Source: Micromonospora narathiwatensis (GTDB lineage: Bacteria; Actinomycetota; Actinomycetes; Mycobacteriales; Micromonosporaceae). From it: 64,000 nucleotides of DNA. The position numbers and the translations under genes were made by a program. Shown here one piece after another: positions 1-64,000 of the stretch. The notes below the pieces were generated by a model. That model made no database searches. It saw only the letters and a list, made by a program, of their open reading frames with translations, and was not told the DNA's origin. The DNA is taken from contig NZ_LT594324.1 in NCBI RefSeq assembly GCF_900089605.1, positions 4,154,001 through 4,218,000 of the forward strand. The letters are read 5' to 3'. The stretch's first letter is position 1, and every line of letters starts with the position of its first letter.

Positions 1-2580
1 ACCCCGCACGCCGGGACGCTGGATCCCGAGCTGCGCGCCGCCATCGGCCGCATCGCCCGCGTACCCCAGCTCCTGGTCGCCTGCGACTACGACGGCACCC
101 TCGCGCCGATCGTCGAGGACCCGAGCAAGGCCGTACCGCTACCCGAGTCGGTGGCCGCGATCCGGGCGCTGGCCTCGATGCCGCAGACCACCGTCGCGGT
201 GGTCTCCGGGCGCGCGCTGCGCGACCTGGCCGCGCTCTCCCGGCTGCCCAGCGAGGTCCATCTCGTCGGCAGCCACGGCTCCGAGTTCGACATCGGCTTC
301 GTCGAGCGGCTCTCCCCCGAGCTGATCGCCGTGCGGACCCGGCTGCGTGACGCGCTGCGCGAGATCGCCACGGCCCATCCGGGCGTACGCCTGGAGCGCA
401 AGCCGGCCAGCGTCGCCGTGCACACCCGCGGGGTCGACCCGCAGGTCGCCGCCTCGGCCATCGAGGCGGTCCGCAACGGCCCCGCCACCTGGGCGGACGT
501 GACGGTCACCCAGGGCAAGGAGGTCATCGAGCTGTCGGTGGTGGCCACCCACAAGGGCACCGCGGTCGACCAGCTCCGGACCCAGCTCGCGGCGAGCGCC
601 GTGCTCTTCATCGGCGACGACGTCACCGACGAGAACGCCTTCGGCAACCTGCAGGGCCCGGACGTGGGCATCAAGATCGGCCCCGGGGACACCCAGGCCG
701 ACTACCGGGTGGCCGAGCCGATCGAGGCGGCCCGGGCGCTGGGCCTGCTGCTGGAGACCCGCCGGCACTGGCTGTTCGGCGAGCGGGCGGTGCCGATCGA
801 GCGGCACTCGATGCTGGCCAACGGGCGGACGGTGGCGCTGGTCACCCCGGAGGCGAAGATCACCTGGCTCTGCCACCCGAAGCCGGATGCTTCGGCGATC
901 TTCGCCGATCTGGTGGGCGGCAGTCCGGCCGGGCACTTCACCGTCGGCCCCGAGCGCGGCGGCATCCCGCTCGGCCAGCGGTACCGCAGCGGCACGATGA
1001 CCGTGGAGACCCGCTGGTCGGGCCTGACCGTCACCGACTGGCTGGACCTGCCGGCGAAGGAGACCACGCCGGACGGCGCGGCGGTCGTCACCGGCGACTC
1101 GACGCTGGTCCGGCTGCTCAGCGGCACCGGCCGGGCCCGGATCGACTTCGCGCCGCGGCCCGAGTTCGGTCAGGTCGCGGTGCAACTCCAGCCGATCGAC
1201 GACGGCCTGCTGGTGCTCGGCTCCAACGAGCCAATCTCGCTCTACTCGCCCGGCGTCGAGTGGGACGTCACCAGCGACGGGGTCAACGAGACGGCGAAGG
1301 CCGTGGTGGACCTCTCCGCGACGGGCGGGCAGGTGGTGCTGGAGCTGCGCTTCGGCACGCAGAGCCTGGAGCACCACCGGGTGCCGATCCACGAGCGGCA
1401 GGCCACGGCCGAGCAGCCCTGGCGGGACTGGGTGGCCGGGCTGCGCCTGCCCAGCACCGCCCGCGAACTGGTCGCCCGGAGCGCGCTCACCCTGCGCGGC
1501 CTCTGCCACGAGGCCACCGGCTCGATCCTCGCCGCGGCGACCACCTCGCTGCCCGAGGAACTGGGCGGCGTCCGCAACTGGGACTACCGCTACTGCTGGT
1601 TGCGGGACGCGGCGATGACCGCCCGGGCGCTGGTCGACCTCGGCTCGACCGAGGAGGCGGAGGGGCTGCTGCGCTGGATCGACGGCGTCGTCGAGCGCAC
1701 CGGCGGGCACCCGGAGCGGCTGCACCCGCTCTACACCGTCGACGGGTACGAGTTGGGCGCCGAGGCGGTCATCGACACCCTGCCCGGCTACGCCGGCTCC
1801 CGGCCGGTCCGGGTCGGCAACCTCGCCAACCACCAGCTCCAGCTCGACGTGTTCGGCCCGGTCGCGGACCTGATCGCCGCGGTCGCGGACGCTCGCGGCT
1901 CGGTCCGCGACGACGAGTGGCGGGTGCTGGAGAACATGGTCGAGGCGGTCCGCCGCCGCTGGCACGAGCCCGACCACGGCATCTGGGAGGCGCGCCTGCC
2001 ACCACGGCACCACGTCTACTCGAAGGTGATGCTGTGGATGACGGTCGACCGGGCGCTGCACGTGGTGCGGCAGCACGGCGGTGAGGACCGGCCGGAGTGG
2101 GTGGAGCTGCGCGACCGGATCGGCGCCAACGTGCTGGAGTACGGCTGGCACGCCGACGCCGAGGCGTACAGCGTCGCGTACGGGCACGAGGACATGGACG
2201 CCTCGTCGCTCTGGATCGGCCTGTCCGGGCTGCTCCCGGGGGACGACCCGCGCTTCCTGTCGACCGTGCTCAAGATCGAGGCGGACCTGCGCAGCGGCCC
2301 GGTCGTCTACCGGTACCACTGGGACGACGGCCTGCCCGGCCGGGAGGGCGGCTTCCACATCTGCACGTCGTGGCTGATCGAGGCGTACCTGCGCACCGGC
2401 CGGCGTACCGACGCGGAGGAGCTGTTCGCCCAGATGGTCGACACGGCGGGTCCGACCGGGCTGCTCCCGGAGCAGTACGACCCGCTCGCCGAGCGCGGGC
2501 TGGGCAACCACCCGCAGGCGTACAGCCACCTGGGGCTCATCCGCTGCGCCCTGCTGCTGGACAACATGCTCAAGCAGTGA
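1..2580 (+). CDS. otsB: Trehalose-6-phosphatase fused to GH15 glucanohydrolase (5' end outside window)
   Basis: The reading frame is open from base 1, so the start lies upstream of the window. Near codon 29 is the HAD motif DYDGTLAPI, with the nucleophile and acid/base aspartates, and near codon 205 is GDDVTDENAF, the metal-binding HAD motif; together these mark trehalose-6-phosphate phosphatase (OtsB). From about codon 260 to the end (codon 859) the protein is a GH15 glucoamylase/trehalase-type module, with RNWDYRYCWLRDA near codon 524 and GREGGFHICTSWL near codon 780. Trehalose would be released by the first half and could be cleaved by the second if that half is a trehalase; its substrate is not readable from sequence. 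A trehalose-phosphate synthase just upstream would be expected. A start at GTG 151 would cut off the HAD nucleophile and is wrong. Confidence 0.9.
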   Translation, partial: TPHAGTLDPELRAAIGRIARVPQLLVACDYDGTLAPIVEDPSKAVPLPESVAAIRALASMPQTTVAVVSGRALRDLAALSRLPSEVHLVGSHGSEFDIGFVERLSPELIAVRTRLRDALREIATAHPGVRLERKPASVAVHTRGVDPQVAASAIEAVRNGPATWADVTVTQGKEVIELSVVATHKGTAVDQLRTQLAASAVLFIGDDVTDENAFGNLQGPDVGIKIGPGDTQADYRVAEPIEAARALGLLLETRRHWLFGERAVPIERHSMLANGRTVALVTPEAKITWLCHPKPDASAIFADLVGGSPAGHFTVGPERGGIPLGQRYRSGTMTVETRWSGLTVTDWLDLPAKETTPDGAAVVTGDSTLVRLLSGTGRARIDFAPRPEFGQVAVQLQPIDDGLLVLGSNEPISLYSPGVEWDVTSDGVNETAKAVVDLSATGGQVVLELRFGTQSLEHHRVPIHERQATAEQPWRDWVAGLRLPSTARELVARSALTLRGLCHEATGSILAAATTSLPEELGGVRNWDYRYCWLRDAAMTARALVDLGSTEEAEGLLRWIDGVVERTGGHPERLHPLYTVDGYELGAEAVIDTLPGYAGSRPVRVGNLANHQLQLDVFGPVADLIAAVADARGSVRDDEWRVLENMVEAVRRRWHEPDHGIWEARLPPRHHVYSKVMLWMTVDRALHVVRQHGGEDRPEWVELRDRIGANVLEYGWHADAEAYSVAYGHEDMDASSLWIGLSGLLPGDDPRFLSTVLKIEADLRSGPVVYRYHWDDGLPGREGGFHICTSWLIEAYLRTGRRTDAEELFAQMVDTAGPTGLLPEQYDPLAERGLGNHPQAYSHLGLIRCALLLDNMLKQ

Positions 2581-2597
2581 CCTGACCAGCACTTCGA

Positions 2598-2638
2598 CGA
2601 TGTGGCGGTGTCCGGGTGACCGGGACACCGCCACATCG
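2598..2638. terminator. Bidirectional hairpin terminator
   Basis: Perfect 16-bp inverted repeat (arm CGATGTGGCGGTGTCC) with a 9-nt loop lies between the convergent otsB-GH15 and SUMT genes. There is no T-run, as is usual for GC-rich actinobacterial terminators. A 17-nt piece of its right flank recurs at 27917-27933. Confidence 0.8.
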
Positions 2639-2652
2639 GCGTATAGGGCCGA

Positions 2653-3867
2653 TCAGACGGCGTCCAGGGTGCCGACCACGTCGCCGACCACGACGATCGC
2701 GGGTGGGCGGAGAGCGGCGGCCGTCACGTCCGCGGCCACCGCGCCCAACGTCGAACGGAGCATCCGCTGGGCGGCCGTAGTGCCCTCCTGGATCACCGCC
2801 GCCGGGGTCTGCGCCGGCCTGCCGTGCGCGACCAGGGTCGCGCTGATCGCGGCGAGGTTCTTCAGCCCCATCAGGATCACCAGGGTGCCGCGAAGGCCGG
2901 CGAGGGCGTCCCAGCGGACGAGCGAGGTCGGCGAGTCCGGCGCGACGTGCCCGGAGACCACCGTGAACTCGTGCGCCACCGCCCGGTGGGTGACCGGCAC
3001 GCCGGCCACCGCGGGCACGGCGATCGCGCTCGTCACCCCGGGAACCACGGTCACCGGCACACCCGCCTCGGCGCAGGCCAGCAGCTCCTCGCCGCCCCGG
3101 CCGAAGACGTACGGGTCACCGCCCTTGAGCCGGACCACGGCCCGACCGGCCAGGGCCCGGTCCACCAGGATCCGGTTGATCTCCTCCTGGGCGCGGGACG
3201 GCCCGTACGGGATCTTCGAGGCGTCCACCAGCTCGACGTCGGGGCGCAACTCGTCGAGGAGCAACCCGGGGACGAGGCGGTCGGCGACCACCACGTCGGC
3301 CTCGGTGAGCAGCCGCCAGCCCCGTACGGTGATCAGCTCCGGGTCGCCCGGTCCCGCCCCGACCAGGGCCACCCGTCCAGGGGCGCCACCGGCCGTACCG
3401 GTGGGCAGGTCGGGGCGCGCGCTCAGCAGGTCGCGGACGGCGTCCCGGACGGTCATCGCACGGCGGGGGTCGCCACCACCGAGCACGGCGACGGTGACCG
3501 GGCCGTGCCGGGTGACCGCCGGGGTCCACGCGGTGGCCGCCACCCGGTCGTCGGCGCGTACGCAGAAGATCCGGCGCTCGGCGGCGGCGGCGCTGACCTC
3601 GGCCGCGGCGGCCGGATCGTCGACCGCCGCCTGAACCAGCCAGGCGCCGTCCAGATCGGCGGGTACGAAGCGACGCGGCTCCCAGCGCAGCCGGCCGGCG
3701 TCGGCGTGCGCCCGCAGCGCCGGGGTCAGCTCCGGCGCGACCAGCAGGACGTCCGCCCCGGCGTCGAGCAGCGCCGGCACCCGGCGGGTGGCCACCGCTC
3801 CCCCACCCACCACGACCACCCGCCGGCCGGCCAGCCGGAGCCCGAGGGGGTACGGATTCGCCGTCAC
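2653..3867 (-). CDS. cysG: Siroheme/cobalamin precursor enzyme: SirC-like dehydrogenase fused to uroporphyrinogen-III C-methyltransferase
   Basis: 404 aa from GTG 3867, chosen because the conserved protein begins there and an upstream run of Arg-rich codons looks non-coding. Residues about 14-140 carry a Rossmann signature (VVVVGGGAVATRRV) of precorrin-2 dehydrogenase type (SirC/Met8 part of CysG). From about residue 165 comes a SUMT domain: VALVGAGPGDPELITVRG, then YGPSRAQEEI and VRLKGGDPYVFGRG, which bind S-adenosylmethionine and substrate. It methylates uroporphyrinogen III to precorrin-2, the branch point for siroheme and B12. It is the last gene of a minus-strand run with cobT and a cobC-like gene, so a B12 role is likely; a siroheme role is also possible. 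Confidence 0.88.
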   Translation of the reverse strand: MTANPYPLGLRLAGRRVVVVGGGAVATRRVPALLDAGADVLLVAPELTPALRAHADAGRLRWEPRRFVPADLDGAWLVQAAVDDPAAAAEVSAAAAERRIFCVRADDRVAATAWTPAVTRHGPVTVAVLGGGDPRRAMTVRDAVRDLLSARPDLPTGTAGGAPGRVALVGAGPGDPELITVRGWRLLTEADVVVADRLVPGLLLDELRPDVELVDASKIPYGPSRAQEEINRILVDRALAGRAVVRLKGGDPYVFGRGGEELLACAEAGVPVTVVPGVTSAIAVPAVAGVPVTHRAVAHEFTVVSGHVAPDSPTSLVRWDALAGLRGTLVILMGLKNLAAISATLVAHGRPAQTPAAVIQEGTTAAQRMLRSTLGAVAADVTAAALRPPAIVVVGDVVGTLDAV

Positions 3868-3934
3868 GCGGCCGCCTCGCTCCGCTCGGCGGCGGCGCGA
3901 CGCGCCCCGGTGCTGAGCCAACTGGTTCGCTCGC

Positions 3935-5011
3935 TCACTTCTCGGCCACTCCCGCCGAGTCGAAGGTGGCCACCTCGTGCAGCACCCGAACCGCGCCGGT
4001 GACGACCGGGAGGGCGAGCAGCGCGCCGGTCCCCTCGCCGAGGCGCAGACCGAGGTCGATCAGCGGGTCGAGGCCGAGGTGCCGCAGGGCGGCGGTGGCA
4101 CCCGGCTCGGCGGAGCGGTGCCCGGCCACCATCGCCCCGACCGCGTCCGGCGCGAACGCGGCGGCGGCCAGCGCGCCGCTGACCGCGATCACCCCGTCCA
4201 GCAGCACCGGCACCCGGCGGGCGGCGGCGCCCAGGATCAGCCCGGCCAGCGCCGCGTGCTCCAGCCCGCCGACCGTGGCCAGCACGCCGAGCGGATCGGC
4301 CGGGTCGGGCGCGTGCCGGTCGAGCGCGGCCCGCACCACGGCGACCTTCCGGGCGTACGTCTCGTCGTCCACCCCGGTGCCCCGCCCGGTCGCCTCGGCC
4401 GGGTCGACCCCGGTGAACGCGGCCACCAGCGCGGCGGCCGGGGTGGTGTTGCCGATGCCCATGTCCCCGGTCAGCAGGATGCCCGCCCCGCCGTCGACCA
4501 GCTCCCCGGCCACCCGGATGCCGGTCTCGACCGCGGCCCGGGCCTCGTCCCGGGTGAGCGCGGCGGTGACCGTCAGGTCCCGCGTGCCGGCCCGCACGTT
4601 CGCCGCGACCAGCCGGGGGCCCGCCGGGCCGGCGGAGACCGTCGGGTCGACCGGGAGCGGGGTGGCCACGCCGACGTCGACCACGGTGACCGAGGCGCCG
4701 GCCTGCCGGGCGAACGCGTTGACCACCGCGCCGCCGGCCAGGAAGTTGCCGATCATCTGGGCGGTGACCTCCTGCGGCCACGGGGTGACGCCCTGGGCGT
4801 GCACGCCGTGGTCACCGGCGAAGATGGCCACCGCGGCCGGCTCGGGCAGCGGCGGCGGGCAGGCCCCGGCCAGCCCGGCGAGCCGTACGGAGAGGGGCTC
4901 CAGGGCGCCGAGGGAGCCGGCCGGCTTGGTCAACCGTCCCTGGAGGTCGCGGGCCGCCGCCATGGCGGTCTCGTCCAGCGGCCGGATCGCCGCGACAGTG
5001 GACTCCAACAT
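3935..5011 (-). CDS. cobT: Nicotinate-nucleotide--dimethylbenzimidazole phosphoribosyltransferase
   Basis: 358 aa. CobT activates the lower ligand dimethylbenzimidazole to alpha-ribazole phosphate for B12 nucleotide-loop assembly. The fold signatures are RLTKPAGSLGALEPL near residue 30, IFAGDHGVHAQGVTPWP near residue 65, GDMGIGNTT near residue 170, and RLGEGTGALLAL near residue 325, which holds the catalytic glutamate of the family. The ATG at 5011 overlaps the stop codon of the upstream aminotransferase (TGATG) and follows GGAGGAG, so the two are translationally coupled. The next gene downstream is the SUMT fusion, after a 67-nt gap. Confidence 0.93.
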   Translation of the reverse strand: MLESTVAAIRPLDETAMAAARDLQGRLTKPAGSLGALEPLSVRLAGLAGACPPPLPEPAAVAIFAGDHGVHAQGVTPWPQEVTAQMIGNFLAGGAVVNAFARQAGASVTVVDVGVATPLPVDPTVSAGPAGPRLVAANVRAGTRDLTVTAALTRDEARAAVETGIRVAGELVDGGAGILLTGDMGIGNTTPAAALVAAFTGVDPAEATGRGTGVDDETYARKVAVVRAALDRHAPDPADPLGVLATVGGLEHAALAGLILGAAARRVPVLLDGVIAVSGALAAAAFAPDAVGAMVAGHRSAEPGATAALRHLGLDPLIDLGLRLGEGTGALLALPVVTGAVRVLHEVATFDSAGVAEK

Positions 5012-6108
5012 CACTCCTCCAGGATTTCCGCCAACACCTCGACGAACGCGTCGCTCGTCGCCGGATCGCGCACCGCGATCCGCAGCCAGTCCGGGCCGAG
5101 CCCGGGGAACGTGTCGCCCCGGCGTACCGCCCAGCCGCGCTCGCGCAGCCGCTCCCGTACCGCGGCGGCACCGGGCCGGTGGAGCAGCACGAAGGCGCTG
5201 GCCGGACGGCCGACCACGCGTACGCCGGGCAGGCCGGACAGGCGGGCCACCAGGTGTTCGCGGTCGGCGGCGAGCCCGGCGGCGATGGCGCGCTCGGCGG
5301 CGACGGCGACCGGGGACGCGCAGGCGGTCGCGGCGGCGAGCGCCGGGGTGGAGACCGCCCACAGCGGCTGGGCGGCGGCGAGCCGGGCGAGCAGCGGCGC
5401 CTCGCCGAGCAGGTAGCCGACCCGCAGCCCGGCCAGCCCCCAGGTCTTGGTGAGGCTGCGGACCACCACGAGACCGGGCAGGTCGGTGCGGGCGGCCAGG
5501 GACTCCGGCTCGCCGTCGACGCCGGGGGCGCCGGTGGTGTCGGCGAACGCCTCGTCGACCACCAGCACGCGACCGGGGCGGGCCAGCGCGGCGAGCGCCT
5601 CGGCCGGGTGCAGCACGGAGGTGGGGTTGGTGGGGTTGCCGACCAGCACCAGATCGGCGTCGGCTGGCACCAGGGCCGGGTCGAGCCGGAAGTCGTCGGC
5701 CGGGTCGAGCAGCACCCGGTCGACGGCGTGCCCGGCGGCCCGCAGGGCGGCCTCCGGCTCGGTGAACTGCGGGTGCACCACCACCGGCCGCCGGGCGTCG
5801 CGCAGGGCCCGGGCGATCAGCACGAATCCCTCGGCCGCGCCGGCGGTGAGGAGTACCTCCTCCGGGGGACGCCCGTGCCGGGCGGCGACGGCGGCCCGGG
5901 CCGGGCCGGGATCCGGGTACGCGGCCAGCTCGCCCAGCGCCGCGGTCAGCGGGTCGGCCAGCCAGTCGGGCATCGGGGCGCGGCGCACGTTGACCGCCAG
6001 GTCGACCAGTCCCGGGGTCGCCTCGGCGTCCCCGTGGTGCCCGAGGTCGAACTCGGCCTCCGCCGGCTTCCCGGTCGCGGCCGGAGTCCCGGTCAGCTGA
6101 GCACGCAT
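5011..6108 (-). CDS. cobC: CobC-like PLP aminotransferase (histidinol-phosphate aminotransferase family)
   Basis: 365 aa, class I/II PLP-dependent enzyme. It has GNPTNPTSVL for cofactor binding, VVDEAFAD, and SLTKTWGLAGLRVGYLL, whose lysine should form the Schiff base. In this setting, next to and overlapping cobT, the likely job is L-threonine-phosphate decarboxylase (CobC/CobD of other nomenclatures), supplying the aminopropanol linker of B12; histidinol-phosphate aminotransferase is the alternative. The start is placed at ATG 6108. The frame runs further upstream, but that part has no family similarity. A CAGGAT box 7 nt before ATG may be a -10 element for a leaderless message. I see no cobalamin riboswitch in 6109-6241. 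Confidence 0.8.
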   Translation of the reverse strand: MRAQLTGTPAATGKPAEAEFDLGHHGDAEATPGLVDLAVNVRRAPMPDWLADPLTAALGELAAYPDPGPARAAVAARHGRPPEEVLLTAGAAEGFVLIARALRDARRPVVVHPQFTEPEAALRAAGHAVDRVLLDPADDFRLDPALVPADADLVLVGNPTNPTSVLHPAEALAALARPGRVLVVDEAFADTTGAPGVDGEPESLAARTDLPGLVVVRSLTKTWGLAGLRVGYLLGEAPLLARLAAAQPLWAVSTPALAAATACASPVAVAAERAIAAGLAADREHLVARLSGLPGVRVVGRPASAFVLLHRPGAAAVRERLRERGWAVRRGDTFPGLGPDWLRIAVRDPATSDAFVEVLAEILEE

Positions 6109-6207
6109 GTCCGCGATCCTGCCGGGAAGCCGCCGCCGGAAACAGCGGATCCCGGCGTGGGTCGCGTCACCACGGCCCGCTCCGATCGCCCGTTTATGAA
6201 TTCTTCT

Positions 6208-6226
6208 CATTTCCGAATCGGAAATG
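6208..6226. promoter_or_regulatory. 19-bp palindrome, candidate operator of the PBP gene
   Basis: CATTTCCGAATCGGAAATG is a perfect inverted repeat of 9-bp arms around one base, centred 25 nt before the GTG of the penicillin-binding protein, in an unusually AT-rich patch (6191-6236). The position fits an operator or the core promoter. The regulator is unknown. Confidence 0.6.
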
Positions 6227-6241
6227 TCATAGCTTGGCCTC

Positions 6242-8377
6242 GTGAGCAATCGACCCCTTGCCTCCGCTGGTCGTGCCGTTCCCCTCCTCCGCGCCGGGCT
6301 GATCGCCGGCATCGTGGTCGCCGCCGCGATGTATCCGTTGGCCGCTCTCACCGGCATCGGCGCCAAGGCCACCGCGCACGCAGTGGAGCAGAAGACGAGC
6401 ATCCTGAAGACCGCGCTACCCGCCGAGACCTCGTACCTCTACGCGCCGGACGGCAAGACGGTGTTGACGATGTTCTACGAGGAGTACCGGAAGTACACCA
6501 AGATCGAGGACATGTCCCCGAACATCCAACAGGCGATCGTCGCCGCCGAGGACAACCGCTTCTACCAGCACCACGGTGTCGACCCGAAGGGCGTGGCCCG
6601 GGCCTTCGTGGCCAACTCCCGCTCCGGCGGCGTCTCCCAGGGCGCCTCGACGCTGACCATGCAGTACGTCCGGATGGCCCTGCGGGACAGCGCGAGCACG
6701 CCGAAGGAGGTCCAGGAGGCCACCCAGCAGACCAGCCTGCGCAAGGTCAAGGAGATGCGCATGGCGCTGGACATCGAGAAGGAACTCAGCAAGGAACAGA
6801 TCCTGGAGCGCTACCTGAACTCGGCCTACTTCGGCCACCGGGCGTACGGGATCTACGCCGCCGCGCAGATCTTCTTCTCCAAGACCCCGGACACCCTCAC
6901 CCCGGTCGAGGCGGCCACCCTGGCCGGCCTGGTGAAGTCCCCGTCGGAGTACGACCCGATCACCTCCGACCAGAAGGATGCCTTCGCCCGCCGCAACTAC
7001 GTGCTCGACAACATGGCCCGGCTCGGCTACATGTCGCCCGACGCCGCCGCGAAGGCCAAGGCCGAGCCGATCCAACTGAAGTTGACCAACCCGCCGAACG
7101 ACTGCGCCTCGATGCTGGACAAGTACAAGGCGACCTGGGGCTTCTACTGCGACTACCTGAAGAACTGGTGGAGTTCGCAGCCCGCGTTCGGGGAGAACCG
7201 GCTGGAACGGATGGACAAGCTGCGCCGGGGCGGCTACCGGATCGTGCTCGCCCTCGACCCGAAGATCCAGGAGGCGGCGGAGAAGAACGTGGGCGCCAAG
7301 GACGGCACGGGCAGCCCGTTCGCCAACGGCATCGTGGTCGCCGAGCCGGGCACCGGACGGATCAAGGCGATGGCGGTGAACCGGACGTATTCGCTCGACC
7401 TGAGCGAGAACCCGAACAGCTCAAATCCGGAGGCCGGCCCGAACATCAAGGCGAACTATCCGAACACCGTCGCGCCACTGCTCGGCGGGGGTTCGCTCCC
7501 CGGCTACCAGGCCGGATCGACGTTCAAGATGTTCACGATGCTCGCCGCGCTCAACTCGGGGACGAAGCTCTCCGACACCATCAACTCGCCGTTCAAGTAC
7601 CAGTCGGCCATCTACGACGGGTGGGCCCCGGTCAACGCCAGCGGCGCGATGACCGGCGTACAGACCATGTGGTCCGGCTTCGGCAAGTCGGTGAACACCT
7701 TCTTCGTGCAGTTGGAGGAGAAGATCGGCGCGGAGAAGGGGGTGCGCCTGGCCGAGCAGCTCGGGCTGCGCTGGCGTACCGATGTGGACCGTGACCACGC
7801 CTCCCCGGACAATGCACACAAGTGGGGTGCGTTCACCCTGGGCGTCTCCGACGCCACCCCGCTGGAGATGGCCAACGCGTACGCCGCGGTCGCCGCCGAC
7901 GGCCGGTACTGCGAGGCGATCCCGGTGCTCTCGATCCTGAACCGGGACGGCACGCCCGCCATGTACAAGACGGCCGGCGGGGTGGAGCGGGAGGTCGCCA
8001 AGCCGCGCTGCCGGCAGGTGGTCAGCGCGGACGCGGCCCGGGCCGCCACCGACGCCGCCCGCTGCCCGACCGGCGACACCCCGGCCAAGGGCGGCTGCGG
8101 CGGCTGGTCCACCGCCGACAGCGTCCGGGGTACGGTCGGCCGCCCGGTCGCCGGCAAGACGGGTACCACCGACAGCACCCGGTCGGCCTGGTTCGCCGGC
8201 TTCACCCCGGAACTGGCCGCGGCGAGCTTCATCGCCGACCCGGACAACCCGTTCAACGCGGTGGGCGACGGGTTGTCCCAGGTGCCCGTCGACGCGGTGG
8301 CGATGACCCTGCGCGACGCGCTCAAGGGCAAGCCGGTCCGCCAGTTCACCCCGCCGTCCGACCAGATCGTCGGCTGA
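6242..8377 (+). CDS. Class A penicillin-binding protein (GT51 transglycosylase + transpeptidase)
   Basis: 711 aa. After a short cytoplasmic tail there is one membrane segment at about residues 15-38. The GT51 domain follows with EDNRFYQHHGVDPKG near residue 100 and SQGASTLTMQYVRM near residue 137, which includes the catalytic glutamate region. The penicillin-binding domain has STFKMF (SxxK serine) near residue 422, SVN near 482 and KTGTT near 640. It polymerises and cross-links peptidoglycan outside the membrane. The GTG start follows the palindrome at 6208-6226. There is no C-terminal PASTA domain; the protein ends soon after the transpeptidase fold. It is monocistronic, closed by a hairpin at 8417. 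Confidence 0.93.
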   Translation: MSNRPLASAGRAVPLLRAGLIAGIVVAAAMYPLAALTGIGAKATAHAVEQKTSILKTALPAETSYLYAPDGKTVLTMFYEEYRKYTKIEDMSPNIQQAIVAAEDNRFYQHHGVDPKGVARAFVANSRSGGVSQGASTLTMQYVRMALRDSASTPKEVQEATQQTSLRKVKEMRMALDIEKELSKEQILERYLNSAYFGHRAYGIYAAAQIFFSKTPDTLTPVEAATLAGLVKSPSEYDPITSDQKDAFARRNYVLDNMARLGYMSPDAAAKAKAEPIQLKLTNPPNDCASMLDKYKATWGFYCDYLKNWWSSQPAFGENRLERMDKLRRGGYRIVLALDPKIQEAAEKNVGAKDGTGSPFANGIVVAEPGTGRIKAMAVNRTYSLDLSENPNSSNPEAGPNIKANYPNTVAPLLGGGSLPGYQAGSTFKMFTMLAALNSGTKLSDTINSPFKYQSAIYDGWAPVNASGAMTGVQTMWSGFGKSVNTFFVQLEEKIGAEKGVRLAEQLGLRWRTDVDRDHASPDNAHKWGAFTLGVSDATPLEMANAYAAVAADGRYCEAIPVLSILNRDGTPAMYKTAGGVEREVAKPRCRQVVSADAARAATDAARCPTGDTPAKGGCGGWSTADSVRGTVGRPVAGKTGTTDSTRSAWFAGFTPELAAASFIADPDNPFNAVGDGLSQVPVDAVAMTLRDALKGKPVRQFTPPSDQIVG

Positions 8378-8416
8378 CCGTCCCGCCGGACCGCCCGGGG
8401 GTGCGCCCGGGTAGTT

Positions 8417-8456
8417 GATCAAGAGGTTTGCGGCCGGTGCCGCGAACCTCTTGATC
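8417..8456. terminator. Bidirectional hairpin terminator
   Basis: 18-bp arms (GATCAAGAGGTTTGCGGC on the left) around a 4-nt loop, with a single G-T type mismatch, between the convergent PBP and GNAT genes. Confidence 0.85.
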
Positions 8457-8474
8457 GTCGTCCGGAGGCGGGGC

Positions 8475-9044
8475 TCAGCGGAGGTCGGCGGCGACGAAGG
8501 ACCACAGCTCCAGGTCCACCCGGGCGCCCCGGACGAAACCGGCGTTGCGCAGCAGCCCCTCGTAGCTGAAACCGGCCTTCTCGGCCACCCGCCGGGACGC
8601 CACGTTCCCCGGCGCCACCCGCAGCTCGACCCGCTGGAAACCGTGCTCCAGGATCAGCGCGATGGCGACCGCGTCCACCGCCTCGGCGGCCAGGCCGTAA
8701 CCACGGGCGTGCGGGGCGAGCGCGTACGACACCTCGGTCAGCCGGGCACCCCAGTCGGTGCGCCGGGTCCAGAGACAGCCCACCACCCGCTCGTCCTCGC
8801 GGCGGACCACCCCGTAATGGTCGCCGTCGCCGCTGTCCCGCCGCTGCCGGGCCAGCTCGGTGCACCAGGCCGGCCCGTCGATCTGCCCGGACGCGTCGGC
8901 CAGCGGCAGCCAGCGCTGCGTCTGCCGGTCCGCGAACACCTCGTCGACCGCCTCGGCGTCCGCCGCCACCAACCGGCGTACCTCGGTGCGCGGGGTCGAG
9001 ACGGTCAGCTCCGGGAAGCGGCGCACCGCCACCTGCCCGATCAC
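8475..9044 (-). CDS. GNAT family N-acetyltransferase (RimJ/RimL-like)
   Basis: 189 aa from GTG 9044, which overlaps the stop of the upstream CobB-like gene (GTGA) and follows GGAGG at good spacing. The fold is the RimJ/RimL type used for protein N-termini or small molecules. It begins with a beta strand (TEVRRLVAADAEAVDEVF), has the acetyl-CoA pyrophosphate loop HARGYGLAAEAVDAV, and ends with NVASRRVAEKAGFSYEGLLRN. No substrate can be read from the sequence. Tight coupling with a corrinoid-amidase-like gene is unusual, and the link may be functional or accidental. Confidence 0.85.
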   Translation of the reverse strand: MIGQVAVRRFPELTVSTPRTEVRRLVAADAEAVDEVFADRQTQRWLPLADASGQIDGPAWCTELARQRRDSGDGDHYGVVRREDERVVGCLWTRRTDWGARLTEVSYALAPHARGYGLAAEAVDAVAIALILEHGFQRVELRVAPGNVASRRVAEKAGFSYEGLLRNAGFVRGARVDLELWSFVAADLR

Positions 9045-10408
9045 GCCGGAGCCTCCGCGGACGCCTCGGCCGCCGCGACCAGCCGGGCCGCGATCTCCGG
9101 GTACGCGGCCCAGTGCGGCACCAGCTGCGAGGCGTGCACACCGCGCCAGACGAAGCCCTCCGGGGCGCCGCCGTCCCAGCTCCACGCCGCCCGTTCGCCG
9201 GCCCGCGGGGTGAGCACGGCCGCGTGCTGCTTGTAGCCGACCACCACCGTGCCGGCCCCGGCCACCGGGCTGTCGGTCTGCGCGGTGGCCTCCCGGTAGC
9301 CGGCCACCAGGCCGTCCCGGCTGCTCCCGGTCGCGTCCAGCACCCCGCACATGGGCAGCCCGTCCAACTCCCGGGCCAGCCACAGCAGGCCGGCCCCCTC
9401 GGCGATCACCGGCCGGCCGGTACGGGCCAGCTCGGCCACCGCGATACACAGCCGGCGGTTGGCGGAGAGCTGCTCCGCGTACGACTCGGGGAGCCCGCCG
9501 CCGACGACGAGCGCGCGGACCCCGGCGGGCAGGGCCTCGTCGCGCAGCGGGTCGACGGTGACCACCTCGGCCCCGGCGGCGCGCAACAGCTCGGCGGTCT
9601 CGGGATGGCTGTAGCCGCCGCCCGGACCGCCGGCGAGCGCCACCACCGGACGCTCCCCGGTCGGCGGGCCGCCCGCCGGTACGGGTGACCAGGGCTCGAC
9701 GGTCAGCGCCGGCGCGGAACGGGCCAGCGCCAGCAGCCGGTCCAGGTCGACGTTCGCGGCCACCGCCTCGCCGAGCCGGCGCACCGCGCGCAGCGCCTCG
9801 CCGTCCCGCCGCACCACCGGGACCACGCCGTGCCGCCGGGCGGGAAGCACCGGGGGCAGCTCGTGGCGGCGCAGCGCACCGTAGACCGGCACCCCGACGT
9901 CGTCGAGCGCCTCGCGCAGCATCGCCTCGTGCCGGGGCGACGCCACCCGGTTGAGAATCACCCCGCCCAGCCAGAGCTGCTCGTCGTACGCCCGGAAGCC
10001 GTGCGCCAGGGCGGCCACCGACTGGCCCATCGCGGCCACGTCCACCACCAGCACCACGGGGCTGCGCAGCGCGGTGGCGACGGCGGCGGTGGACTCGGTC
10101 TCCGGCCGGCCGGCGAGCGAGTCGTAGAGGCCCATGGTGCCCTGCACCAGGGCGAACCCGGTCCCGGCCGCGCCGTGCGCGAAGAGCGGGGCGACCCGCT
10201 CCGGCCCGACCAGCCGCGGGTCCAGGTTGCGCCCCGGACGGCCGGCGGCCAGCCCGAGGTACGCCGCGTCCACCTGGTCCGGCCCGACCTTGAAGCCGGC
10301 CACGGCCAGCTCCCGGTCGGCGAGGGCGGCGAGCAGGCCCAGGGAGATGGCACCGGTGCCGTGCCCCGAGGAGGGAGCGCTGAGCACGACGCGCGGCACG
10401 ACGGTCAT
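9041..10408 (-). CDS. Cobyrinate a,c-diamide synthase-like protein lacking both catalytic signatures
   Basis: 455 aa from ATG 10408; a second ATG at 10411 is closer to the GAGGAG box. Full-length CobB/CbiA architecture: an N-terminal DTBS-like ATPase domain (FKVGPDQVDAAYLGL, GRPGRNLDP near residue 60) and a C-terminal glutamine amidotransferase domain (VVALAGGPGGGYS, VVGGGLPESYAEQLS). Two key positions are changed on direct reading of the DNA. The P-loop reads SSGHGTGAI where active enzymes have SGxGKTT, and the amidotransferase nucleophile reads AEGAGLLWL where active enzymes have AECAGLL. The His region survives as GVHASQLVPHW. It cannot be a standard ATP- and glutamine-dependent amidase; it may bind corrinoid or act with another subunit. 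CobQ at 17500-19041 keeps both residues. Confidence 0.8.
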   Translation of the reverse strand: MTVVPRVVLSAPSSGHGTGAISLGLLAALADRELAVAGFKVGPDQVDAAYLGLAAGRPGRNLDPRLVGPERVAPLFAHGAAGTGFALVQGTMGLYDSLAGRPETESTAAVATALRSPVVLVVDVAAMGQSVAALAHGFRAYDEQLWLGGVILNRVASPRHEAMLREALDDVGVPVYGALRRHELPPVLPARRHGVVPVVRRDGEALRAVRRLGEAVAANVDLDRLLALARSAPALTVEPWSPVPAGGPPTGERPVVALAGGPGGGYSHPETAELLRAAGAEVVTVDPLRDEALPAGVRALVVGGGLPESYAEQLSANRRLCIAVAELARTGRPVIAEGAGLLWLARELDGLPMCGVLDATGSSRDGLVAGYREATAQTDSPVAGAGTVVVGYKQHAAVLTPRAGERAAWSWDGGAPEGFVWRGVHASQLVPHWAAYPEIAARLVAAAEASAEAPA

Positions 10409-10557
10409 CATCGACTCCTCGCAGGCGACGGGGACGTACCGGTGGGCGATGCGGGGTGGTTTCCGCCCGCGTGACCATACCCGTCCGGACCGGCCCGCGA
10501 CGGCCGCCGATCGGCCGGTTCCGGGCCGGCCCAGGTCAGCGGCCGCGTGCGTACGGG

Positions 10558-10563
10558 TAGCCT
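10558..10563 (+). promoter_or_regulatory. -10 box of leaderless SURF1 gene
   Basis: TAGCCT ends 8 nt before GTG 10572, and there is no Shine-Dalgarno sequence between them. Confidence 0.55.
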
Positions 10564-10571
10564 TTCCGAAC

Positions 10572-11393
10572 GTGTACCGGTTCCTGCTGACCCCGCGCTG
10601 GCTGGGCTATCTCGCGCTGACCCTGGTCGCCGCCGCGGTGATGGTGTTCCTCGGCAACTGGCAGCTGGAGCGCTACCGCGGCCGTACGGCGATCAACGAG
10701 CGGATCGACGCCGGCGCCACCATGGCCCCCGCGCCGCTGCGCGACGCCCTGCCGGCGCCGACCGGCGGGGCCGGCACCACCGGCCCGGCCCCGGCCGAAC
10801 GGGTCACCTGGACCCTGGCCACCGCCACCGGCCGGTACGACACCGACAACATCGTCCTGGTACGCGGCCGGACGGCAAACAGCACGGTCGGCTTCGAGGT
10901 GCTCACCCCGCTGGTCCTCGCCGACGGCACCGCCGTGCTGGTCGACCGGGGCTGGATCCCGCCCGTTCCGGGCGGCGACGCCACCGCCCAGCCGTCGGTG
11001 CCCGCCGCGCCGACCGGCGACGTGACGGTCACCGGCCGGGTGGTGTCCAGCGAGAGCGGCGGCACCGTCGACCGGCGGAACGGCAAGCTGGAGACCCGAC
11101 GGATCAGCGTCCCCCGCATCGCCGGGCAGCTGCCGTACCCGGTGGCCGGCGGCTACCTGCTGCTCGACCAGCAGACGCCTGCGGCCGACCCGGCGTTCCA
11201 GTCGGTGCCGATCGGGCACACCAACAACTGGCAGAACTTCGGGTACGTGGTGCAGTGGTGGCTCTTCGCCGGCATGAGCATCGTCGGCTACGGCTGGGTG
11301 GCACGCCGGGAGGCGCGGCGCGCGGCCGGCCTGGACAAGCCGCGTACGCCCGTCGACCGGGCCGCCGAGCCCGCCTCCAGCGCCGTCACCTGA
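10572..11393 (+). CDS. SURF1 family cytochrome c oxidase assembly protein
   Basis: 273 aa. SURF1-family proteins are two-pass membrane proteins needed for heme insertion into aa3-type oxidase. Here a first helix (residues about 9-26, YLALTLVAAAVMVFLGNWQL) ends in the family hallmark GNWQLERYRGR. A large outer domain contains VLVRGR and VLVDRGWIP, and a second helix near residue 225 (WWLFAGMSIVGYGW) precedes a basic tail. The start GTG 10572 puts the first helix at the N terminus. The gene is divergent from the CobB-like gene and probably monocistronic. Confidence 0.88.
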   Translation: MYRFLLTPRWLGYLALTLVAAAVMVFLGNWQLERYRGRTAINERIDAGATMAPAPLRDALPAPTGGAGTTGPAPAERVTWTLATATGRYDTDNIVLVRGRTANSTVGFEVLTPLVLADGTAVLVDRGWIPPVPGGDATAQPSVPAAPTGDVTVTGRVVSSESGGTVDRRNGKLETRRISVPRIAGQLPYPVAGGYLLLDQQTPAADPAFQSVPIGHTNNWQNFGYVVQWWLFAGMSIVGYGWVARREARRAAGLDKPRTPVDRAAEPASSAVT

Positions 11394-11477
11394 CCGGCCC
11401 GACGACCGGGCGGACCGGCCCCGGACGCCGGCCCGGAGCCAGGCGTTCGGGGGCAGCCGGGACACCGGGTACGCGGG

Positions 11478-11483
11478 TAGGGT
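11478..11483 (+). promoter_or_regulatory. -10 box of leaderless mini-ORF
   Basis: TAGGGT ends 6 nt before ATG 11490, so transcription should start at or next to that ATG. Confidence 0.6.
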
Positions 11484-11489
11484 CCGCCC

Positions 11490-11519
11490 ATGATCAGCAA
11501 CCGTGAGGGGGCCCGGTGA
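11490..11519 (+). CDS. Nine-codon upstream ORF (MISNREGAR) coupled to the proline-rich membrane protein
   Basis: An ATG placed 6 nt after a TAGGGT box opens a 9-codon frame whose TGA overlaps the GTG of the next gene (GGTGA). The Shine-Dalgarno-like GAGGGGG of the next gene lies inside it. This gives a leaderless mini-ORF that would bring ribosomes directly to the main start. Seen in sequence; whether it is translated is inference. Confidence 0.5.
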   Translation: MISNREGAR

Positions 11520-12631
11520 CGACCCCTGATCCCACGATGCCTCCGCCGCCCGCCGAGCCACCGACCCAGGCGCACCCGGCGTACGACCCGTGGGCCGCCA
11601 TGCCGCCCGCCGAAGCGCCGCCCACCGAGCGGTTCCCGGTGCTGCCCGCCGCTTCGCCGGACGGTCCCGTCCCGCCCACCGCGCCGTTCCCCGCCTCGGC
11701 CGCCGCCCCGGCCGATCCGCCCACCGCGCCGTTCCCCACCGCGCCGTTCCCCTCCGCGCCGTTCCCCTCCGCGCCGCTCCCCACCGCGCCGCTCCCCACC
11801 GCGCCGCTCCCCACCGCGCCGTTCCCCTCCGCGCCGTTCCCGGCCCCGGCCGCCGCCCCGGCCGATCCGCCCACCGCGCCGTTCCCCTCCGCGCCGTTCC
11901 CCTCCGCGGCGTTCCCGGCCCCGGCCGCCGCACCGACCGCGCAGTTCCCGCCGACCGCGCCGTTCGCCGCCGCTCCGGTCGATCCGCCGACCGCGCCGTT
12001 CGCCGCCGCACCGCCGACCGCGCCGTTCGCCGCCGTCCCGCCGGCCGCGATCCCCGCGTCGCCGGGCCCGGGCCCGTTCCCCGCGTCACCGCCGGCACCC
12101 ACGCCGCCCCCGATGGGCGCACCGCCCCCCGGCTCGGTGCCTCCCGCGACGGCGCAGTTCTCCGCGCCGCCCGCCTTCTCGGCACCGCCCGCCTTCTCGG
12201 CACCGCCGGCGCCGCAGTACGGGGAACTGGCGGCCCGGCCCGGGCCGCACCCGCCGTTGGGACCGCTGCCGCCCGCGCATTCCGTGGTGGCCGTGCAGAT
12301 CGGCGAGATCATGGTCACGCCGCCCGTGATCCGTACGCCGGCCGGCGTGCTGCCGCTCGCCGGCTCCTCCTGGCACGTGGTCGACCACTGGCAGAAGGAG
12401 GAGAAGATCGCGACCTGGGCGCTGGTCTGCGCCATCCTCGGCTTCTTCTGCCTGACCGTGTTCAGCCTGCTCTTCCTGCTGATCAAGGAGACCAGGCACC
12501 ACGGGACCGTGCAGGTGACGGTGACCAACGGTGGTCGCCAGTACGTGGCCCGGATCCCCGTGGTGGACCAGTCCCAGGTGCAGCAGATCAACAACCAGGT
12601 CAACTACGCCCGGTCGCTGTCGGTCGGCTGA
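11516..12631 (+). CDS. Proline-rich single-pass membrane protein
   Basis: 371 aa. Residues about 1-250 are Pro/Ala-rich low complexity with tandem TAPFP/SAPFP pentapeptides, likely cytoplasmic and disordered. A small folded segment follows (HSVVAVQIGEIMVTPPVIRT). One membrane helix lies at about residues 302-322 (WALVCAILGFFCLTVFSLLF), and a short domain after it (HHGTVQVTVTNGGRQYV) ends in VNYARSLSVG. The C-terminal half resembles a widespread actinobacterial unknown family with the same helix-then-strand layout and the NYARSL ending. The function is unknown. Repeats in the N-terminus are likely to vary in number between strains. Confidence 0.75.
   Translation: MTTPDPTMPPPPAEPPTQAHPAYDPWAAMPPAEAPPTERFPVLPAASPDGPVPPTAPFPASAAAPADPPTAPFPTAPFPSAPFPSAPLPTAPLPTAPLPTAPFPSAPFPAPAAAPADPPTAPFPSAPFPSAAFPAPAAAPTAQFPPTAPFAAAPVDPPTAPFAAAPPTAPFAAVPPAAIPASPGPGPFPASPPAPTPPPMGAPPPGSVPPATAQFSAPPAFSAPPAFSAPPAPQYGELAARPGPHPPLGPLPPAHSVVAVQIGEIMVTPPVIRTPAGVLPLAGSSWHVVDHWQKEEKIATWALVCAILGFFCLTVFSLLFLLIKETRHHGTVQVTVTNGGRQYVARIPVVDQSQVQQINNQVNYARSLSVG
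11680..12045 (+). repeat. 15-bp tandem repeats coding for TAPFP/SAPFP
   Basis: Imperfect tandem units of about 15 bp (for example CACCGCGCCGTTCCC), with two longer copies of the block around 11695-11740 and 11845-11895. They lie in frame in the proline-rich protein, so length changes would keep the frame. Confidence 0.8.
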
Positions 12632-12639
12632 CCGCTCCC

Positions 12640-12676
12640 GGCGCCGGAGGTGGCCCACGCCTCCGCCTCCGGCGCC
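12640..12676. terminator. Bidirectional hairpin terminator
   Basis: Perfect 11-bp inverted repeat (GGCGCCGGAGG / CCTCCGGCGCC) with a 15-nt loop between the convergent proline-rich protein and DNA ligase genes. Confidence 0.75.
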
Positions 12677-12682
12677 CGCGAC

Positions 12683-14275
12683 TCACCCGGTGACCCGCCC
12701 GGAGTGGATGGCGCGTACGTCGTCGATCGTGTCGGCCTCGGCGGCGGTCTTGTCGTCCCGGTAGCGCACCACCCGGGCGAAGCGCAGCGCCATGCCGCCC
12801 GGGTAGCGGCTGCTGGTCTGCACCCCGTCGAACGCGATCTCGACCACCTGTTCGGGGCGGACCCGGACCACCCAGTCGCCCCGCTCCACGGCCAGGTCGA
12901 GGAACCGCGCGGTCTGCCAGCGCAGCAACTCGTCGCTGAGCCCCTTGAACGTCTTGCCCAGCATGACGAACTCTCCGGTGCGCGGGTCACGCGCGCCGAG
13001 GTGCAGGTTGGAGAGCCAGCCCTGCCGCCGGCCGCTGCCCCACTCGACCGCGAGCACGACCAGGTCGAGGGTGTGCCGGGGCTTGACCTTGACCCAGGCC
13101 GAGCCGCGCCGGCCGGCGTCGTAGGGGGCGGCCGGGTCCTTCACCACCACCCCCTCCTGGCCGGCGTCGATCGCCGCGGCGAAGGCGGCCCCGGCCTGCG
13201 CCGGGCCGTCCACCTCGATCCGGCCGACCAGCAGCGTCGGGTCGACCGCGGCGGCCAGCGCGGCCCACCGCTCCCGGCCGGGCCGGTCGATCAGATCCGT
13301 GCCGTCTAGGTGCAGCAGGTCGAAGAAGTACGGCGTCAGCACGGTCTCGCCGGTGCGCTCGGCGGCGGCGAGCACCGCGGGCGCCACCGCCGTACCCCCG
13401 GTGGTGCTGGGGGTGGTGCGCCGGGCCGCCCGGCTGGACGTCTGTTGGAAGGGCAGCGGGCGGCCGGTGGCGTCCAGCCCGATCGCCTCGCCGTCGAGCA
13501 CCAGCTCCCGCGCGGGCAGCGCGCGGACGGCCGCCACCACCTCGGGCATCCGGGCGGTGATGTCGTCGAGACTGCGGGAGAAGACCGCGATGTCCGGGCC
13601 GGACCGGTGCACCTGGATGCGGATACCGTCGAGCTTCACGTCGACCACCGCAGGCACGCCGGTGGCGGTGAGCGCCTCGTCGACCGTCGGGGCGCTCTGC
13701 GCCAGCATCGGCGCCAGTGGACGGCCCACCTGGAGGCCGAACCCGGCCAGCGCCGCCGCACCGCCGGAGAGCGCGGCCACCGCCACCGTCCGCAGGTCGC
13801 CGGCGAGCAGCAGAGCCCGTCGGACCGCCGTCACCGGCACCTCGGCGGCCCGGGCCACGGCGTCGGCGAGCAGGCCGGCCTGGGCGCCCTGGCGCAGCTC
13901 CCCGCGGAACAGGCCGACCAGCAATCGCTGCTCGTCGGCGGTGGCCGCGGCGAAGAGCCGGTGCAGCAGCTCGCGGCGGCGGGCCTGCGAGCCGGGGCCG
14001 TGTACCGCGGCAATCTCGTCGACGGCCGCGTCGACGCCGGCCACGGTCAGCGTCGGCTCGGCGGCCGGCGGCGGCAGGTCGCGCAGGCCCGCCCAGCCCA
14101 CGCCGGTCTGCCGCTGACGCAGCTCACCGGCGAGATAGCCGGCGCCCGCCGGGACCTCGGCCGGATCGAGCGAGCGCAGCGCGGCGGCGAGCAGTTCCAC
14201 CTTGGCCCGCCGGCCGCTGGTGGCCCCCACCGCGGCGGAGGTGGCCGCCAGGTCGAGAAACCGCACGGATCCCAT
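12683..14275 (-). CDS. ligB: ATP-dependent DNA ligase, LigB type
   Basis: 530 aa from ATG 14275; GTG 14266 ([10 protein letters not shown]) is an equally good start by alignment to LigB proteins. An N-terminal DNA-binding domain ([17 protein letters not shown]) is followed by the nucleotidyltransferase core with motif [15 protein letters not shown], whose lysine is adenylated. Then come motif IV/V ([26 protein letters not shown]), and an OB-fold end with [26 protein letters not shown]. It seals nicks with ATP and is an accessory to the NAD-dependent LigA. There is no primase, nuclease or Ku neighbour, so this is not an NHEJ LigD. Confidence 0.93.
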
Positions 14276-14435
14276 CCTGCCAGCCACCCCCGATCCGGCG
14301 GCGCATCCCGGCCGGGCGACGGATCCCGCGCGCCGCCCGACCGGGCACCGCCCCGACCGGTCCCGCAGCCGGTCCGACCGACCGGCCACACCCCCGAGTC
14401 GATCACCACCGCTGCCGCCGAGGGGCCGGACCCGG

Positions 14436-14642
14436 TCAGGCCGAGACCGGCTCCTCGATCCGCAGGCCACGGGCGCGGACCTCGTCGGCGACCCGGGTGA
14501 GCAGCGCGTCGAGCGTGACCAGCGTGGCGGAGAGTTCGCCGAGCCGATCCTTGAGCGTGTCCTCGGGCCACGCGGAGACGTGGACGTCTCCCAGAGCGCT
14601 GACGGCGGCCTGGAGCCGCGCCATCTCGTCATTCGTACGCAT
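14436..14642 (-). CDS. Small hypothetical protein
   Basis: 68 aa from ATG 14642 ([20 protein letters not shown]), a mostly helical small protein ending in [15 protein letters not shown] longer frame reaches 14693, but a TATAGC box 9 nt before ATG 14642 suggests a leaderless start here. I do not recognise the family. It lies between ligase and the M20 peptidase, all on the minus strand. Confidence 0.6.
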
Positions 14643-14720
14643 GTTCGAGAGGCTATAACAGCCCTGCGCCCGACACACCGCAAACTCCGACATCCGTGCC
14701 GAAGTTACGGTTTCGACACC

Positions 14721-16088
14721 TCACTCCGACCTCGCGCCCGCCTCGGCGACCTTGGCCAGCAGCAGCGCCTCGGCCAGGCAGACCCGGGCGAACTCGCCCA
14801 GGTGCAGGCTCTCGTTCGGCCCGTGCGCCCGGGCGTGCGGGTCCTCCACGCCGGTCACCAGGATCGCCGCCTCCGGGAACATCTCCTGGAAGGTGGCGAT
14901 GAACGGGATCGAGCCGCCCACGCCGATGTCGACCGGGTCGGTGCCCTCCCAGGCACGCTTGAAGGCCGTCCGCGCCGCCGCGAACATCGGCCCGGTGGCG
15001 TCGATGACGCAGGGGAAGCCGTCGTGCTCGAAGGTCACCGTCACCCGCGCGCCCCACGGAGCGTGCTTCTCCAGGTGGGTGGTCAGCGCGGCGTACGCCT
15101 TCTTCGGGTCGTCGCCCGGCGCCAGCCGTACGCTCAGCTTCGCCTTCGCCGACGGGACGAGCGCGTTCGGCGCCTCAGCGGTGGCCGGGGCGTCGATGCC
15201 GAGCACGGCGAGGGCCGGCTTGGTCCAGAGCCGGTCGGTGATCCGGCCGGTGCCGAAGAGTTCGGCCCCCTCGACCAGCCCCGCCTCGGCGCGGAACCGG
15301 TCCTCCGGGTAGTCCACGCTCGCGCCCTCCCGGCCGACCAGCCCGTCGACCGCCACGTCACCGGCGTCGTCGTGCAACGTGGCGAGCAGCTTGACCAGCG
15401 CGGTGAGGGCGTCCGGCACGGCACCGCCGAACATGCCGCTGTGCACGGCGTGGTCGAGGGTGCGCACCTCCACGAAGCAGTTGACGATGCCGCGCAGCGA
15501 GGTGGTCAGCGCGGGTACGCCGACGTCCCAGTTGGTCGAGTCGGCGATCACGATGACGTCCGAGGCCAGCTCCTCGCGGTGCTCGGCGAGCAGCCGCTCC
15601 AGCGAGTCCGAGCCGTACTCCTCCTCGCCCTCGATGAAGAGGACCACGCCGACCGGGAGCTGGTCACCGAACGCGCGCAGCGCGGCGACGTGCGCCATGA
15701 TGCCGGCCTTGTCGTCGGCGGCGCCCCGGCCGTAGAGGCGGCCGTCCCGCTCCACGGGCTCGAACGGGTCGGACTCCCACAGCGTCAGGTCGCCGACCGG
15801 CTGGACGTCGTGGTGGGCGTACATCAGGACGGTGGGCGCGCCGGGCGGGGCCGGCTTCGTCCCGATCACGGCCGGCTGCCCGCCGGAACGCACGATCTTG
15901 GTGTCGAGGCCGCAGCCGCGCAGCAGCTCCGCCACCGCCTCGGCGGAGCGCTCCACGTGCGAGTGGTCGAAGCCCTCGAAGGCGATGCCCGGGATACGGA
16001 CGAGGCGTTCCAGGTCGGCACGGACTCCGGGCAGTTCACGCTCGACGGCGGCCCGCACCTCGGACTCGGACAGGATCGGTGTGGTCAT
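14721..16088 (-). CDS. M20 family dipeptidase
   Basis: 455 aa cytosolic zinc peptidase. Metal ligands are visible in MYAHHDVQPVG near residue 93, GRGAADDKAG near 120 and IEGEEEYGS near 155, which contains the catalytic glutamate; the last ligand is in DPHARAHGPNE near residue 420. Between them is the M20 dimerisation domain with HSGMFGG. It should release single amino acids from dipeptides. The start is ATG 16088 rather than 16097, because the upstream ATG lies inside the -10 box. Confidence 0.9.
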   Translation of the reverse strand: MTTPILSESEVRAAVERELPGVRADLERLVRIPGIAFEGFDHSHVERSAEAVAELLRGCGLDTKIVRSGGQPAVIGTKPAPPGAPTVLMYAHHDVQPVGDLTLWESDPFEPVERDGRLYGRGAADDKAGIMAHVAALRAFGDQLPVGVVLFIEGEEEYGSDSLERLLAEHREELASDVIVIADSTNWDVGVPALTTSLRGIVNCFVEVRTLDHAVHSGMFGGAVPDALTALVKLLATLHDDAGDVAVDGLVGREGASVDYPEDRFRAEAGLVEGAELFGTGRITDRLWTKPALAVLGIDAPATAEAPNALVPSAKAKLSVRLAPGDDPKKAYAALTTHLEKHAPWGARVTVTFEHDGFPCVIDATGPMFAAARTAFKRAWEGTDPVDIGVGGSIPFIATFQEMFPEAAILVTGVEDPHARAHGPNESLHLGEFARVCLAEALLLAKVAEAGARSE

Positions 16089-16095
16089 GACCGGC

Positions 16096-16101
16096 ATCGT
16101 A
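16096..16101 (-). promoter_or_regulatory. -10 box of leaderless M20 dipeptidase gene
   Basis: TACGAT on the minus strand, 7 nt before ATG 16088. The alternative ATG at 16097 overlaps this box, which decides the start. Confidence 0.65.
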
Positions 16102-16217
16102 TGCCGGCCTTACCGCAGGCCACCCCCGAGGCCGCCGCACCGCCCCGGCCACCGGCGCCCACCGATGCTCGCCCGGCCGACATGCCACCGCGCCGGACGC
16201 CGCCTACCGGTGGCCGG

Positions 16218-16841
16218 TCAGCGGCGGCGGACGTAGTACCGGTCGGGGTCGTGGGCCAGGGCGGCGGCGCCGTCGACCACGAGGTCCACCCCGGCCTCGG
16301 TGCCGTCGGCCGCGAAGTGCGCCCGCTCGCCGGCGTGCCAGCGGCGCAGTTCGGGCAGGATCGCCGCGCCGTCGCGGGCGAGCGCCCGGGACAGCCGCAG
16401 CTCCGCCGGCGCGGTGACGAAGACCGACAGCGTCAGCTCCGGCCGGACCGCGGCGCGCGCGGCGCTCACCCCCTCGACGACGAGCACCGGCCCGGCCGGG
16501 ACCGGCACCTCGCGGTCCAGGAAGCGGCGCCGCTCCCAGCTGTACGGGCGGTACGCGCCGGACCGGCCCGCCCGTACCGGGCCGAGCACCCAGCGCTCCA
16601 GTCGGGGCCAGAAGGTGAGCTGGTCGTCCCAACCGTCGAGCAGGTCGTCGGTGCGGACCACCGGTGGCCGGTCGCCGCCGGGCAGCGCGGCGAACGCGTC
16701 CGCGAGGCGCGCCGCGAAGACGGTCTTGCCCGCACCGCTCGGCCCGTCGACCGCCACCAGTCGGGTACGCCCCAACCGCGCCGGCCCGGCGAGCACCTGT
16801 TCGGCCAACCCGGCGTACGCCTCGACCACCGCCACCGTCAC
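16218..16841 (-). CDS. Uridine kinase-like P-loop kinase
   Basis: 207 aa. A Walker A motif VDGPSGAGKTVFA lies near residue 31, a DD pair (RTDDLLDGWDDQ) near residue 64 fits the acceptor site, and VVEGVSAARAAVRP near residue 121 resembles the uridine kinase / phosphoribulokinase superfamily. The protein lacks the long C-terminal part of true phosphoribulokinases. It may phosphorylate a nucleoside or another small alcohol; the substrate is not evident. Confidence 0.8.
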   Translation of the reverse strand: MTVAVVEAYAGLAEQVLAGPARLGRTRLVAVDGPSGAGKTVFAARLADAFAALPGGDRPPVVRTDDLLDGWDDQLTFWPRLERWVLGPVRAGRSGAYRPYSWERRRFLDREVPVPAGPVLVVEGVSAARAAVRPELTLSVFVTAPAELRLSRALARDGAAILPELRRWHAGERAHFAADGTEAGVDLVVDGAAALAHDPDRYYVRRR

Positions 16842-16848
16842 CCGGGAG

Positions 16849-16854
16849 ACGCTA
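16849..16854 (-). promoter_or_regulatory. -10 box of leaderless uridine-kinase-like gene
   Basis: TAGCGT on the minus strand, 7 nt before GTG 16841, with no ribosome binding site between. Confidence 0.6.
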
Positions 16855-17011
16855 GCGCCGCCACCCGGGATCGAGCCGGCCGCCCACCCCGAACGAGGTA
16901 TTCGCTGGTCAGCAGGTGTCCCCCGTCCGCTTGATCCTGCCCTCCGGCAGTCGGGTTCGCCGGGCGGGCCGGCGGACCCGCCGGCATCATCGGGTGGTGC
17001 TCCATGACGTG

Positions 17012-17413
17012 ATGAGTCCGGGCGTCGACGCCCTGCTGGAACAGGCTCGGGCCGGCCTCCGCCGGCTCACCCCGCACGAGACCGTCGAAGCGGTCCGCCA
17101 GGGCGCGCTGCTGGTCGACACCCGTCCCGAGGCGCGACGACGCGAGCAGGGCGAACTGCCGGGCGCGATCGTCATCGAGCGGAACGTGCTGGAGTGGCGG
17201 CTGGACCCGGCCAGCGCCTGGCGCATCCCGGAGGCAACCGGGTACGACCGGCAGATCGTGGTGGTGTGCGCCGAGGGCTACAGCTCCAGCCTGGCCGCGG
17301 CCAGCCTCCAGGCGCTCGGCCTGCGCCGGGCCACCGACATGATCGGTGGCGTGCAGAGCTGGCGGGAGTCGGGACTGCCGATGTCCGAGCGCCCCGCCGA
17401 CGTGCGCTACTGA
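17012..17413 (+). CDS. Rhodanese-like sulfurtransferase
   Basis: 133 aa from ATG 17012; in-frame starts at 16916 and 16994 would add residues outside the domain. One rhodanese domain: LLVDTRPEARRREQGELPGA near residue 26 and the active-site loop VVVCAEGYSSSLAA near residue 85, where the Cys would carry the persulfide. It closes with GGVQSWRESGLP. It may move sulfane sulfur in thiol or cofactor metabolism. It is divergent from the kinase and convergent with cobQ. Confidence 0.85.
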   Translation: MSPGVDALLEQARAGLRRLTPHETVEAVRQGALLVDTRPEARRREQGELPGAIVIERNVLEWRLDPASAWRIPEATGYDRQIVVVCAEGYSSSLAAASLQALGLRRATDMIGGVQSWRESGLPMSERPADVRY

Positions 17414-17450
17414 GCAGCCACCCGCTCCGGCCGCCGGTGGGCCGTACCCG

Positions 17451-17493
17451 GTCGACCTCGGCCGGTCGAACTCAGCCCGTCGACCTCGGCCGG
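17451..17493. repeat. Short direct repeat between rhodanese and cobQ
   Basis: GTCGACCTCGGCCGG at 17451-17465 and 17479-17493, in the 86-nt gap between convergent genes. Likely a simple local duplication. Confidence 0.7.
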
Positions 17494-17499
17494 CCGGGA

Positions 17500-19041
17500 T
17501 CAGCCGGTCGGCGCGCCCGGCGGGATGAACGGCAGGGCCGGCGGCGGCCCGGACTCGATCAGTCGCCACAGGGCGTCGGTGTCCAGGTGCTCCTCGACCA
17601 GGTCGCCGAGCAGGTCCAGGGTCCGCTCGCGGACGGCGGCGAACGCGGTGTCCGGGGCGACCTTGAAGCCGGTGCGACCGGCCAGCCGGGCCGCCTCGGT
17701 GAGGAACCGGCGGCGGAACTCGTCGGACTCGAAGGCACCGTGCCAGTGGGTGCCGTGCACCGCACCGAGCCGGGCTCCCTCGCCGACCCCGTCGGCGTAC
17801 CGGAGCAGCGGTGGCAACGCCGGGTCGGCGGCGGAGACGTACCCGTGGTGGATCTCGTAACCCTGCACCGGGACGTCACCGTCGGCGGTACCGGTGGCCC
17901 GGCGGACCGTCTTGCGCGCGTCGAAGGTGACCTCGACGGGCAGCAGCCCGAGCCCGGGGACGCTGCCCTGGCCGCTCTCCACCGTGTCGTGGATGGTCCG
18001 GGCCAGCATCTGGAACCCGCCGCAGATGCCGAGCAGTGGCCGGCCGGCGGCGGCGTGCCCCGTGAGGGCGTCGGCCAGGCCGGTCTCCCGCAGCCAGGCC
18101 AGGTCGGCGACGGTCGACTTGGAGCCGGGAAGCACCACCAGGTCGGCGCCGGCCAACTCGGCCGGCTCGATCGTCAGCCGCACCCGCACCCCCGGCTCGG
18201 TGGCGAGGGCCTCGACGTCGGTCGCGTTGCTGATCCGGGGCAGCCGGACCACCGCCACGTCGAGCCAGTCCGTGCCCCGAGGCGCGGCCGGCCGGCCGAG
18301 CACCCGGCCGTACGCGAGCGAGTCCTCGGCGTCCAGCCAGAGGTCCAACTCCCAGGGCAGCACCCCGTACGTGGGCCGGCCGGTGACCCGGTGCAGCATG
18401 TCCAGCCCCGGCCGGAGCAGGCCCAGGTCGCCCCGGAACTTGTTGATCACGAAGCCGGCGATCAGGGCCTGGTCGGCCGGATCGAGCAACGCGACGGTGC
18501 CGAACATCGAGGCGAACACGCCGCCCCGGTCGATGTCACCGACCACGATGGTGGGCAGGCCGGCGTGCCGGGCCAGCCCCATGTTGACGTAGTCGCCGGC
18601 CCGCAGGTTGATCTCGGCGGGGCTGCCGGCGCCCTCGCAGATCACCACGTCGTACGCCGCCCGCAGCTCGGCCAGTGCCGCGTACGCGGTCCCGGCGAGC
18701 CGGGGACGCAGTTGGCGGTAGTTGCCGGCGGTGACCGTGTCGACCGCCTCGCCGAGCAGCACCACCTGGCTGGCATGGTCGCTGCCGGGCTTGAGCAGCA
18801 CCGGGTTGAAGCGCAGGTCCGGGGCGAGCCCGCAGGCGGCGGCCTGCATCGCCTGGGCCCGGCCGATCTCGCCGCCGCGCCCGTCCGGGCCGACCACCAC
18901 GGCCGAGTTGTTGGACATGTTCTGCGCCTTGAACGGCGCCACCCGCGCACCCCGGCGCCGCAGCCACCGGCAGATGCCGGCGGTGAGCACGCTCTTGCCC
19001 GCGTCGGAGGTGGTGCCGGCGACCAGCAGCCCGCCGCTCAC
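17500..19041 (-). CDS. cobQ: Cobyric acid synthase
   Basis: 513 aa. CobQ amidates four side chains of adenosylcobyrinic acid diamide, using glutamine and ATP. The N-terminal ATPase domain has [14 protein letters not shown] near residue 9 and [12 protein letters not shown] near residue 35. The C-terminal amidotransferase domain has the Cys nucleophile in [10 protein letters not shown] near residue 345 and the His in [10 protein letters not shown] near residue 432. GTG 19041 overlaps the cobD stop (GTGA) and follows GGGGGAG, so translation is coupled. All catalytic residues are intact, unlike the CobB-like protein at 9041. Confidence 0.95.
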
Positions 19042-20216
19042 CGCCCGCTCCCCCGCCACACCCGCCCGGCCGCCCCGACGCGACCAGCAGCCCCGTCGCC
19101 GCTGGCCAGGCCCGCGCCGGGCGTCGGACGGCGCCGGGCTCCACCGCCCACGGCCCGGTACGCGGTTCCGCCGCCCATGACCCCGTGCCGGGTTCCGCCG
19201 CCGGTGGACCCGTGCCGGGTTCCGGCAGCAGCCACGTGACGCAGGACGGAGCGGGCCGCCGCGCCGACCAGACGGCCGACGGTCAGCGGGTAGGCCGCGG
19301 CGAGACCGAGCGCAACCAGTCCGACCGCGCCGGAGATCCGGGCCGCCCGATCCAGGTGCCGCGCCTCGGGCCGGGGCCCGTCGCCGAGGAACGGCCGCGT
19401 CTCGGAACGCCCGAAGTAGACGTTGCGCCCGCCCAGCCGTACGCCGAGCGCGCCAGCCATCGCCGCCTCGCACTGGCCGGCGTTCGGGCTCGGGTGGTCG
19501 TTGCGGTCCCGACGCCAGATCCGCCAGGCGGCTCTCCGGTCCCCGTCGGCGGCCGGCGCGACCGCGATGGTGAGCAACCCGGTCAGCCGGGCCGGAACCA
19601 GGTTGAGCAGGTCGTCCAGGCGGGCGGCCGGGGTGCCGAAGCGGGCGTAGCGGGGCGAGCGGTGCCCGACCATCGCGTCGAGCGTGTTCGCCGCCCGGTA
19701 GCCGAGCAGGCCGGGCAGCCCGGCGAGCGCACCCCAGGTCAGCGGTGCGACGACGGCGTCGGAGGTGTTCTCGGCGACCGACTCGACGGTGGCCCGGGCC
19801 AGTTCCGGCTCGTCCAGCGTGGCGGGGTCCCGGCCACAGAGATGGTTGAGCCGGCCACGTGCGGCGGGCAGGTCACCGTCGCGCAGCGCCCGTGCCATCA
19901 CCGTCGACTCGTGCCGCAGGGTACGTCCGCCCAGCACGGTCCAGGTGCCGGCGGCCACCAGCGCCGCGCGGGCCACCGGTCGACGTCGGGTGGCGAGCGT
20001 GGCGGCGACGCCGAGCAGCACCGGCGCACCGACGGCGAGCACGGTGAACGCCGCGCCGGCCGACCGGTTCGGCCGGTAGATCCGTTGCTCCAGTGCCCCG
20101 GCCGCCCGGCCGAATCCGGCCACCGGGTGCCACTGCCGGGGATCACCCAGCAGTGCGTCCAGGGCGTAGCCCGTCACCAGTCCCGCCGCGTTCGCCATCG
20201 CGGTCGCCTGCCGCAC
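19038..20216 (-). CDS. cobD: Adenosylcobinamide-phosphate synthase with low-complexity tail
   Basis: 392 aa from GTG 20216, which has GGAGGT 8 nt upstream. An integral membrane enzyme that attaches aminopropanol (or its phosphate) to adenosylcobyric acid. Family marks are [12 protein letters not shown] near residue 21, [15 protein letters not shown] near residue 145, [16 protein letters not shown] near residue 172, and [15 protein letters not shown] near residue 242. The family normally ends near residue 320; here about 65 more residues of Gly/Arg/Thr repeats follow ([14 protein letters not shown]), coded by a 27-bp duplication. It is the first gene of the cobD-cobQ pair. Confidence 0.92.
19182..19224. 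repeat. 27-bp-period direct repeat in the cobD tail
   Basis: CCCGTGCCGGGTTCCG occurs at 19182-19197 and again at 19209-19224, with a diverged third copy near 19155. The period is nine codons, so it duplicates GTRHG-type peptides in frame. Confidence 0.75.
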
Positions 20217-20252
20217 CCGTCACCACCTCCGGCCGGCCAGCCTAGTCGTACG

Positions 20253-20284
20253 GCGGGGTGGCCACGCCGGCGTCGCCACCCCGC
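20253..20284 (-). terminator. Hairpin terminator of the ssb gene
   Basis: 10-bp perfect arms (GCGGGGTGGC / GCCACCCCGC) with a 12-nt loop just past the ssb stop codon. Confidence 0.65.
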
Positions 20285-20307
20285 TCCCCCGTGCACGAAG
20301 CGGCTGC

Positions 20308-21111
20308 TCAGGCCGGCACGGGCGTCCGCCGCCGCCCCCGGCGACCCGAACCGGTCGGGGTGACCTCGTCCACGCCGGCCACGGCGGTCGCCTCGCCGCT
20401 GTCCTCGTCGGGCTCGGGGGCCAGCTCGTCGTCGTCACCCGCACCGCCGGCCGGCTCGTCGAACGGGTCGGCCGGCCCGTCGACGTCGCTTGCCGGCCCG
20501 TCCGGGTCGCCCGGCAGTTCGTGCCCGGCCCGGCCGGCGAACCCCGACGGCTCCTGCCCGGCCCGACCGGCGAACTCCGGCGGTTCGTGCCCGGCCCGCG
20601 CGCCGTACTCCGGCAGCTCGAAATCGTCGTCGAACGGCCGGTCGTCGGGGGAGGCCGGCGCCTGCGCGACCGGCACCGGCTCGGTCTCCTCGCCGTGCAC
20701 CCGCCGCTCCGCCTCGGCGTCCTCGACCGTGCTGGTGGTCGTGCCGGGCCGGTTGCGCAGGAACCGACCCCGGCCCCGGGACAGGTCGTGACCGACGGCG
20801 ACCGCCTCCAACTCGTAGAGGGTGCGGTGGTTGCCCGCGTCGTCGGTCCAGTCACGGGTGTAGAGCCGGCCGACGACAACCACCGGGTCGCCGACCATCA
20901 CCGAGGCGGCCACCCCCTCGGCCAGCTTGCGCCAGCAGTTCACCCGCACCCGCAGGCTGTTCCCGTCTACCCAGCGACCGCTGTCCCGGTCCAGGCGGCG
21001 AGCGGTGGAGGCGACCTTGAAGTTGGCCACCAGGGTGTTGCTCTGCGTGGTGCGGCGCCACTCGGGCGCGGTCAGCACGTTGCCGACCACGGTGACGTAG
21101 GTATCGAACAT
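20308..21111 (-). CDS. ssb: Single-stranded DNA-binding protein paralogue with long acidic C-terminus
   Basis: 267 aa from ATG 21111, behind GGAGGGG. Residues 1-115 form an OB fold with the SSB pattern (YVTVVGNVLTAPEWR, NSLRVRVNCWRKLAEGVAAS, GDPVVVVGRLYTRDW). The remaining 150 residues are disordered and acidic with a repeat of the type GRAGHEPPEFA / GRAGQEPSGFA. The canonical acidic tip DDDIPF, which binds replication and repair partners, is absent; the protein ends in a basic RRGRRRTPVPA. This looks like a paralogue next to a main replicative SSB elsewhere, possibly for competence, sporulation or stress. Confidence 0.88.
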   Translation of the reverse strand: MFDTYVTVVGNVLTAPEWRRTTQSNTLVANFKVASTARRLDRDSGRWVDGNSLRVRVNCWRKLAEGVAASVMVGDPVVVVGRLYTRDWTDDAGNHRTLYELEAVAVGHDLSRGRGRFLRNRPGTTTSTVEDAEAERRVHGEETEPVPVAQAPASPDDRPFDDDFELPEYGARAGHEPPEFAGRAGQEPSGFAGRAGHELPGDPDGPASDVDGPADPFDEPAGGAGDDDELAPEPDEDSGEATAVAGVDEVTPTGSGRRGRRRTPVPA

Positions 21112-21244
21112 CGCCCCTCCCAGGGACACTCGGCTTGTCGTCGCCGAGCCTCGACCGGCGGGGGCCCGGTCACCAGCCACGCCACCTACGCCTGTGGACG
21201 ACGGACCGGGCTGTGGACAACCGCCTGATCAAGGTCCCGTCTGC

Positions 21245-21262
21245 TAGGGACCACAGTCCCTA
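21245..21262. promoter_or_regulatory. DosR/DevR-like box
   Basis: TAGGGACCACAGTCCCTA, a perfect 7-bp inverted repeat with 4-nt spacer. It contains the full GGGAC-N4-GTCCC core of the mycobacterial DosR (and streptomycete OsdR) box. It lies 118 nt upstream of the mini-ORF before the hibernation factor and 134 nt from the divergent ssb start, so it could serve either. Confidence 0.6.
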
Positions 21263-21379
21263 CGGCGGCGACCTGCGGCGCGGCATGATCGGAAGTGCCG
21301 ACCGGGACACCGGGTCAAGGGGTTCCGGACGCCGCCCGATCGGGTATGGAGTTGATCAACCGAGAGAAAGGGCAGCGAG

Positions 21380-21427
21380 ATGACCATCCGCGCACCCCGT
21401 ACCGACGTCCGTGGGGCCGAGCGATGA
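21380..21427 (+). CDS. 15-codon upstream ORF (MTIRAPRTDVRGAER) coupled to hpf
   Basis: ATG 21380 follows AAAGGGCAG and opens a 15-codon frame whose TGA overlaps the ATG of the hibernation factor (GCGATGA). The hibernation factor itself has only a weak ribosome binding site, so coupling through this ORF is plausible. Translation is inferred, not shown. Confidence 0.4.
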   Translation: MTIRAPRTDVRGAER

Positions 21428-21843
21428 GCGCCGTGGCGAACCCCGCGACCGTGGCCGCGTGCCTGCGGGTCGGCGCCGGGTTCTCCCAGGGCGACCGCAA
21501 CTGGATCGCCGAACGGTTCGCGACCCTGGACGCCCGGCTCGCCGGGTTCCACGCCGACGCCACCGAACTGGAGGTGTCGGTCAAGGACCGGGAGGCACGG
21601 GGGCAGAAGGTGACCCTGGAGTGCTGGATCGCGGGACGGCAGAAGATCGTCACCACCTCCGTCGAGGAGGATCTGCACGCCGCGCTCAACGACGTCCGGG
21701 ACGACCTGCGCCGCCGGCTCAACGACGCGAAGACCCGGCAGGAGCCACGCAACAACAAGCACCTGCGCGAGGGTCACCACGCCGAGGGCGTACCGGCCCA
21801 GGCCGGGGCGGTCGACGAGCGGGCCGACGAGGAGCCCGCCTGA
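21424..21843 (+). CDS. hpf: Ribosome hibernation/HPF-RaiA-like protein
   Basis: 139 aa. Residues about 15-105 match the N-terminal HPF/RaiA (sigma-54 modulation) domain, which binds the decoding centre of idle 30S subunits: a helix (NWIAERFATLDARLAGF), strands (ATELEVSVKDREARGQKVTLECWIAG), and a second helix (HAALNDVRDDLRRRLNDAK). It is the short form, without the C-terminal dimerisation domain of long HPF. A DosR-like box lies upstream, and HPF-type genes belong to the hypoxia regulon in mycobacteria, which supports the call. Confidence 0.7.
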   Translation: MSAVANPATVAACLRVGAGFSQGDRNWIAERFATLDARLAGFHADATELEVSVKDREARGQKVTLECWIAGRQKIVTTSVEEDLHAALNDVRDDLRRRLNDAKTRQEPRNNKHLREGHHAEGVPAQAGAVDERADEEPA

Positions 21844-21916
21844 GTGCTCCCCCGCTCCCGTCCGAGGCGGTGCGACGGGACGGGAGCGGGGGCTACCGCC
21901 GGGTAGCTCCGCGGCG

Positions 21917-21922
21917 TACCGT
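21917..21922 (+). promoter_or_regulatory. -10 box of leaderless hydrolase gene
   Basis: TACCGT, 7 nt before GTG 21930. Confidence 0.6.
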
Positions 21923-21929
21923 CGCGGTC

Positions 21930-22973
21930 GTGGAACCCGACGTGCTGGGACCGCCGTACGAGCGGCAGACGATCGACCTCGGCGGCGACGACGAGGGTCC
22001 GGTCGTCGCGACCCTGGTCCGCCGGCGGGCCGGGCGCCCGACCCGCCGGGCGGTGCTCTACGTCCACGGCTTCGTCGACTACTTCTTCCAGACCCACGTC
22101 GCCGACTTCTTCGCCGAGCGGGGCTGGGACTTCTACGCCCTCGACCTGCGCAAGTACGGCCGCAGCCTGCTGCCGCACCAGACCCCGAACTTCTGCCGCG
22201 ACCTGAGCGACTACTTCCCCGAGCTGGACGCCGCCGCCAAGATCGTCCGCACCGACGAGGGCCACGACAAGCTGCTCGTCATGGGTCACTCCACCGGCGG
22301 CCTGATCCTCTCGCTCTGGGCGCACGCCCGCCGCGAGGCCGGCCTGGTCGACGGGCTCTTCCTCAACAGCCCCTTCTTCGACATCAACGCCCCCTGGCTG
22401 GTCCGTCGGCCCCTCGCGGCCGCCGTCTCCCGGCTGGGCCGTCGGGCGCCGCACCGCGTCCTCCCGTTCGGGCTCGGCACCGTGTACGGCGAGAGCCTGC
22501 ACGCCGACCACCGCGGCGAGTGGCGGTACGACCTGGCCTGGAAGCCGCTCGCCGGATTCCCGGTACGCGCCGGCTGGATCAACGCGATCCGCGCCGGCCA
22601 GCGGCAGCTCCGGGCCGGCCTGGACATCCCGGTGCCGGTGCTGCTGGCCTGCTCCACCCGCAGCTACCGGGGTACGAAGTGGCACGAGTCGGCCACCCTC
22701 GCCGACGCCGTGCTGGACGTGGAACACATGGTGCGCTGGGCACCCCGGCTCGGCCGGCACGTCACCCTGGCCCGCTTCGACGGCGGGCTGCACGACCTGA
22801 CGCTCTCCAGCCCCGCCGTACGGGAAAGGGTCTTCGCCGAGGCCGGGCGATGGGCGGAGGCGTTCCTCGGCGCGGGCCCCACCGAGCCGACGCCAGCCGA
22901 CCCGACGCAGGACGGTCCGCCGGCGGCGCGCCGCCCGGCCGACGACCGGGCCGGCGCCGCCGCCGAGGGCTGA
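21930..22973 (+). CDS. Alpha/beta hydrolase (monoacylglycerol lipase / serine aminopeptidase S33 type)
   Basis: 347 aa. VLYVHGFVDYFFQTHVADFF gives the oxyanion-hole region, LDLRKYGRS follows as in lysophospholipases, and the nucleophile elbow MGHSTGGLILSLWA holds the Ser near residue 120. DGGLHDLTLSS near residue 290 supplies the His. The C-terminal 40 residues are Pro/Ala-rich and likely disordered. No signal peptide. The start at GTG 21930 is fixed by the leaderless promoter; an upstream extension overlaps hpf and is not supported. Confidence 0.85.
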   Translation: MEPDVLGPPYERQTIDLGGDDEGPVVATLVRRRAGRPTRRAVLYVHGFVDYFFQTHVADFFAERGWDFYALDLRKYGRSLLPHQTPNFCRDLSDYFPELDAAAKIVRTDEGHDKLLVMGHSTGGLILSLWAHARREAGLVDGLFLNSPFFDINAPWLVRRPLAAAVSRLGRRAPHRVLPFGLGTVYGESLHADHRGEWRYDLAWKPLAGFPVRAGWINAIRAGQRQLRAGLDIPVPVLLACSTRSYRGTKWHESATLADAVLDVEHMVRWAPRLGRHVTLARFDGGLHDLTLSSPAVRERVFAEAGRWAEAFLGAGPTEPTPADPTQDGPPAARRPADDRAGAAAEG

Positions 22974-22983
22974 GCCGGAAAGA

Positions 22984-23724
22984 TCAGCGGTAGCCGGCGG
23001 TTGCCGCCGCGATGGCCGACCTGATCCGGTCGAACGTCGCGACCCGGTGACCACCGTGCTCGGCGGGCAGGAGCAGGCCGAGGCAGCTCAGCGCCAGTTC
23101 CCCCTCGGCGTGTGTCCCGACGCCGAACACGGGCGCGCCCACGTACCCGGCCGGCAGTTCGGTGGTGACGCGCAGGTCGTCGCCGTCCCGGACCACCCGC
23201 TCGATCACCGCCTCCAACGGCCGCGACCCGTCGTCGGCGACGCCGAGTGCCAGCACGAACGCCGCGCTCGGGTCCGCCCCGACCCGGGCGATCGCGTCGG
23301 CCCGCGCGGCCACCGCGTCGGTCACCTGCTGGGTACGCCACCGCCAGCCCTCGTCCTCGGCGTGCCCGTGCAGCCCGCCGGTCGGCATGGCGGCCACACC
23401 GATCTCCGCGAGGTGCAGCCACTGGCCGGCGAAGTCGGGCATCAGGATGCCGTCGGACGCCGCGTCCGCCGGCTCCGTGACGCTCGGCCGCAGACCGATT
23501 TCCCCGTACGGCGCCATGGTGGCCGCGTCGGCGGTCAGCAGCCACTCGTGCACCACGTCCCCGTCCTCCGTGGCGCCGACCAACTCGCTGTAGAAGAAGG
23601 CGGTGGCGAAGCCCTGCCCGGCCGCCCCGGGGCGGTCGAACCGGCTCAGCGGCAGGATGGCTCGCCCGAGCAACTGGCACAGCTCGTAGACGATCTCGTT
23701 CTCGGTCTCCTGATCGAGCAGCAC
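22984..23724 (-). CDS. Unknown protein, possibly a trypsin-fold protease without catalytic residues
   Basis: 246 aa. The N-terminal part reads AILPLSRFDRPGAAGQGFAT, then AFFYSELV and HEWLLTADAATM. This order resembles bacterial trypsin-like proteins, where a similar segment runs GTGFFY...LVTNKHVV with the catalytic His. Near the C terminus LPAGYVGAPVFGVG stands where such proteins carry the GxSGxPVF serine loop, followed by strands and a VATFDRI end. If the comparison is right, both His and Ser are gone. The similarity is weak and by eye only; otherwise call it hypothetical. No signal peptide. Confidence 0.6.
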   Translation of the reverse strand: MLLDQETENEIVYELCQLLGRAILPLSRFDRPGAAGQGFATAFFYSELVGATEDGDVVHEWLLTADAATMAPYGEIGLRPSVTEPADAASDGILMPDFAGQWLHLAEIGVAAMPTGGLHGHAEDEGWRWRTQQVTDAVAARADAIARVGADPSAAFVLALGVADDGSRPLEAVIERVVRDGDDLRVTTELPAGYVGAPVFGVGTHAEGELALSCLGLLLPAEHGGHRVATFDRIRSAIAAATAGYR

Positions 23725-23730
23725 GACGAG

Positions 23731-23736
23731 AGGGTA
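23731..23736 (-). promoter_or_regulatory. -10 box of leaderless unknown gene
   Basis: TACCCT on the minus strand, 6 nt before GTG 23724. Confidence 0.6.
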
Positions 23737-23887
23737 CAAACCGGGCCGCGTGGCCTGCGCGCGGGGCGTAACCGGGCTGCCGGAATGAGACGCCTCGTGC
23801 GACCCTGGGCACCGACGTGGGCCGCGACCACCCGTTCCCCCGACAACGCCGGGGGCGGCGGTACCCTCTTGGCGCACACGTCGACGC

Positions 23888-23963
23888 GCGCCCGTAGCTC
23901 AGCGGATAGAGCAGGGGACTTCTAATCCCAAGGCCGCAGGTTCGAATCCTGCCGGGCGCACCA
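23888..23963 (+). tRNA. tRNA-Arg (anticodon TCT), CCA encoded
   Basis: Seven-bp acceptor stem GCGCCCG/CGGGCGC, D arm TAGCTCAGCGGATAGAGCA, anticodon loop CTTCTAA with TCT, and T arm GGTTCGAATCC. The 3' CCA is encoded (23961-23963). It reads AGA codons, rare in this GC-rich genome. An integrase remnant begins 74 nt downstream, which suggests the 3' end once served as an attachment site. Confidence 0.95.
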
Positions 23964-24036
23964 CCGTCACCCCAGGTCAACGGCTTGTCGTTTTCGGCCC
24001 AGTGGATCACCACGGCCGATACAGCCATTCGTACAG

Positions 24037-24137
24037 TCAAGTCAGCCGAAGAGCTGCCTCGTCCACGGCGGCCCGCTCGAACTCTGGCACGACGTGGGCG
24101 TAGGCGTTCATGTCAGTCCGATCTGGCTGCAACCGAG
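24037..24137 (-). pseudogene. Tyrosine integrase C-terminal remnant, frameshifted
   Basis: On the minus strand one frame reads LGCSQIGLT and the next frame continues MNAYAHVVPEFERAAVD to a stop at 24037. Together these match the C-terminus of actinobacterial tyrosine integrases (typically LGHSQI-LTMNTYAHV-PE), including the nucleophile tyrosine. One base is missing between CTGAC and ATGAAC, and the catalytic His of LGH is Cys here. Nothing recognisable remains upstream. It sits next to tRNA-Arg, as expected for a site-specific element, so it records a lost or decayed integration. Confidence 0.75.
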
Positions 24138-24215
24138 CAGCGTCCAGGGCGACGCCCCGGAGACGGGAGATCTATCGGTGATGATCGCGTGGGGTCGGTC
24201 TGGGATCCTGGCCGC

Positions 24216-24593
24216 ATGGAGAGTCCGGATCCGGGCGGGCCGCTGAGTGACGCGGAGGTCCAGGAGTTGACGCGGTTGCTGGCACGGCTCGCGTCGCACG
24301 ATCTGGACCAGTGGGAGAACTGGCGTATCGACACCTCGCATGGTCCGGTGTTCATGTCGATCAGCCGTAAGTTGCTGCCGGGCTGGCCGGAGGATGCGTT
24401 CACCACGATCTGGCCGATGCCTGGGCATCTGGCCAAGGACCGCCCCAGGGGTTGGACCGTGTGGCGGCAGGACGACAACGGCAACCGGTACGAGGTTTCC
24501 CGACACGACAGCCGGACGGAGGCGGACTCAACGGCCGCCCGGATGGAGGCCCGAGGCCACAAGCAGACCTATTGGGTCGCCCGGTCAGCCTGA
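24216..24593 (+). CDS. Hypothetical protein
   Basis: 125 aa from ATG 24216 (MESPDPGGPLSDAEVQELTR). An N-terminal helix is followed by aromatic-rich strands (WENWRIDTSHGPVFMSIS, GWPEDAFTTIW) and a C-terminal part (GWTVWRQDDNGNRYEVSRHD) that looks like a small alpha/beta domain. I do not recognise the family. It lies between the integrase remnant and the small minus-strand operon, so it may be cargo of the decayed element. Confidence 0.65.
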   Translation: MESPDPGGPLSDAEVQELTRLLARLASHDLDQWENWRIDTSHGPVFMSISRKLLPGWPEDAFTTIWPMPGHLAKDRPRGWTVWRQDDNGNRYEVSRHDSRTEADSTAARMEARGHKQTYWVARSA

Positions 24594-24629
24594 GCTCCCC
24601 GAAATGGACAACACGTTTTGCTTCGGCGG

Positions 24630-24809
24630 TCAGGCGCTCGCCCGGCGCAGCCGATGCCGCTCCAGCCGCTCCGCCCGAAACTTGTCGAGGGTGAGTTCTG
24701 CGTCCGCCAGCCGAAGGCATCCGCTGGCTGTGCACACCGAGCAATTGTTCCGCTCGTGGTAGGCGACGCAGTACGACGCGAGGATGACGGCGAACGGGAT
24801 CTCAGGCAC
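24630..24809 (-). CDS. Small cysteine-containing protein
   Basis: 59 aa from GTG 24809, preceded by GGAGG at 5 nt and overlapping the upstream gene by 8 nt. It begins MPEIPFAVILASYC and contains NNCSVCTASGC, a CxxC plus further Cys that could bind zinc or an iron-sulfur cluster. A basic helix ends it (DKFRAERLERHRLRRASA). Family not recognised. Confidence 0.6.
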   Translation of the reverse strand: MPEIPFAVILASYCVAYHERNNCSVCTASGCLRLADAELTLDKFRAERLERHRLRRASA

Positions 24810-25047
24810 GCCAGCCTCCGGCCCGGTATGCCTGCCCGCGAGTCAACAGCGGGGCGCGCTGGTACTCCCTCGTCGGCTCGTTCGCCCAGGAGTGTCCGGA
24901 GTTTCGGCGGACCTGGACCGGAGTGACCGCCTGTGGGCTGAGCGCTCCCGAGCGGTTCTGATAGAGCGTTGCCGGCCCCGTCAGGTCAGCGGATTCCCTC
25001 CGCCCGAACCACCGGTTCCGCACCAGCCTGCGCCACTTAGACAACAT
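24802..25047 (-). CDS. Small basic hypothetical protein
   Basis: 81 aa from ATG 25047 behind a strong GGGAGGT. Starts MLSKWRRLVRNRWFGRRES and ends TREYQRAPLLTRGQAYRAGG; strongly basic at the N-terminus, without a membrane segment. First gene of a two-gene operon read away from the GntR regulator, with the palindrome at 25093 in the shared promoter region, so it is probably under GntR control. Family not recognised. Confidence 0.6.
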   Translation of the reverse strand: MLSKWRRLVRNRWFGRRESADLTGPATLYQNRSGALSPQAVTPVQVRRNSGHSWANEPTREYQRAPLLTRGQAYRAGGWRA

Positions 25048-25092
25048 CAGCACCTCCCGTTGTTCCGGCCTTGCCACCAACCGTAGACCTGT

Positions 25093-25106
25093 ACGTCTAT
25101 AGACGT
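25093..25106. promoter_or_regulatory. Palindromic operator between GntR gene and small operon
   Basis: ACGTCTATAGACGT, a perfect 14-bp palindrome, followed by further AGACGTCTAG and GTCTAG half-sites up to 25128. It lies in the 111-nt divergent gap and is the natural site for the adjacent GntR protein. Confidence 0.65.
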
Positions 25107-25158
25107 CTAGTACGTACCGCAAGTCTAGGCCGTTCAGGACGTTGAAGAAGGTGGTGTC

Positions 25159-25398
25159 ATGGTCGATCCGTTGTCGCCGACACCGCTGTACGTCCAGGTC
25201 GCCAATCTCGTGGCGAAGCGCATCGCGGACGGCGAGCTGGAGCCACTTCGTCCGATACCGAGCGAGTCCCAGTTGCAGCAGGAGTACGGCGTGGCTCGGG
25301 GCACTGTCCGACAGGCCGTACGCCTGCTGCGGGACCGCGGGCTGGTGATGACGGTCCCGCAGCGGGGCACTTACGTCGCCGAGAAGGCTGGGCAGTAA
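25159..25398 (+). CDS. GntR-type transcriptional regulator, DNA-binding domain only
   Basis: 79 aa. The whole protein is one GntR winged helix: PLYVQVANLVAKRIADGELE, PSESQLQQEYGVARGTVRQA (recognition helix) and DRGLVMTVPQRGTYVAEK (wing). There is no effector domain, so it likely responds by level or partner rather than ligand. Such minimal GntR proteins are common controllers of actinomycete integrative elements. AAGGTGG precedes the ATG. It is divergent from the small operon over the palindrome at 25093. Confidence 0.88.
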   Translation: MVDPLSPTPLYVQVANLVAKRIADGELEPLRPIPSESQLQQEYGVARGTVRQAVRLLRDRGLVMTVPQRGTYVAEKAGQ

Positions 25399-25545
25399 CA
25401 GCCCTTGCGCGCCGCGATGCCCGGCAGGATCGAGCATCCGGCGACCGTGCAACGTACGTGCCGTCAAGGAGTAGCCGGCGTACGCGAGGGCAACGGCAGC
25501 ACAAGTCGCTCGCCAGTCACGCCCCTCGCTGCTTCACTTCACCGG

Positions 25546-26442
25546 ATGATTGCCGAGGAGAAGCTGCGATCGTGCCTGGCAAACCTCTGGGGCGTGACTG
25601 ACGCGACGGTGGAGCCGCACCACGGGGGCATGAACTCGGCGACCTGGTTCGTCACGGCCGGGGCGGAGAGTTGGGTCGCCAAGGCGGTCGCGCCGGCTGC
25701 ACGCCGGTCCCTCCTGGGCGGACTCACCGTCGCCGGCCACGTCGACGCGGCGGGAATCCCCACAGGCGCCCCGGCGACGACCCGACAGGGCGAGATCATC
25801 GCGGACGTCGAGGGGATTCCGCTCGCGCTGCTGCGTCGGGTCGACGGGGACGGGCTGTCCGGCGGCACCCCCGACGAGCAGCGGTTGATCGGCCGGACCC
25901 TCGGCCGGGTGCACGAGGTGTTGCGGGAGGTCTCGGTCAAGGACGCCGACCGATTCCACTGGGTGGATGTCCAGGCCGCGCATCTGGCGGTACGGCCCTG
26001 GATCCGGCCGGCGGTCGCCGCCGCGGTGGCCGCGTACGAGGCTCTTGACCCGTCGACGCTCTCCTGGGGCCTGTTGCACACCGATCCGGCGCCGGAGGCA
26101 TTCCTGCTGGACCGCCGGACCGGGGTCTGCGGGCTGATCGACTGGAGCGTGGCGATCACCGGTCCGTTGCTCTATGACCTCGCCTCGGCGGTGATGTACG
26201 CCGGCGGCCCTCGCCGGGCGGTCTGCCTGATCGAGGCGTATCTGACGAGGCGGACCCTCACCCGCGCCGAAGTGGAGCACGGGCTGCCGACCATGTTGCG
26301 GTTCCGCTGGGCGGTGCAGGCTGACTATTTCGCCCGCCGCCTGGCCACCGGTGACCTCACCGGACTCGCGAACAACGAGGGAAACGAGAAGGGCCTGGAA
26401 GACGCACGCCACCGGCTGAGCCAGATTCCGCAGAACACGTAG
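25546..26442 (+). CDS. Aminoglycoside phosphotransferase (APH) family protein
   Basis: 298 aa from ATG 25546; upstream in-frame starts lack family similarity. Kinase-like fold with N-lobe HHGGMNSATWFVTAG near residue 26 and a lysine in SWVAKAVAPAA. The catalytic loop LLHTDPAPEAFLLD near residue 180 takes the place of HGDLHxxN, and GLIDWSVAITGPLLYDLA follows with the metal-binding Asp. The HTDPAPEAF form is a recognisable actinobacterial branch of unknown substrate, so antibiotic resistance should not be assumed. It may belong to the mobile segment or be its chromosomal neighbour. Confidence 0.82.
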   Translation: MIAEEKLRSCLANLWGVTDATVEPHHGGMNSATWFVTAGAESWVAKAVAPAARRSLLGGLTVAGHVDAAGIPTGAPATTRQGEIIADVEGIPLALLRRVDGDGLSGGTPDEQRLIGRTLGRVHEVLREVSVKDADRFHWVDVQAAHLAVRPWIRPAVAAAVAAYEALDPSTLSWGLLHTDPAPEAFLLDRRTGVCGLIDWSVAITGPLLYDLASAVMYAGGPRRAVCLIEAYLTRRTLTRAEVEHGLPTMLRFRWAVQADYFARRLATGDLTGLANNEGNEKGLEDARHRLSQIPQNT

Positions 26443-26472
26443 CTGGCCCCCGGTCCGCAGACGCCCGTGTCG

Positions 26473-27087
26473 TCACCCTTTGACGGTGCCGAAGGCGGGC
26501 GCGCCGGCGCTGTCGTAGGTCAGCATCGTCACCCCGCTGGCGGAGGTGCGGGTGTCGGTCAGCCGCAGGCCGGCCGGCGGCACCCCGTCGACGAAGAGTC
26601 GCTGTCCGCGGCCCAGGACCACGGGGAAGACCAGCAGGTGGTACGTGTCGATCAGGCCCTCGCGCATCAGCGAGCGGGCGAGTGCCCCGCTGCCGTGCAC
26701 CTGGAGTTCGCGGCCGGGCCGGTTCTTCAGTTCGGTGATGGCGGTGACCAGGTCGTCGCCGAGGCGCTGCGATCCCGACCAGGTCAGCTCGTCGGTACGG
26801 TTCGTGGCGACGTACTTGGGCAGCCGGTTGAGCGGGTTGTCGGACCCGCCCTGGGCGGGGTCGGTGACGTGCGGCCAGTAGGCCGCCATGATGTCGTAGG
26901 TGCGGCGGCCGAGCAGGAGGGCGTCGGCCCGGTCGAGGACCGCGCTCATGTAGCCGCCGACCGTCTCGTCGAAGTGCGGCGGCAGCCACCCGCCGAGGTC
27001 GAACCCGCCGCTGCGGTCCTCCTCGGGGGCGCCGGGGGCCTGCATGACGCCGTCCAGGGTCAGGAACGTGGTGATCGTGAGTCGCAC
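26473..27087 (-). CDS. Dihydrofolate reductase-like (RibD C-terminal domain) protein
   Basis: 204 aa from GTG 27087, with GGGAGG upstream. YwjB/RibD-C fold: ITTFLTLDGVMQAPGAPEED at the N-terminus, ADALLLGRRTYDIMAAYWP near residue 53, and LQVHGSGALARSLMREGLID near residue 122 as the NADPH-binding part. LLVFPVVLGRGQRLFVDG follows. The family reduces pterin- or deazaflavin-like substrates, but the true substrate of these stand-alone forms is usually unknown. Confidence 0.88.
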   Translation of the reverse strand: MRLTITTFLTLDGVMQAPGAPEEDRSGGFDLGGWLPPHFDETVGGYMSAVLDRADALLLGRRTYDIMAAYWPHVTDPAQGGSDNPLNRLPKYVATNRTDELTWSGSQRLGDDLVTAITELKNRPGRELQVHGSGALARSLMREGLIDTYHLLVFPVVLGRGQRLFVDGVPPAGLRLTDTRTSASGVTMLTYDSAGAPAFGTVKG

Positions 27088-27280
27088 GATGTCGCCTCCC
27101 TCGTTGACCGGCCCGCGCCGGCTCTCACCATTGCCGACGGCCGGGAGACGACCGATTCGACAACCCAACCAGACACTAAATGTGACCTGCGACACACCCG
27201 CGAAACGACCCTGGTCCTCCGCACCGTGGAACAGCGACATCGGCTGGCCCACGGGACCGGCGCTTGTCGTATCTCCCGCC

Positions 27281-27286
27281 TACCGT
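27281..27286 (+). promoter_or_regulatory. -10 box of leaderless hydrolase gene
   Basis: TACCGT, 6 nt before ATG 27293. Confidence 0.6.
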
Positions 27287-27292
27287 GGGCGG

Positions 27293-27859
27293 ATGACCGA
27301 GATTCTGTTGTTCCACCATGCCCTCGGGCAGACCCCGGGCTTTCTGGAGTTCGCCGACCGGTGGCGCGGAGCCGGCCACACCGTGCACACCCCCGACCTG
27401 TACGAGGGCGCCACGTTCGAATCTGTCGAAGAGGGCGTGGCGCACGCCGAGGGGATCGGCTTCGGCGAGATCATTCGACGGGGTACGGCCGCCGCCGCGT
27501 CCCTGCCGGAGCGGATCGTCTACGCCGGCGTCTCGCTCGGGGTGCTGCCGGCGCAGTCGCTCGCCCAGCGGCGGCCCGGCGCGCGGGGCGCGCTGCTGCT
27601 GGAGAGCGCGGTGCCGCCGGAGAGCTTCGGCGGCCCCTGGCCGGCCGGGGTCCCGGCGCAGTTGCACGCGATGGCCGACGACGAGCTGGCCGAGGTGCCG
27701 GTCATGCGGGAGGTGGCGGGCCAGATCGACGCCGCCGAGCTTTTCCTCTACCCGGGCGGCGGCCACCTCTTCACCGATCGCGGCACGAAGGCGTACGACG
27801 AGGCCGCGACGACCCTGCTCCTGCGCCGCACGCTGGACTTCCTCGACCGGGTCGGCTGA
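27293..27859 (+). CDS. Dienelactone hydrolase-like alpha/beta hydrolase
   Basis: 188 aa. The fold follows dienelactone hydrolase: ILLFHHALGQTPGFLEFADR, a strand then TVHTPDLYEG, the nucleophile elbow YAGVSLGVLPAQ near residue 83, an acid region and the final YPGGGHLFTD with the His. True DLH has Cys at the nucleophile; here it is Ser (GVSLG). Probably a small cytosolic esterase. It is closed by a strong hairpin. Confidence 0.82.
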   Translation: MTEILLFHHALGQTPGFLEFADRWRGAGHTVHTPDLYEGATFESVEEGVAHAEGIGFGEIIRRGTAAAASLPERIVYAGVSLGVLPAQSLAQRRPGARGALLLESAVPPESFGGPWPAGVPAQLHAMADDELAEVPVMREVAGQIDAAELFLYPGGGHLFTDRGTKAYDEAATTLLLRRTLDFLDRVG

Positions 27860-27948
27860 CCTCGCCGGCGTCGAGCGGCGCCGGATCGGCGAGGTGGCGG
27901 GAAAAGCCCATCCCGAACACCGCCACATCGGCGATCCGCCGGGACGGC

Positions 27949-28006
27949 ACCGGTCACCCTCGGTGCCCGCCGGGCAGCGACCCGCCGCGCACCGAGGGTG
28001 ACCGGT
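27949..28006 (+). terminator. Strong hairpin terminator
   Basis: Perfect 18-bp arms (ACCGGTCACCCTCGGTGC on the left) with a 22-nt loop, 89 nt after the hydrolase stop and before the two-component locus. A decayed hairpin (27889-27933) just upstream resembles the one at 2598-2638. Confidence 0.75.
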
Positions 28007-28086
28007 TACGGTTTGGCATGTTATTCTCCGGCGTCGATCTAGGCCGCCGGACCCGACCGGGTCGCAGCCGGAAGGACCCTCCCCCG

Positions 28087-29265
28087 ATGCCGGTCGTTGG
28101 CGTCACGACCTCGCCCCCGGCCCCGCTGGACCGGCCGGGAGGCGGCGCGTTCACTCTGGTCTTCACCACCCTGCCGGCGCTGCTCCGGCTGACCTGTGGC
28201 CTGGTCGCTGCGGTGGTGGCCCTGGCGGTCCGCACCCCGCCGGTCCGGGTCGCGCTGCTGGTGCCGGTGGTCGCCGTGCTGACCGCCTGGTCCGTCTGGT
28301 ACGCGGTCCGCGCGCTGCGGCACGGGGCCACCGGTGCCATGGTGGCCGGCGACGTCGCGCTCACCACCGGGGCCGGGCTGGCGATCCCCTGGCTGGTCGC
28401 GCCGGAGGTGCTGCCCGGCGAGGTGAGCTGGATCGCGGTGCTCGCCAGCACCACCGTGATCAACGCACAGGCCACCGCCCCGGCGCGCTGGTCGGTCCCG
28501 GCCGGGTTGCTGGTCACCGCCGGCTACGCGACCGGCGCGACCGCCGCCGGCAACCCGGTCGAGGCGCGGTCGCACGCGATGACGCTGCTGGTGCAGACCG
28601 GCATCACGGCGGGGATATCCGCGGTGATGCGGCGCCGGATCGGGCACGCCGACACCGCCTTCGCCGACTACCAGCGGCTGGCCCGCGAGGCGGTGGTGGC
28701 GCGCGCCGCCCGGGAGGCCGAGCGGCGGCAGAACCGCGACCTGCACGACACCGTGCTCGGCACGCTGACCATGGTCGGGCTCGGCGCGCTCCCCGGCCTG
28801 TCGGTCACGCTGCGCGAACGGTGCGCGGCGGACCTGCGTACCCTCGCCGCCCTGGCCGACGCCAGGTCGGCGCCGGCGGCCGGCCCGGTTGCGTTGGACG
28901 ACCGGCTGCGCACGGTCCTGGCCCGGCTGCCGGAGCTGCCGGTGACCGCGACGCTCACGCCGTGCGCGCTGCCGGCGGAGGTCGCCGGCGCGCTGGCGGA
29001 CAGCGCCGCCGCCGCGCTGGCCAACGTGGTCCGGCACGCGTCGGATGCCACCACCACGCTGCGCCTGGCCCGGGACGCCGACACCGTCGTGGTCGAGGTG
29101 GCCGACGACGGCCCTGGCTTCGACCCGGCCACCGTCCCCGCCCACCGGTACGGGCTGCGCGAGTCGATCATCGGGCGGATGGCTTCGGTGGGCGGCCGGG
29201 CAGAGGTGACTTCCGCCCCTGGCGCCGGCACCCGGATCCGACTGGAGTGGACCGGTGTCGACTGA
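28087..29265 (+). CDS. Sensor histidine kinase (DesK/NarX-like)
   Basis: 392 aa. Residues about 20-180 hold several membrane helices, so the input domain is a membrane bundle without a large outer sensor. The phospho-acceptor box RRQNRDLHDTVLGTLTMV lies near residue 220, and the ATPase domain follows with LANVVRHASDATTTL (N box), VEVADDGPGFDP (G1) and GAGTRIRLEW at the end. It should autophosphorylate on His and pass phosphate to the response regulator at 30487. It overlaps the next gene by 11 nt. Confidence 0.88.
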   Translation: MPVVGVTTSPPAPLDRPGGGAFTLVFTTLPALLRLTCGLVAAVVALAVRTPPVRVALLVPVVAVLTAWSVWYAVRALRHGATGAMVAGDVALTTGAGLAIPWLVAPEVLPGEVSWIAVLASTTVINAQATAPARWSVPAGLLVTAGYATGATAAGNPVEARSHAMTLLVQTGITAGISAVMRRRIGHADTAFADYQRLAREAVVARAAREAERRQNRDLHDTVLGTLTMVGLGALPGLSVTLRERCAADLRTLAALADARSAPAAGPVALDDRLRTVLARLPELPVTATLTPCALPAEVAGALADSAAAALANVVRHASDATTTLRLARDADTVVVEVADDGPGFDPATVPAHRYGLRESIIGRMASVGGRAEVTSAPGAGTRIRLEWTGVD

Positions 29266-30517
29266 CCTGGGTGCGGCCCTCGACGGCGCCGCCCGCCGCC
29301 CCGGCGCGCCGGCCGTCGGGTGGGCCGGGGCGGTCGACGGGACGCGGCGGGCCGACCGGGCGGAGCCGGCCGGCGCGGCGGCGGGCGCGGTGGCGACCGC
29401 CTCCGACCGGGCCGCCCGCATCGGGGCGGTCACCATCGCGTTGGCCTGGCACCTGGCGATCGACCTGCCGGCGCTGTCCGGCGCCGGCACCTCGCCCGCC
29501 GCCTCGACCGTGGTCGCCGCGGCCTGGCTGGTGACCGCGGCGGTCGGCGTGGCGGCCGGCGTACGCCTGCTGCGCGGCGGCCTGCCGCCCGCCCGGCGGC
29601 TGGCGGCGGTGCTGCTGGTGGTCGACGCGGCGGTCTTCGCGGCGGTCGGCGGCGAGCAACTGTTCGCCGCGGCGAACTGGGTCTGGGGCGGCCTGGTCTG
29701 GTTCTTCCTGCTGGTGCTCTGGCGGCGGCCGGTCCGGTGGCTGCTGGCGCTGCTCGGCGCGCACGCGACGATCGCCCTCATCGTGGTGGTCGCCGACGGC
29801 GCGACCGCCCCGGCCGACCTCGCCCGCTACGCGATGTACGTCTACGGCACCTCCTCGCTGCCCGTCGCGGTCTTCGTCGGTGGCGGCGCGCTCGCCATCC
29901 TGGCCCGGGACCGGGCCGGCACGGCGGCGGCGACGCTGGTGGTCGAGGCGGAACGGGTGGCGGCGGAGCGGGCCCGGACGGAGCGGCGTGCCCGGCTGGC
30001 CCTGGTCAGCGGCACCGCCGAGGAGGTGCTGGCCGAGTTGGCCGCCGGCGACGCCGACCCGGCCGACCCGGAGGTGCGCCGCCGCTGCGTACTGGCCGCG
30101 GCACGGCTGCGTCGCCTGATCGCCGAGTCGGACGACGTGCCCGACCCGCTGCTGCACGAGCTGCGGGCCGCGGCGGACCTGGCGGAGCGCGACGGACTGC
30201 CGATCGAACTGGTCGCCGTCGGCGTGCCACCGGAGCTTCCGGTCGAGGTGCGTCGACGGCTGACCGACCCGCTCACCACGGCACTCGCCGACGCCCGGGG
30301 GTCGGCCCGGCTGACCGTTGTCGCCGGCCCGGACGAGGTGGTGGTCAGCCTCGTCACCCCCGACCACGACGGGCCCGACACGAGCGGGCCGCCGGGCACG
30401 ACCAGCCCGCCGGACACGGACGGGGACGGGGACGGGGACGGGGAAGGGTCGGTGGAACTCGAGCACGAGCGGGACGGGGAGATCAGATGGACGCAGACGC
30501 GGTGGCGCAGGACGTGA
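29255..30517 (+). CDS. Membrane pseudokinase of the two-component locus
   Basis: 420 aa. Like its neighbour it starts with several membrane helices (residues about 55-215) and then a helical segment (ERARTERRARLALVSGT) where a DHp domain would be. No His stands at the expected place, and the following region (EVRRRLTDPLTTALADARGS) lacks N and G boxes, so ATP binding is unlikely. It ends in a disordered tail with DGDGDGDGEG coded by a GGGGAC-type repeat. Overlap with both flanking genes (11 and 31 nt) implies co-translation. It may sense a signal and modulate the true kinase. Confidence 0.75.
   Translation: MSTDLGAALDGAARRPGAPAVGWAGAVDGTRRADRAEPAGAAAGAVATASDRAARIGAVTIALAWHLAIDLPALSGAGTSPAASTVVAAAWLVTAAVGVAAGVRLLRGGLPPARRLAAVLLVVDAAVFAAVGGEQLFAAANWVWGGLVWFFLLVLWRRPVRWLLALLGAHATIALIVVVADGATAPADLARYAMYVYGTSSLPVAVFVGGGALAILARDRAGTAAATLVVEAERVAAERARTERRARLALVSGTAEEVLAELAAGDADPADPEVRRRCVLAAARLRRLIAESDDVPDPLLHELRAAADLAERDGLPIELVAVGVPPELPVEVRRRLTDPLTTALADARGSARLTVVAGPDEVVVSLVTPDHDGPDTSGPPGTTSPPDTDGDGDGDGEGSVELEHERDGEIRWTQTRWRRT
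30412..30446 (+). repeat. GACGGG hexanucleotide repeat
   Basis: About five tandem GACGGG-type units coding for Asp-Gly pairs near the C-terminus of the pseudokinase. A hexamer repeat keeps the frame, so copy changes alter only linker length. Confidence 0.75.
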
Positions 30518-31203
30518 CGGGCGGGCCGCCGATCGGCGTGGCGATCGTGGACGACCATCCGGTGGTGATCGACGGGGTACGCGCCTGGCTGGCCGGCGAG
30601 CGGCGGCTGCGCGTACTGGCCACCGGCGACGATCCGGACGTGGTGCTGCGGGCCGCCCCGGAGGCCGAGGTGGTCCTGCTCGACCTCCGGCTGCACGGGC
30701 GGATGGTGATCGACAAGCTGGCCGAGCTGAGCGCCGCCGGACGGCGGGTGGTGGTCTACTCCGAGCACACCGACCCGGACACCATGCTCGCCGCGCTGGA
30801 CGCGGGCGCGGTGGCGTTCCTGGCCAAGCACGAGGGACGCGAGCACTGTGTGGCGACCGTGCTCGCCGCGGCGAGCGACCGGCCGTACGTGCCGCCGGCG
30901 CTGGCCGGGGCGATGGTCGGCGATCCCCGGCCGGACCGGCCCGCGCTGTCGGACAAGGAGCGCGAGGCCCTGCTGCTGTGGTTCCAGTCGATGTCGAAGG
31001 CGTCGGTGGCCCGCCGGATGCGGATCAGCGAGCACACGGTCAAGCAGTACGTGGACCGGGCGCGGATCAAATACACCCGCGCGGGCCGACCGGCCGCCAC
31101 CAAGGCGGCGCTGCTCGCCCGGGCGATCGAGGACGGACTCGTCCGGCCGGAAGAGATCGGCATCTACCGGTCACAGGCGTCCACCGACCGGCCGACCCCC
31201 TAA
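30487..31203 (+). CDS. NarL/LuxR-type response regulator
   Basis: 238 aa from ATG 30487, with GGGGAG upstream. Receiver domain: VAIVDDHPVVIDGVRAWL supplies the acidic pocket, VVLLDLRLHGR the phosphorylated Asp near residue 64, and FLAKHEG the conserved Lys. The C-terminal helix-turn-helix is ALSDKEREALLLW then SVARRMRISEHTVKQYVDRA. The gene is coupled to the two kinase-like genes before it, so it should be their output. Confidence 0.9.
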   Translation: MDADAVAQDVTGGPPIGVAIVDDHPVVIDGVRAWLAGERRLRVLATGDDPDVVLRAAPEAEVVLLDLRLHGRMVIDKLAELSAAGRRVVVYSEHTDPDTMLAALDAGAVAFLAKHEGREHCVATVLAAASDRPYVPPALAGAMVGDPRPDRPALSDKEREALLLWFQSMSKASVARRMRISEHTVKQYVDRARIKYTRAGRPAATKAALLARAIEDGLVRPEEIGIYRSQASTDRPTP

Positions 31204-31277
31204 CGGCTGTCATGACACCCGGCGGCGGGTGGGCCAGGCTCGGGATACCGGAAACCGTCTCCCGGGAGGTCGTGACC

Positions 31278-32018
31278 GTGCAGGAGGACGCCGCCCCCTT
31301 CTTCATCGGGCCGCACCGCTTCGACGCGGACGACCCCGCCCGTCCCGTGCTCGACCGGCGGTACGCGCTGATCCCCGAACCGGGCGAGCGGGTGCTCGGG
31401 CAGCACCGGCTCGGGGTGACGGGGCAGTTGCTCGGCCCCACGGAGAGCGTCCGCGCCTGGGAACTCTCCGCCCCGGCGGCGGTCACGGTGACCGACCGGC
31501 GGCTCGCCTACGTCTGCCCCGACGCCGAGTTGTCCGTGGTCCCCGCGCGGGACGGCCGGGCGTACCCCCGGCACCGCCGCCCGGTCCGGCTGTCCCGCCT
31601 GGTGAGCGGCCAGATCCGCTGGCAGTGGCCGTCCCGGCTGGAGCTGGCCGACGGCTCGGACGGCGGCGGCGAGCTGCGGGTGGTCTGCGACGCCCTGCGG
31701 ACCATCCGGCAGCCGTCCCTCGCTCTCGCCGGCCCGGACCCCCTGATCGTCGCGCTGGCCCGGCAGATACGCCGCGCGGTGGCCGCCTTCCGGCTGGTCC
31801 ACCCCGAACTGGTGGAACTCTCCCCGCCGGAGCGGGACACGCTGCTGGTCCGGGTCGGCGGGGCGCCGGGCCCGGCCCGGGGCGCGGTGACCCTGCCGGG
31901 GTCGCTGCCGGTGGAGTTCCTCTCCCGGGACGACTACTACCGCCCGGCGCGGGACGCCGTCCCGGCCTGGCCGCGGCTGGCGTCCCCGGCTCGGAACCGC
32001 CCCGGCTCCGCCTGCTGA
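31278..32018 (+). CDS. Hypothetical protein
   Basis: 246 aa from GTG 31278, with GGGAGGT 7 nt upstream; ATG 31212 is possible but has no ribosome binding site. Text such as ALIPEPGERVLGQHRLG and AVTVTDRRLAYVC resembles the strands of bacterial PH-like domains, but only weakly. No signal peptide or membrane helix. It lies 74 nt after the response regulator and may be transcribed with it. Confidence 0.6.
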   Translation: MQEDAAPFFIGPHRFDADDPARPVLDRRYALIPEPGERVLGQHRLGVTGQLLGPTESVRAWELSAPAAVTVTDRRLAYVCPDAELSVVPARDGRAYPRHRRPVRLSRLVSGQIRWQWPSRLELADGSDGGGELRVVCDALRTIRQPSLALAGPDPLIVALARQIRRAVAAFRLVHPELVELSPPERDTLLVRVGGAPGPARGAVTLPGSLPVEFLSRDDYYRPARDAVPAWPRLASPARNRPGSAC

Positions 32019-32079
32019 CCTCCGGCGAGGACGCGGCCGGTCGCGGTCCGTGCGGACCCGGCCGACCGCGCGGGGTGGG

Positions 32080-32829
32080 TCAGGCGGTACGGGCGCGGCG
32101 GCCCGGCCGGTCCAGCTCGGCGGCCTCCTCCGGGGTGGGGGCGGTGCCGCCGAGGTGGGCCGGCTGCCACCACGTGTCGTCGGGGCCGGCGGGCTGCTCC
32201 GGGTACGCCCGCTGGGCCCGGTCGACCAGCGCGCCCAGCCGGCTGCGCAGTTCGGCCGTCATCGTGGTGGCGTCCGGGTACCCGGCCGGGTCCATCGGCT
32301 CGCCCACCAGGATGGTGATCGGGGTGTGCCGCCGGGTGAGGGTGCGCGGTCGGCCCTTGGTCCAGAGCCGCTGGGTGCCCCAGACGGCGACCGGCAGCAG
32401 CGGCACGGCCGCCTGCTGGGCCATCCGGGCGGCCCCGCTCTTGAGTTCCTTGACGGTGAAGGAGCGGCTGATGGTCGCCTCCGGGAAGACGCCGACCACC
32501 TCGCCGCTCCGCAGCGCCGTCACCGCGGTCTGGTACGAGCCGGCGCCGGCCGCCCGGTTCACCGGGATGTGCTTCATGCCCCGCATGAGCGGTCCGGAGA
32601 CCTTGTGCCGGAAGACGGACTCCTTGGCCATGAACCGGACCAGCCGGTGGGACTCCTGCGCGCCGTATCCACAGAAGATGAAGTCCAGGTAGCTGACGTG
32701 GTTGCTGGCCAGCACCGCACCCCCGGTACGCGGCACATGTTGACTGCCCTCGATGGTCAGGCGCAGGTCGAGGACCCGGAACATCGTCTTGGCGGCGGCG
32801 ATCACGGGCGGGTACACGAGCTCCGGCAT
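32080..32829 (-). CDS. plsC: 1-acyl-sn-glycerol-3-phosphate acyltransferase
   Basis: 249 aa. PlsC-type enzyme making phosphatidic acid at the membrane. Catalytic motif SNHVSYLDFIF near residue 42 (NHxxxxD, the usual form), then KESVFRHKVSGPLMRG, MKHIPVNR, and FPEATISRSF near residue 115 in the place of the FPEGTRS phosphate-binding motif. The Gly-Thr-Arg to Ala-Thr-Ile change is seen in some actinobacterial branches. Tail about 40 residues, Pro-rich. Confidence 0.88.
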   Translation of the reverse strand: MPELVYPPVIAAAKTMFRVLDLRLTIEGSQHVPRTGGAVLASNHVSYLDFIFCGYGAQESHRLVRFMAKESVFRHKVSGPLMRGMKHIPVNRAAGAGSYQTAVTALRSGEVVGVFPEATISRSFTVKELKSGAARMAQQAAVPLLPVAVWGTQRLWTKGRPRTLTRRHTPITILVGEPMDPAGYPDATTMTAELRSRLGALVDRAQRAYPEQPAGPDDTWWQPAHLGGTAPTPEEAAELDRPGRRARTA

Positions 32830-32835
32830 CCGGCA

Positions 32836-32841
32836 ACTTTA
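32836..32841 (-). promoter_or_regulatory. -10 box of leaderless plsC
   Basis: TAAAGT on the minus strand, 6 nt before ATG 32829. Confidence 0.6.
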
Positions 32842-32948
32842 CCCCGGGTAGGTTACGCGACCGTAGGGATGAGAGATCCGCCGACAGCCGCGCTCTGCCC
32901 TGCGGAGAACCGCTCGCCGGCCGGCCCGGGATCGGGGACCATGCCCGG

Positions 32949-33596
32949 ATGACTCCACGTGCTGTCCTGCTCTGGATCCACGGTGGCGGCTGGCGGGCCC
33001 GGTACCACGAGGACGGCGCCGCGCTGGCGCCGCTCGGCCTGCGGGTGGTCGCGGCGACGTACCGGTTCGTGGCCGAGGCACGCTGGCCGGCCCAGCTCGA
33101 CGACGTACGCGCGGCGGCCCGGGCGGCCCGGTCCGCGGCCGGCGGGCTGCCGCTGCTGGTTGGCGGCGACTCGGCCGGCGGCATGCTGGCCCTGCACCTG
33201 GCCCTGCGCGGGGTGGACCGGCCGGGCGACGTCGCGGCGGCACTGGCGTACTGGGCACCGGTCGACCCGCTGGACCCGCGGTACCGGCGGTTGCGCGCCC
33301 ACGACGACCCGTGGACCGACCTGCTCGGCCACCCGCCCGCCACGGGCGACCCGGCCACCGTCGACGCCACGGTCGCCACCCACCTCGGGTCCGGCGTACC
33401 GGTGCTGCTGGTACACGGGCGGGAGGACGCGGCGGTGCCGGCCGGACAGTCGCTGGCGTTGAGCGGGCAGTTGCTCGCCGCCGGCCACCCGGTGCACTGC
33501 TGGATCACCCACGGCGGGCACGCCCTCGACCTGGCCCGGCCGGACATCCGGGCGGTCACCGCCGCCTTCCTGGACAGCGTCCTGCCGGCCGCCTGA
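32949..33596 (+). CDS. Esterase/lipase-type alpha/beta hydrolase
   Basis: 215 aa, hormone-sensitive-lipase type. It has the oxyanion motif WIHGGGW near residue 9, the nucleophile GGDSAGGMLALHLAL near residue 73, VLLVHGREDAAVP with the Asp near residue 158, and THGGHALD with the His near residue 188. A small cytosolic esterase; substrate unknown. It runs into the VOC gene after 18 nt. Confidence 0.87.
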   Translation: MTPRAVLLWIHGGGWRARYHEDGAALAPLGLRVVAATYRFVAEARWPAQLDDVRAAARAARSAAGGLPLLVGGDSAGGMLALHLALRGVDRPGDVAAALAYWAPVDPLDPRYRRLRAHDDPWTDLLGHPPATGDPATVDATVATHLGSGVPVLLVHGREDAAVPAGQSLALSGQLLAAGHPVHCWITHGGHALDLARPDIRAVTAAFLDSVLPAA

Positions 33597-33602
33597 CCCG
33601 AC

Positions 33603-33608
33603 TACCGT
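33603..33608 (+). promoter_or_regulatory. -10 box of leaderless VOC gene
   Basis: TACCGT, 6 nt before ATG 33615, giving the VOC gene its own promoter despite its closeness to the esterase. Confidence 0.55.
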
Positions 33609-33614
33609 CAGGAC

Positions 33615-34007
33615 ATGCCCGACCTCGCCGCGATCGTCATCCACTGCCGTGACCCGTACCTGCTCGCCCCGTTCTGGAGCATGGTCACCGGGCTGCCCGT
33701 GGTCGAGGACGACCGGGCGAAGCTGGCCGACGGGTCGCTCGGGCCGACCGAGGCGGTGCTGCTGCGCGACCCGTCCGGGCACCGGCCGGACGTCTGGATC
33801 AGCCCCGCCGACGACCTGCCCTCCTCCGGCCGGATCCACCTCGACCTGGTGGGTGACGCCGAGGAGCGGGCCGCGGTGCTGGCGGCCGGCGCGACCGTGG
33901 TCCGCGAACTGCCCCGGTGGACCGTGTTGGCCGACCCGGAGGGGAACCAGTTCTGCCTGCTCCCCCGCACCGAGGCGCACGCCGACGCGCTGCTGCCGGG
34001 GCACTGA
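33615..34007 (+). CDS. VOC (glyoxalase/bleomycin-resistance fold) protein
   Basis: 130 aa. Two beta-alpha-beta-beta-beta modules: VIHCRDPYLLAPFWSMVTGL begins the first, RIHLDLVGDAEERAAVLAAG the second, ending with VLADPEGNQFCLLPR. This is the form often annotated as glyoxalase-like domain. Possible metal ligands are His near residue 10 and His near residue 75. No substrate can be assigned. Confidence 0.85.
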   Translation: MPDLAAIVIHCRDPYLLAPFWSMVTGLPVVEDDRAKLADGSLGPTEAVLLRDPSGHRPDVWISPADDLPSSGRIHLDLVGDAEERAAVLAAGATVVRELPRWTVLADPEGNQFCLLPRTEAHADALLPGH

Positions 34008-34015
34008 CCACACGC

Positions 34016-34045
34016 CGACGCCGCCGGCTGGCACCGGCGGCGTCG
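34016..34045. terminator. Bidirectional hairpin terminator
   Basis: Perfect 12-bp arms (CGACGCCGCCGG / CCGGCGGCGTCG) around a 6-nt loop between the convergent VOC and glucosidase genes. Confidence 0.8.
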
Positions 34046-34062
34046 CGCGTCGAGACGCCCGG

Positions 34063-36120
34063 TCAGGCGGCCAGGCTGTGCAGGTCCAGGCGGCCCCGGG
34101 CGAAGGCATCCACCTTGCCCCACCGGCCCGGGATGTCCAGCACCTCGATCCGGCCCATGCCGACCGGCAGCCGCGGGTCGACCGACAGGTGCCCCTCGTG
34201 CGGCTCCAGCCCGAGCATGGTCCGGATCAGCAGCAGCGGGGCCCCCGTCGACCAGGCCTGCGGGCTGCACGCCGTCGGATACTCCACCGGGAACTTGGTC
34301 AGCTCCCGGTGGTAGCCGCCGAACGCCTCCGGCAGCCGGCCGTCGAAGTAGCGCGCCGCGTCCAGGATGCCGTTGGCGATGGTGGCGGCCTCGTCCGCGA
34401 AGCCGTACCGCCGCAGACCCCAGGCGATGAAGGAATTGTCGAACGGCCAGATGGTGCCGTTGTGGTAACCGATCGGGTTGTAGCGGACCTCGCCCTCGGC
34501 CAGGGTGCGTACCCCCCAGCCGGAGAAGAGTCGCGGCCCGACCAGGTGCTCGGCGATCTTCGCGGCCCGCTCCTCGTCGACGATGCCGCTCCACAACAGG
34601 TGCCCGATGTTGGAGCTGAGCACGTCGCACTGCCGGCCGTCCGGGTCCAGCCCGAGGGCGTAGTACTCGCCGTCGGCCACCCACCAGTCGCGGTTGAACC
34701 GCTCCTTGAGCGTGGCCGCCTCGCGTTCCAGCCGGTCGGCGTACGCCGGATCGTTCCAGAACTCCCGGGCCAGCCGGGCGGCCCGCATCTTCGCGTCGTA
34801 CGCGTACCCCTGCACCTCGCAGGTGGCCCGCGGGAACGGCGGCAGCTTGCCGTCGGCGTACGAGATCGAGTCCCAGGAGTCCTTCCAGCACTGGTTCTCC
34901 AGGCCGGTGTCGGTGTTGCGCCGCTCGTACCAGATGTAGCCGTTGCCGACCAGGTCGGCGTAGTCGTCGATCCACTTCAGCGCGGCCCGGCACTCCTGTT
35001 CCAACTCCTCGACCAGCGCGACGTCGCCGCTCCACTTCTCGTACTCGTCGAGGAGCACCACGAACAGCGGCGTCGCGTCCACCGAGCCGTAGTACGGCGA
35101 GTGCGGCTGTTCCTCGAAGGCGGCCGTCTCGCCGTATCGCATCTCGTGCAGGATCCGGCCCGGGTCCTCGTCCCGGAAGTCGTCGAACCGGGTGCCCTGC
35201 AACCCGCCGAGGATCCGCAACGTGGTCTCGGAGAGCGCCGGCGCGAACGGCAGCACCTGGAGGCAGGTGAGGATGCTGTCCCGGCCGAACATGGTCATGA
35301 ACCAGGGCAGTCCGGCGGCCGGGAGCGTCTGCCCACCGAGGGAGAGCGGCGAGAAGCGCAGCGCCGCCAGGTCGATCAGGCTGCGCCGGTACGTCGAGGC
35401 CAGCTCGGGGTGCTCGCTGTTGACCTTCGGCGCCCGAGTCATCCACTCCTCCAGGTCACGCTGGAGGACCAGCCGCTCGGTGCCGTGCGCCCGTAGCCCC
35501 ATCCGCAGGTCCCGGCCACCCGGGCCGATCGCCACGGTCTGCACCTCGATGGCGGTGTCCCACTGCTCGTTGGGTTCCAGGTGGACGTTCCAGGCGAACC
35601 CCTCACGGTCGTACCTGGCCGGAACGGTGGCGGAGATGACCGTCTCCCGCTTGAAGTTGCCCCGCCGGTAGCCCAGCCGGAGCCGGTCCCTCTCGGCGTC
35701 GGAGTAGATCTCGCCCTTCTTGTTCAGGATCTCGTCCTTCACCTGGAACAGGTCGGCGAAGTCGGAGCCGGCCTCCATCCGGATCTCCAGGTCGACCGCC
35801 TTCTCGTCGTGGTTGAGGATGGTCAGCGTCTCCCGGAAGCTGCCGCCCACCGCCCGCTCCCGGATGACCGACAGCTTCGCGTCGATGTAGTGCGTGGCCA
35901 ACCCGGGCACCAGGAAGAACCGCGCCTCGAAGTACTGGAGGTCGTCGTACGACAGCGAGTTGAGTCGCTCCCCGTTGATCGTCAGCACCCATCTGGACAG
36001 GAACCGGGTGTCGATGGAGAAGAGACCGGTCGGCTCGCTCGGCGTCGCCTCGATGTCGCCGGTGTCCTCGGAGACCACGAACGTGTTCCCGTCGAGGATC
36101 CGGACCGTGTTGCCCGCCAT
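34063..36120 (-). CDS. Amylo-alpha-1,6-glucosidase / glycogen-debranching-type protein
   Basis: 685 aa. The N-terminal 250 residues match the glycogen debranching N-domain (LDGNTFVVSEDTGDIE, GLFSIDTRFLSRWVLT). The rest is an (alpha/alpha)6 barrel of GH63/GH133-like type with PWFMTMFGRDSILT near residue 287, YYGSVDATPLFVVLL near residue 352, and YNPIGYHNGTIWPFDNSF near residue 555, where the catalytic acids are expected. It probably removes glucosyl branches from glycogen or a related glucan. ATG 36120 overlaps the stop of the SCP2 gene and follows GGGAGGT, so translation is coupled. Confidence 0.85.
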   Translation of the reverse strand: MAGNTVRILDGNTFVVSEDTGDIEATPSEPTGLFSIDTRFLSRWVLTINGERLNSLSYDDLQYFEARFFLVPGLATHYIDAKLSVIRERAVGGSFRETLTILNHDEKAVDLEIRMEAGSDFADLFQVKDEILNKKGEIYSDAERDRLRLGYRRGNFKRETVISATVPARYDREGFAWNVHLEPNEQWDTAIEVQTVAIGPGGRDLRMGLRAHGTERLVLQRDLEEWMTRAPKVNSEHPELASTYRRSLIDLAALRFSPLSLGGQTLPAAGLPWFMTMFGRDSILTCLQVLPFAPALSETTLRILGGLQGTRFDDFRDEDPGRILHEMRYGETAAFEEQPHSPYYGSVDATPLFVVLLDEYEKWSGDVALVEELEQECRAALKWIDDYADLVGNGYIWYERRNTDTGLENQCWKDSWDSISYADGKLPPFPRATCEVQGYAYDAKMRAARLAREFWNDPAYADRLEREAATLKERFNRDWWVADGEYYALGLDPDGRQCDVLSSNIGHLLWSGIVDEERAAKIAEHLVGPRLFSGWGVRTLAEGEVRYNPIGYHNGTIWPFDNSFIAWGLRRYGFADEAATIANGILDAARYFDGRLPEAFGGYHRELTKFPVEYPTACSPQAWSTGAPLLLIRTMLGLEPHEGHLSVDPRLPVGMGRIEVLDIPGRWGKVDAFARGRLDLHSLAA

Positions 36121-36491
36121 CAACGCACCTCCCGCGTGAACGCGCGCCGCGGCCCCTGCGAACGCGGCGGACCGGGCAGCAGCCGTTCGACCTGGAGCAG
36201 CAGCCGCAGGTCGCCCGCCACGGTCATGTCGCCGCGGAGCAGGGCCGCGATGGCGTTCTCCTCGCCCGTGACCAGTTCGCCGAAGAGGCGCGGCGCGGTG
36301 CCCACGACCGTGTCGGCCTCCCGGTCCTCCTGCCGGACCTGGAGGTTGCCCCGGTCGATGTCCAGGAGCCAGTGTGTCGTCTGCGCCCCCTGGTGCAGGT
36401 CGAAGCGCAGGCTCCCGGAGGTCTTCGCCAGCAGGGGTTCGAACCCCCGCCGGTCCAGTTCCTCGAAGAACCTCGTGGTCGCGTCCACCAT
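36120..36491 (-). CDS. SCP2 sterol-binding domain protein
   Basis: 123 aa from ATG 36491, with GGGAGGAG 8 nt upstream. The text FEPLLAKTSGSLRFDLHQGA, THWLLDIDRGNLQV, TVVGTAPRLFGELVTGEENA and ALLRGDMTVAGDLRLLLQVE matches the SCP2 lipid-binding fold. It is coupled to the debranching-type gene (TGATG). The lipid and the reason for the pairing are unknown. Confidence 0.82.
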   Translation of the reverse strand: MVDATTRFFEELDRRGFEPLLAKTSGSLRFDLHQGAQTTHWLLDIDRGNLQVRQEDREADTVVGTAPRLFGELVTGEENAIAALLRGDMTVAGDLRLLLQVERLLPGPPRSQGPRRAFTREVR

Positions 36492-36620
36492 CCGCTCTAC
36501 TCCTCCCGCGATCCCCGGCGTCCGAGGACGGGTCCCCGCCGGGTACGACGTCAACCTCGCCCGGATCGGGTGACCGCCGTCCGGCCGGCGTCGGGCTGGC
36601 GGAGGACCCGGATCGCGCGA

Positions 36621-36650
36621 ACGCCGGCCCCCCGGGCGGGGAGCCGGCGT
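36621..36650 (-). terminator. Hairpin terminator of the CBS gene
   Basis: ACGCCGGC / GCCGGCGT 8-bp arms with further inner C/G pairing, 17 nt beyond the CBS stop codon. Confidence 0.6.
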
Positions 36651-36666
36651 CACCGCGGCGGACGGG

Positions 36667-37083
36667 TCAGTTGTTGGGATCGTCGGCGCTGATGTCGGCG
36701 AGCACCGACTGGGGCTCCCGCTCGACCGCGAGGTCACCCATCGAAATCAGCCCGACCAGGCGGCCGTCGTCGATCACCGGCAGGCGGCGCACCGCGTACG
36801 TCCGCATCAGGTCGGCGGCGGCCACCGCGTCGTCGTACTGGCTCACCGTCACCACGTCCTTGCTGGTGATCTGGTTGAGCCGGGTGGTGTTGGGGTCCAT
36901 GTTCTCGGCCACGCCGCGGACCGTGATGTCCCGGTCCGTAACGATGCCGACCACGTTGTCGCCGTCGGTCACCACCACATCGCCGATGGCGCTGTCGCGC
37001 ATCTCCTGCGCCGCGGCGGTGAGGGTGTCGTTGCCGTCCATCGTCACCAACCGGGTCGTCATGAACTCTCCGACCGTTGTCAT
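36667..37083 (-). CDS. CBS domain-pair protein (hypoxic response protein-like)
   Basis: 138 aa from ATG 37083, with GGGGAG upstream. Two CBS repeats fill the protein: TVGEFMTTRLVTMDGNDTLT with VVTDGDNVVGIVTDRDIT, and QITSKDVVTVSQYDDAV with LPVIDDGRLVGLISMGDLA. Stand-alone CBS pairs bind adenosyl ligands; the size and layout recall mycobacterial Hrp1, a DosR-regulated protein. I looked for a DosR box upstream (37084-37186) and found none. Confidence 0.87.
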   Translation of the reverse strand: MTTVGEFMTTRLVTMDGNDTLTAAAQEMRDSAIGDVVVTDGDNVVGIVTDRDITVRGVAENMDPNTTRLNQITSKDVVTVSQYDDAVAAADLMRTYAVRRLPVIDDGRLVGLISMGDLAVEREPQSVLADISADDPNN

Positions 37084-37186
37084 GGTGCTCCCCTCTCGGT
37101 GTCGGCACCGCGGTCTACCCGCCGGTCCCGGCCCGGTAACCCGCCCGGGTTCAGCGATGGCGGGGGCAGCGCCGCGCGGGCGCGGG

Positions 37187-37627
37187 TCAGCCGCGGGGAG
37201 GCATTCCGTAGACGCGCTCGACATGCAGCCGCAGCACGAGCCGGCGCTCGGCGACCATGGCCCGCCGGAAGTCGTCCCAGTCCGGGTGCTCGCCCTGCAC
37301 CGCCCGGTAGATCCCGACCAGTTCCTCGACCGTCGGGTCGTCCGGCCGCTCGGCCACCGGGGTCAGCTCGGCCCGCGCCTCCGCCACCGCGTACGCCCAG
37401 CCGTCCTGGCTGCTGACCTGGAAGCTGGCCCGGGGGTCGCGGCGCAGGTTGGCGGTCTTGGCCCGGCCGTCGGTGACCGAGACCCGGATCAGGCCCTGCT
37501 CCCGGTCGAAGGAGTAGACCACGTTGGACAGCTGGGGTCGGCCGTCCCGTTTGATGGTGGCGAGGGTGCCGAGCCAGCGGCTCGCGATGAGGTCGGTCAG
37601 GGCCTGCCGGGTCTGCTCGTCCGTCAT
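37187..37627 (-). CDS. PPOX-class F420-dependent oxidoreductase-like protein
   Basis: 146 aa, split-barrel flavin/F420 fold. LIASRWLGTLATIKRDGRPQ and LSNVVYSFDREQGLIRVSVT form the cofactor barrel; AKTANLRRDPRASFQVSS is the usual phosphate-contact region. It ends with MVAERRLVLRLHVERVYGM. It may reduce quinones, biliverdin-like or other aromatic substrates with F420; the substrate is not known. GGGAGA precedes ATG. Confidence 0.85.
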   Translation of the reverse strand: MTDEQTRQALTDLIASRWLGTLATIKRDGRPQLSNVVYSFDREQGLIRVSVTDGRAKTANLRRDPRASFQVSSQDGWAYAVAEARAELTPVAERPDDPTVEELVGIYRAVQGEHPDWDDFRRAMVAERRLVLRLHVERVYGMPPRG

Positions 37628-37718
37628 TCGGGTCTCCCGCGTCGACTGGTCGTGGTCGCCACCATCTCACCGTATTTCGGGGCCGGGTGCCCGACCATCG
37701 GCCGGGCACCCGGGCGGC

Positions 37719-38840
<1,122 letters not shown>

Positions 38841-38978
38841 TCACCTGCAACGACAGCGCTCCGGCACGGTTCGCCCCGGAAGATCACCCGCCGTCCGCCC
38901 ACCCCGCCGAAGCATCCCCACCCGCCCCCACACCCTCACGTCCCCCAACCGCGACCCGAATCACACCCGACCCGGGCA

Positions 38979-39027
38979 GATCTTGGGTACGAAAGGACCC
39001 CCGCGGGGGCCGTCTCGTACCAAGATC
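38979..39027. terminator. Large hairpin after the M16 operon
   Basis: GATCTTGG / CCAAGATC outer arms, then near-perfect pairing inward (GTACGA with TCGTAC, CCCCCGC with GCGGGGG) and further CCCGGG pairing outside. It lies in the 300-nt gap 38745-39044 between asd and the M16 operon and would end transcription of the latter. Nothing else is seen in that gap. Confidence 0.75.
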
Positions 39028-39044
39028 CCGGGCGGGTTCAGGGG

Positions 39045-40391
39045 TCAGGGGGTGTGGTCGACCACCTCGCCGAGGTTGGCGGCGACCAGCTCGTCGCGGA
39101 TGATCGCCGAGTCGCCCTCGACGACCACGGTGAGCGACTCCGGGTGCAGGTGCGCTCCGGCCGCCGCGGAGACCTGGTCCACGTCGGCGGCGAGCAGCGC
39201 CTCGCGCAGCCGGGCGTGGTAGTCGTCCGGCAGGTCGTGCACCACCAGCGTGGTCAGCGCCGACGCGATCGCCCGCGGCGTCTGCAACTCGACCGAGAGC
39301 TGGCCGGCCCGCCACGAGCGGGCCACCGCCAGCTCGTCCTCGGTCACCCCGGTCAACTGGGTACGCGAGACCTCGCCGACCGCCTCCACCAGGGCCGGCG
39401 CGGTCACCGCGGTCTGCACCCCGGAGCTGATCGCGAACCGGCCGAACCGGCGGGACGAGGCGAAGTCGCCACGGATGCCGTACGTGTAGCCGTGCACCTC
39501 GCGGATCAGGTGGTTGAGCCGGGAGGTGAACGCACCGCCGAGCACCGTGCCGGCGAGCGTCATCGGCACGTGGTCCGGATGGGCGCGGTGCGGGGACGGG
39601 TGCCCGATGCGGAGGGTGGACTGCACCGAGCCGGGACGGTCGACCAGGATGACCCGCCGCCGGTCGGGCAGCGGCACCTCGATCGGGCCGCCCGGCTCCA
39701 CCGCCCCGCCCGCGGTGCCGGCGAACGCCGCCGCGCCGAGCGCGTCGAGGTCGATCCGGTCCAGGTCACCGGCGACGATCAGCGTCCCCGGGCGGATGAA
39801 CCACTCCGAGTGGAAGACGGTCACGTCGTCCACGTCGAGCGCGGCCACGCTCTCCGGATCGCCGTACATCGGGCGGCCCCAGCGGTTGTCCACGCCGAAC
39901 AGCTCGGCGCGCAGCACGGCGTCCGCCCGCGGGCCCGGGTTGGCCCAGTCCATCCGCAGCGCGGTCGCCTCGTCGTCACGGACCCGCAGCACGTCGGCCG
40001 GGTCGAGCTTCGGAGTACGGACGGCCTCGGCGAGCAGCTCGACGGCGGCGTTCAGCCGGTCCACCGGCACCTGCACGCTGACCTGGAACGAGTCCCAGTC
40101 CAGCCCGGTCACCAGCTCGGTGCCGAGCGCCTCGATCGCCAGGGCGTACGCGGTGGCGTCGCGCTGCCCGGTGCCCTCCTCCAGGGCCTTGGCGAGCACC
40201 GCGCCCAGCCCTTCCTTGCCGACCGGCTCCCGGCCGGCGCCCCCGTCGAGGAGCAGCAGCGCGACCGCGAGGTTCTGCCCCGGCAGGTGCGCGGCGACGA
40301 CCTGCCCGCCCGCGACGGCCCGGCGGACCACCTGCGGGAACCGGTACGGGCGGGCGGCGCCCGGCCCGGGACGGGTGGTGATCAGCGTCAT
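39045..40391 (-). CDS. M16 peptidase family, non-catalytic partner subunit
   Basis: 448 aa, pitrilysin fold without the HxxEH zinc site in the N-terminal half (GLGAVLAKALEEGTGQRD stands there). It keeps the R/Y-type motif in the second half, VHGYTYGIRGDFASSRR near residue 330, which in bacterial M16B heterodimers contacts substrate in trans. With the catalytic subunit just upstream it should form a heterodimeric processing peptidase. The ATG overlaps the upstream stop by 4 nt (ATGA). Confidence 0.85.
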   Translation of the reverse strand: MTLITTRPGPGAARPYRFPQVVRRAVAGGQVVAAHLPGQNLAVALLLLDGGAGREPVGKEGLGAVLAKALEEGTGQRDATAYALAIEALGTELVTGLDWDSFQVSVQVPVDRLNAAVELLAEAVRTPKLDPADVLRVRDDEATALRMDWANPGPRADAVLRAELFGVDNRWGRPMYGDPESVAALDVDDVTVFHSEWFIRPGTLIVAGDLDRIDLDALGAAAFAGTAGGAVEPGGPIEVPLPDRRRVILVDRPGSVQSTLRIGHPSPHRAHPDHVPMTLAGTVLGGAFTSRLNHLIREVHGYTYGIRGDFASSRRFGRFAISSGVQTAVTAPALVEAVGEVSRTQLTGVTEDELAVARSWRAGQLSVELQTPRAIASALTTLVVHDLPDDYHARLREALLAADVDQVSAAAGAHLHPESLTVVVEGDSAIIRDELVAANLGEVVDHTP

Positions 40392-41680
40392 GGCTTCTCC
40401 TCGGGCTGGTAGATCAGGGTCACCCGGTCGGCGGCGCCGAGCAGCTCGGCGGCCTGCTCGGCGATCTGCTCGGCGGTGACGGCGAGCCAGGCGGGCAGCC
40501 GCTCGCCGGCCTTCGCCGGGTCACCGAACTGGGTGGCGTACCGGCCGAGCGTGTCGGCCCGGCCGTCCACCGTGGACATCTGCCGCCACCACAGGGTGCT
40601 CAGCAGCGCCTTGGCGCGGTCCAGCTCGGCGGCGGTCACCGGCACGGTGGTCAGCTCGTCGACCACCTCGGCCAGCCCGTCGCGCAGCCGCTCGGCGGTC
40701 ACCCCGGGGCGAGCCGTGACGGTGGCGATCAGCGGGGCGGGGCCGTGCGCCAGGTCCACCCCGTACGCCCCGACCAGGTCCGGCTGGGCGATCCGCTCCC
40801 CGTCGGCGAGGCGCTGGTAGAGCCGGCTGCCCCGGCCGCTGCCCAGGACGGTGGCGAGCACGGTGGTCACGTCGTACCCGGGGGTGCCGAACCGGTGGGT
40901 GCGGTGCGCGACGTACACCCGGGGGGCGGGCACGTCGGCGGTGACCGTCTCCACCGCCGGCCGCCCGGTCGCCGGAACCGTCCGCCCGTCCGGCGCGGCG
41001 GGGATGTCGGCGCGCGGGGGGACGCCGCCGAAGTACTTGTCGGCCAGCGCGAACACCTCGGCGGCGGTGGTGTCGCCGACCACGGTGAGCACCGCGTTGT
41101 TCGGCGCGTAGTACGTCTCGTGGAACGCCTGGAAGGTGGGCAGGCCGGCGGCGTTCAGGTCGGCCATCGACCCGATCGTCGCGTGGTGGTACGGGTGGCC
41201 CGGCGGGTAGAGCAGCGGCAGCAGCCGCAGCCAGGCGTCGCCGTACGGGACGTTCTCGTACCGCTGGCGGCGCTCGTTCTTGACCACGTCCCGCTGGTTG
41301 TCCAGCGTCTGCTGGGTCAGCGCCGGCACCAGGCCGCCCATCCGGTCGGCCTCCAGCCAGAGCGCCAGCTCCAGGTGTTCGGCCGGGACGGTCTCGAAGT
41401 AGTTGGTCCGGTCCGGGTTGGTGGTGGCGTTCAGCGATCCGCCGGATCCCTGGATGAACCGCATGTGCTCGGTCTTCGCCACGTTCACCGAGCCCTCGAA
41501 CATGAGGTGCTCGAAGAGGTGGGCGAAACCGGTCTGTCCCTCCGGTTCGTGCCGGGAGCCCACGTCGTACCAGAGGTTGACGGCGACGGCCGGGGCGGTA
41601 CGGTCCTCGCTCACCACCACGCGTAGGCCGTTGTCAAGTCGGGTCGTCTCGATGGGCCAGGGGTAACCGCTGTCGGGCAT
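40388..41680 (-). CDS. M16 zinc peptidase, catalytic subunit
   Basis: 430 aa. The inverted zinc motif is intact in GFAHLFEHLMFEGS near residue 52 (HxxEH) with the third ligand region ERRQRYENVPYGD about 75 residues on. No signal peptide, so the enzyme acts in the cytosol or is exported by another route. First gene of the two-gene M16 operon. Orthologous pairs in actinobacteria are usually called zinc protease or processing peptidase; the natural substrate is not known. Confidence 0.92.
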   Translation of the reverse strand: MPDSGYPWPIETTRLDNGLRVVVSEDRTAPAVAVNLWYDVGSRHEPEGQTGFAHLFEHLMFEGSVNVAKTEHMRFIQGSGGSLNATTNPDRTNYFETVPAEHLELALWLEADRMGGLVPALTQQTLDNQRDVVKNERRQRYENVPYGDAWLRLLPLLYPPGHPYHHATIGSMADLNAAGLPTFQAFHETYYAPNNAVLTVVGDTTAAEVFALADKYFGGVPPRADIPAAPDGRTVPATGRPAVETVTADVPAPRVYVAHRTHRFGTPGYDVTTVLATVLGSGRGSRLYQRLADGERIAQPDLVGAYGVDLAHGPAPLIATVTARPGVTAERLRDGLAEVVDELTTVPVTAAELDRAKALLSTLWWRQMSTVDGRADTLGRYATQFGDPAKAGERLPAWLAVTAEQIAEQAAELLGAADRVTLIYQPEEKP

Positions 41681-41686
41681 GGCACG

Positions 41687-41692
41687 ACGCTA
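41687..41692 (-). promoter_or_regulatory. -10 box of leaderless M16 operon
   Basis: TAGCGT on the minus strand, 6 nt before ATG 41680. Confidence 0.6.
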
Positions 41693-41767
41693 TCCGATCT
41701 CACGGGCGGAAAGGTGACGAGCGGGGAGCATCCTCGGCCCGTGCCGGGTACGCGCCGCCTTCCCCGC

Positions 41768-41980
41768 TCAGTCCGGCGGTTCGCTCGGGGTCACCGTCTG
41801 ATCCGACGTGCGGTGCTCCAGGGTGGTGTCCTCGGCGACGTCGGTGTCCTCCCGGATGTCCGATTCGGTGAGGATCGCGTCGGCCTGCGCCTCCGGGTCC
41901 TCGCTGCCCGCCGCGACCTCCTCGGGCAGCAGTTGGGCGCGGGACTCGATCCGTTCCTGCTCGCTCTGCTCGTGACTCAT
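41768..41980 (-). CDS. Small acidic hypothetical protein
   Basis: 70 aa from ATG 41980 (MSHEQSEQERIESRAQLLPE). Rich in Glu, Asp and Ser with no hydrophobic core, so probably disordered. GGAG stands 3 nt before the ATG. It is divergent from the aromatic leader peptide. Family not recognised; size and composition resemble the other small acidic protein at 43797. Confidence 0.6.
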   Translation of the reverse strand: MSHEQSEQERIESRAQLLPEEVAAGSEDPEAQADAILTESDIREDTDVAEDTTLEHRTSDQTVTPSEPPD

Positions 41981-42043
41981 GCACTCCGCATACCCCGTGT
42001 ACCGCAGTGCGGAACGGAGCGCGACTTTCCCGGCACGTCGGGG

Positions 42044-42049
42044 TACGCT
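42044..42049 (+). promoter_or_regulatory. -10 box of the leaderless DAHP-synthase leader
   Basis: TACGCT, 7 nt before GTG 42057. A weak -35 (GCGACT, 42021) lies 17 nt upstream of it. Confidence 0.6.
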
Positions 42050-42056
42050 GGCCGGC

Positions 42057-42122
42057 GTGACGCGGTCGTATCGATGGTTTAGGCAGCCGGCTGGAGGAGC
42101 CGGTGACCTCGCCATGAGCTGA
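42057..42122 (+). CDS. Aromatic amino acid leader peptide
   Basis: 21 codons from GTG 42057 to TGA 42120-42122. Residues 4-8 read SYRWF, so Tyr, Trp and Phe codons stand almost side by side. The gene is placed directly behind a leaderless-type -10 and before an intrinsic terminator (42146-42172) and the DAHP synthase gene. Inside the frame a CCGGCT / AGCCGG hairpin (42087-42092 with 42098-42103) can form, and the same CCGGCT can instead pair with AGCCGG at 42138-42143, offering alternative structures. Ribosome stalling at scarce charged aromatic tRNAs would decide which forms. Classic attenuation logic; the call is inference from layout. Confidence 0.75.
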   Translation: MTRSYRWFRQPAGGAGDLAMS

Positions 42123-42145
42123 CGTCACTCCTCTTCGAGCCGGCC

Positions 42146-42172
42146 GGGCAGGGATGGTTTCCCTGCCCTTTT
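42146..42172 (+). terminator. Attenuator: intrinsic terminator before the DAHP synthase gene
   Basis: GGGCAGGG and CCCTGCCC pair perfectly over a 7-nt loop and are followed by TTTT (42169-42172), rare in this GC-rich genome. It is upstream of, not after, the aro gene and lies 24 nt after the leader stop codon, so it should act as a regulated terminator. Confidence 0.8.
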
Positions 42173-42240
42173 CGCGTACGAGCAGCCGGCTCGACCTCGG
42201 GCGCCGGCCCCGAGGCACGGTCGGCGGAAGGAACCCCACC

Positions 42241-43326
42241 GTGACGACCCCGGACGCCCATCGGGTCATCGACCAGCGGATCGACCGTGTCGTGCCGCTG
42301 ACCACTCCGGCCCTGCTGCACCACCATCTGCCGCTGGACGCGGCGCTCGCCGAGGCCGTGGTGGCCGGCCGGCGCGCCGTCGGCCGGGTGCTGGACCGCG
42401 CCGACGACCGGCTGCTGGTCGTGGTCGGCCCGTGCTCGGTGCACGACCCCGCCGCCGCCCTCGAGTACGCGGGCCGGCTGCGCGAAACGGCCGACCGGCT
42501 CGCCGACGACCTGCTGGTGGTGATGCGGGTCTACTTCGAGAAGCCGCGCTCGACGGTGGGCTGGAAGGGCCTGATCAACGACCCGGGGCTGGACGGGTCG
42601 GGCGACGTGAACACCGGCCTGCGGACCGCCCGCGCGCTCCTGCTCGACGTGCTGCGCCTCGGTCTGCCGGTGGGCTGCGAGTTCCTCGACCCGATCACCC
42701 CGCAGTACATCGCCGACACCGTGGCCTGGGGGGCGATCGGCGCCCGGACGGTGGAGAGCCAGGTGCACCGGCAGCTCGCCTCCGGGCTGTCCATGCCGAT
42801 CGGCATGAAGAACCGCCCCGACGGCAGCATCTCCACCGCGGTGGACGCGATCCGGGCGGCCGGCGTGCCCCACGTCTTCCCCGGCATCGACGTCTCCGGC
42901 ACTCCGGCGATCATGCACACCCGGGGCAACGCCGACGGCCACCTGGTGCTGCGCGGCGGGGGCGGCCGGCCGAACTACGACGCCGAGTCGGTGGCCGGAG
43001 CCCTCGACCTGCTGCGTGCCGCCGGCCTGCCCGAGCGCGTGGTCGTCGACGCCAGCCACGCCAACAGCGGTAAGGACCACCGCCGCCAGCCGCTCGTCGC
43101 CGCCGATGTGGCCGCCCAACTGGCCGCCGGCCAGCGCGGCATCGTCGGCATCATGCTGGAGAGCTTCCTCCAGCCCGGCCGCCAGGAACTCGACCCCACC
43201 CGGGAGCTGACGTACGGCATGTCGATCACCGACGGCTGCCTCGGCTGGGACACGACCACCGAGGTCCTCACCGAGCTGGCGCAGTCGGTCCGTACCCGCC
43301 GCGCCAGCCTCCCCGCCTCCGCCTGA
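42241..43326 (+). CDS. aroF: 3-deoxy-7-phosphoheptulonate (DAHP) synthase, class I
   Basis: 361 aa from GTG 42241, with GGAAGGA upstream. First step of the shikimate pathway, joining phosphoenolpyruvate and erythrose 4-phosphate. Motifs of the AroFGH type are LVVVGPCSVHDPAAALEYA near residue 61, VYFEKPRSTVGWKGLINDP near residue 95, IGARTVESQVHRQLASGLSM near residue 165, and DASHANSGKD near residue 270. The enzyme type is the one inhibited by single aromatic amino acids. The leader region 42044-42172 suggests control by aromatic amino acid supply at transcription. Confidence 0.94.
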   Translation: MTTPDAHRVIDQRIDRVVPLTTPALLHHHLPLDAALAEAVVAGRRAVGRVLDRADDRLLVVVGPCSVHDPAAALEYAGRLRETADRLADDLLVVMRVYFEKPRSTVGWKGLINDPGLDGSGDVNTGLRTARALLLDVLRLGLPVGCEFLDPITPQYIADTVAWGAIGARTVESQVHRQLASGLSMPIGMKNRPDGSISTAVDAIRAAGVPHVFPGIDVSGTPAIMHTRGNADGHLVLRGGGGRPNYDAESVAGALDLLRAAGLPERVVVDASHANSGKDHRRQPLVAADVAAQLAAGQRGIVGIMLESFLQPGRQELDPTRELTYGMSITDGCLGWDTTTEVLTELAQSVRTRRASLPASA

Positions 43327-43354
43327 ACCCGATTCCCGGCCCACCGGACGAGAC

Positions 43355-43386
43355 AGCGCCGCCCCGGCCCCGGCCAGGGCGGCGCT
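43355..43386 (+). terminator. Hairpin terminator of the DAHP synthase gene
   Basis: 10-bp perfect arms (AGCGCCGCCC / GGGCGGCGCT) with a 12-nt loop, 28 nt after the stop codon. Confidence 0.75.
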
Positions 43387-43497
43387 GGACGTCGCTGTGC
43401 GGGTCGCCGGCTGGCCCTCCCGCCAGCGGCCATGGGCGGACGCGCCGGCACGCCGCCCACGGCGAGGGCGGCGACGTTTGACCGATTCGGGCCCGGG

Positions 43498-43503
43498 TAG
43501 CTG
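43498..43503 (+). promoter_or_regulatory. Possible -10 box of a leaderless small gene
   Basis: TAGCTG, one base off the TANNNT pattern, 6 nt before GTG 43510. Confidence 0.4.
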
Positions 43504-43509
43504 ACCGGC

Positions 43510-43734
43510 GTGACCGACGACGCGCCCGTGACCGAGCAGCCCGACACCCGGCTGCTCGACGAACTGCTCGACGACATCTACCACGGCCAGGAGCGGATCA
43601 GCCAGGCGGACATCTACCGCCGGGCGGTCGCCGCCGAACTCCCCGCGGAGCTGCTCTCCAGGGTCGCCGCGCTCCCCCAGGGCGAGTACGCCGTCGACGA
43701 GGTGGCCGACCTGCTGGGCGGGACCGTGGCCTGA
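43510..43734 (+). CDS. Small hypothetical protein (DUF2795-like)
   Basis: 74 aa. A Leu-rich helical protein: TRLLDELLDDIYHGQERISQ, then ELPAELLSRVAALPQGEYAV and DEVADLLGG. The second half recalls the short DUF2795 repeat (LPxGEY plus DE). No function known. It precedes a small acidic gene by 62 nt on the same strand. Confidence 0.6.
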   Translation: MTDDAPVTEQPDTRLLDELLDDIYHGQERISQADIYRRAVAAELPAELLSRVAALPQGEYAVDEVADLLGGTVA

Positions 43735-43796
43735 GGCGCAACCGCGGACGTGCCCCGGACGGCTGCCCGCTTGCCCCCGGACGGAGAGGACAGGGA

Positions 43797-44009
43797 ATGA
43801 CGGAGCGTAACGAGGGACGACGCGAGCACCCACCGGCGCTCGGCCAGCCGCCGGAGGGCCGGGGCACGGTGCCCGAGCCGGACTTCGCCGAGGAGCACGA
43901 CCGCACCGCCGTGGACCGGGACGTGGTCACCGGGGCTGACGAGGACGAGCGGGAGCCGGAGGCGGCGCGCGGTTGGGCCGGCGAGGACCACGGCACGACC
44001 CCCACCTGA
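43797..44009 (+). CDS. Small acidic hypothetical protein
   Basis: 70 aa from ATG 43797, with GAGGACAGGG upstream. Hydrophilic and acidic throughout (PEPDFAEEHDRTAVDRDVV), likely disordered. Good ribosome binding site and coding-type codon use are the only support. Family not recognised. Confidence 0.55.
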   Translation: MTERNEGRREHPPALGQPPEGRGTVPEPDFAEEHDRTAVDRDVVTGADEDEREPEAARGWAGEDHGTTPT

Positions 44010-44019
44010 GCGGTACGAG

Positions 44020-44052
44020 CGGTGGGGCCGACGCAGCGCGCCGGCCCCACCG
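44020..44052. terminator. Bidirectional hairpin terminator
   Basis: 11-bp perfect arms (CGGTGGGGCCG / CGGCCCCACCG) with an 11-nt loop between convergent genes. Confidence 0.8.
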
Positions 44053-44075
44053 TGGCGACCTGACGCCGTCGCGGG

Positions 44076-44615
44076 TCACTGGCCGTGGTGACCGCCCTCG
44101 GCGGCGTGCTGGGCGACGGCGTACCCCATCTGGAGGAAGTCGGAGGCGGCGACCGCGGTCAGCGCGGTGGCGACCAGCCGGGTCAGCCGGGGCGCCAGCA
44201 CCAGTCCCCCGGTCAGCCCGGTCGCCACCCAGACCGCCAGGCAGAACGGGCAGCTCAGCAGCTCACCGAGGGCGTGGCGGGTGGGACTGCCCTGGTCCCG
44301 GACCTGCTCCATCACCTCGCCGCTGCCGATCGGGCGGTCGTAGCGGGTGAACGGCGCCCGCAGCGGGCTGGTGATGGCGTCCTTGGACAGCAGTCGGCTG
44401 AGCTTGTGGGTCGCGACGCAGAGCAGCATCACGTCACCCGGTGCGGGCCGCTGCGGCACCGGCCGGCCGGTCAGCCGGACCAGCCCGACCAGCGACGCGG
44501 TGACTGTCGCGTACGTGCCCATCGCCACCAGGTAGCCGCCCAGCGGCCGGTGTTCGTGTGGTGCGTACGCCTGGCGCAGGCGCGCCACCCTCTGTTTCAG
44601 GCCACTCCCGGTCAC
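44076..44615 (-). CDS. DUF1360 family membrane protein
   Basis: 179 aa from GTG 44615, with GGAGG upstream. Membrane helices at about residues 28-48 and 125-165; between them lies the DUF1360 signature TLHK-like [22 protein letters not shown] and [11 protein letters not shown], with a CxxC pair. Found in actinobacteria and bacilli (spore-related YjcA-like proteins). Last gene of a three-gene run. Confidence 0.82.
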
Positions 44616-44647
44616 CCGGCCTCCTCGGTGCTCGTGGCGGCGCCGGC

Positions 44648-44977
44648 TCAGCCGGCGGTCAGGTTGTCGGCCACCTCGCGGGCGAGGTTGGCCAGGGTCT
44701 CCTCGGCCAGTCCGTCGGCGTCCACGCCGGCCAGGTCCAGGCGGACCCGGGCACCGCCGGCGTCGGCCGACTCCACCAGGATCTCCGCGGACCAGTCCGG
44801 CGCCGAGTCGCTGTACCAGGTGGCCCGCAGCTGCTCGACGCTGACCAGCTCCGGGCGGCGACCGCCGTCCAGCCGGAGCGGTTCGGGCAGCCACGCCGCC
44901 GCCCGGTCCGGGTCGATGGCCGTGTTGAACACCACCTCGGGCGGCGCGGACATCCCCCGCTCGGCGTGTGCCACCAT
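44648..44977 (-). CDS. SRPBCC-like small protein
   Basis: 109 aa from ATG 44977, which overlaps the upstream stop (ATGA). [20 protein letters not shown] near residue 14 is the typical start of a START/SRPBCC cavity domain; [20 protein letters not shown] and a C-terminal helix ([17 protein letters not shown]) complete a short version. It may bind a lipid or small aromatic compound. The middle gene of the three-gene run. Confidence 0.7.
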
Positions 44978-45297
44978 CAGACGCCCCGCAGCCGGCTCGG
45001 GTCGACCTCCCGCCCCGGGTGCCGGGCGAGGTACTCGGTCTCCAGCTCGGCGGTGCGGCGCAGGTGGTTGGCGAGCGCCGAGTCGGTGGCGTGCCGCAGC
45101 GTGTCCAGCCGGGTCCGGTGCAGGCTGGTCATCTCCCGGATCAGGTCCTCGTCGCCCAACTCGGCGGGGTCCACCCCGAGCAGCGCGCCGTCGAGGTCGT
45201 CGAGCGCGGCGTCGGTCCCGGTACGGTCGCCGTCCCACTCGGGCAACCGCTGCTCCGGGCTGGCCTCACCACCGGTGCGGCGTACTGATTCGGTCAT
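44977..45297 (-). CDS. DUF6158-like helical protein
   Basis: 106 aa from ATG 45297, behind GAGGGGG. The C-terminal half, [20 protein letters not shown] followed by [19 protein letters not shown], matches a small helical actinobacterial family that I recall as DUF6158. No function is known. It leads the run DUF6158-like, SRPBCC-like, DUF1360; the first two are coupled. Confidence 0.65.
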
Positions 45298-45405
45298 CGT
45301 CGCCCCCTCGTCTCGTTCGGGCTGGCGTCTAGACGGATGCCCACCCGCGATGCCACCAAACCCCGCCACCTACGACACCGCGTCGGAGAGCCCGGCCAAC
45401 CCCGG

Positions 45406-45411
45406 TACCCT
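45406..45411 (+). promoter_or_regulatory. -10 box of a leaderless membrane protein gene
   Basis: TACCCT, 7 nt before ATG 45419. Confidence 0.6.
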
Positions 45412-45418
45412 CGATGGC

Positions 45419-45838
45419 ATGGAACGGCTCTGGACACCGGCGTGGATCGCCCGCCACGTGGCCATGGTCGTGCTGGTCGTGGGCTTTCTCGGGCTCGGCT
45501 GGTGGCAGGTCACCCGGGCCGCCGAGGGCAACGCGCTGAGCTTCGGGTACGCGATCGAGTGGCCGGTCTTCGCCGGCTTCGTGGTCTTCGTGTGGTGGCG
45601 TGAGGTGCGGCACACGCTGCGACGCCGGCGCGCGGAGGACCCGTCCCCGGCGCCGTCGGCCGCCGCCGGCCCCGAGCCGGCCGCCGCCACCCCGGCGGTA
45701 CGCCGGCCCGTACGGGTCAACCGCGTGCCGGCCGCCTCGGCGTCCGGCGCCGAGGACGGCGAGCTCGTCGACTACAACCGCTACCTGTCATGGTTGAACG
45801 CCAACCCGGGCGCGCGCCCCGGTGACTACCCCGGCTGA
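45419..45838 (+). CDS. Small two-helix membrane protein
   Basis: 139 aa. Two membrane helices (residues about 13-32 and 46-62; [20 protein letters not shown] and [13 protein letters not shown]) with a short outer loop, then a cytoplasmic Ala/Pro tail that ends in [20 protein letters not shown]. The tail ending is conserved-looking and may dock a partner. Overlaps the DUF3817 gene by 17 nt. Confidence 0.7.
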
Positions 45839-46193
45839 CGCCGGTTCGGAAGGACGGACGAAGGTGGGCGGAGCCCTTACCCGGTACCGCGTGATCGCCT
45901 GGATCGTGGGCGTGGCGCTGGCCGTGCTGGTCCTGATCGGCATGCCGTTGAAGTACGGCTTCGACAAGCCGACCGTGGTGGCCGTGGTCGGCACCGCGCA
46001 CGGCTGGCTCTACATGCTCTACCTGGCCGCCACCTTCGACCTGTCGCGCCGGTCCGACTGGCCGCTGAAGCGGATGCTGCTGGTGATGCTGGCCGGCACC
46101 GTGCCGTTCGTCTCGTTCTACGCCGAGCGCCGGGTGAGCCACTGGCTGACCGACGCCGAGCAGCCCCGCACCCCGGAGCCGGTCGCCGGCTGA
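45822..46193 (+). CDS. DUF3817 family membrane protein
   Basis: 123 aa. Three membrane segments: [40 protein letters not shown] and [29 protein letters not shown] and PFxSFYAE are marks of DUF3817, an actinobacterial integral membrane family of unknown role. The start is GTG 45822, with GTG 45864 as an alternative behind GGAAGGA. Co-transcribed with the gene before it. Confidence 0.85.
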
Positions 46194-46227
46194 GGCCACG
46201 GGTCGTCCAGCGCCGGCGGACGGCCGG

Positions 46228-46749
46228 TCACCGCCTCGGCCGCCACGGATCGGCGGAGGCCAGCGGGTCCGTCCAGCCGCCCTGGCGCGCGCCCTCCCGG
46301 GCTCGCTGGAGGGCCCGGGCGACCTGGCCGAACTGCCGCTCGTCGTCGCTGCTGAACAGCAGCACCTCGGCACCCCGGTGCCGGCCCCACAGCTCGTACG
46401 CCGGGGGCCGCCAGCGGTCGCCGATCAGCACCAGCACCAGCGGCAGCAGACCGACCACGCCCAGCACCAGGTACGCGGTCGCGGTGAGCCGTTCCAGCCC
46501 GCCGGTGAAGCCGAGCAGCACCCCGACCGCGCCGATCATGGCGGCGGTGACCGCGACCGCCCGGACGGCGAGCCGGTCGTGCGGCCCCCGGGTGGTCCAG
46601 AGCTGGGTGAGTTCCGCGACCGGCCAACTGTTGCGGCCCACGGTGAAGCGCTGGTCGGTGACGAGGATGCCCGGACGGGCGTAGAGCAGGGTCGGGGCGG
46701 TCGCCCGCGGTGACCGGGGCGGGTGGGTGGCGGAGCCATCGGTCTGCAC
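46228..46749 (-). CDS. DUF6232-like membrane protein
   Basis: 173 aa from GTG 46749, with GGAGG 5 nt upstream. An N-terminal strand-rich part (ILVTDQRFTVGRNSWPVAEL) precedes two helices (AVAVTAAMIGAVGVLLGF and ATAYLVLGVVGLLPLVLVLI), and a cytoplasmic end (YELWGRHRGAEVLLFSSDDE) follows. The order resembles the DUF6232 family, by eye. Function unknown. Confidence 0.65.
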   Translation of the reverse strand: MQTDGSATHPPRSPRATAPTLLYARPGILVTDQRFTVGRNSWPVAELTQLWTTRGPHDRLAVRAVAVTAAMIGAVGVLLGFTGGLERLTATAYLVLGVVGLLPLVLVLIGDRWRPPAYELWGRHRGAEVLLFSSDDERQFGQVARALQRAREGARQGGWTDPLASADPWRPRR

Positions 46750-47250
46750 GGCATCCTCCAGGGGATCGCGCGCCGGGTTTCTCGCGCCGCGACGAACTGC
46801 GTCGATGCCATCTGGCGGGATTCCCGGTTCCGCGCTTCATTGTGTTGGGGCCGTGCCAGCCCGGCCGGCTGTTTCCGCAGGCCGGCGCGGCATTCGGGGT
46901 CCGGGCCACGCCGTAAAACAGAGCTGATTTCAGCCTTTGTCATGACTTTGCGGCGCGTTGCCTGGCGACATCCGCCCAGAACGACGAATCGGGCCAGCCG
47001 CATCATCCGCCCATTCGGCCAACCCGTCGCGAGCCACGAGTGATGAATAGGTCACAAGATGTCACCGCCATCACCGGCACTTCCTGACACTCTGCCAACA
47101 TTCGCCACTGCTTCAACTCCGCGCCACACCCGTCACGGGTTAGGTTGGGCAGGCCGGACCGGTCGACCGCCATCCGTCCGGATGGCCCCGGCCCGGTGTC
47201 GCCGGGTGCCTGTGCGCTCCCGGCGAGCGTCGGAGAGGAGCTTTCCGCTC
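46750..47250. other. 501-nt intergenic region with the promoter of the NlpC/P60 gene
   Basis: Less GC-rich than its surroundings. A TAGGTT box at about 47142 could be the -10 of the NlpC/P60 gene, giving a leader of roughly 100 nt that contains a CCATCCG / CGGATGG hairpin (near 47170). I looked for a ydaO-type c-di-AMP riboswitch, frequent before such genes, and did not find its conserved segments. No convincing gene. Confidence 0.5.
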
Positions 47251-48219
47251 TTGTCGTCCTTACGGACCCTGCTGCGCTCGCTGGCGCTCGCCGGCCTCTC
47301 GGCCGCGCTGATCGCCCCGGCGTCGGTGGCTCGCGCCGAGCCCACCCCCGCCGAGCTGACGAAGCAGATCGAGAAGTCCTCGACTGAGCTGGAGCGAATC
47401 GTCGAGTCCTACAACAAGCTCAACGAGGAGATCAAGGCCAACAAGGCCACCGCGGCGGCGTTGCAGGCCAGGATCGGCCCGTTGCAGGCACAGGCCGAGC
47501 AGAGCCGCGCCGACGTCGGCGTCCTCGCCGCCACCGCGTACAAGACCGGTGGGCTGCGCACCGTCCGGGCCCTGCTGGAGCCGGGCGGGCAGACCTCGCT
47601 GCCGGAACGGCTGGGCACGCTCGACCAACTGACCCGCCAGCGCCAGCAGACCATCGACGGCTTCACCACGAGCCAGCGCAAGCTGATCAACGAGAAGGCC
47701 CGGCTCGACGCCACGCTGGCCAAGCAGGCCGCGCAGGCGAAGCAGCTCGTCGCCGGCAAGAATAAGATCGAGGCGGACCTGGCCCGCCTCTACCAGCTGC
47801 GCCGGCAGGCGTACGGGCGGGCCACCGAGGCCCCCGTAGAAACCGGCTCCGCCGGCAGCGCCCCCGCCGTCTCCGGCTCGGCCGGGGTGGCGGTGCGGTA
47901 CGCGTACGGGGCGATCGGCAAGCCGTACGTCTACGGGGCCGAGGGCCCCGGGGGCTACGACTGCTCGGGGCTCACGCTGGCCGCCTGGCGGGCGGCGGGG
48001 AAGTCGTTGCCGCACAACGCGGCGATGCAGTGGGACGCCACGGCACGGATCAGCCGCGGCTCGCTACAGCCCGGTGATCTGGTCTTCTACTCCGGCCTCG
48101 GCCACGTGGCCATCTACGTCGGCAGCGGTCAGATCATCGACGCGCCGAGCGCGGGCCGCAACGTCAACAAGCGGGACATGAACATCATGTCCATCGCCGG
48201 ATACGGCCGGGTGCGCTGA
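47251..48219 (+). CDS. NlpC/P60 peptidoglycan endopeptidase with coiled-coil domain
   Basis: 322 aa from TTG 47251, 10 nt after GGAGAGGAG; that start gives a proper signal peptide (LRTLLRSLALAGLSAALIAP, cleavage after SVARA). Residues about 30-190 form coiled coils (QIEKSSTELERIVESYNKLN). Residues about 210-320 are the NlpC/P60 domain with GGYDCSGLTLAAW (catalytic Cys), GDLVFYSGLGHVAIYVG (His) and IIDAPSAG. It cuts stem peptides between D-Glu and the diamino acid, like RipA/RipB-type hydrolases. Secreted. Confidence 0.92.
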   Translation: MSSLRTLLRSLALAGLSAALIAPASVARAEPTPAELTKQIEKSSTELERIVESYNKLNEEIKANKATAAALQARIGPLQAQAEQSRADVGVLAATAYKTGGLRTVRALLEPGGQTSLPERLGTLDQLTRQRQQTIDGFTTSQRKLINEKARLDATLAKQAAQAKQLVAGKNKIEADLARLYQLRRQAYGRATEAPVETGSAGSAPAVSGSAGVAVRYAYGAIGKPYVYGAEGPGGYDCSGLTLAAWRAAGKSLPHNAAMQWDATARISRGSLQPGDLVFYSGLGHVAIYVGSGQIIDAPSAGRNVNKRDMNIMSIAGYGRVR

Positions 48220-48232
48220 CCCAGCAAACCGA

Positions 48233-48271
48233 CGAACGGCCGGCGTCCCCCTATCGGACGCCGGCCGTTCG
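48233..48271. terminator. Bidirectional hairpin terminator
   Basis: 16-bp perfect arms (CGAACGGCCGGCGTCC / GGACGCCGGCCGTTCG) with a 7-nt loop between the convergent NlpC/P60 and sigma-factor genes. Confidence 0.85.
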
Positions 48272-48289
48272 TGTGTCATTACTACCAGC

Positions 48290-49291
48290 TCAGGCCGCCT
48301 GGAGCCCCTCGGCCCGGGCCAGCTCACGCAGCCGGCCGAGGGCCTGGATCTCCAGCTGGCGGATCCGCTCCCGGGAGAGCGAGAACCGCGAGGCGACCTC
48401 GGTCAGCGAGTGCTCCCGGCCGTCCTCCAGGCCGTAGCGGGCCCGCATGATGCCGGCCGAGCGGTCGTCGAGGTGGTTGAGCAGGCCCTCGATCCGCTGC
48501 CGCTCCAGGCCGGTGAGGACGATGTCCTCCGGCGACGGGGCGTCGCTGTCGGCGACCAGGTCACCGAGGTTGGTGTCGCCGTCGTCGCCCACCGGGGTGT
48601 CCAGCGAGACGGTGTCCTGCGACCAGCGGATCAGCTCGCCGACCCGCTCGACCGTGACGCCGAGCGCCGCCGCGATCTGCTCCGGCTCCGGGTCGGTGCC
48701 CAGCTCGCGGGTGAGCTGCCGGGTCACGTTCCGCATCCGGTTGACGTCCTCGACCAGGTGCACGGGCAGCCGTACGGTCCGCTCCTGCTGGGCGATCGCC
48801 CGGCTGATGGCCTGACGGATCCACCACGTCGCGTAGGTGGAGAACTTGTAGCCGCGCTCGTAGTCGAACTTCTCGACCGCCCGGACCAGGCCGGTGTTGC
48901 CCTCCTGGATCAGGTCCAGCATGGGCATCCCGGAGCGCACGTAGCGACGCGCGATCGAGACGACCAGTCGCAGGTTGGCGCGGATGAAGAGATCCTTCGC
49001 GCGCTCGCCCTCGACGACCAGCCGCTCCAGATCCTCCCGCTCCACGCCGGCGGGGACGCGGTCCTCGCCGAGCAGGTGCTCGGCGTAGAGCCCGGCCTCG
49101 ATGGCCTTGGAGAGGTCGACCTCCTTGGCGGCGTCCAGCAGCGGCGTCCGGGAGATCTCGTGCAGGTAGACGCCGACCAGGTCCCGCTCCTCGGCGACCT
49201 CGTCGGTACGCATGCCGATGTTCTTGTCCACGATTGCCACGGTCCCCTCGCTCGCGCCGGTTGCCCGGTTCCTTGCCATCCCCACGTCCAT
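48290..49291 (-). CDS. RNA polymerase sigma factor, sigma-70 group 2
   Basis: 333 aa from ATG 49291 (ATG 49279 is also possible). Regions 1.2 to 4.2 are complete without region 1.1: VGVYLHEISRTPLLDAAKEV near residue 35, FIRANLRLVVSIARRYV, MPMLDLIQEGNTGLVRAVEK (2.2), YKFSTYATWWIRQAISRAIA (2.3-2.4), and EVASRFSLSRERIRQLEIQA (4.2 helix-turn-helix). The primary sigma factor would have a longer N-terminus, so this is a principal-like second sigma (SigB/HrdA-D type), with -10/-35 choice close to the housekeeping one. Confidence 0.9.
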   Translation of the reverse strand: MDVGMARNRATGASEGTVAIVDKNIGMRTDEVAEERDLVGVYLHEISRTPLLDAAKEVDLSKAIEAGLYAEHLLGEDRVPAGVEREDLERLVVEGERAKDLFIRANLRLVVSIARRYVRSGMPMLDLIQEGNTGLVRAVEKFDYERGYKFSTYATWWIRQAISRAIAQQERTVRLPVHLVEDVNRMRNVTRQLTRELGTDPEPEQIAAALGVTVERVGELIRWSQDTVSLDTPVGDDGDTNLGDLVADSDAPSPEDIVLTGLERQRIEGLLNHLDDRSAGIMRARYGLEDGREHSLTEVASRFSLSRERIRQLEIQALGRLRELARAEGLQAA

Positions 49292-49320
49292 CAGCCCTCC
49301 CCGTAACCTCCGCTGTGCCC

Positions 49321-49338
49321 GTAGGTGCTGACACCTAC
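49321..49338. promoter_or_regulatory. Inverted repeat upstream of the sigma gene
   Basis: GTAGGTGCTGACACCTAC: 7-bp arms, 4-nt spacer, 30 nt before the sigma start. Candidate operator. Confidence 0.5.
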
Positions 49339-49343
49339 ACAAC

Positions 49344-49780
49344 AGATGAGACGCGTCGGGGATTCCATGTCGTGAGTCGAAAGTGTCACGAATGCCTGAG
49401 TGCTAGCTGAGAGCCAGGTCCACGTTCGCTGTCAGGGTCCCTGCTCAGACTGCTCGCGTGCGGCCTGGTGAAGCGCCCGTCGGAGCAGCGGAATCGTCGT
49501 GCGCCCAGACAATCGCACCATTGCGAAATCCATGAACACAGCGACCCGCGTCACCGCGGCATTGCGATCCTGGTCACTGCGAGATACGCGCTGGAGGACC
49601 GGTCGGTTCAGCCACGGGTGAGGATTACCCCACGCCTGCTTGAACAATCCGCAGCGCGGAACGCGTCCCCCCGGCGACGTGACGCGCGTCGCACCCGGCA
49701 GCCGCCGCCACCAGCGGGGGCGAAATCGCGGCGAAGCGGACGGAAAACGGGACGGGCGCCGGGAGCCGAACGGGGACGGC
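49344..49780. other. 437-nt intergenic region
   Basis: Between the sigma gene and murQ, both on the minus strand. It must hold the sigma promoter. One minus-strand frame of 71 codons (49432-49647) is open, with an inner ATG giving MDFAMVRLSGRTTIPLLRRA, but it has no clear ribosome binding site and its codon use is weak. No RNA gene recognised. Confidence 0.5.
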
Positions 49781-50728
49781 TCAGGAGGCGAGCAGGGCCA
49801 GCGCGCCGCGTACCTGGTCGGCGGAACGGGCCAGAGCGGCCCGGGCGGCCGGGACCTCCGCGCCGGAGACCAATGCGACCAGCGCGGTCTTGAGATCGCC
49901 GTCGGCCTCCCCCAACGCGGCCCGGCAAACCTCCTCGGCGCAGCCGGTGGCCTCCATCAGGATCGAGATCATCCGGCCGCGCAGCTTGGCGTTGGTGGCC
50001 ACCATGTCGATCATGAGGTTCGAGTAGACCCGGCCGAGGCGCACCATCACGGCCGTGGAAAACGTGTTGAGCACCAGCTTCTGCGCGGTGCCCGCCTTCA
50101 TCCGGGTCGAGCCGGTGACCACCTCCGGTCCGGTGTCCACCCCGATGAAGACGTCCACCGACGAGGCGGCGCCGGCCTCCGGATTGGCGCACAGCAGCAC
50201 CGTCGAGGCCCCCTGCGCCCGGGACGCGCCGAGCGCCCCCAGGACGTACGGGGTGCGCCCGCTGGCGGCCAGCCCGACCACCAGGTCGCCGGGGCGTACG
50301 CACTCGGCGGCCTCGGCGGCCCCGGTGCGCTCGTCGTCCTCGGCGTCCTCCACGGCCCGCCACATGGCGTCCGGGCCGCCGGCGAGATGGGCGCAGAACC
50401 AGTGCCGCGGCGAGTTGAAGGTCGGCGCCAACTCGGCGGCGTCGAGCACGCCGAGCCGGCCGGAGGTGCCGGCGCCGAAGTAGTGCACCCGGTGCCCGCC
50501 GCGCAGCGCGGCGACCGCCAGGTCGACGGTCTCGGCGATCTCGTCGAGGACGGCGGCCACCGCGGCGGGCACCCGGCGGTCCGCCTCGTTGATGACGGTG
50601 AGCACGTCCCGGGTCGACATCAGGTCGAGGTCGACGCTGTCCGGATTACGCCGCTCGGTGGGTGCGCCCACCCGTACCACCGGCCGCGCCGCGGCCACCT
50701 CGTCCCGGTCCAGCCGGCCGGCCGTCAT
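49781..50728 (-). CDS. murQ: N-acetylmuramic acid 6-phosphate etherase
   Basis: 315 aa. MurQ removes lactate from MurNAc-6-phosphate during cell-wall recycling, giving GlcNAc-6-phosphate. SIS fold with VHYFGAGTSGRLGVLDAAEL near residue 81, VVGLAASGRTPYVLGALG near residue 150, GPEVVTGSTRMKAGTAQKL near residue 200 and NLMIDMVATNAKLRGR near residue 240. Its ATG overlaps the stop of the RpiR gene (ATGA). No PTS gene for MurNAc uptake is adjacent. Confidence 0.95.
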   Translation of the reverse strand: MTAGRLDRDEVAAARPVVRVGAPTERRNPDSVDLDLMSTRDVLTVINEADRRVPAAVAAVLDEIAETVDLAVAALRGGHRVHYFGAGTSGRLGVLDAAELAPTFNSPRHWFCAHLAGGPDAMWRAVEDAEDDERTGAAEAAECVRPGDLVVGLAASGRTPYVLGALGASRAQGASTVLLCANPEAGAASSVDVFIGVDTGPEVVTGSTRMKAGTAQKLVLNTFSTAVMVRLGRVYSNLMIDMVATNAKLRGRMISILMEATGCAEEVCRAALGEADGDLKTALVALVSGAEVPAARAALARSADQVRGALALLAS

Positions 50729-51639
50729 CCGCGCCTCCGCCCGGCGCCCACCCGGTGCGACCGGACGGCCTCGGCGGTCGCCTCCAGGGCCTTCCTGGTC
50801 CTGGCCCGGCTCCGCGCGGCCACCCCGACGAAGAGGCAGTCGACGACGGTGAGCTGGGCGAGCCGGCTGGCCGTGGCGCCGGAGCGGTAGGTGGTCTCCC
50901 GGGCGGCCGTGGTGAGCACGAAGTCGGCCACCTCGGTGATCGGCGAGCGGGGGAAGTTGGTCAGCGCGACGGTGGTGGCGCCCCGCTCCCGGGCCTGCTC
51001 CAGCACCTCGATGACGTCGGAGGTGGTGCCGGTGTGCGAGATGCCGACCGCGACGTCGCCCCGGCCGAGCAGGGCCGCCGAGGTGAGCGCTGTGTGCACG
51101 TCGGGGAAGTAGAAGGCGATCCGGCCGATGCGGTGCAGCTTCTGCTGGAAGTCGGAGGCGACGAAGCCGCTGGCGCCGGCGCCGTATACGTCGATCCGGC
51201 CGGCCGCGCCGATCGCCTCGACCACCTGCTCGCAGACGGCCGGGTCGAGCTGCTCGGCGGTCTCCTCGACGGCCCGGGCGTCGTTGAACGCGATGGTCGC
51301 GATGATCTGCGCCAGGTCGGCGCCGGGCGGGATGTCCCCGCCGACCACCCGGGCGTCCGGCGGCTCGACCCGGCGGGCGGCCTCGGCGGCGAGCCGGATC
51401 CGCAGCTGCGGGTAGCCGTCCATGCCGACCGACCGGCAGAACCGGATGACGGTGGCCTCCGAGGTCTCGGCGGCGGTGGCGAGGTCGGTGATGGTGCGCC
51501 GGGCGGCGTCCGCCGGGTCGGCGACGACCAGCCGGGCCACCCGCTGCTCGGCCGGGGACAGCGACGGGAGCAGGCCACTGATGTGGACGATCAGTCCACC
51601 GGGCTCGTGACTCGCAGAAATCTTCGGACTCTTCGCCAC
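50725..51639 (-). CDS. murR: RpiR-family regulator of murQ (MurR-like)
   Basis: 304 aa. An N-terminal RpiR helix-turn-helix (ITDLATAAETSEATVIRFCR near residue 48) is followed by a SIS sugar-phosphate domain (GRIDVYGAGASGFVASDFQQ, VAVGISHTGTTSDVIEVLEQ). Its SIS domain should bind MurNAc-6-phosphate or a related sugar phosphate. It lies first in the two-gene unit with murQ; the operator at 51642-51658 overlaps its own -10, so negative autoregulation is likely. Confidence 0.9.
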   Translation of the reverse strand: MAKSPKISASHEPGGLIVHISGLLPSLSPAEQRVARLVVADPADAARRTITDLATAAETSEATVIRFCRSVGMDGYPQLRIRLAAEAARRVEPPDARVVGGDIPPGADLAQIIATIAFNDARAVEETAEQLDPAVCEQVVEAIGAAGRIDVYGAGASGFVASDFQQKLHRIGRIAFYFPDVHTALTSAALLGRGDVAVGISHTGTTSDVIEVLEQARERGATTVALTNFPRSPITEVADFVLTTAARETTYRSGATASRLAQLTVVDCLFVGVAARSRARTRKALEATAEAVRSHRVGAGRRRG

Positions 51640-51641
51640 GG

Positions 51642-51658
51642 ATGAAACTTACTTTCAT
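51642..51658. promoter_or_regulatory. Operator for the RpiR/MurR-type regulator
   Basis: ATGAAACTTACTTTCAT: 6-bp arms with 5-nt spacer, overlapping the -10 (TAAGTT, 51646-51651, minus) of the regulator gene. GAAA-N5-TTTC sites are usual for RpiR proteins. Confidence 0.7.
51646..51651 (-). promoter_or_regulatory. -10 box of leaderless murR-murQ
   Basis: TAAGTT on the minus strand, 6 nt before GTG 51639. Confidence 0.55.
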
Positions 51659-51867
51659 GAGGCGTGACCGTCAACCATCACCGCGCGTATCGGGAAAAGT
51701 ACCGCCATCCGCACGGGATCATGGCGGCAAGGGTGCCATTCCCGCAGCCTGGCCGCCTCCTCCGCACCGGTCGACTCGCCCGCGCCGGCCGACCGCCGCG
51801 GCGGCTGTCGTCCAGGTCAGGCCGACCGGACGGTCCGGAAGAGCCACCGGACGGATGGTCCTGGTGG

Positions 51868-51889
51868 CCGGCCACGTCGACGTGGCCGG
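51868..51889. promoter_or_regulatory. 22-bp perfect palindrome upstream of the SDR gene
   Basis: CCGGCCACGTC followed by its exact reverse complement, no spacer, 37 nt before the -10 box of the SDR gene. It could be an activator or repressor site, or part of a terminator. Confidence 0.5.
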
Positions 51890-51925
51890 GCCGCGCCCCG
51901 GACACCGCGCCACGAAGCGGACGAC

Positions 51926-51931
51926 TAGCGT
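51926..51931 (+). promoter_or_regulatory. -10 box of leaderless SDR gene
   Basis: TAGCGT, 6 nt before ATG 51938. Confidence 0.6.
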
Positions 51932-51937
51932 GTGCCC

Positions 51938-52624
51938 ATGACGGAACGCACGGTGCTGGTGACCGGGGGCACGGGCGGGCTGGGCGGTGCGGTCACCGCG
52001 GCCTTCCTCGAGGCGGGCTGGCGGGTGGTCGTACCGGCGCGGGAGGGCGGGGCGGCCACGCCGTCCGGGCCGGTAGTCCACATCGCCGCGGACCTGATGG
52101 AACCCGCCGGGGCGGCGCACGCGGTGGCGGCGGCCTCCGCCGAGCCGGCGGCGCCGCTGCGCGCGGTGGTCAACCTCGTCGGGGGGTACGCCAGCGGCGG
52201 GCTGGTGCACGAGACCCCGGTCGATGAGTTCGACCGGATGCTGCGGATCAACCTGCGCCCGACGTACCTGGTCACCCAGGCGGCGTTGCCGCACCTGGTG
52301 GCGGCCGGCGGCGGCGCGGTGGTCTGCGTCTCGGCGCGGGCCGCGGTGGCGCCCTTCCCCGGCGCGGCCGGCTACGTCACGGCCAAGGCGGCGGTGCTCG
52401 CGTTCGCCAATGCCGTCGCCGTGGAGTACCGCGCACGGGGGGTCCGGTGCAACACGGTGCTGCCGAGCGTGATCGACACCCCGGCCAACCGGGCCGCCAT
52501 GCCGGACGCCGACCACCAACGCTGGGTGCCGCCCGCCGAGATCGCCGGGGTGGTCCGCTTCCTCGCCTCCGACGAGTCCGCCCCGACCAGCGGGGCGAGC
52601 ATCCCGGTCTACGGGCGGGCCTGA
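51938..52624 (+). CDS. Short-chain dehydrogenase/reductase
   Basis: 228 aa. NAD(P)-binding LVTGGTGGLGGAVTAAF at the N-terminus, VNLVGGYASGG near residue 75 (the NAG-like strand), the catalytic Ser in VCVSARAAVAPFPGA near residue 135 and GYVTAKAAVLAF (YxxxK) near residue 147. Ends with TSGASIPVYGRA. Substrate unknown. Its last 16 nt overlap the convergent kinase gene. Confidence 0.87.
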   Translation: MTERTVLVTGGTGGLGGAVTAAFLEAGWRVVVPAREGGAATPSGPVVHIAADLMEPAGAAHAVAAASAEPAAPLRAVVNLVGGYASGGLVHETPVDEFDRMLRINLRPTYLVTQAALPHLVAAGGGAVVCVSARAAVAPFPGAAGYVTAKAAVLAFANAVAVEYRARGVRCNTVLPSVIDTPANRAAMPDADHQRWVPPAEIAGVVRFLASDESAPTSGASIPVYGRA

Positions 52625-53340
52625 GCCGGAAGCGGGTCACCACGACCCGCTCCGCCGGCGGGCGGGCCGGTGCCGCCCGGTGGCCCGACCACCGACGACG
52701 GCGGGTCGTCGGGTAGCCACTCGGCGAGGTGGGCGCGGATCCGCCGGGACACCTCGTCCGGCGGGCCGTTCGCGTCGACCACCAGGAAGTCGGCGTACTC
52801 CGGCAGCGTCCGGTACGCGGTGGCGGCGGCGGTGAGCCACCCCATGCTCTCGTGGTCGGTGCCGCGCCGTTCGATCCGCCGGTACGCCTCCGCCGGGTCG
52901 ACGGTGAGCAGGATGGTGACCCGGGGCGCGGGGAAGACGCGGTAACCGGCCCGGGCCAGCCGCTCCCAGCGCTGCCCACCGTGCGCCCGGATGCTCGCGT
53001 ACTGGCAGGCGGAGTAGCGGTCCATCACCGCCGTGCGGCCGGTCACCAGGCAGCTCAGCAGCGCGAGGGCGATGGCGAGCCAGCGGAGCACCGACTCGAC
53101 CGCGAGCAGCCCGTCGCGCCCGACGAGCCGCTGGGCGTCCGGCCGGCCGAGCCGGTGGGCGAGCCGGCCGAGCCAGCGCCGGCCGCCGGCGTTGCGGTGA
53201 TAGGTGGCCGGGTGACCGGCGGCGGTGAGTGCCTCGGCGAGCCGGTGGGCCTGCGTGGTCTTGCCGGAGCCGTCGATGCCGATCAGGGCCACGGCGCGCA
53301 GTCGGGTCGCACCGCGCCGCCCCCGCAGTGACCTGGCCAC
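52609..53340 (-). CDS. Thymidylate kinase-like P-loop protein
   Basis: 243 aa. P-loop ALIGIDGSGKTTQAHRLAEA near residue 18 as in dTMP kinase, then VMDRYSACQYASIRAHGG near residue 105 (DRY-type motif), ILLTVDPAEAYRRIERRG near residue 140 and FLVVDANGPPDEV. The middle contains a hydrophobic stretch (SVLRWLAIALALLSCLVT) that true Tmk lacks, so this may be a dNMP-kinase-like enzyme of other function. Pro/Gly-rich tail. Ends inside the convergent SDR gene. Confidence 0.8.
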   Translation of the reverse strand: MARSLRGRRGATRLRAVALIGIDGSGKTTQAHRLAEALTAAGHPATYHRNAGGRRWLGRLAHRLGRPDAQRLVGRDGLLAVESVLRWLAIALALLSCLVTGRTAVMDRYSACQYASIRAHGGQRWERLARAGYRVFPAPRVTILLTVDPAEAYRRIERRGTDHESMGWLTAAATAYRTLPEYADFLVVDANGPPDEVSRRIRAHLAEWLPDDPPSSVVGPPGGTGPPAGGAGRGDPLPAQARP

Positions 53341-53346
53341 CCTTCG

Positions 53347-53352
53347 AGGCTA
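53347..53352 (-). promoter_or_regulatory. -10 box of leaderless thymidylate-kinase-like gene
   Basis: TAGCCT on the minus strand, 6 nt before GTG 53340. Confidence 0.6.
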
Positions 53353-53491
53353 TCCGAACCGCGCCGGTCCTCGGGGGTTTGTCCGTTCCGTCCCGGCCAC
53401 GCCCGAGGCGCGTCGACAACAGGTGTGGCCGACCGGTTCGCCGGGTACGCAACTTCAATCCCACCGCCACCCACGACGACGGGAGACCCAC

Positions 53492-54070
53492 ATGGCCGAG
53501 CGCGGGGACGAGACCCTGGTGCACACGCTCAAGAAGGTCGCCGCCGTGCTCAAGCAGTCCCAGATCCCCTTCGCGCTCGGCGGCAGCTTCGCCGTGTACG
53601 CCCACGGCGGCCACTCCAGCGATCACGACGTGGACTTCCTGATCCGGGCCCAGGACGTCGACCGGGCCCTGGAGGCCCTGGTCGAGGCCGGCTTCACCGC
53701 CGAGCGCCCGCCCGAGGACTGGCTGGTCAAGGTCTACGACGAGGGGCGGATGGTGGACCTTATCCACCGGCCGATCGAGACCCCGGTGACCGAGGAGACC
53801 TTCGCCGACACCATCGTGCGGCCGGTCGACGCGATCCACATGCCGGTGCTCTCGGCCACCCAGCTGATGGTGCACAAGCTGCTCAGCTTCTCCCAGCACT
53901 ACTGCGACTTCGCCCGCGCCCTGCCGCTCGCCCGTTCGCTGCGGGAACAGATCGACTGGGAACGGGTACGGAAGGAGACGCAGCACTCGCCGTACGCGGA
54001 GGCGTTCCTGGTGCTGCTCGACCGGTTGGACGTGCTGCCCGGCACGTCCGGAGGAAGGGAGACACCGTGA
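53492..54070 (+). CDS. Nucleotidyltransferase family protein
   Basis: 192 aa from ATG 53492, with GGGAGA upstream. FALGGSFAVYAHGGHSSDHD followed by VDFLIRAQD near residue 30 gives the GGS and DxD signature of the pol-beta-type nucleotidyltransferase fold. It continues with VDLIHRPIETPVTEETFAD and a helical C-terminus (LSATQLMVHKLLSFSQHYCD). The pattern is that of stand-alone transferases with an aminotransferase-like or antitoxin-type relation, but no toxin partner is here. It begins a tightly packed run with BON and phosphoesterase genes. Confidence 0.8.
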   Translation: MAERGDETLVHTLKKVAAVLKQSQIPFALGGSFAVYAHGGHSSDHDVDFLIRAQDVDRALEALVEAGFTAERPPEDWLVKVYDEGRMVDLIHRPIETPVTEETFADTIVRPVDAIHMPVLSATQLMVHKLLSFSQHYCDFARALPLARSLREQIDWERVRKETQHSPYAEAFLVLLDRLDVLPGTSGGRETP

Positions 54071-54336
54071 CCGAGCAGCACGGCGGCACGCCGCCGGACG
54101 CGTACGTCGAAGCGGAGATCCACCGCCTGCTGGCCGAGGACCCCTCCGTCGCCGAGCAGGGCATCACCGCGGTCCACCGCGAGCGGGGCCTGGTGCTCTA
54201 CGGCGAGGTGGAGAGCCCGCACCGGCGTGAGGAGATCCTGCGCCGGGTCGCCGAGCGCTTTCCCGACGTACCGATCACCAGCGACATCGGGGTGATCCGC
54301 GCCGAGGCACCCAGCCAGGTCGAGGAACTGCCGTGA
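54067..54336 (+). CDS. BON domain protein
   Basis: 89 aa from GTG 54067, overlapping the upstream stop (GTGA) and preceded by GGAGGAAGGGAG. One BON domain: YVEAEIHRLLAEDPSVAEQG, ITAVHRERGLVLYGEVESPH and RREEILRRVAERFPDVPITS. BON domains bind membranes or lipids, often in envelope proteins, but this one has no signal peptide, so it acts in the cytosol. Coupled to the nucleotidyltransferase and 10 nt before the phosphoesterase. Confidence 0.85.
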   Translation: MTEQHGGTPPDAYVEAEIHRLLAEDPSVAEQGITAVHRERGLVLYGEVESPHRREEILRRVAERFPDVPITSDIGVIRAEAPSQVEELP

Positions 54337-54346
54337 GGGAGGTGCG

Positions 54347-55123
54347 ATGGTGATCCGGATCGCCGCCGTCGGCGACGTGCACCTGGACGAGGACGTGGTC
54401 GGCCGGTTCCGGCCGGCCCTGGAGGAGCTGCCCGACTGCGCCGACGTGCTGCTGCTCGCCGGCGACCTGACCCGGCACGGCACCGAGGCCGAGGCGCGGT
54501 GCGTGGCACGGGAGTTCGGGAACCTCGGCGTACCGGTGATCACCGTGCTCGGCAACCACGACCACCAGTGCGACCAGGTGCCACAGGTGGTGAGGACGCT
54601 GGAGGACGTCGGCATCACCGTGCTGGAGGGGACCGGGATCGTGCTGGAGTGCACCGGCGGGCGGCTCGGCGTGGCCGGGGTGAAGGGCTTCGGCGGCGGG
54701 TTCGCGGGACGGTGCGCCACCGACTTCGGCGAGCCCGAGACGAAGGCGTTCGTCCGGACCGCCAACGAGAGCGCCGACGCGCTCGGCCGGGCCCTGCGCG
54801 AGCTGGAGTGCGACGTGCTGGTCGCGCTCACCCACTACGCCCCCGTGCCGGACACCCTCGCGGGCGAGCCGCTGGAGATCTATCCGTTCCTCGGCTGCTA
54901 CCAGCTCGGCCAGGCGGTCGACTCGGCGCCCACCGCGCTGGCGCTGCACGGCCACGCCCACCACGGAACCGAGCGGGGCACCACGCCCGGCGGGGTACGC
55001 GTCCGCAACGTCGCCCACCCGGTGATCAAGCAGGCGTACAGCATCTTCCACCTCGGTGACCACCTCGACCAGCACCAGGTTTCCGGAATCGGGCAGTCGG
55101 GTACTGCGCGGCCATGGAGCTGA
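54347..55123 (+). CDS. Metallophosphoesterase (calcineurin-like)
   Basis: 258 aa from ATG 54347 behind GGGAGGT. Metal-binding motifs in order: AVGDVHLDEDV near residue 8, LLAGDLTRHG near residue 37, VLGNHDHQC near residue 66, LTHYAPVP near residue 164, LHGHAHHGT near residue 205. No signal peptide. The substrate could be a nucleotide, cyclic nucleotide or phospholipid. With a nucleotidyltransferase and a BON protein before it, a make-and-break pair on one substrate is possible but unproven. Confidence 0.9.
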   Translation: MVIRIAAVGDVHLDEDVVGRFRPALEELPDCADVLLLAGDLTRHGTEAEARCVAREFGNLGVPVITVLGNHDHQCDQVPQVVRTLEDVGITVLEGTGIVLECTGGRLGVAGVKGFGGGFAGRCATDFGEPETKAFVRTANESADALGRALRELECDVLVALTHYAPVPDTLAGEPLEIYPFLGCYQLGQAVDSAPTALALHGHAHHGTERGTTPGGVRVRNVAHPVIKQAYSIFHLGDHLDQHQVSGIGQSGTARPWS

Positions 55124-55257
55124 TTCTCTGGATTCTCGCAGTCGTACTGGTGGTCGCCGGCGTCCTCGCGCTGTTCCGCCGGCAGATCCTGTGGGGCATC
55201 GTCCTCATCATCGTCGGCCTCCTGGTCGGCCCCGGCGGCGTCAGCATCTTCAGCTGA
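55114..55257 (+). CDS. GPGG-motif small membrane protein
   Basis: 47 aa. Nearly all hydrophobic: two short helices (LILWILAVVLVVAGVLALF and ILWGIVLIIVGLLVG) joined by RRQ, then GPGGVSIFS at the end. The G-P-G-G ending is the mark of a small actinobacterial membrane family of unknown function. A TACTGC box 6 nt upstream may serve as -10. It overlaps the end of the phosphoesterase gene by 10 nt. Confidence 0.75.
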   Translation: MELILWILAVVLVVAGVLALFRRQILWGIVLIIVGLLVGPGGVSIFS

Positions 55258-55498
55258 CCGCCGGTCCCCCTGTCCACCCCTGACCCGCCGGGGTCGCCGG
55301 GTCCGGACGCTCCGTCCTCCCCGATCGGAGCGCCCGGGCCCGACGGCCCCGGCGCCGCGCGTACGGGGCGGGATTCCATCGACGGATACGGACCTTCCGG
55401 CACCAGGACAACCGGAGCGTGGGAGCGCGCCCACCACCGGTAACCGGGTTTCTGGATTGTTACCGGGCCGTGTCCAGTAGGGGGTGGACCGAGCGCGA

Positions 55499-55512
55499 TG
55501 CAAGCGCTTACA
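55499..55512. promoter_or_regulatory. LacI-family operator before the alpha-glucoside operon
   Basis: TGCAAGCGCTTACA, a near-perfect palindrome with central AAGCGCTT as bound by LacI/GalR regulators, 68 nt before the binding-protein start. A LacI gene is the fourth gene of the operon. It lies in the 323-nt gap 55258-55580, where I also see AACCGGG-type direct repeats (55443, 55461) but no gene. Confidence 0.75.
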
Positions 55513-55580
55513 TGTGGGAACGACCATCGGACCGGCGCAGTATCGACTTCCCCCACGCGCCGGCAAGGAAGGAGATCGGC

Positions 55581-56921
55581 ATGGCGTTTGCCAGATCGCG
55601 CCAGGCTCTCGCGATCGCCGGCGCTCTTGGCTTGGCGCTCGGCGTCACCGCCTGCGGCACCGGCAACGACAAGAAGAGCAGCAAGGCGAGCTCCCCCGAG
55701 TGCGCCGCATATGACAAGTACCAGGGCCACGACGGCAAGAAGGTCACGATCTACTCGTCCATCCGGGACATCGAGGCCGACCGCCTCGCGCAGTCCTGGA
55801 AGCAGTTCGAGGACTGCACCGGCATCAAGATCGACCACGAGGGCTCCGGCGAGTTCGAGGCCCAGCTGGGCGTACGGGTGGACGGCGGCAACGCCCCCGA
55901 TCTGGCCTTCATCCCGCAGCCGGGTCTGCTCAAGCGGTTCGCCGACGCGGGCAAGCTCAAGCCGGCCGGCAACGACACCAAGGCCATGGCGGAGCAGAAC
56001 TACTCCCCCGACTGGCTGAAGTACAGCACCGTGGACGGCAAGTTCTACGGCGCCCCGCTCGGCTCCAACGTGAAGTCCTTCGTGTGGTACTCGCCGAAGA
56101 CCTTCAAGGAGAAGGGCTGGAACATCCCGACCACCTGGGACGAGCTGATCGCCCTCAGCGACACGATCGCGGCGAGCGGCACGAAGCCGTGGTGCGCCGG
56201 CATCGAGTCCGGTGACGCCACCGGCTGGCCGGCCACCGACTGGATCGAAGACCTGATGCTGCGGACGACCACGCCCGAGGTCTACGACCAGTGGACGACC
56301 CACGGCATCCCGTTCAACGACCCGCAGGTGGCCGCGGCGGTCGACAAGGCCGGCACCATCCTCAAGAACGAGAAGTACGTCAACGGCGGCTTCGGCGGCG
56401 TGAAGAGCATCGCCACCACCTCCTTCCAGGAGGCCGGCACGCCGATCACCGCCGGCAAGTGCGCGATGCACCGCCAGGCGTCCTTCTACGCCAACCAGTG
56501 GCCGCAGGGCACCAAGGTGGCCGAGGACGGCGACGTCTTCGCGTTCTACTTCCCGGCCGTCGACCCGGCCAAGGGCAAGCCGGTGCTGGGTGGCGGCGAG
56601 TTCGTCACGGCCTTCGCCGACCGTCCCGAGGTCCAGGCGGTGCAGACCTACCTGGCCTCCGGCGAGTACGCCAACAGCCGCGCCAAGATCGGCGACTGGG
56701 TGTCGGCGAACAAGAAGCTCGACCTCAACAACGTCCCCAACCCGGTGGACAAGCTCTCCGTGCAGATCCTCCAGGACGAGAAGACCGTCTTCCGCTTCGA
56801 CGGCTCGGACCTGATGCCGGCCGCGGTCGGCGCGGGCACCTTCTGGAAGGGCATGGTCGACTGGATCAACGGCAAGGACACCGCCACGGTCCTGAACGGC
56901 ATCGAGAGCAGCTGGAAGTGA
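55581..56921 (+). CDS. Carbohydrate ABC transporter substrate-binding lipoprotein
   Basis: 446 aa from ATG 55581 with GGAAGGAG upstream. Lipoprotein signal peptide AIAGALGLALGVTAC (lipobox VTAC, Cys at about residue 24), then a family-1 extracellular solute-binding fold (VTIYSSIRDIEADRLAQSWK, GNAPDLAFIPQPGLLKRFAD). It should deliver an alpha-glucoside (AglE-like) to the two permeases that follow. No ATPase is encoded in the operon, so a shared MsiK-type ATPase elsewhere is expected. Confidence 0.92.
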   Translation: MAFARSRQALAIAGALGLALGVTACGTGNDKKSSKASSPECAAYDKYQGHDGKKVTIYSSIRDIEADRLAQSWKQFEDCTGIKIDHEGSGEFEAQLGVRVDGGNAPDLAFIPQPGLLKRFADAGKLKPAGNDTKAMAEQNYSPDWLKYSTVDGKFYGAPLGSNVKSFVWYSPKTFKEKGWNIPTTWDELIALSDTIAASGTKPWCAGIESGDATGWPATDWIEDLMLRTTTPEVYDQWTTHGIPFNDPQVAAAVDKAGTILKNEKYVNGGFGGVKSIATTSFQEAGTPITAGKCAMHRQASFYANQWPQGTKVAEDGDVFAFYFPAVDPAKGKPVLGGGEFVTAFADRPEVQAVQTYLASGEYANSRAKIGDWVSANKKLDLNNVPNPVDKLSVQILQDEKTVFRFDGSDLMPAAVGAGTFWKGMVDWINGKDTATVLNGIESSWK

Positions 56922-56928
56922 TCTGACC

Positions 56929-56964
56929 CGGTGGTCCGGTCCGCGTCGGCGGGCCGGACCACCG
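56929..56964 (+). terminator. Intra-operon hairpin after the binding protein
   Basis: 11-bp perfect arms (CGGTGGTCCGG / CCGGACCACCG) with a 14-nt loop. Common after binding-protein genes, where it raises their mRNA over that of the permeases. Confidence 0.7.
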
Positions 56965-56994
56965 CCGGTCAATCCAACCTCTGAGGAGGGGTCG

Positions 56995-58044
56995 ATGGGG
57001 TTCGACTTCGCGGAGGAACAGCCCAAGTTCCTCATGCTGATGTACGGGCTGATCGCTTTCGTCGCGGTGGTGGGCGGTCTGCTCCTGCTCCTCGACGTGG
57101 TGCCGGCCTGGTTCGCCCGCCGTCGGGAGGAGCGGCTGGTGGCCGCCTCGGCCAGCGGTGCCCCGCTGCCCCGGCGACGGAAACCGCGGGAGGGGTTCTT
57201 CGCGTTCTTCTTCCTGCTCCCCACGCTGCTGCTGCTGGCCGTCGGGCTGGTGGTGCCGGCGGTCCGCACCACGCTGCTCTCCTTCATGGACAGGGACAGC
57301 AGCAACTGGGTGGGGCTGCAGAACTACGGCTGGATGTTCTCCGAGGACTCGATCGTCCGGGTGCTGGCCAACACCCTGATCTGGGTGCTCCTGGTGCCGC
57401 TCGTCGCCACCACGTTCGGTCTGATCTACGCCGTGCTGGTGGACCGGGCCCGGCTCGAGGCGGTGGCCAAGTCCCTGATCTTCCTGCCGATGGCGATCTC
57501 GTTCGTCGGCGCCAGCATCATCTGGAAGTTCATCTACGCGTACCGGAGCGAGGACCAGGACCAGATCGGTCTGCTCAATCAGATCGTGGTCAGCCTCGGC
57601 GGTGAGCCGAAGTTCTGGCTCCAGGAGAGCCCGCTCAACACCCTGCTCCTGATCGTGATCATGATCTGGATCCAGGCCGGCTTCGCGATGGTGGTGCTCT
57701 CCGCCGCCATCAAGGCCATCCCGGCGGACATCGTCGAGGCGGCCCGGCTGGACGGGGTCACGCCGTGGCAGATGTTCTGGCGGATCACCATGCCGAGCAT
57801 CCGGCCGGCGCTGATCGTGGTGGTGGTGACGATCTCCATCGCCACGCTCAAGGTCTTCGACATCGTCCGGACCGCGACCAACGGCAACTACGACACCAGC
57901 GTGATCGCCAACGAGATGTACAACCAGGCGTTCCGGTACCGCGAGGTAGGACAGGGCTCCGCCCTGGCGGTCTTCCTCTTCGTCCTGGTCATTCCGATCG
58001 TGATCTACCAGATCCGCAACCTGCGTCAGCAGCGGGAGGGCTGA
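56995..58044 (+). CDS. Alpha-glucoside ABC transporter permease 1
   Basis: 349 aa, MalF/AglF type. A first helix (residues about 14-35) and a basic segment precede the six-helix core. The EAA motif EAARLDGVTPWQMFWRIT near residue 245 contacts the ATPase. The core loop around residue 110 (DRDSSNWVGLQNYGWMF) is the usual start of the family. Behind GAGGAGGGG; overlaps the second permease region by no bases (1-nt gap). Confidence 0.92.
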   Translation: MGFDFAEEQPKFLMLMYGLIAFVAVVGGLLLLLDVVPAWFARRREERLVAASASGAPLPRRRKPREGFFAFFFLLPTLLLLAVGLVVPAVRTTLLSFMDRDSSNWVGLQNYGWMFSEDSIVRVLANTLIWVLLVPLVATTFGLIYAVLVDRARLEAVAKSLIFLPMAISFVGASIIWKFIYAYRSEDQDQIGLLNQIVVSLGGEPKFWLQESPLNTLLLIVIMIWIQAGFAMVVLSAAIKAIPADIVEAARLDGVTPWQMFWRITMPSIRPALIVVVVTISIATLKVFDIVRTATNGNYDTSVIANEMYNQAFRYREVGQGSALAVFLFVLVIPIVIYQIRNLRQQREG

Positions 58045-58045
58045 G

Positions 58046-59008
58046 ATGACCACCGCCACGCCCACCGTCGGAGCCGGCACCCGGGCCACCGAGCCGGCCA
58101 CCCGCGCCGGCCGGGTCCGCAAGCGGCTGAACAGCCGTACCGCCACGCTGGTCTCGATCGTCATCGCGCTGCTCTGGACGGTCCCGACCTTCGGCCTGTT
58201 CATCTCCTCCTTCCGGCCGGAGAACCAGATCAAGACCACCGGCTGGTGGACGTTCTTCAGCGACCCGCAGTTCACCCTGAAGAACTACCAGGACGTGCTC
58301 TTCGGCAGTTCCTCGTCGTCCGGCCAGCTCGCCAGCTACTTCATCAACTCGCTGGCGATCACCATCCCGTCGGTGCTCTTCCCCATCGCGTTCGCGGCGC
58401 TGGCCGCGTACGCGCTGGCCTGGATCAACTTCAAGGGGCGGGACTGGCTCTACATCGCGATCTTCTCGTTGCAGATCGTGCCGCTCCAGATGGCCCTGGT
58501 GCCGCTGCTGAAGTTCTTCTCCACCGGCGTCACCGTCGCCGGCGTCCAGGTGCTCCCGGCCTGGGAACTCGACGGCGCACAGAAGTTCGCCCAGGTGTGG
58601 TTCGCGCACACCTGCTTCGCGCTCCCGTTCGCCGTGTACCTGCTGCACAACTTCATCTCGCAGCTGCCCGGGGACCTGATGGAGGCGGCCCGGGTCGACG
58701 GGGCCACCCACCCGAGGATCTTCCGCACCATCGTCCTGCCGCTGATCGCGCCCGCCCTGGCCGCGTTCGGCATCTTCCAGTTCCTCTGGGTCTGGAACGA
58801 CCTGCTGGTTGCGCTGATCTTCGCGGGTGGCAACAGCGAGACCGCCCCGTTGACCGTCCGGCTCGCCGAGATGGCCGGCACCCGGGGCAACGAGTGGCAA
58901 CGGCTGACAGCCGGTGCCTTCGTGTCGATCGTCGTACCGCTGATCGTGTTCCTGTCCCTCCAGCGCTACTTCGTGCGGGGCCTGCTCGCCGGCAGCGTCA
59001 AGGGTTGA
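58046..59008 (+). CDS. Alpha-glucoside ABC transporter permease 2
   Basis: 320 aa, MalG/AglG type. Six membrane helices with the EAA motif EAARVDGATHPRIFRTIV near residue 213. It starts with a disordered Thr/Ala region and first helix at about residue 35 (TLVSIVIALLWTVPTFGLFI). It pairs with the permease before it. The ATG follows the upstream stop by one base, with GGGAGGG ahead, so expression is coupled. Confidence 0.93.
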   Translation: MTTATPTVGAGTRATEPATRAGRVRKRLNSRTATLVSIVIALLWTVPTFGLFISSFRPENQIKTTGWWTFFSDPQFTLKNYQDVLFGSSSSSGQLASYFINSLAITIPSVLFPIAFAALAAYALAWINFKGRDWLYIAIFSLQIVPLQMALVPLLKFFSTGVTVAGVQVLPAWELDGAQKFAQVWFAHTCFALPFAVYLLHNFISQLPGDLMEAARVDGATHPRIFRTIVLPLIAPALAAFGIFQFLWVWNDLLVALIFAGGNSETAPLTVRLAEMAGTRGNEWQRLTAGAFVSIVVPLIVFLSLQRYFVRGLLAGSVKG

Positions 59009-59014
59009 TCCGAT

Positions 59015-59052
59015 GCCCGCCGCCGCCCGTCGATGGGCGGGCGGCGGCGGGC
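59015..59052 (+). terminator. Hairpin between permease 2 and the LacI gene
   Basis: 14-bp perfect arms (GCCCGCCGCCGCCC / GGGCGGCGGCGGGC) with a 10-nt loop. It may lower expression of the downstream regulator and glucosidase. Confidence 0.7.
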
Positions 59053-59076
59053 ACGGGCCGGAGCGGGGGAACAACG

Positions 59077-60144
59077 ATGACGAAGATTGACGATGTCGCC
59101 CGCCTGGCCGGGGTCTCCACGGCCACCGTCTCCCGCGCGCTGCGCGGCCTGCCCACGGTCTCGGCCGCGACGCGGCGCCGGGTGCTCGCCGCCGCCGAGC
59201 AACTCCAGTACGCGGTCTCGCCGAACGCCTCCCGACTGGCCGGCGGAAAGACCGGCACCGTGGCGATCGTGGTCCCCCGGATCACCCGCTGGTTCTTCGG
59301 GACGGTGGTGGAGTCCGTCGAGGACTTCCTCGACCAGAACGGCTACGACCTGCTGCTCTACAACCTCGGCGGCCGGGAGCAGACCCGGCAGCGGGTGCTG
59401 CGTACCGCCAGCCTGCACAAGCGCGTGGACGCCATCATCCTGGTCGCCACCCCGCTGCGCCCGGCGGACGTGACCGCGCTGACCAAGCTGGCCCTGCCGG
59501 GGGTGACCATCAGCTCCGGCAGCGGAGTGCCCGGCTGGCCCTGCGTACGCATCGACGACGTGGCCGCGGCGCGGACCGCCACCCGGCACCTGCTCGACCT
59601 CGGCCACACCCGGATCGCGCACATCTCCGGCGATCCGGACGACGAGCTGGCCTTCACCACGCACCTGGACCGCCGCCACGGCTACCAGGAGGAGCTGCGC
59701 GCGGACGGGATCCCCACCGACCCGAGCCTGGACGTCGAGTCGCAGTTCACCATCGACGGCGGCATCCGGGCCACCGCCGAGCTGCTGGCCCGGGGTGAGC
59801 CGCCGACGGCGATCTTCGCCGCCTGCGACGAGATGGCGATGGGCGCGATGACCGCGCTGCGCGACGCCGGGCTGCGGGTGCCGCAGGACGTCAGCGTGAT
59901 CGGCATCGACGACCACGACCTGGCCGGGGTGCTCGGGTTGAGCACCGTCGCCCAGCCGGCGGCGGAGCAGGGGCTGCTCGCCGCCCGGATCCTGCTCGAC
60001 CCGCTCGGCGTCCGCACCGCCGACCCGTACCCCGGGCTGGTACCCCCGACGGGCGACGCCGACGGTGATTCGCCGACGCCGCCGGTGATCCTGCCCACTC
60101 GACTGGTGGTACGTGAATCGACCGCACCGCCCCGGGCACACTGA
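59077..60144 (+). CDS. LacI-family repressor of the alpha-glucoside operon
   Basis: 355 aa from ATG 59077, with GGGGGA upstream. Helix-turn-helix IDDVARLAGVSTATVSRALR at residues about 4-23 and hinge LAGGKTGTVAIVV, then a periplasmic-binding-type effector domain (GYDLLLYNLGG, DVSVIGIDDHDLAGVLGLST). Residues about 315-345 carry an extra acidic/Pro loop absent from the family core. It should bind the site at 55499-55512. AglR-like by context. Confidence 0.9.
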   Translation: MTKIDDVARLAGVSTATVSRALRGLPTVSAATRRRVLAAAEQLQYAVSPNASRLAGGKTGTVAIVVPRITRWFFGTVVESVEDFLDQNGYDLLLYNLGGREQTRQRVLRTASLHKRVDAIILVATPLRPADVTALTKLALPGVTISSGSGVPGWPCVRIDDVAAARTATRHLLDLGHTRIAHISGDPDDELAFTTHLDRRHGYQEELRADGIPTDPSLDVESQFTIDGGIRATAELLARGEPPTAIFAACDEMAMGAMTALRDAGLRVPQDVSVIGIDDHDLAGVLGLSTVAQPAAEQGLLAARILLDPLGVRTADPYPGLVPPTGDADGDSPTPPVILPTRLVVRESTAPPRAH

Positions 60145-60150
60145 ACGGAT

Positions 60151-60195
60151 CCGGCCGTCCACGACGGCCGGGAACGACCGTCCGGCAACGGACGG
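60151..60195 (+). other. Two tandem hairpins before the glucosidase gene
   Basis: CCGGCCGTC / GACGGCCGG at 60151-60171 and CCGTCCG / CGGACGG at 60178-60195. They stand between the LacI stop codon and the Shine-Dalgarno sequence of the glucosidase, a place for attenuation or mRNA processing. Confidence 0.6.
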
Positions 60196-60222
60196 CCACG
60201 GCTCGACACAGGGGAGAAGGCT

Positions 60223-61875
60223 CTGAACACCGACACGACGCGACAGGAACCGGCCGGCCCCGCCACCGGCTGGTGGACCGAGGCCGTCATCTACCAGGTC
60301 TACCCGCGCTCGTTCGCCGACTCGAACGGCGACGGCATCGGCGACCTCCCCGGCATCACCGCCCGCCTCGACCACCTCGCCGAGCTGGGGGTCGACGCGC
60401 TCTGGCTGTCGCCGTTCTACCCGTCCCCGCAGGCCGACGCCGGCTACGACGTGGCCGACTACCGGGACGTGGACCCGCTCTTCGGCACCCTCGCGGACGC
60501 CGACACGATGATCGCCGAGGCGAAGGCGCGCGGGCTGCGGGTGATCGTCGACCTGGTCCCCAACCACACCTCGTCGGCGCACCGCTGGTTCCAGGCCGCG
60601 CTCGACACCGGCGCGGGCAGCCCCGAGCGGCAGCGCTACGTCTTCCGCGACGGCAAGGGCCCACAGGGCGCCGAGCCGCCGAACGACTGGCAGAGCGTCT
60701 TCGGCGGCCCGGCCTGGACCCGGCTGCCGGACGGCCAGTGGTACCTGCACCTGTTCGACCCCGGCCAGCCGGACCTGAACTGGGACAACCCCGAGGTGCG
60801 CGCCGAGTTCCTGGACATCCTCCGGTTCTGGCTGGACCGGGGCGTCGACGGCTTCCGGGTGGACGTGGCGCACGGCCTGATCAAGCAGGCCGACCTGGCC
60901 GACTGGCAGGAGCCGCAGGAGATCCTCTCCGGCAACGAGGTGGACAAGCCCCGCCCGCCGATGTGGGACCAGGACGGCGTACACGAGATCTACCGGGACT
61001 GGCGGCGGCTTCTCGACTCGTACGACGGCGAGCGCATTCTGGTCGCCGAGGCGTGGGTGGAGCCGGCCGAGCGGCTGGCCCGCTACGTCCGGCCCGACGA
61101 GATGCACCAGGCGTTCAACTTCGAGTACCTGCTCGCCTCGTGGACCGCCCCGGCCCAGTACGCGGTGATCACCCGTTCGCTGGAGGCCACCGACTCCGTC
61201 GGCGCGCCCACCACCTGGGTGCTCTCCAACCACGACGTGGTTCGGCACGCCTCCCGGCTCGGCCTGCCGATCGGTGCCCCCCGGCCGAACGGGATCGGCG
61301 TCGGCGATCCGCAGCCCGACGTGGCGCTCGGCCTGCGCCGGGCCCGGGCGGCCACCCTGCTGATGCTGGCCCTGCCCGGTTCCGCGTACCTCTACCAGGG
61401 CGAGGAGTTGGGGCTGCCGGAGCACACCGCGCTGCCCGACGAGACCCGGCAGGACCCGACCTGGGAGCGCAGCGGGCACACCGAGCGGGGCCGGGACGGC
61501 TGCCGGGTGCCGATCCCGTGGGAGGCCGACGCCCCGTCGTACGGCTTCGGGCCGACCGACGCGAGCTGGCTTCCCCAGCCCCCGATTTGGGCCGAGTACG
61601 CCCTGGACCGGCAGCGCGGGGTGCCCGGCTCGACGTACGAGCTGTACCGGACCGCGCTGCGGCTGCGCCGGGAGCACGGGCTGGGCGTCGGCCCGCTGCG
61701 CTGGCTCTCCTCCGGGGACGAGGTGCTCGCCTTCACCAACGGCCCGCTCACCGTGCTGACCAACTTCGGGGCGGCGGCGGTGCCCCTGCCCGCCGGCGCC
61801 GAGGTGCTGGCGGCCAGCGCCCCGCTGGAGGCCGCCGCCGTACCCACCGACGTCACGGTCTGGTACCGCGCCTGA
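60223..61875 (+). CDS. GH13 alpha-glucosidase, apparent CTG start
   Basis: 550 aa if started at CTG 60223. The frame is open back to 60145 but has no ATG, GTG or TTG before the start of the barrel; the first GTG, at 60451, would remove the first barrel strand (VYPRSFADSNGDGIGDL near residue 26). A GGGGAGAAGG ribosome binding site stands 6-8 nt before the CTG. Catalytic residues are visible: nucleophile in DGFRVDVAHG near residue 214, acid in VAEAWV near 276, stabilising Asp in SNHDVVRH near 340. It probably splits imported alpha-glucosides to glucose (AglA or oligo-1,6-glucosidase). Confidence 0.88.
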   Translation: MNTDTTRQEPAGPATGWWTEAVIYQVYPRSFADSNGDGIGDLPGITARLDHLAELGVDALWLSPFYPSPQADAGYDVADYRDVDPLFGTLADADTMIAEAKARGLRVIVDLVPNHTSSAHRWFQAALDTGAGSPERQRYVFRDGKGPQGAEPPNDWQSVFGGPAWTRLPDGQWYLHLFDPGQPDLNWDNPEVRAEFLDILRFWLDRGVDGFRVDVAHGLIKQADLADWQEPQEILSGNEVDKPRPPMWDQDGVHEIYRDWRRLLDSYDGERILVAEAWVEPAERLARYVRPDEMHQAFNFEYLLASWTAPAQYAVITRSLEATDSVGAPTTWVLSNHDVVRHASRLGLPIGAPRPNGIGVGDPQPDVALGLRRARAATLLMLALPGSAYLYQGEELGLPEHTALPDETRQDPTWERSGHTERGRDGCRVPIPWEADAPSYGFGPTDASWLPQPPIWAEYALDRQRGVPGSTYELYRTALRLRREHGLGVGPLRWLSSGDEVLAFTNGPLTVLTNFGAAAVPLPAGAEVLAASAPLEAAAVPTDVTVWYRA

Positions 61876-61881
61876 CCCGTC

Positions 61882-61929
61882 AGGAGGGGGCCCCTGTGCA
61901 ACGCGAGGCGTTGACCGGGGGCCCCTCCT
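61882..61929. terminator. Large bidirectional hairpin
   Basis: Outer arms AGGAGGGG / CCCCTCCT, a 1x1 mismatch, then CCCC / GGGG and an inner CAACGC / GCGTTG stem. It lies between the convergent glucosidase and transporter genes and touches the stop codon of the latter. Confidence 0.8.
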
Positions 61930-63341
61930 CACCGCCGGTCGGCGCGGGTGTGCAGAAGTTCGCGTACCTGCGCGATGTCGCGCGGGGAGGTACGGGCGGC
62001 GAGCCAGTACATGATGCCGGTGGGGATGAAGAAGAGCTGGAACGCGGCCAGCCCGACGGCGTAGTTCAACGGCGGCGGGAAGGCCGCCCGCAGCCCGTGG
62101 AAGACCACCCCGACCAGGCCGTTGCCGGCCGCCCGGCCGACCCCGTTGACCAGGTTGCCCAGGCTGTAGACGGTGCCCCGGTGCTCGGGCGGGTTGACGT
62201 CGGCGATCAGCGCGAACCAGTTCGGCGAGTTGGCCGAGGTGAGCGCGAGCGCCAGCACGGCGGTCAGCAGGCTCAGCCCGACCGTCGGCTCGGTGACCAC
62301 GCTGGCCAGCACCGCGCCGATCACCGCGCCGGAGCTGCCGCCCTCCGGCACGTCGATCCGGATCGGCACGAGGAACAGGACCAGGTAGAACGGCACGGCC
62401 GCGAGGATGCCCACCGCCGCGACCAGCGCCCGGCCGCTCGGCGTACGCCGCTGGAGCGCGTCACCGGCCAGCCCGCCCAGGATGGAGAACACCCCGCCGA
62501 GCTGGAACAGGGTGGCGAAGACGCTGCCCACCACCACGGCGGTGGCCGTCGAGTAGCCCTGCGCCTCGGCCCGCTGGGCGAAGAGCACCGGCAGCCAGAC
62601 CAGCGAGCCGAACGCCGCCTGCGCGGTCAGCCCCTGCATGATCAGCCATCGGTTGGTCCGCCGGCCCAGGATCCGGGGCAGGTCGGCCCGGCTGATCCGG
62701 TAGTCGTACTCGGCGCCGCTGTCGAACGCCGCGGCCAGCTCCGGCTCGCTCTGCCCGCGGCGGATGTCGTACGTGAACAGGTAGGCCACGGTGGCGGCCA
62801 GGCCGACGACGGTGAGCAGCAGGAACGGCCGGCGCCAGTCGGTGGCGCCGAGGAGGCCGCCGGTGAGCGTCCCGGCGAGGGTGCCGACGCCCTGCGACAG
62901 CCCCCAGAAGCTCATCACCAGACCCCGACGGCGCGGCGAGATCAGGTCGGTGACCACGGAGAAGCCGACCGAGCCGACCGCGCCGAGCCCGACCGCGGCG
63001 ACGAGCTGGGCGATCAGGAACGTCGGGTAGTGCTGGGCGAGGGCGCTGCCGCCGGTGCCGGCCGCCCAGATCAGCGTGCCGACCATGAGCAGCGGCTTGC
63101 GGTTGGTCCGGTCGCCCACGTACGCCCAGGCCACCGCGGCGACCGCGCTGACCAGGAAGCTCACCGCGGTGACCAGGCCGAGCAGCCGCTGCGGCACCCC
63201 CAGCGCGCCGGAGATCGGCCCGTACAGCGGCGGGACCAGGCCGATGGCCACGTTGTCCAGCGAGGCGAGCACCACGAACACGACCACGCTGTAGAACCGG
63301 TGGGCCGCGCTGCCGCGCCGCGAGACTCTGGTGCCGCTCAT
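61929..63341 (-). CDS. Major facilitator superfamily transporter
   Basis: 470 aa, twelve helices expected. The loop between helices 2 and 3 carries GDRTNRKPLL (MFS motif A) near residue 76. SNxxNW-type text ANSPNWFALIADVNPPEHRG near residue 375 recalls the spinster/OPA-like sugar-phosphate and drug families. A central cytoplasmic loop of about 35 residues (SEPELAAAFDSGAEYDYRIS) separates the two halves. Substrate unknown. Confidence 0.88.
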   Translation of the reverse strand: MSGTRVSRRGSAAHRFYSVVVFVVLASLDNVAIGLVPPLYGPISGALGVPQRLLGLVTAVSFLVSAVAAVAWAYVGDRTNRKPLLMVGTLIWAAGTGGSALAQHYPTFLIAQLVAAVGLGAVGSVGFSVVTDLISPRRRGLVMSFWGLSQGVGTLAGTLTGGLLGATDWRRPFLLLTVVGLAATVAYLFTYDIRRGQSEPELAAAFDSGAEYDYRISRADLPRILGRRTNRWLIMQGLTAQAAFGSLVWLPVLFAQRAEAQGYSTATAVVVGSVFATLFQLGGVFSILGGLAGDALQRRTPSGRALVAAVGILAAVPFYLVLFLVPIRIDVPEGGSSGAVIGAVLASVVTEPTVGLSLLTAVLALALTSANSPNWFALIADVNPPEHRGTVYSLGNLVNGVGRAAGNGLVGVVFHGLRAAFPPPLNYAVGLAAFQLFFIPTGIMYWLAARTSPRDIAQVRELLHTRADRR

Positions 63342-63393
63342 GCCCGGCAGCCAACCAGGTGGAGATCACGGCCCGATGACGGGCCCGACGTCC

Positions 63394-64000
63394 TCACAGG
63401 TATCCGCCGATCTCGACCGGCACCGATCCGGCCGGGACCGCCCCGGCGCGCAGCGCGTACAGCTCCGCCAGGGTGGCGCCCTGCGGCGGGACCCCCGCCG
63501 TGGTGCCGAGCCACCCGGTCGCCTCGGCGTACGACAGCGGGCCGACCTCGATCCGGGCCAGGCAGCGCCCCGGCCGGACGACCGCCGGGTGCAACCGGGA
63601 CAGGTCCTCGTTCGTGGTGATCGCCACCAGCACGTCCCGGCCCTGCCCGAGCAGCCCGTCGGTCAGGTTGAGCAGCCGGGACAGCGCCTGCCCGGCCGCC
63701 TGCTTGGCCTCGCCCCGGATCAACTCGTCGCAGTCCTCCAGGATCAGCAGCCGCCAGCGGCGTCCCGCACCGCCCTCCTCGTCCTCGTCCCCCACCGCGA
63801 CGTCGGACAGATAGGCCGCGTCGCCGAAGAGGACGTCCGGGTCGAGCACGGCGTCCACCTGGCACCAGTCGCGCCACTCGCGGGCCAGCGCGCGCAGCGC
63901 GGTGGTCTTGCCGGTGCCGGGCGCGCCGTGCAGCAGCACCAGCCGCCCCGAGACGGCCTCCGGGGTGGCGGCCATCAGCGCGTCCAGGGCGCTACGCGCC
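63394..64000 (-). CDS. AAA family ATPase, DUF5925 type (5' end outside window)
   Basis: The frame is open to the window edge, so the gene starts beyond 64000; 201 codons are seen. Walker A LVLLHGAPGTGKTTALRALA, Walker B-like LLILEDCDELIRG, sensor 1 ITTNEDLSRLHPA and the arginine-finger-like VVRPGRC. The text closely fits actinobacterial AAA proteins with an N-terminal DUF5925, which would lie outside the window. The ATG at 63975 is internal, not the start, as the alanine/leucine helix before it belongs to the domain. Confidence 0.85.
   Translation of the reverse strand, partial: ARSALDALMAATPEAVSGRLVLLHGAPGTGKTTALRALAREWRDWCQVDAVLDPDVLFGDAAYLSDVAVGDEDEEGGAGRRWRLLILEDCDELIRGEAKQAAGQALSRLLNLTDGLLGQGRDVLVAITTNEDLSRLHPAVVRPGRCLARIEVGPLSYAEATGWLGTTAGVPPQGATLAELYALRAGAVPAGSVPVEIGGYL

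Follow-up and report, generated by a model that had tools for sequence, protein, structure and literature searches.

The trp and pheA attenuators of E. coli combine control codons with a terminator and an antiterminator that overlaps it. An attenuator of aroR-aroF in C. glutamicum was reportedly described by Neshat et al. in 2014. Like the leader presented here, aroR-aroF places aromatic codons before an actinobacterial DAHP synthase (DAHPS) gene and is a proposed case of ribosome-mediated attenuation, but its control residues are F-Y-F without the Trp of the Micromonospora leader, and the two are likened by leader and gene, not by RNA. The FYF leader of C. glutamicum aroF is given by Mentz et al. 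(2013; PMC4046766), and a passage of a review has the aroF operon responding to Phe and not to Tyr limitation (PMC11802643). The Acholeplasma aroF uORFC-13-1 motif similarly sets a uORF beside a terminator before aroF but differs in that it includes a ribosome binding site and one or more Phe codons and, in the section describing it, is confined to Acholeplasma and environmental sequences (PMC8632094). Attenuators before a DAHP synthase gene are thus already published (C. glutamicum aroR-aroF; Acholeplasma aroF uORF). By analogy of architecture, the three-hairpin ilvBNC attenuator of C. glutamicum appears to be the nearest precedent for the actinobacterial DAHPS form, although its codons and genes are branched-chain ones: it has an adjacent antiterminator and terminator, an anti-antiterminator and a near-leaderless start, with transcription beginning a single nucleotide away from the start codon of the leader and a boundary trinucleotide common to both hairpins, a model which, in the relevant sections, was proposed from mutants mainly tracking terminator stability (PMC11857589). 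Leader peptides of Streptomyces lividans are likewise mostly leaderless (trpL, leuL, ilvL and others), and the eight named in the pertinent part of that report include no DAHPS leader (PMC8079986). A 2005 comparative survey of Actinobacteria, in its part on phenylalanine and tyrosine operons, gave no conserved RNA structures before them (PMC1262725), a gap which the DAHPS leader element fills. No description of a Y-W-F leader before DAHP synthase was found in titles, abstracts and selected passages of the literature, a search in which subscription journals were thinly covered and which leaves absence unproven.

The window (the whole stretch of 64,000 nt of Micromonospora narathiwatensis DNA that was analysed) carries such a leader (Table 1). 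On sequence grounds it is very probably a ribosome-mediated transcription attenuator of the type I DAHP synthase gene, and the element is in all likelihood real, functional and widespread, a variation on attenuation. Three amino acids, along with many natural products, depend on the entry enzyme of aromatic synthesis, and a single leader reading all three end products would explain entry-point control in actinomycetes, antibiotic producers included. The -10 box, the 7-nt gap, the GTG and the 21-codon ORF with SYRWF at residues 4-8, as given by the first-pass annotation, proved exact to the base, and its succession of hairpin, TTTT and a DAHP synthase gene with a ribosome binding site of its own was confirmed by reading and by the TIGR00034 match (467.8 bits; cut-off 173.2). 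That annotation had also noted two alternative partners for the CCGGCT segment; both are present, as AGCCGG copies, but the segment turned out to be part of a longer helix which abuts the terminator and does not take its arm. No PF00793 place other than the DAHPS gene was found in the genome, and the type II enzyme is encoded elsewhere, with no leader seen upstream of its only approximately placed start. For the 117-nt leader the folding energy is -62.3 kcal/mol, compared with -45.1 ± 3.95 for its shuffles (z -4.35; 0/200 as low), and Rfam gave three weak matches in 41000-43500, none above its gathering score.

Table 1. Features of the DAHP synthase leader region (positions in the window).
Feature	Position	Strand	Remarks
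-10 box TACGCT	42044-42049	+	7 nt before leader start codon
Leader ORF MTRSYRWFRQPAGGAGDLAMS, predicted leaderless (RNA 5' end = start codon)	42057-42122	+	GTG at 42057, 21 codons, TGA 42120-42122
Control codons TAT CGA TGG TTT (Tyr5, Arg6, Trp7, Phe8)	42069-42080	+	S-Y-R-W-F = residues 4-8; TAT 42069-42071, TGG 42075-42077, TTT 42078-42080
5' strand of helix P1 (GCCGGCT, GAGGAG, GGTGAC)	42086-42107	+	Starts 8 nt past first base of Phe codon
Candidate anti-antiterminator hairpin CCGGCT/AGCCGG within ORF	42087-42103	+	Putative competitor of P1; CCGGCT 42087-42092, AGCCGG partners 42098-42103 and 42138-42143; a GCCGG/CCGGY pairing appears here in the consensus fold
3' strand of helix P1	42124-42144	+	Ends 1 nt short of terminator
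Intrinsic terminator GGGCAGGGA-TGGTT-TCCCTGCCC-TTTT	42146-42172	+	Terminator-like by hairpin scoring; arms GGGCAGGG 42146-42153 and CCCTGCCC 42161-42168, 7-nt loop; TTTT 42169-42172
GCCGGCTC	42185-42192	+	Complementary to GAGCCGGC 42137-42144 across terminator; holds a further GCCGGC copy downstream of T-run
Shine-Dalgarno-like AAGGA of DAHPS gene	42228-42232	+	Read directly from sequence
Type I (AroFGH) DAHP synthase, putative regulated gene	42241-43326	+	GTG start; NCBIfam TIGR00034 and NF009395 over cut-off

Conservation in relatives, on which the first-pass annotation had staked its reading, was found throughout the genus sample, which comprised 58 loci (best matches plus five more) out of 121 genus genomes searched, most of the others being covered only by the pattern scan given below. 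The Tyr-x-Trp-Phe cluster, with Y, W and F all present, occurs in 58/58 of these loci with TAT, TGG and TTT invariant, and so does the hairpin with its T-run. The aromatic-cluster ORF rule is satisfied by 57/57 genus loci, compared with 6/207 reverse strands, 112/2070 shuffles and 5/157 far-upstream stretches. Scanning 200 family genomes for the DNA pattern TATNNNTGGTTTNNNNNGCCGGC gave 85 places in 84 genomes, all 38 genus genomes among them, and every one of the 85 is located 143-210 nt upstream of a same-strand DAHPS match; the reversed control pattern occurred twice. In the 116 genomes without the exact pattern the leader differs, the type I gene is absent, or neither holds.

Among other genera of the family (57 loci, chosen by hand from 131 matching non-genus genomes, plus two named records), aromatic leaders were detected in 55/57 loci: 49 have at least three aromatics within five residues and six a Y..F cluster with the P/A motif after it, while two (L152 and L184) have none. 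The class sample covered all 55 non-genus genomes with the gene (27 + 20 + 8 loci), of which 37 (13 + 20 + 4) have the leader and 17 do not, L217 being N-masked. All 17 belong to family code f18, where the gene comes without a leader in 17/17 class genomes, a finding that counts against the attenuator. Applied to the 28 later class loci, the same rule yields 24 leaders, of which 23 contain Y, W and F together. Named Actinobacteria have a leader in 13/17 loci (all three aromatics in 12). Outside the Actinobacteria, 28 of the 57 loci scored carry one, a count that may include a few chance ORFs at the above shuffle rate; Y, W and F are all present in 19 of them, for instance MSAKFYFYFFWYLRPLADREG in Burkholderia. 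The locus is therefore not the unusual arrangement that the first-pass annotation had taken it for, with aromatic leaders preceding type I DAHPS at the majority of the actinobacterial loci sampled as well as at these 28/57. Cluster order and spacing vary outside the genus (YRWF, YWRF, WYSWF, YFWF, YPYF and others) and the aromatic codons persist, while the leader frame past PA differs between species (...PAGGAGDLAMS compared with ...PARQPVTSS), as is expected where only control codons and RNA matter. L014 was left out, its upstream sequence being too short, L007 shows YWRF by eye in a longer frame and is uncounted, and L001-L003 may duplicate species of some other genomes sampled.

Several loci without a leader, or with many clustered aromatic residues in it, can be described individually. 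Type I DAHPS genes leaderless by the rule are L192-L195, L197, L200, L202, L203, L205, L206, L209, L211, L214, L271, L273, L275 and L278 (f18), together with L006 and L039; the f18 upstream stretches displayed look Nocardiopsis-like by eye, and L200, L203, L271 and L006 have a -10-like box immediately before the DAHPS gene itself. One genus genome has a second type I DAHPS (L183), which was set aside from the counts, has no leader and is located directly behind another gene. The DAHPS genes of L183 and L278 directly follow a coding region with the near-identical ending GTGMGFTFSAAVL (by eye), in a setting resembling a biosynthetic gene cluster. In non-actinobacterial leaders the cluster may reach eight aromatic residues and more (FYFWYYGF, FYFYFFWY), and the antiterminator is of the textbook overlapping kind; these long clusters occur in L017, L018, L022, L023, L044, L047, L050, L051, L053, L054 and others.

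The control codons are locked to their rare synonyms. Genus leaders use TAT and never TAC (58:0) and TTT and never TTC (58:0), whereas the genus DAHPS genes stand at 0:270 and 0:233 for the same pairs. The four long ORFs of the window have a TAT:TAC ratio of 1:29 and a TTT:TTC ratio of 0:36, and use CGA once. The lock extends to the leaders of other family genera (TAT:TAC 54:1; TTT:TTC 60:5) and of other Actinobacteria (36:2 and 27:6), while non-actinobacterial leaders have none (29:30 and 68:29). The last Phe codon is TTT in 98/98 genus and family loci having the xxPA motif. Since TAT and TTT are decoded by the same tRNA as TAC and TTC, respectively, unlike codons read by isoacceptors, the lock may stem instead from slow wobble decoding. 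The isoacceptor case is treated in the relevant part of a model study, where sensitive attenuation requires a specific choice of synonymous control codons (PMC1183508).

The promoter is positioned with similar constancy. A TANNNT box precedes the leader start by 6-7 nt in 57/58 genus, 49/55 family (three more at 9-10) and 19/26 other actinobacterial loci, compared with 0/58 at a gap of 4-10 before the genus DAHPS start and 58/9421 before other ATG/GTG. Tetramers resembling a Shine-Dalgarno sequence precede the leader start in 0/58 genus and 3/55 family loci and the DAHPS start in 57/58 and 34/55. Based on this spacing and on the scarcity of the tetramer at the leader compared with the DAHPS start, the peptide is predicted to be leaderless, and the same suggestion of the first-pass annotation gains support from the conserved -10 spacing.

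Hairpins scoring as terminator-like, at a cut-off of our own choice, were detected in 58/58 genus, 52/55 family, 13/13 class, 6/13 named actinobacterial and 24/28 non-actinobacterial leaders, compared with 5/290, 1/275, 0/65, 0/65 and 2/140 of their respective shuffles. A GAGCCGG..CCGGCTC hairpin with no clear T-run directly after it takes the terminator's place in 15/15 picked leaders (L008, L011-L013, L015, L016, L019, L026, L167, L171, L172, L221, L222, L224 and L234), which are of Rhodococcus, Nocardia and Amycolatopsis type plus some Micromonosporaceae; L019 nonetheless scored as terminator-like. Genus and family loci have CCGGCTC downstream of the terminator in 85/94.

Upstream of the terminator, the ORF segment past the control codons pairs with the stretch adjoining the terminator in a long helix of ~20 bp, here called P1. 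Its genus median is -37.0 kcal/mol (z -4.79), and it beats all 60 shuffles in 56/58 genus loci and its shuffles in 45/52 family, 13/13 class, 4/6 named actinobacterial and 0/24 non-actinobacterial loci. It lies 0-1 nt from the terminator in 55/55 genus loci folding both (of 58), 41/49 family loci (of 52) and 12/13 class loci, and a short adjacent helix (median 8 bp) is also present in 18/24 non-actinobacterial folds. P1 is supported by covariation across clades. Over 28 classes its strands fit their cognate partners better than permuted ones (0/5000 permutations as low), even though the own partner is preferred over every other in just 6/28 classes, and in 31 leaders of APGG type 10/23 pairs of P1 and terminator have changed on both sides (two in P1, eight in the terminator), with 0/500 shuffles reaching any of five measures. 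The covariation is weak in the family alignment of 64 sequences, where outer P1 pairs hardly vary and both-side changes are matched by 238/500 shuffles, while paired cells and covariation score are matched by 0/500. Where W comes after F in a leader (FGW, FEW), the final control codon is possibly misplaced in these P1 analyses. Consensus folding of alignment A1 yielded little, with the terminator misaligned, and per-sequence tests were used in its place.

The dependence of P1 on ribosome position was computed with the ribosome edge set 12 nt beyond the first base of the A-site codon. In the genus P1 has a median length of 20 bp for a ribosome on the first control codon, is reduced to 15 bp for one on the last and falls to 0 when the stop is reached, so that P1 is present when the ribosome is stalled, which by the usual logic should favour read-through. 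We infer the following sequence of events. Transcription would begin at or beside the GTG and the ribosome would enter at the RNA 5' end. Under Tyr, Trp or Phe shortage it would slow on the rare-codon cluster TAT-CGA-TGG-TTT, leaving the ORF segment past codon 9 free to form P1 with the stretch before the terminator. P1 standing against the terminator base would then prevent closure and allow read-through, either by occupying boundary bases or by steric hindrance within the exit channel of RNA polymerase, a step to which we give somewhat better than even chances. With amino acids plentiful, the ribosome would cover the 5' strand of P1, the terminator would form and transcription would stop, and the hairpin inside the ORF would act as anti-antiterminator.

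Control codons, terminator and sense of regulation are those of E. coli trp and pheA, but the overlapping antiterminator of those systems is missing from actinobacterial DAHPS leaders (three exceptions in 129), whereas 24/24 non-actinobacterial ones have it and use the terminator arm. Folding of actinobacterial leaders without the terminator 3' arm, for a ribosome placed on the first codon, the last codon or the stop, revealed no classical antiterminator: pairing of the terminator 5' arm with the ORF segment occurred in 0/58 genus, 2/52 family, 0/13 class and 1/6 named actinobacterial loci. The attenuator reading of the first-pass annotation thus holds for the conserved Y-W-F leader and the terminator, but not for a textbook, mutually exclusive antiterminator. 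The energy gained by adding the 3' arm in non-actinobacterial leaders goes from -7.3 kcal/mol at the last codon to -18.0 at the stop, as in a textbook switch, while in the genus it is -17.0 and -16.2 kcal/mol with the ribosome stalled compared with -12.3 at the stop; the genus 5' arm is already paired in 52/58 loci with the ribosome at the stop compared with 20 and 14/58 when stalled. The larger gain and the freer arm in the stalled state have the wrong sign for a simple switch in naked-RNA folding. Boundary bases common to P1 and terminator number 0-2 in 56/58 genus loci (first codon) and 3 in 13/13 class loci (last codon), varying with the group and with the assumed ribosome position. The two forms raise the question of how an antiterminator acts without taking a terminator arm, and we think that the actinobacterial one misses one defining feature of classical attenuators and yet works like one.

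Concerning the amino acids sensed, the attenuator may be real and respond to only one or two of the three, the remaining aromatic codons being passengers or serving for tuning, a serious possibility to which we nevertheless give less than even weight. It fits the C. glutamicum aroR leader (F-Y-F), on which, in a review passage, Phe but not Tyr limitation acts (PMC11802643), as well as the six family loci with Y..F only and the class-sample leaders of YPYF and YRYF type, which lack W. The computed folds also treat the codons unequally: with the ribosome on the Tyr codon P1 is intact and abuts the terminator in 58/58 genus loci, while on Phe8 its abutting end is masked and the abutment persists in 4/58, a masking that also counts against the attenuator model set out above. 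Against a sensor of one or two amino acids, Tyr, Trp and Phe codons are all invariant in 58/58 genus loci, with the lock on rare Tyr and Phe synonyms.

The same folds can be read in the opposite sense, with an intact P1 stacked on the terminator aiding termination until a ribosome stalls on the last codons and opens its base. P1 and terminator are indeed both present in the minimum-energy fold of 55/58 genus loci, and the abutting end is lost once the ribosome stands on the last aromatic codon. On the Tyr codon, however, the ribosome leaves P1 intact, so that Tyr starvation would go unsensed, and the adjacent antiterminator of C. glutamicum ilvBNC is proposed, in the sections concerned, to act oppositely (PMC11857589). 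We regard this pro-termination role as improbable and prefer P1 as the antiterminator.

Less probable still, and very doubtful in our view, is a switch acting mainly on DAHPS translation through the GCCGGC copies between terminator and Shine-Dalgarno sequence. The complementarity of 42185-42192 with 42137-42144 across the terminator holds in 94.9% of cells over 64 sequences, and in the Rhodococcus-, Nocardia- and Amycolatopsis-type leaders the GAGCCGG..CCGGCTC hairpin replaces the usual terminator (15/15 picked). Nevertheless, the pairing across the terminator is without covariation, and was rejected as the switch, and a terminator-like hairpin with T-run is present in 58/58 genus loci. That the segment is simply a conserved RNA or protein-binding element, with translation of the ORF irrelevant, is hardly credible, because even though it is near-invariant as DNA within the genus, wobble bases included, the aromatic codons persist outside the genus despite altered order and spacing and the ORF keeps its start, stop and promoter spacing.

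Returning to the attenuator with P1 as its antiterminator, a broader picture can be drawn, speculative and rather unlikely in its entirety, of an Actinobacteria-wide three-input sensor. Here an abutting P1, with almost no bases in common with the terminator, would exclude it only inside RNA polymerase, and Tyr starvation (full P1) and Phe starvation (partly masked P1) would give graded read-through tuned by the locked, wobble-read TAT and TTT, while Proteobacteria would use the same leader design with a classical overlapping antiterminator.

Turning to other genes, 30 loci upstream of trpE showed no convincing Trp leader but one chance-looking clustered-Trp ORF (L253), the trpE start being taken as the match start, which is uncertain for shorter loci. 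The trpE of the window genome (L244) lies directly behind another coding region, hisI-like by eye, and has no Trp leader. Two adjacent ORFs, one of them with an HLFEH motif, occupy 39045-41680 on the minus strand, divergent from the DAHPS unit, and are presumably M16-family peptidases. Finally, two DAHPS copies of equal score are present in a single family genome, close to the two ends of its contig (G210:C1:45013-46074 and 6736702-6737763), with a leader before each.
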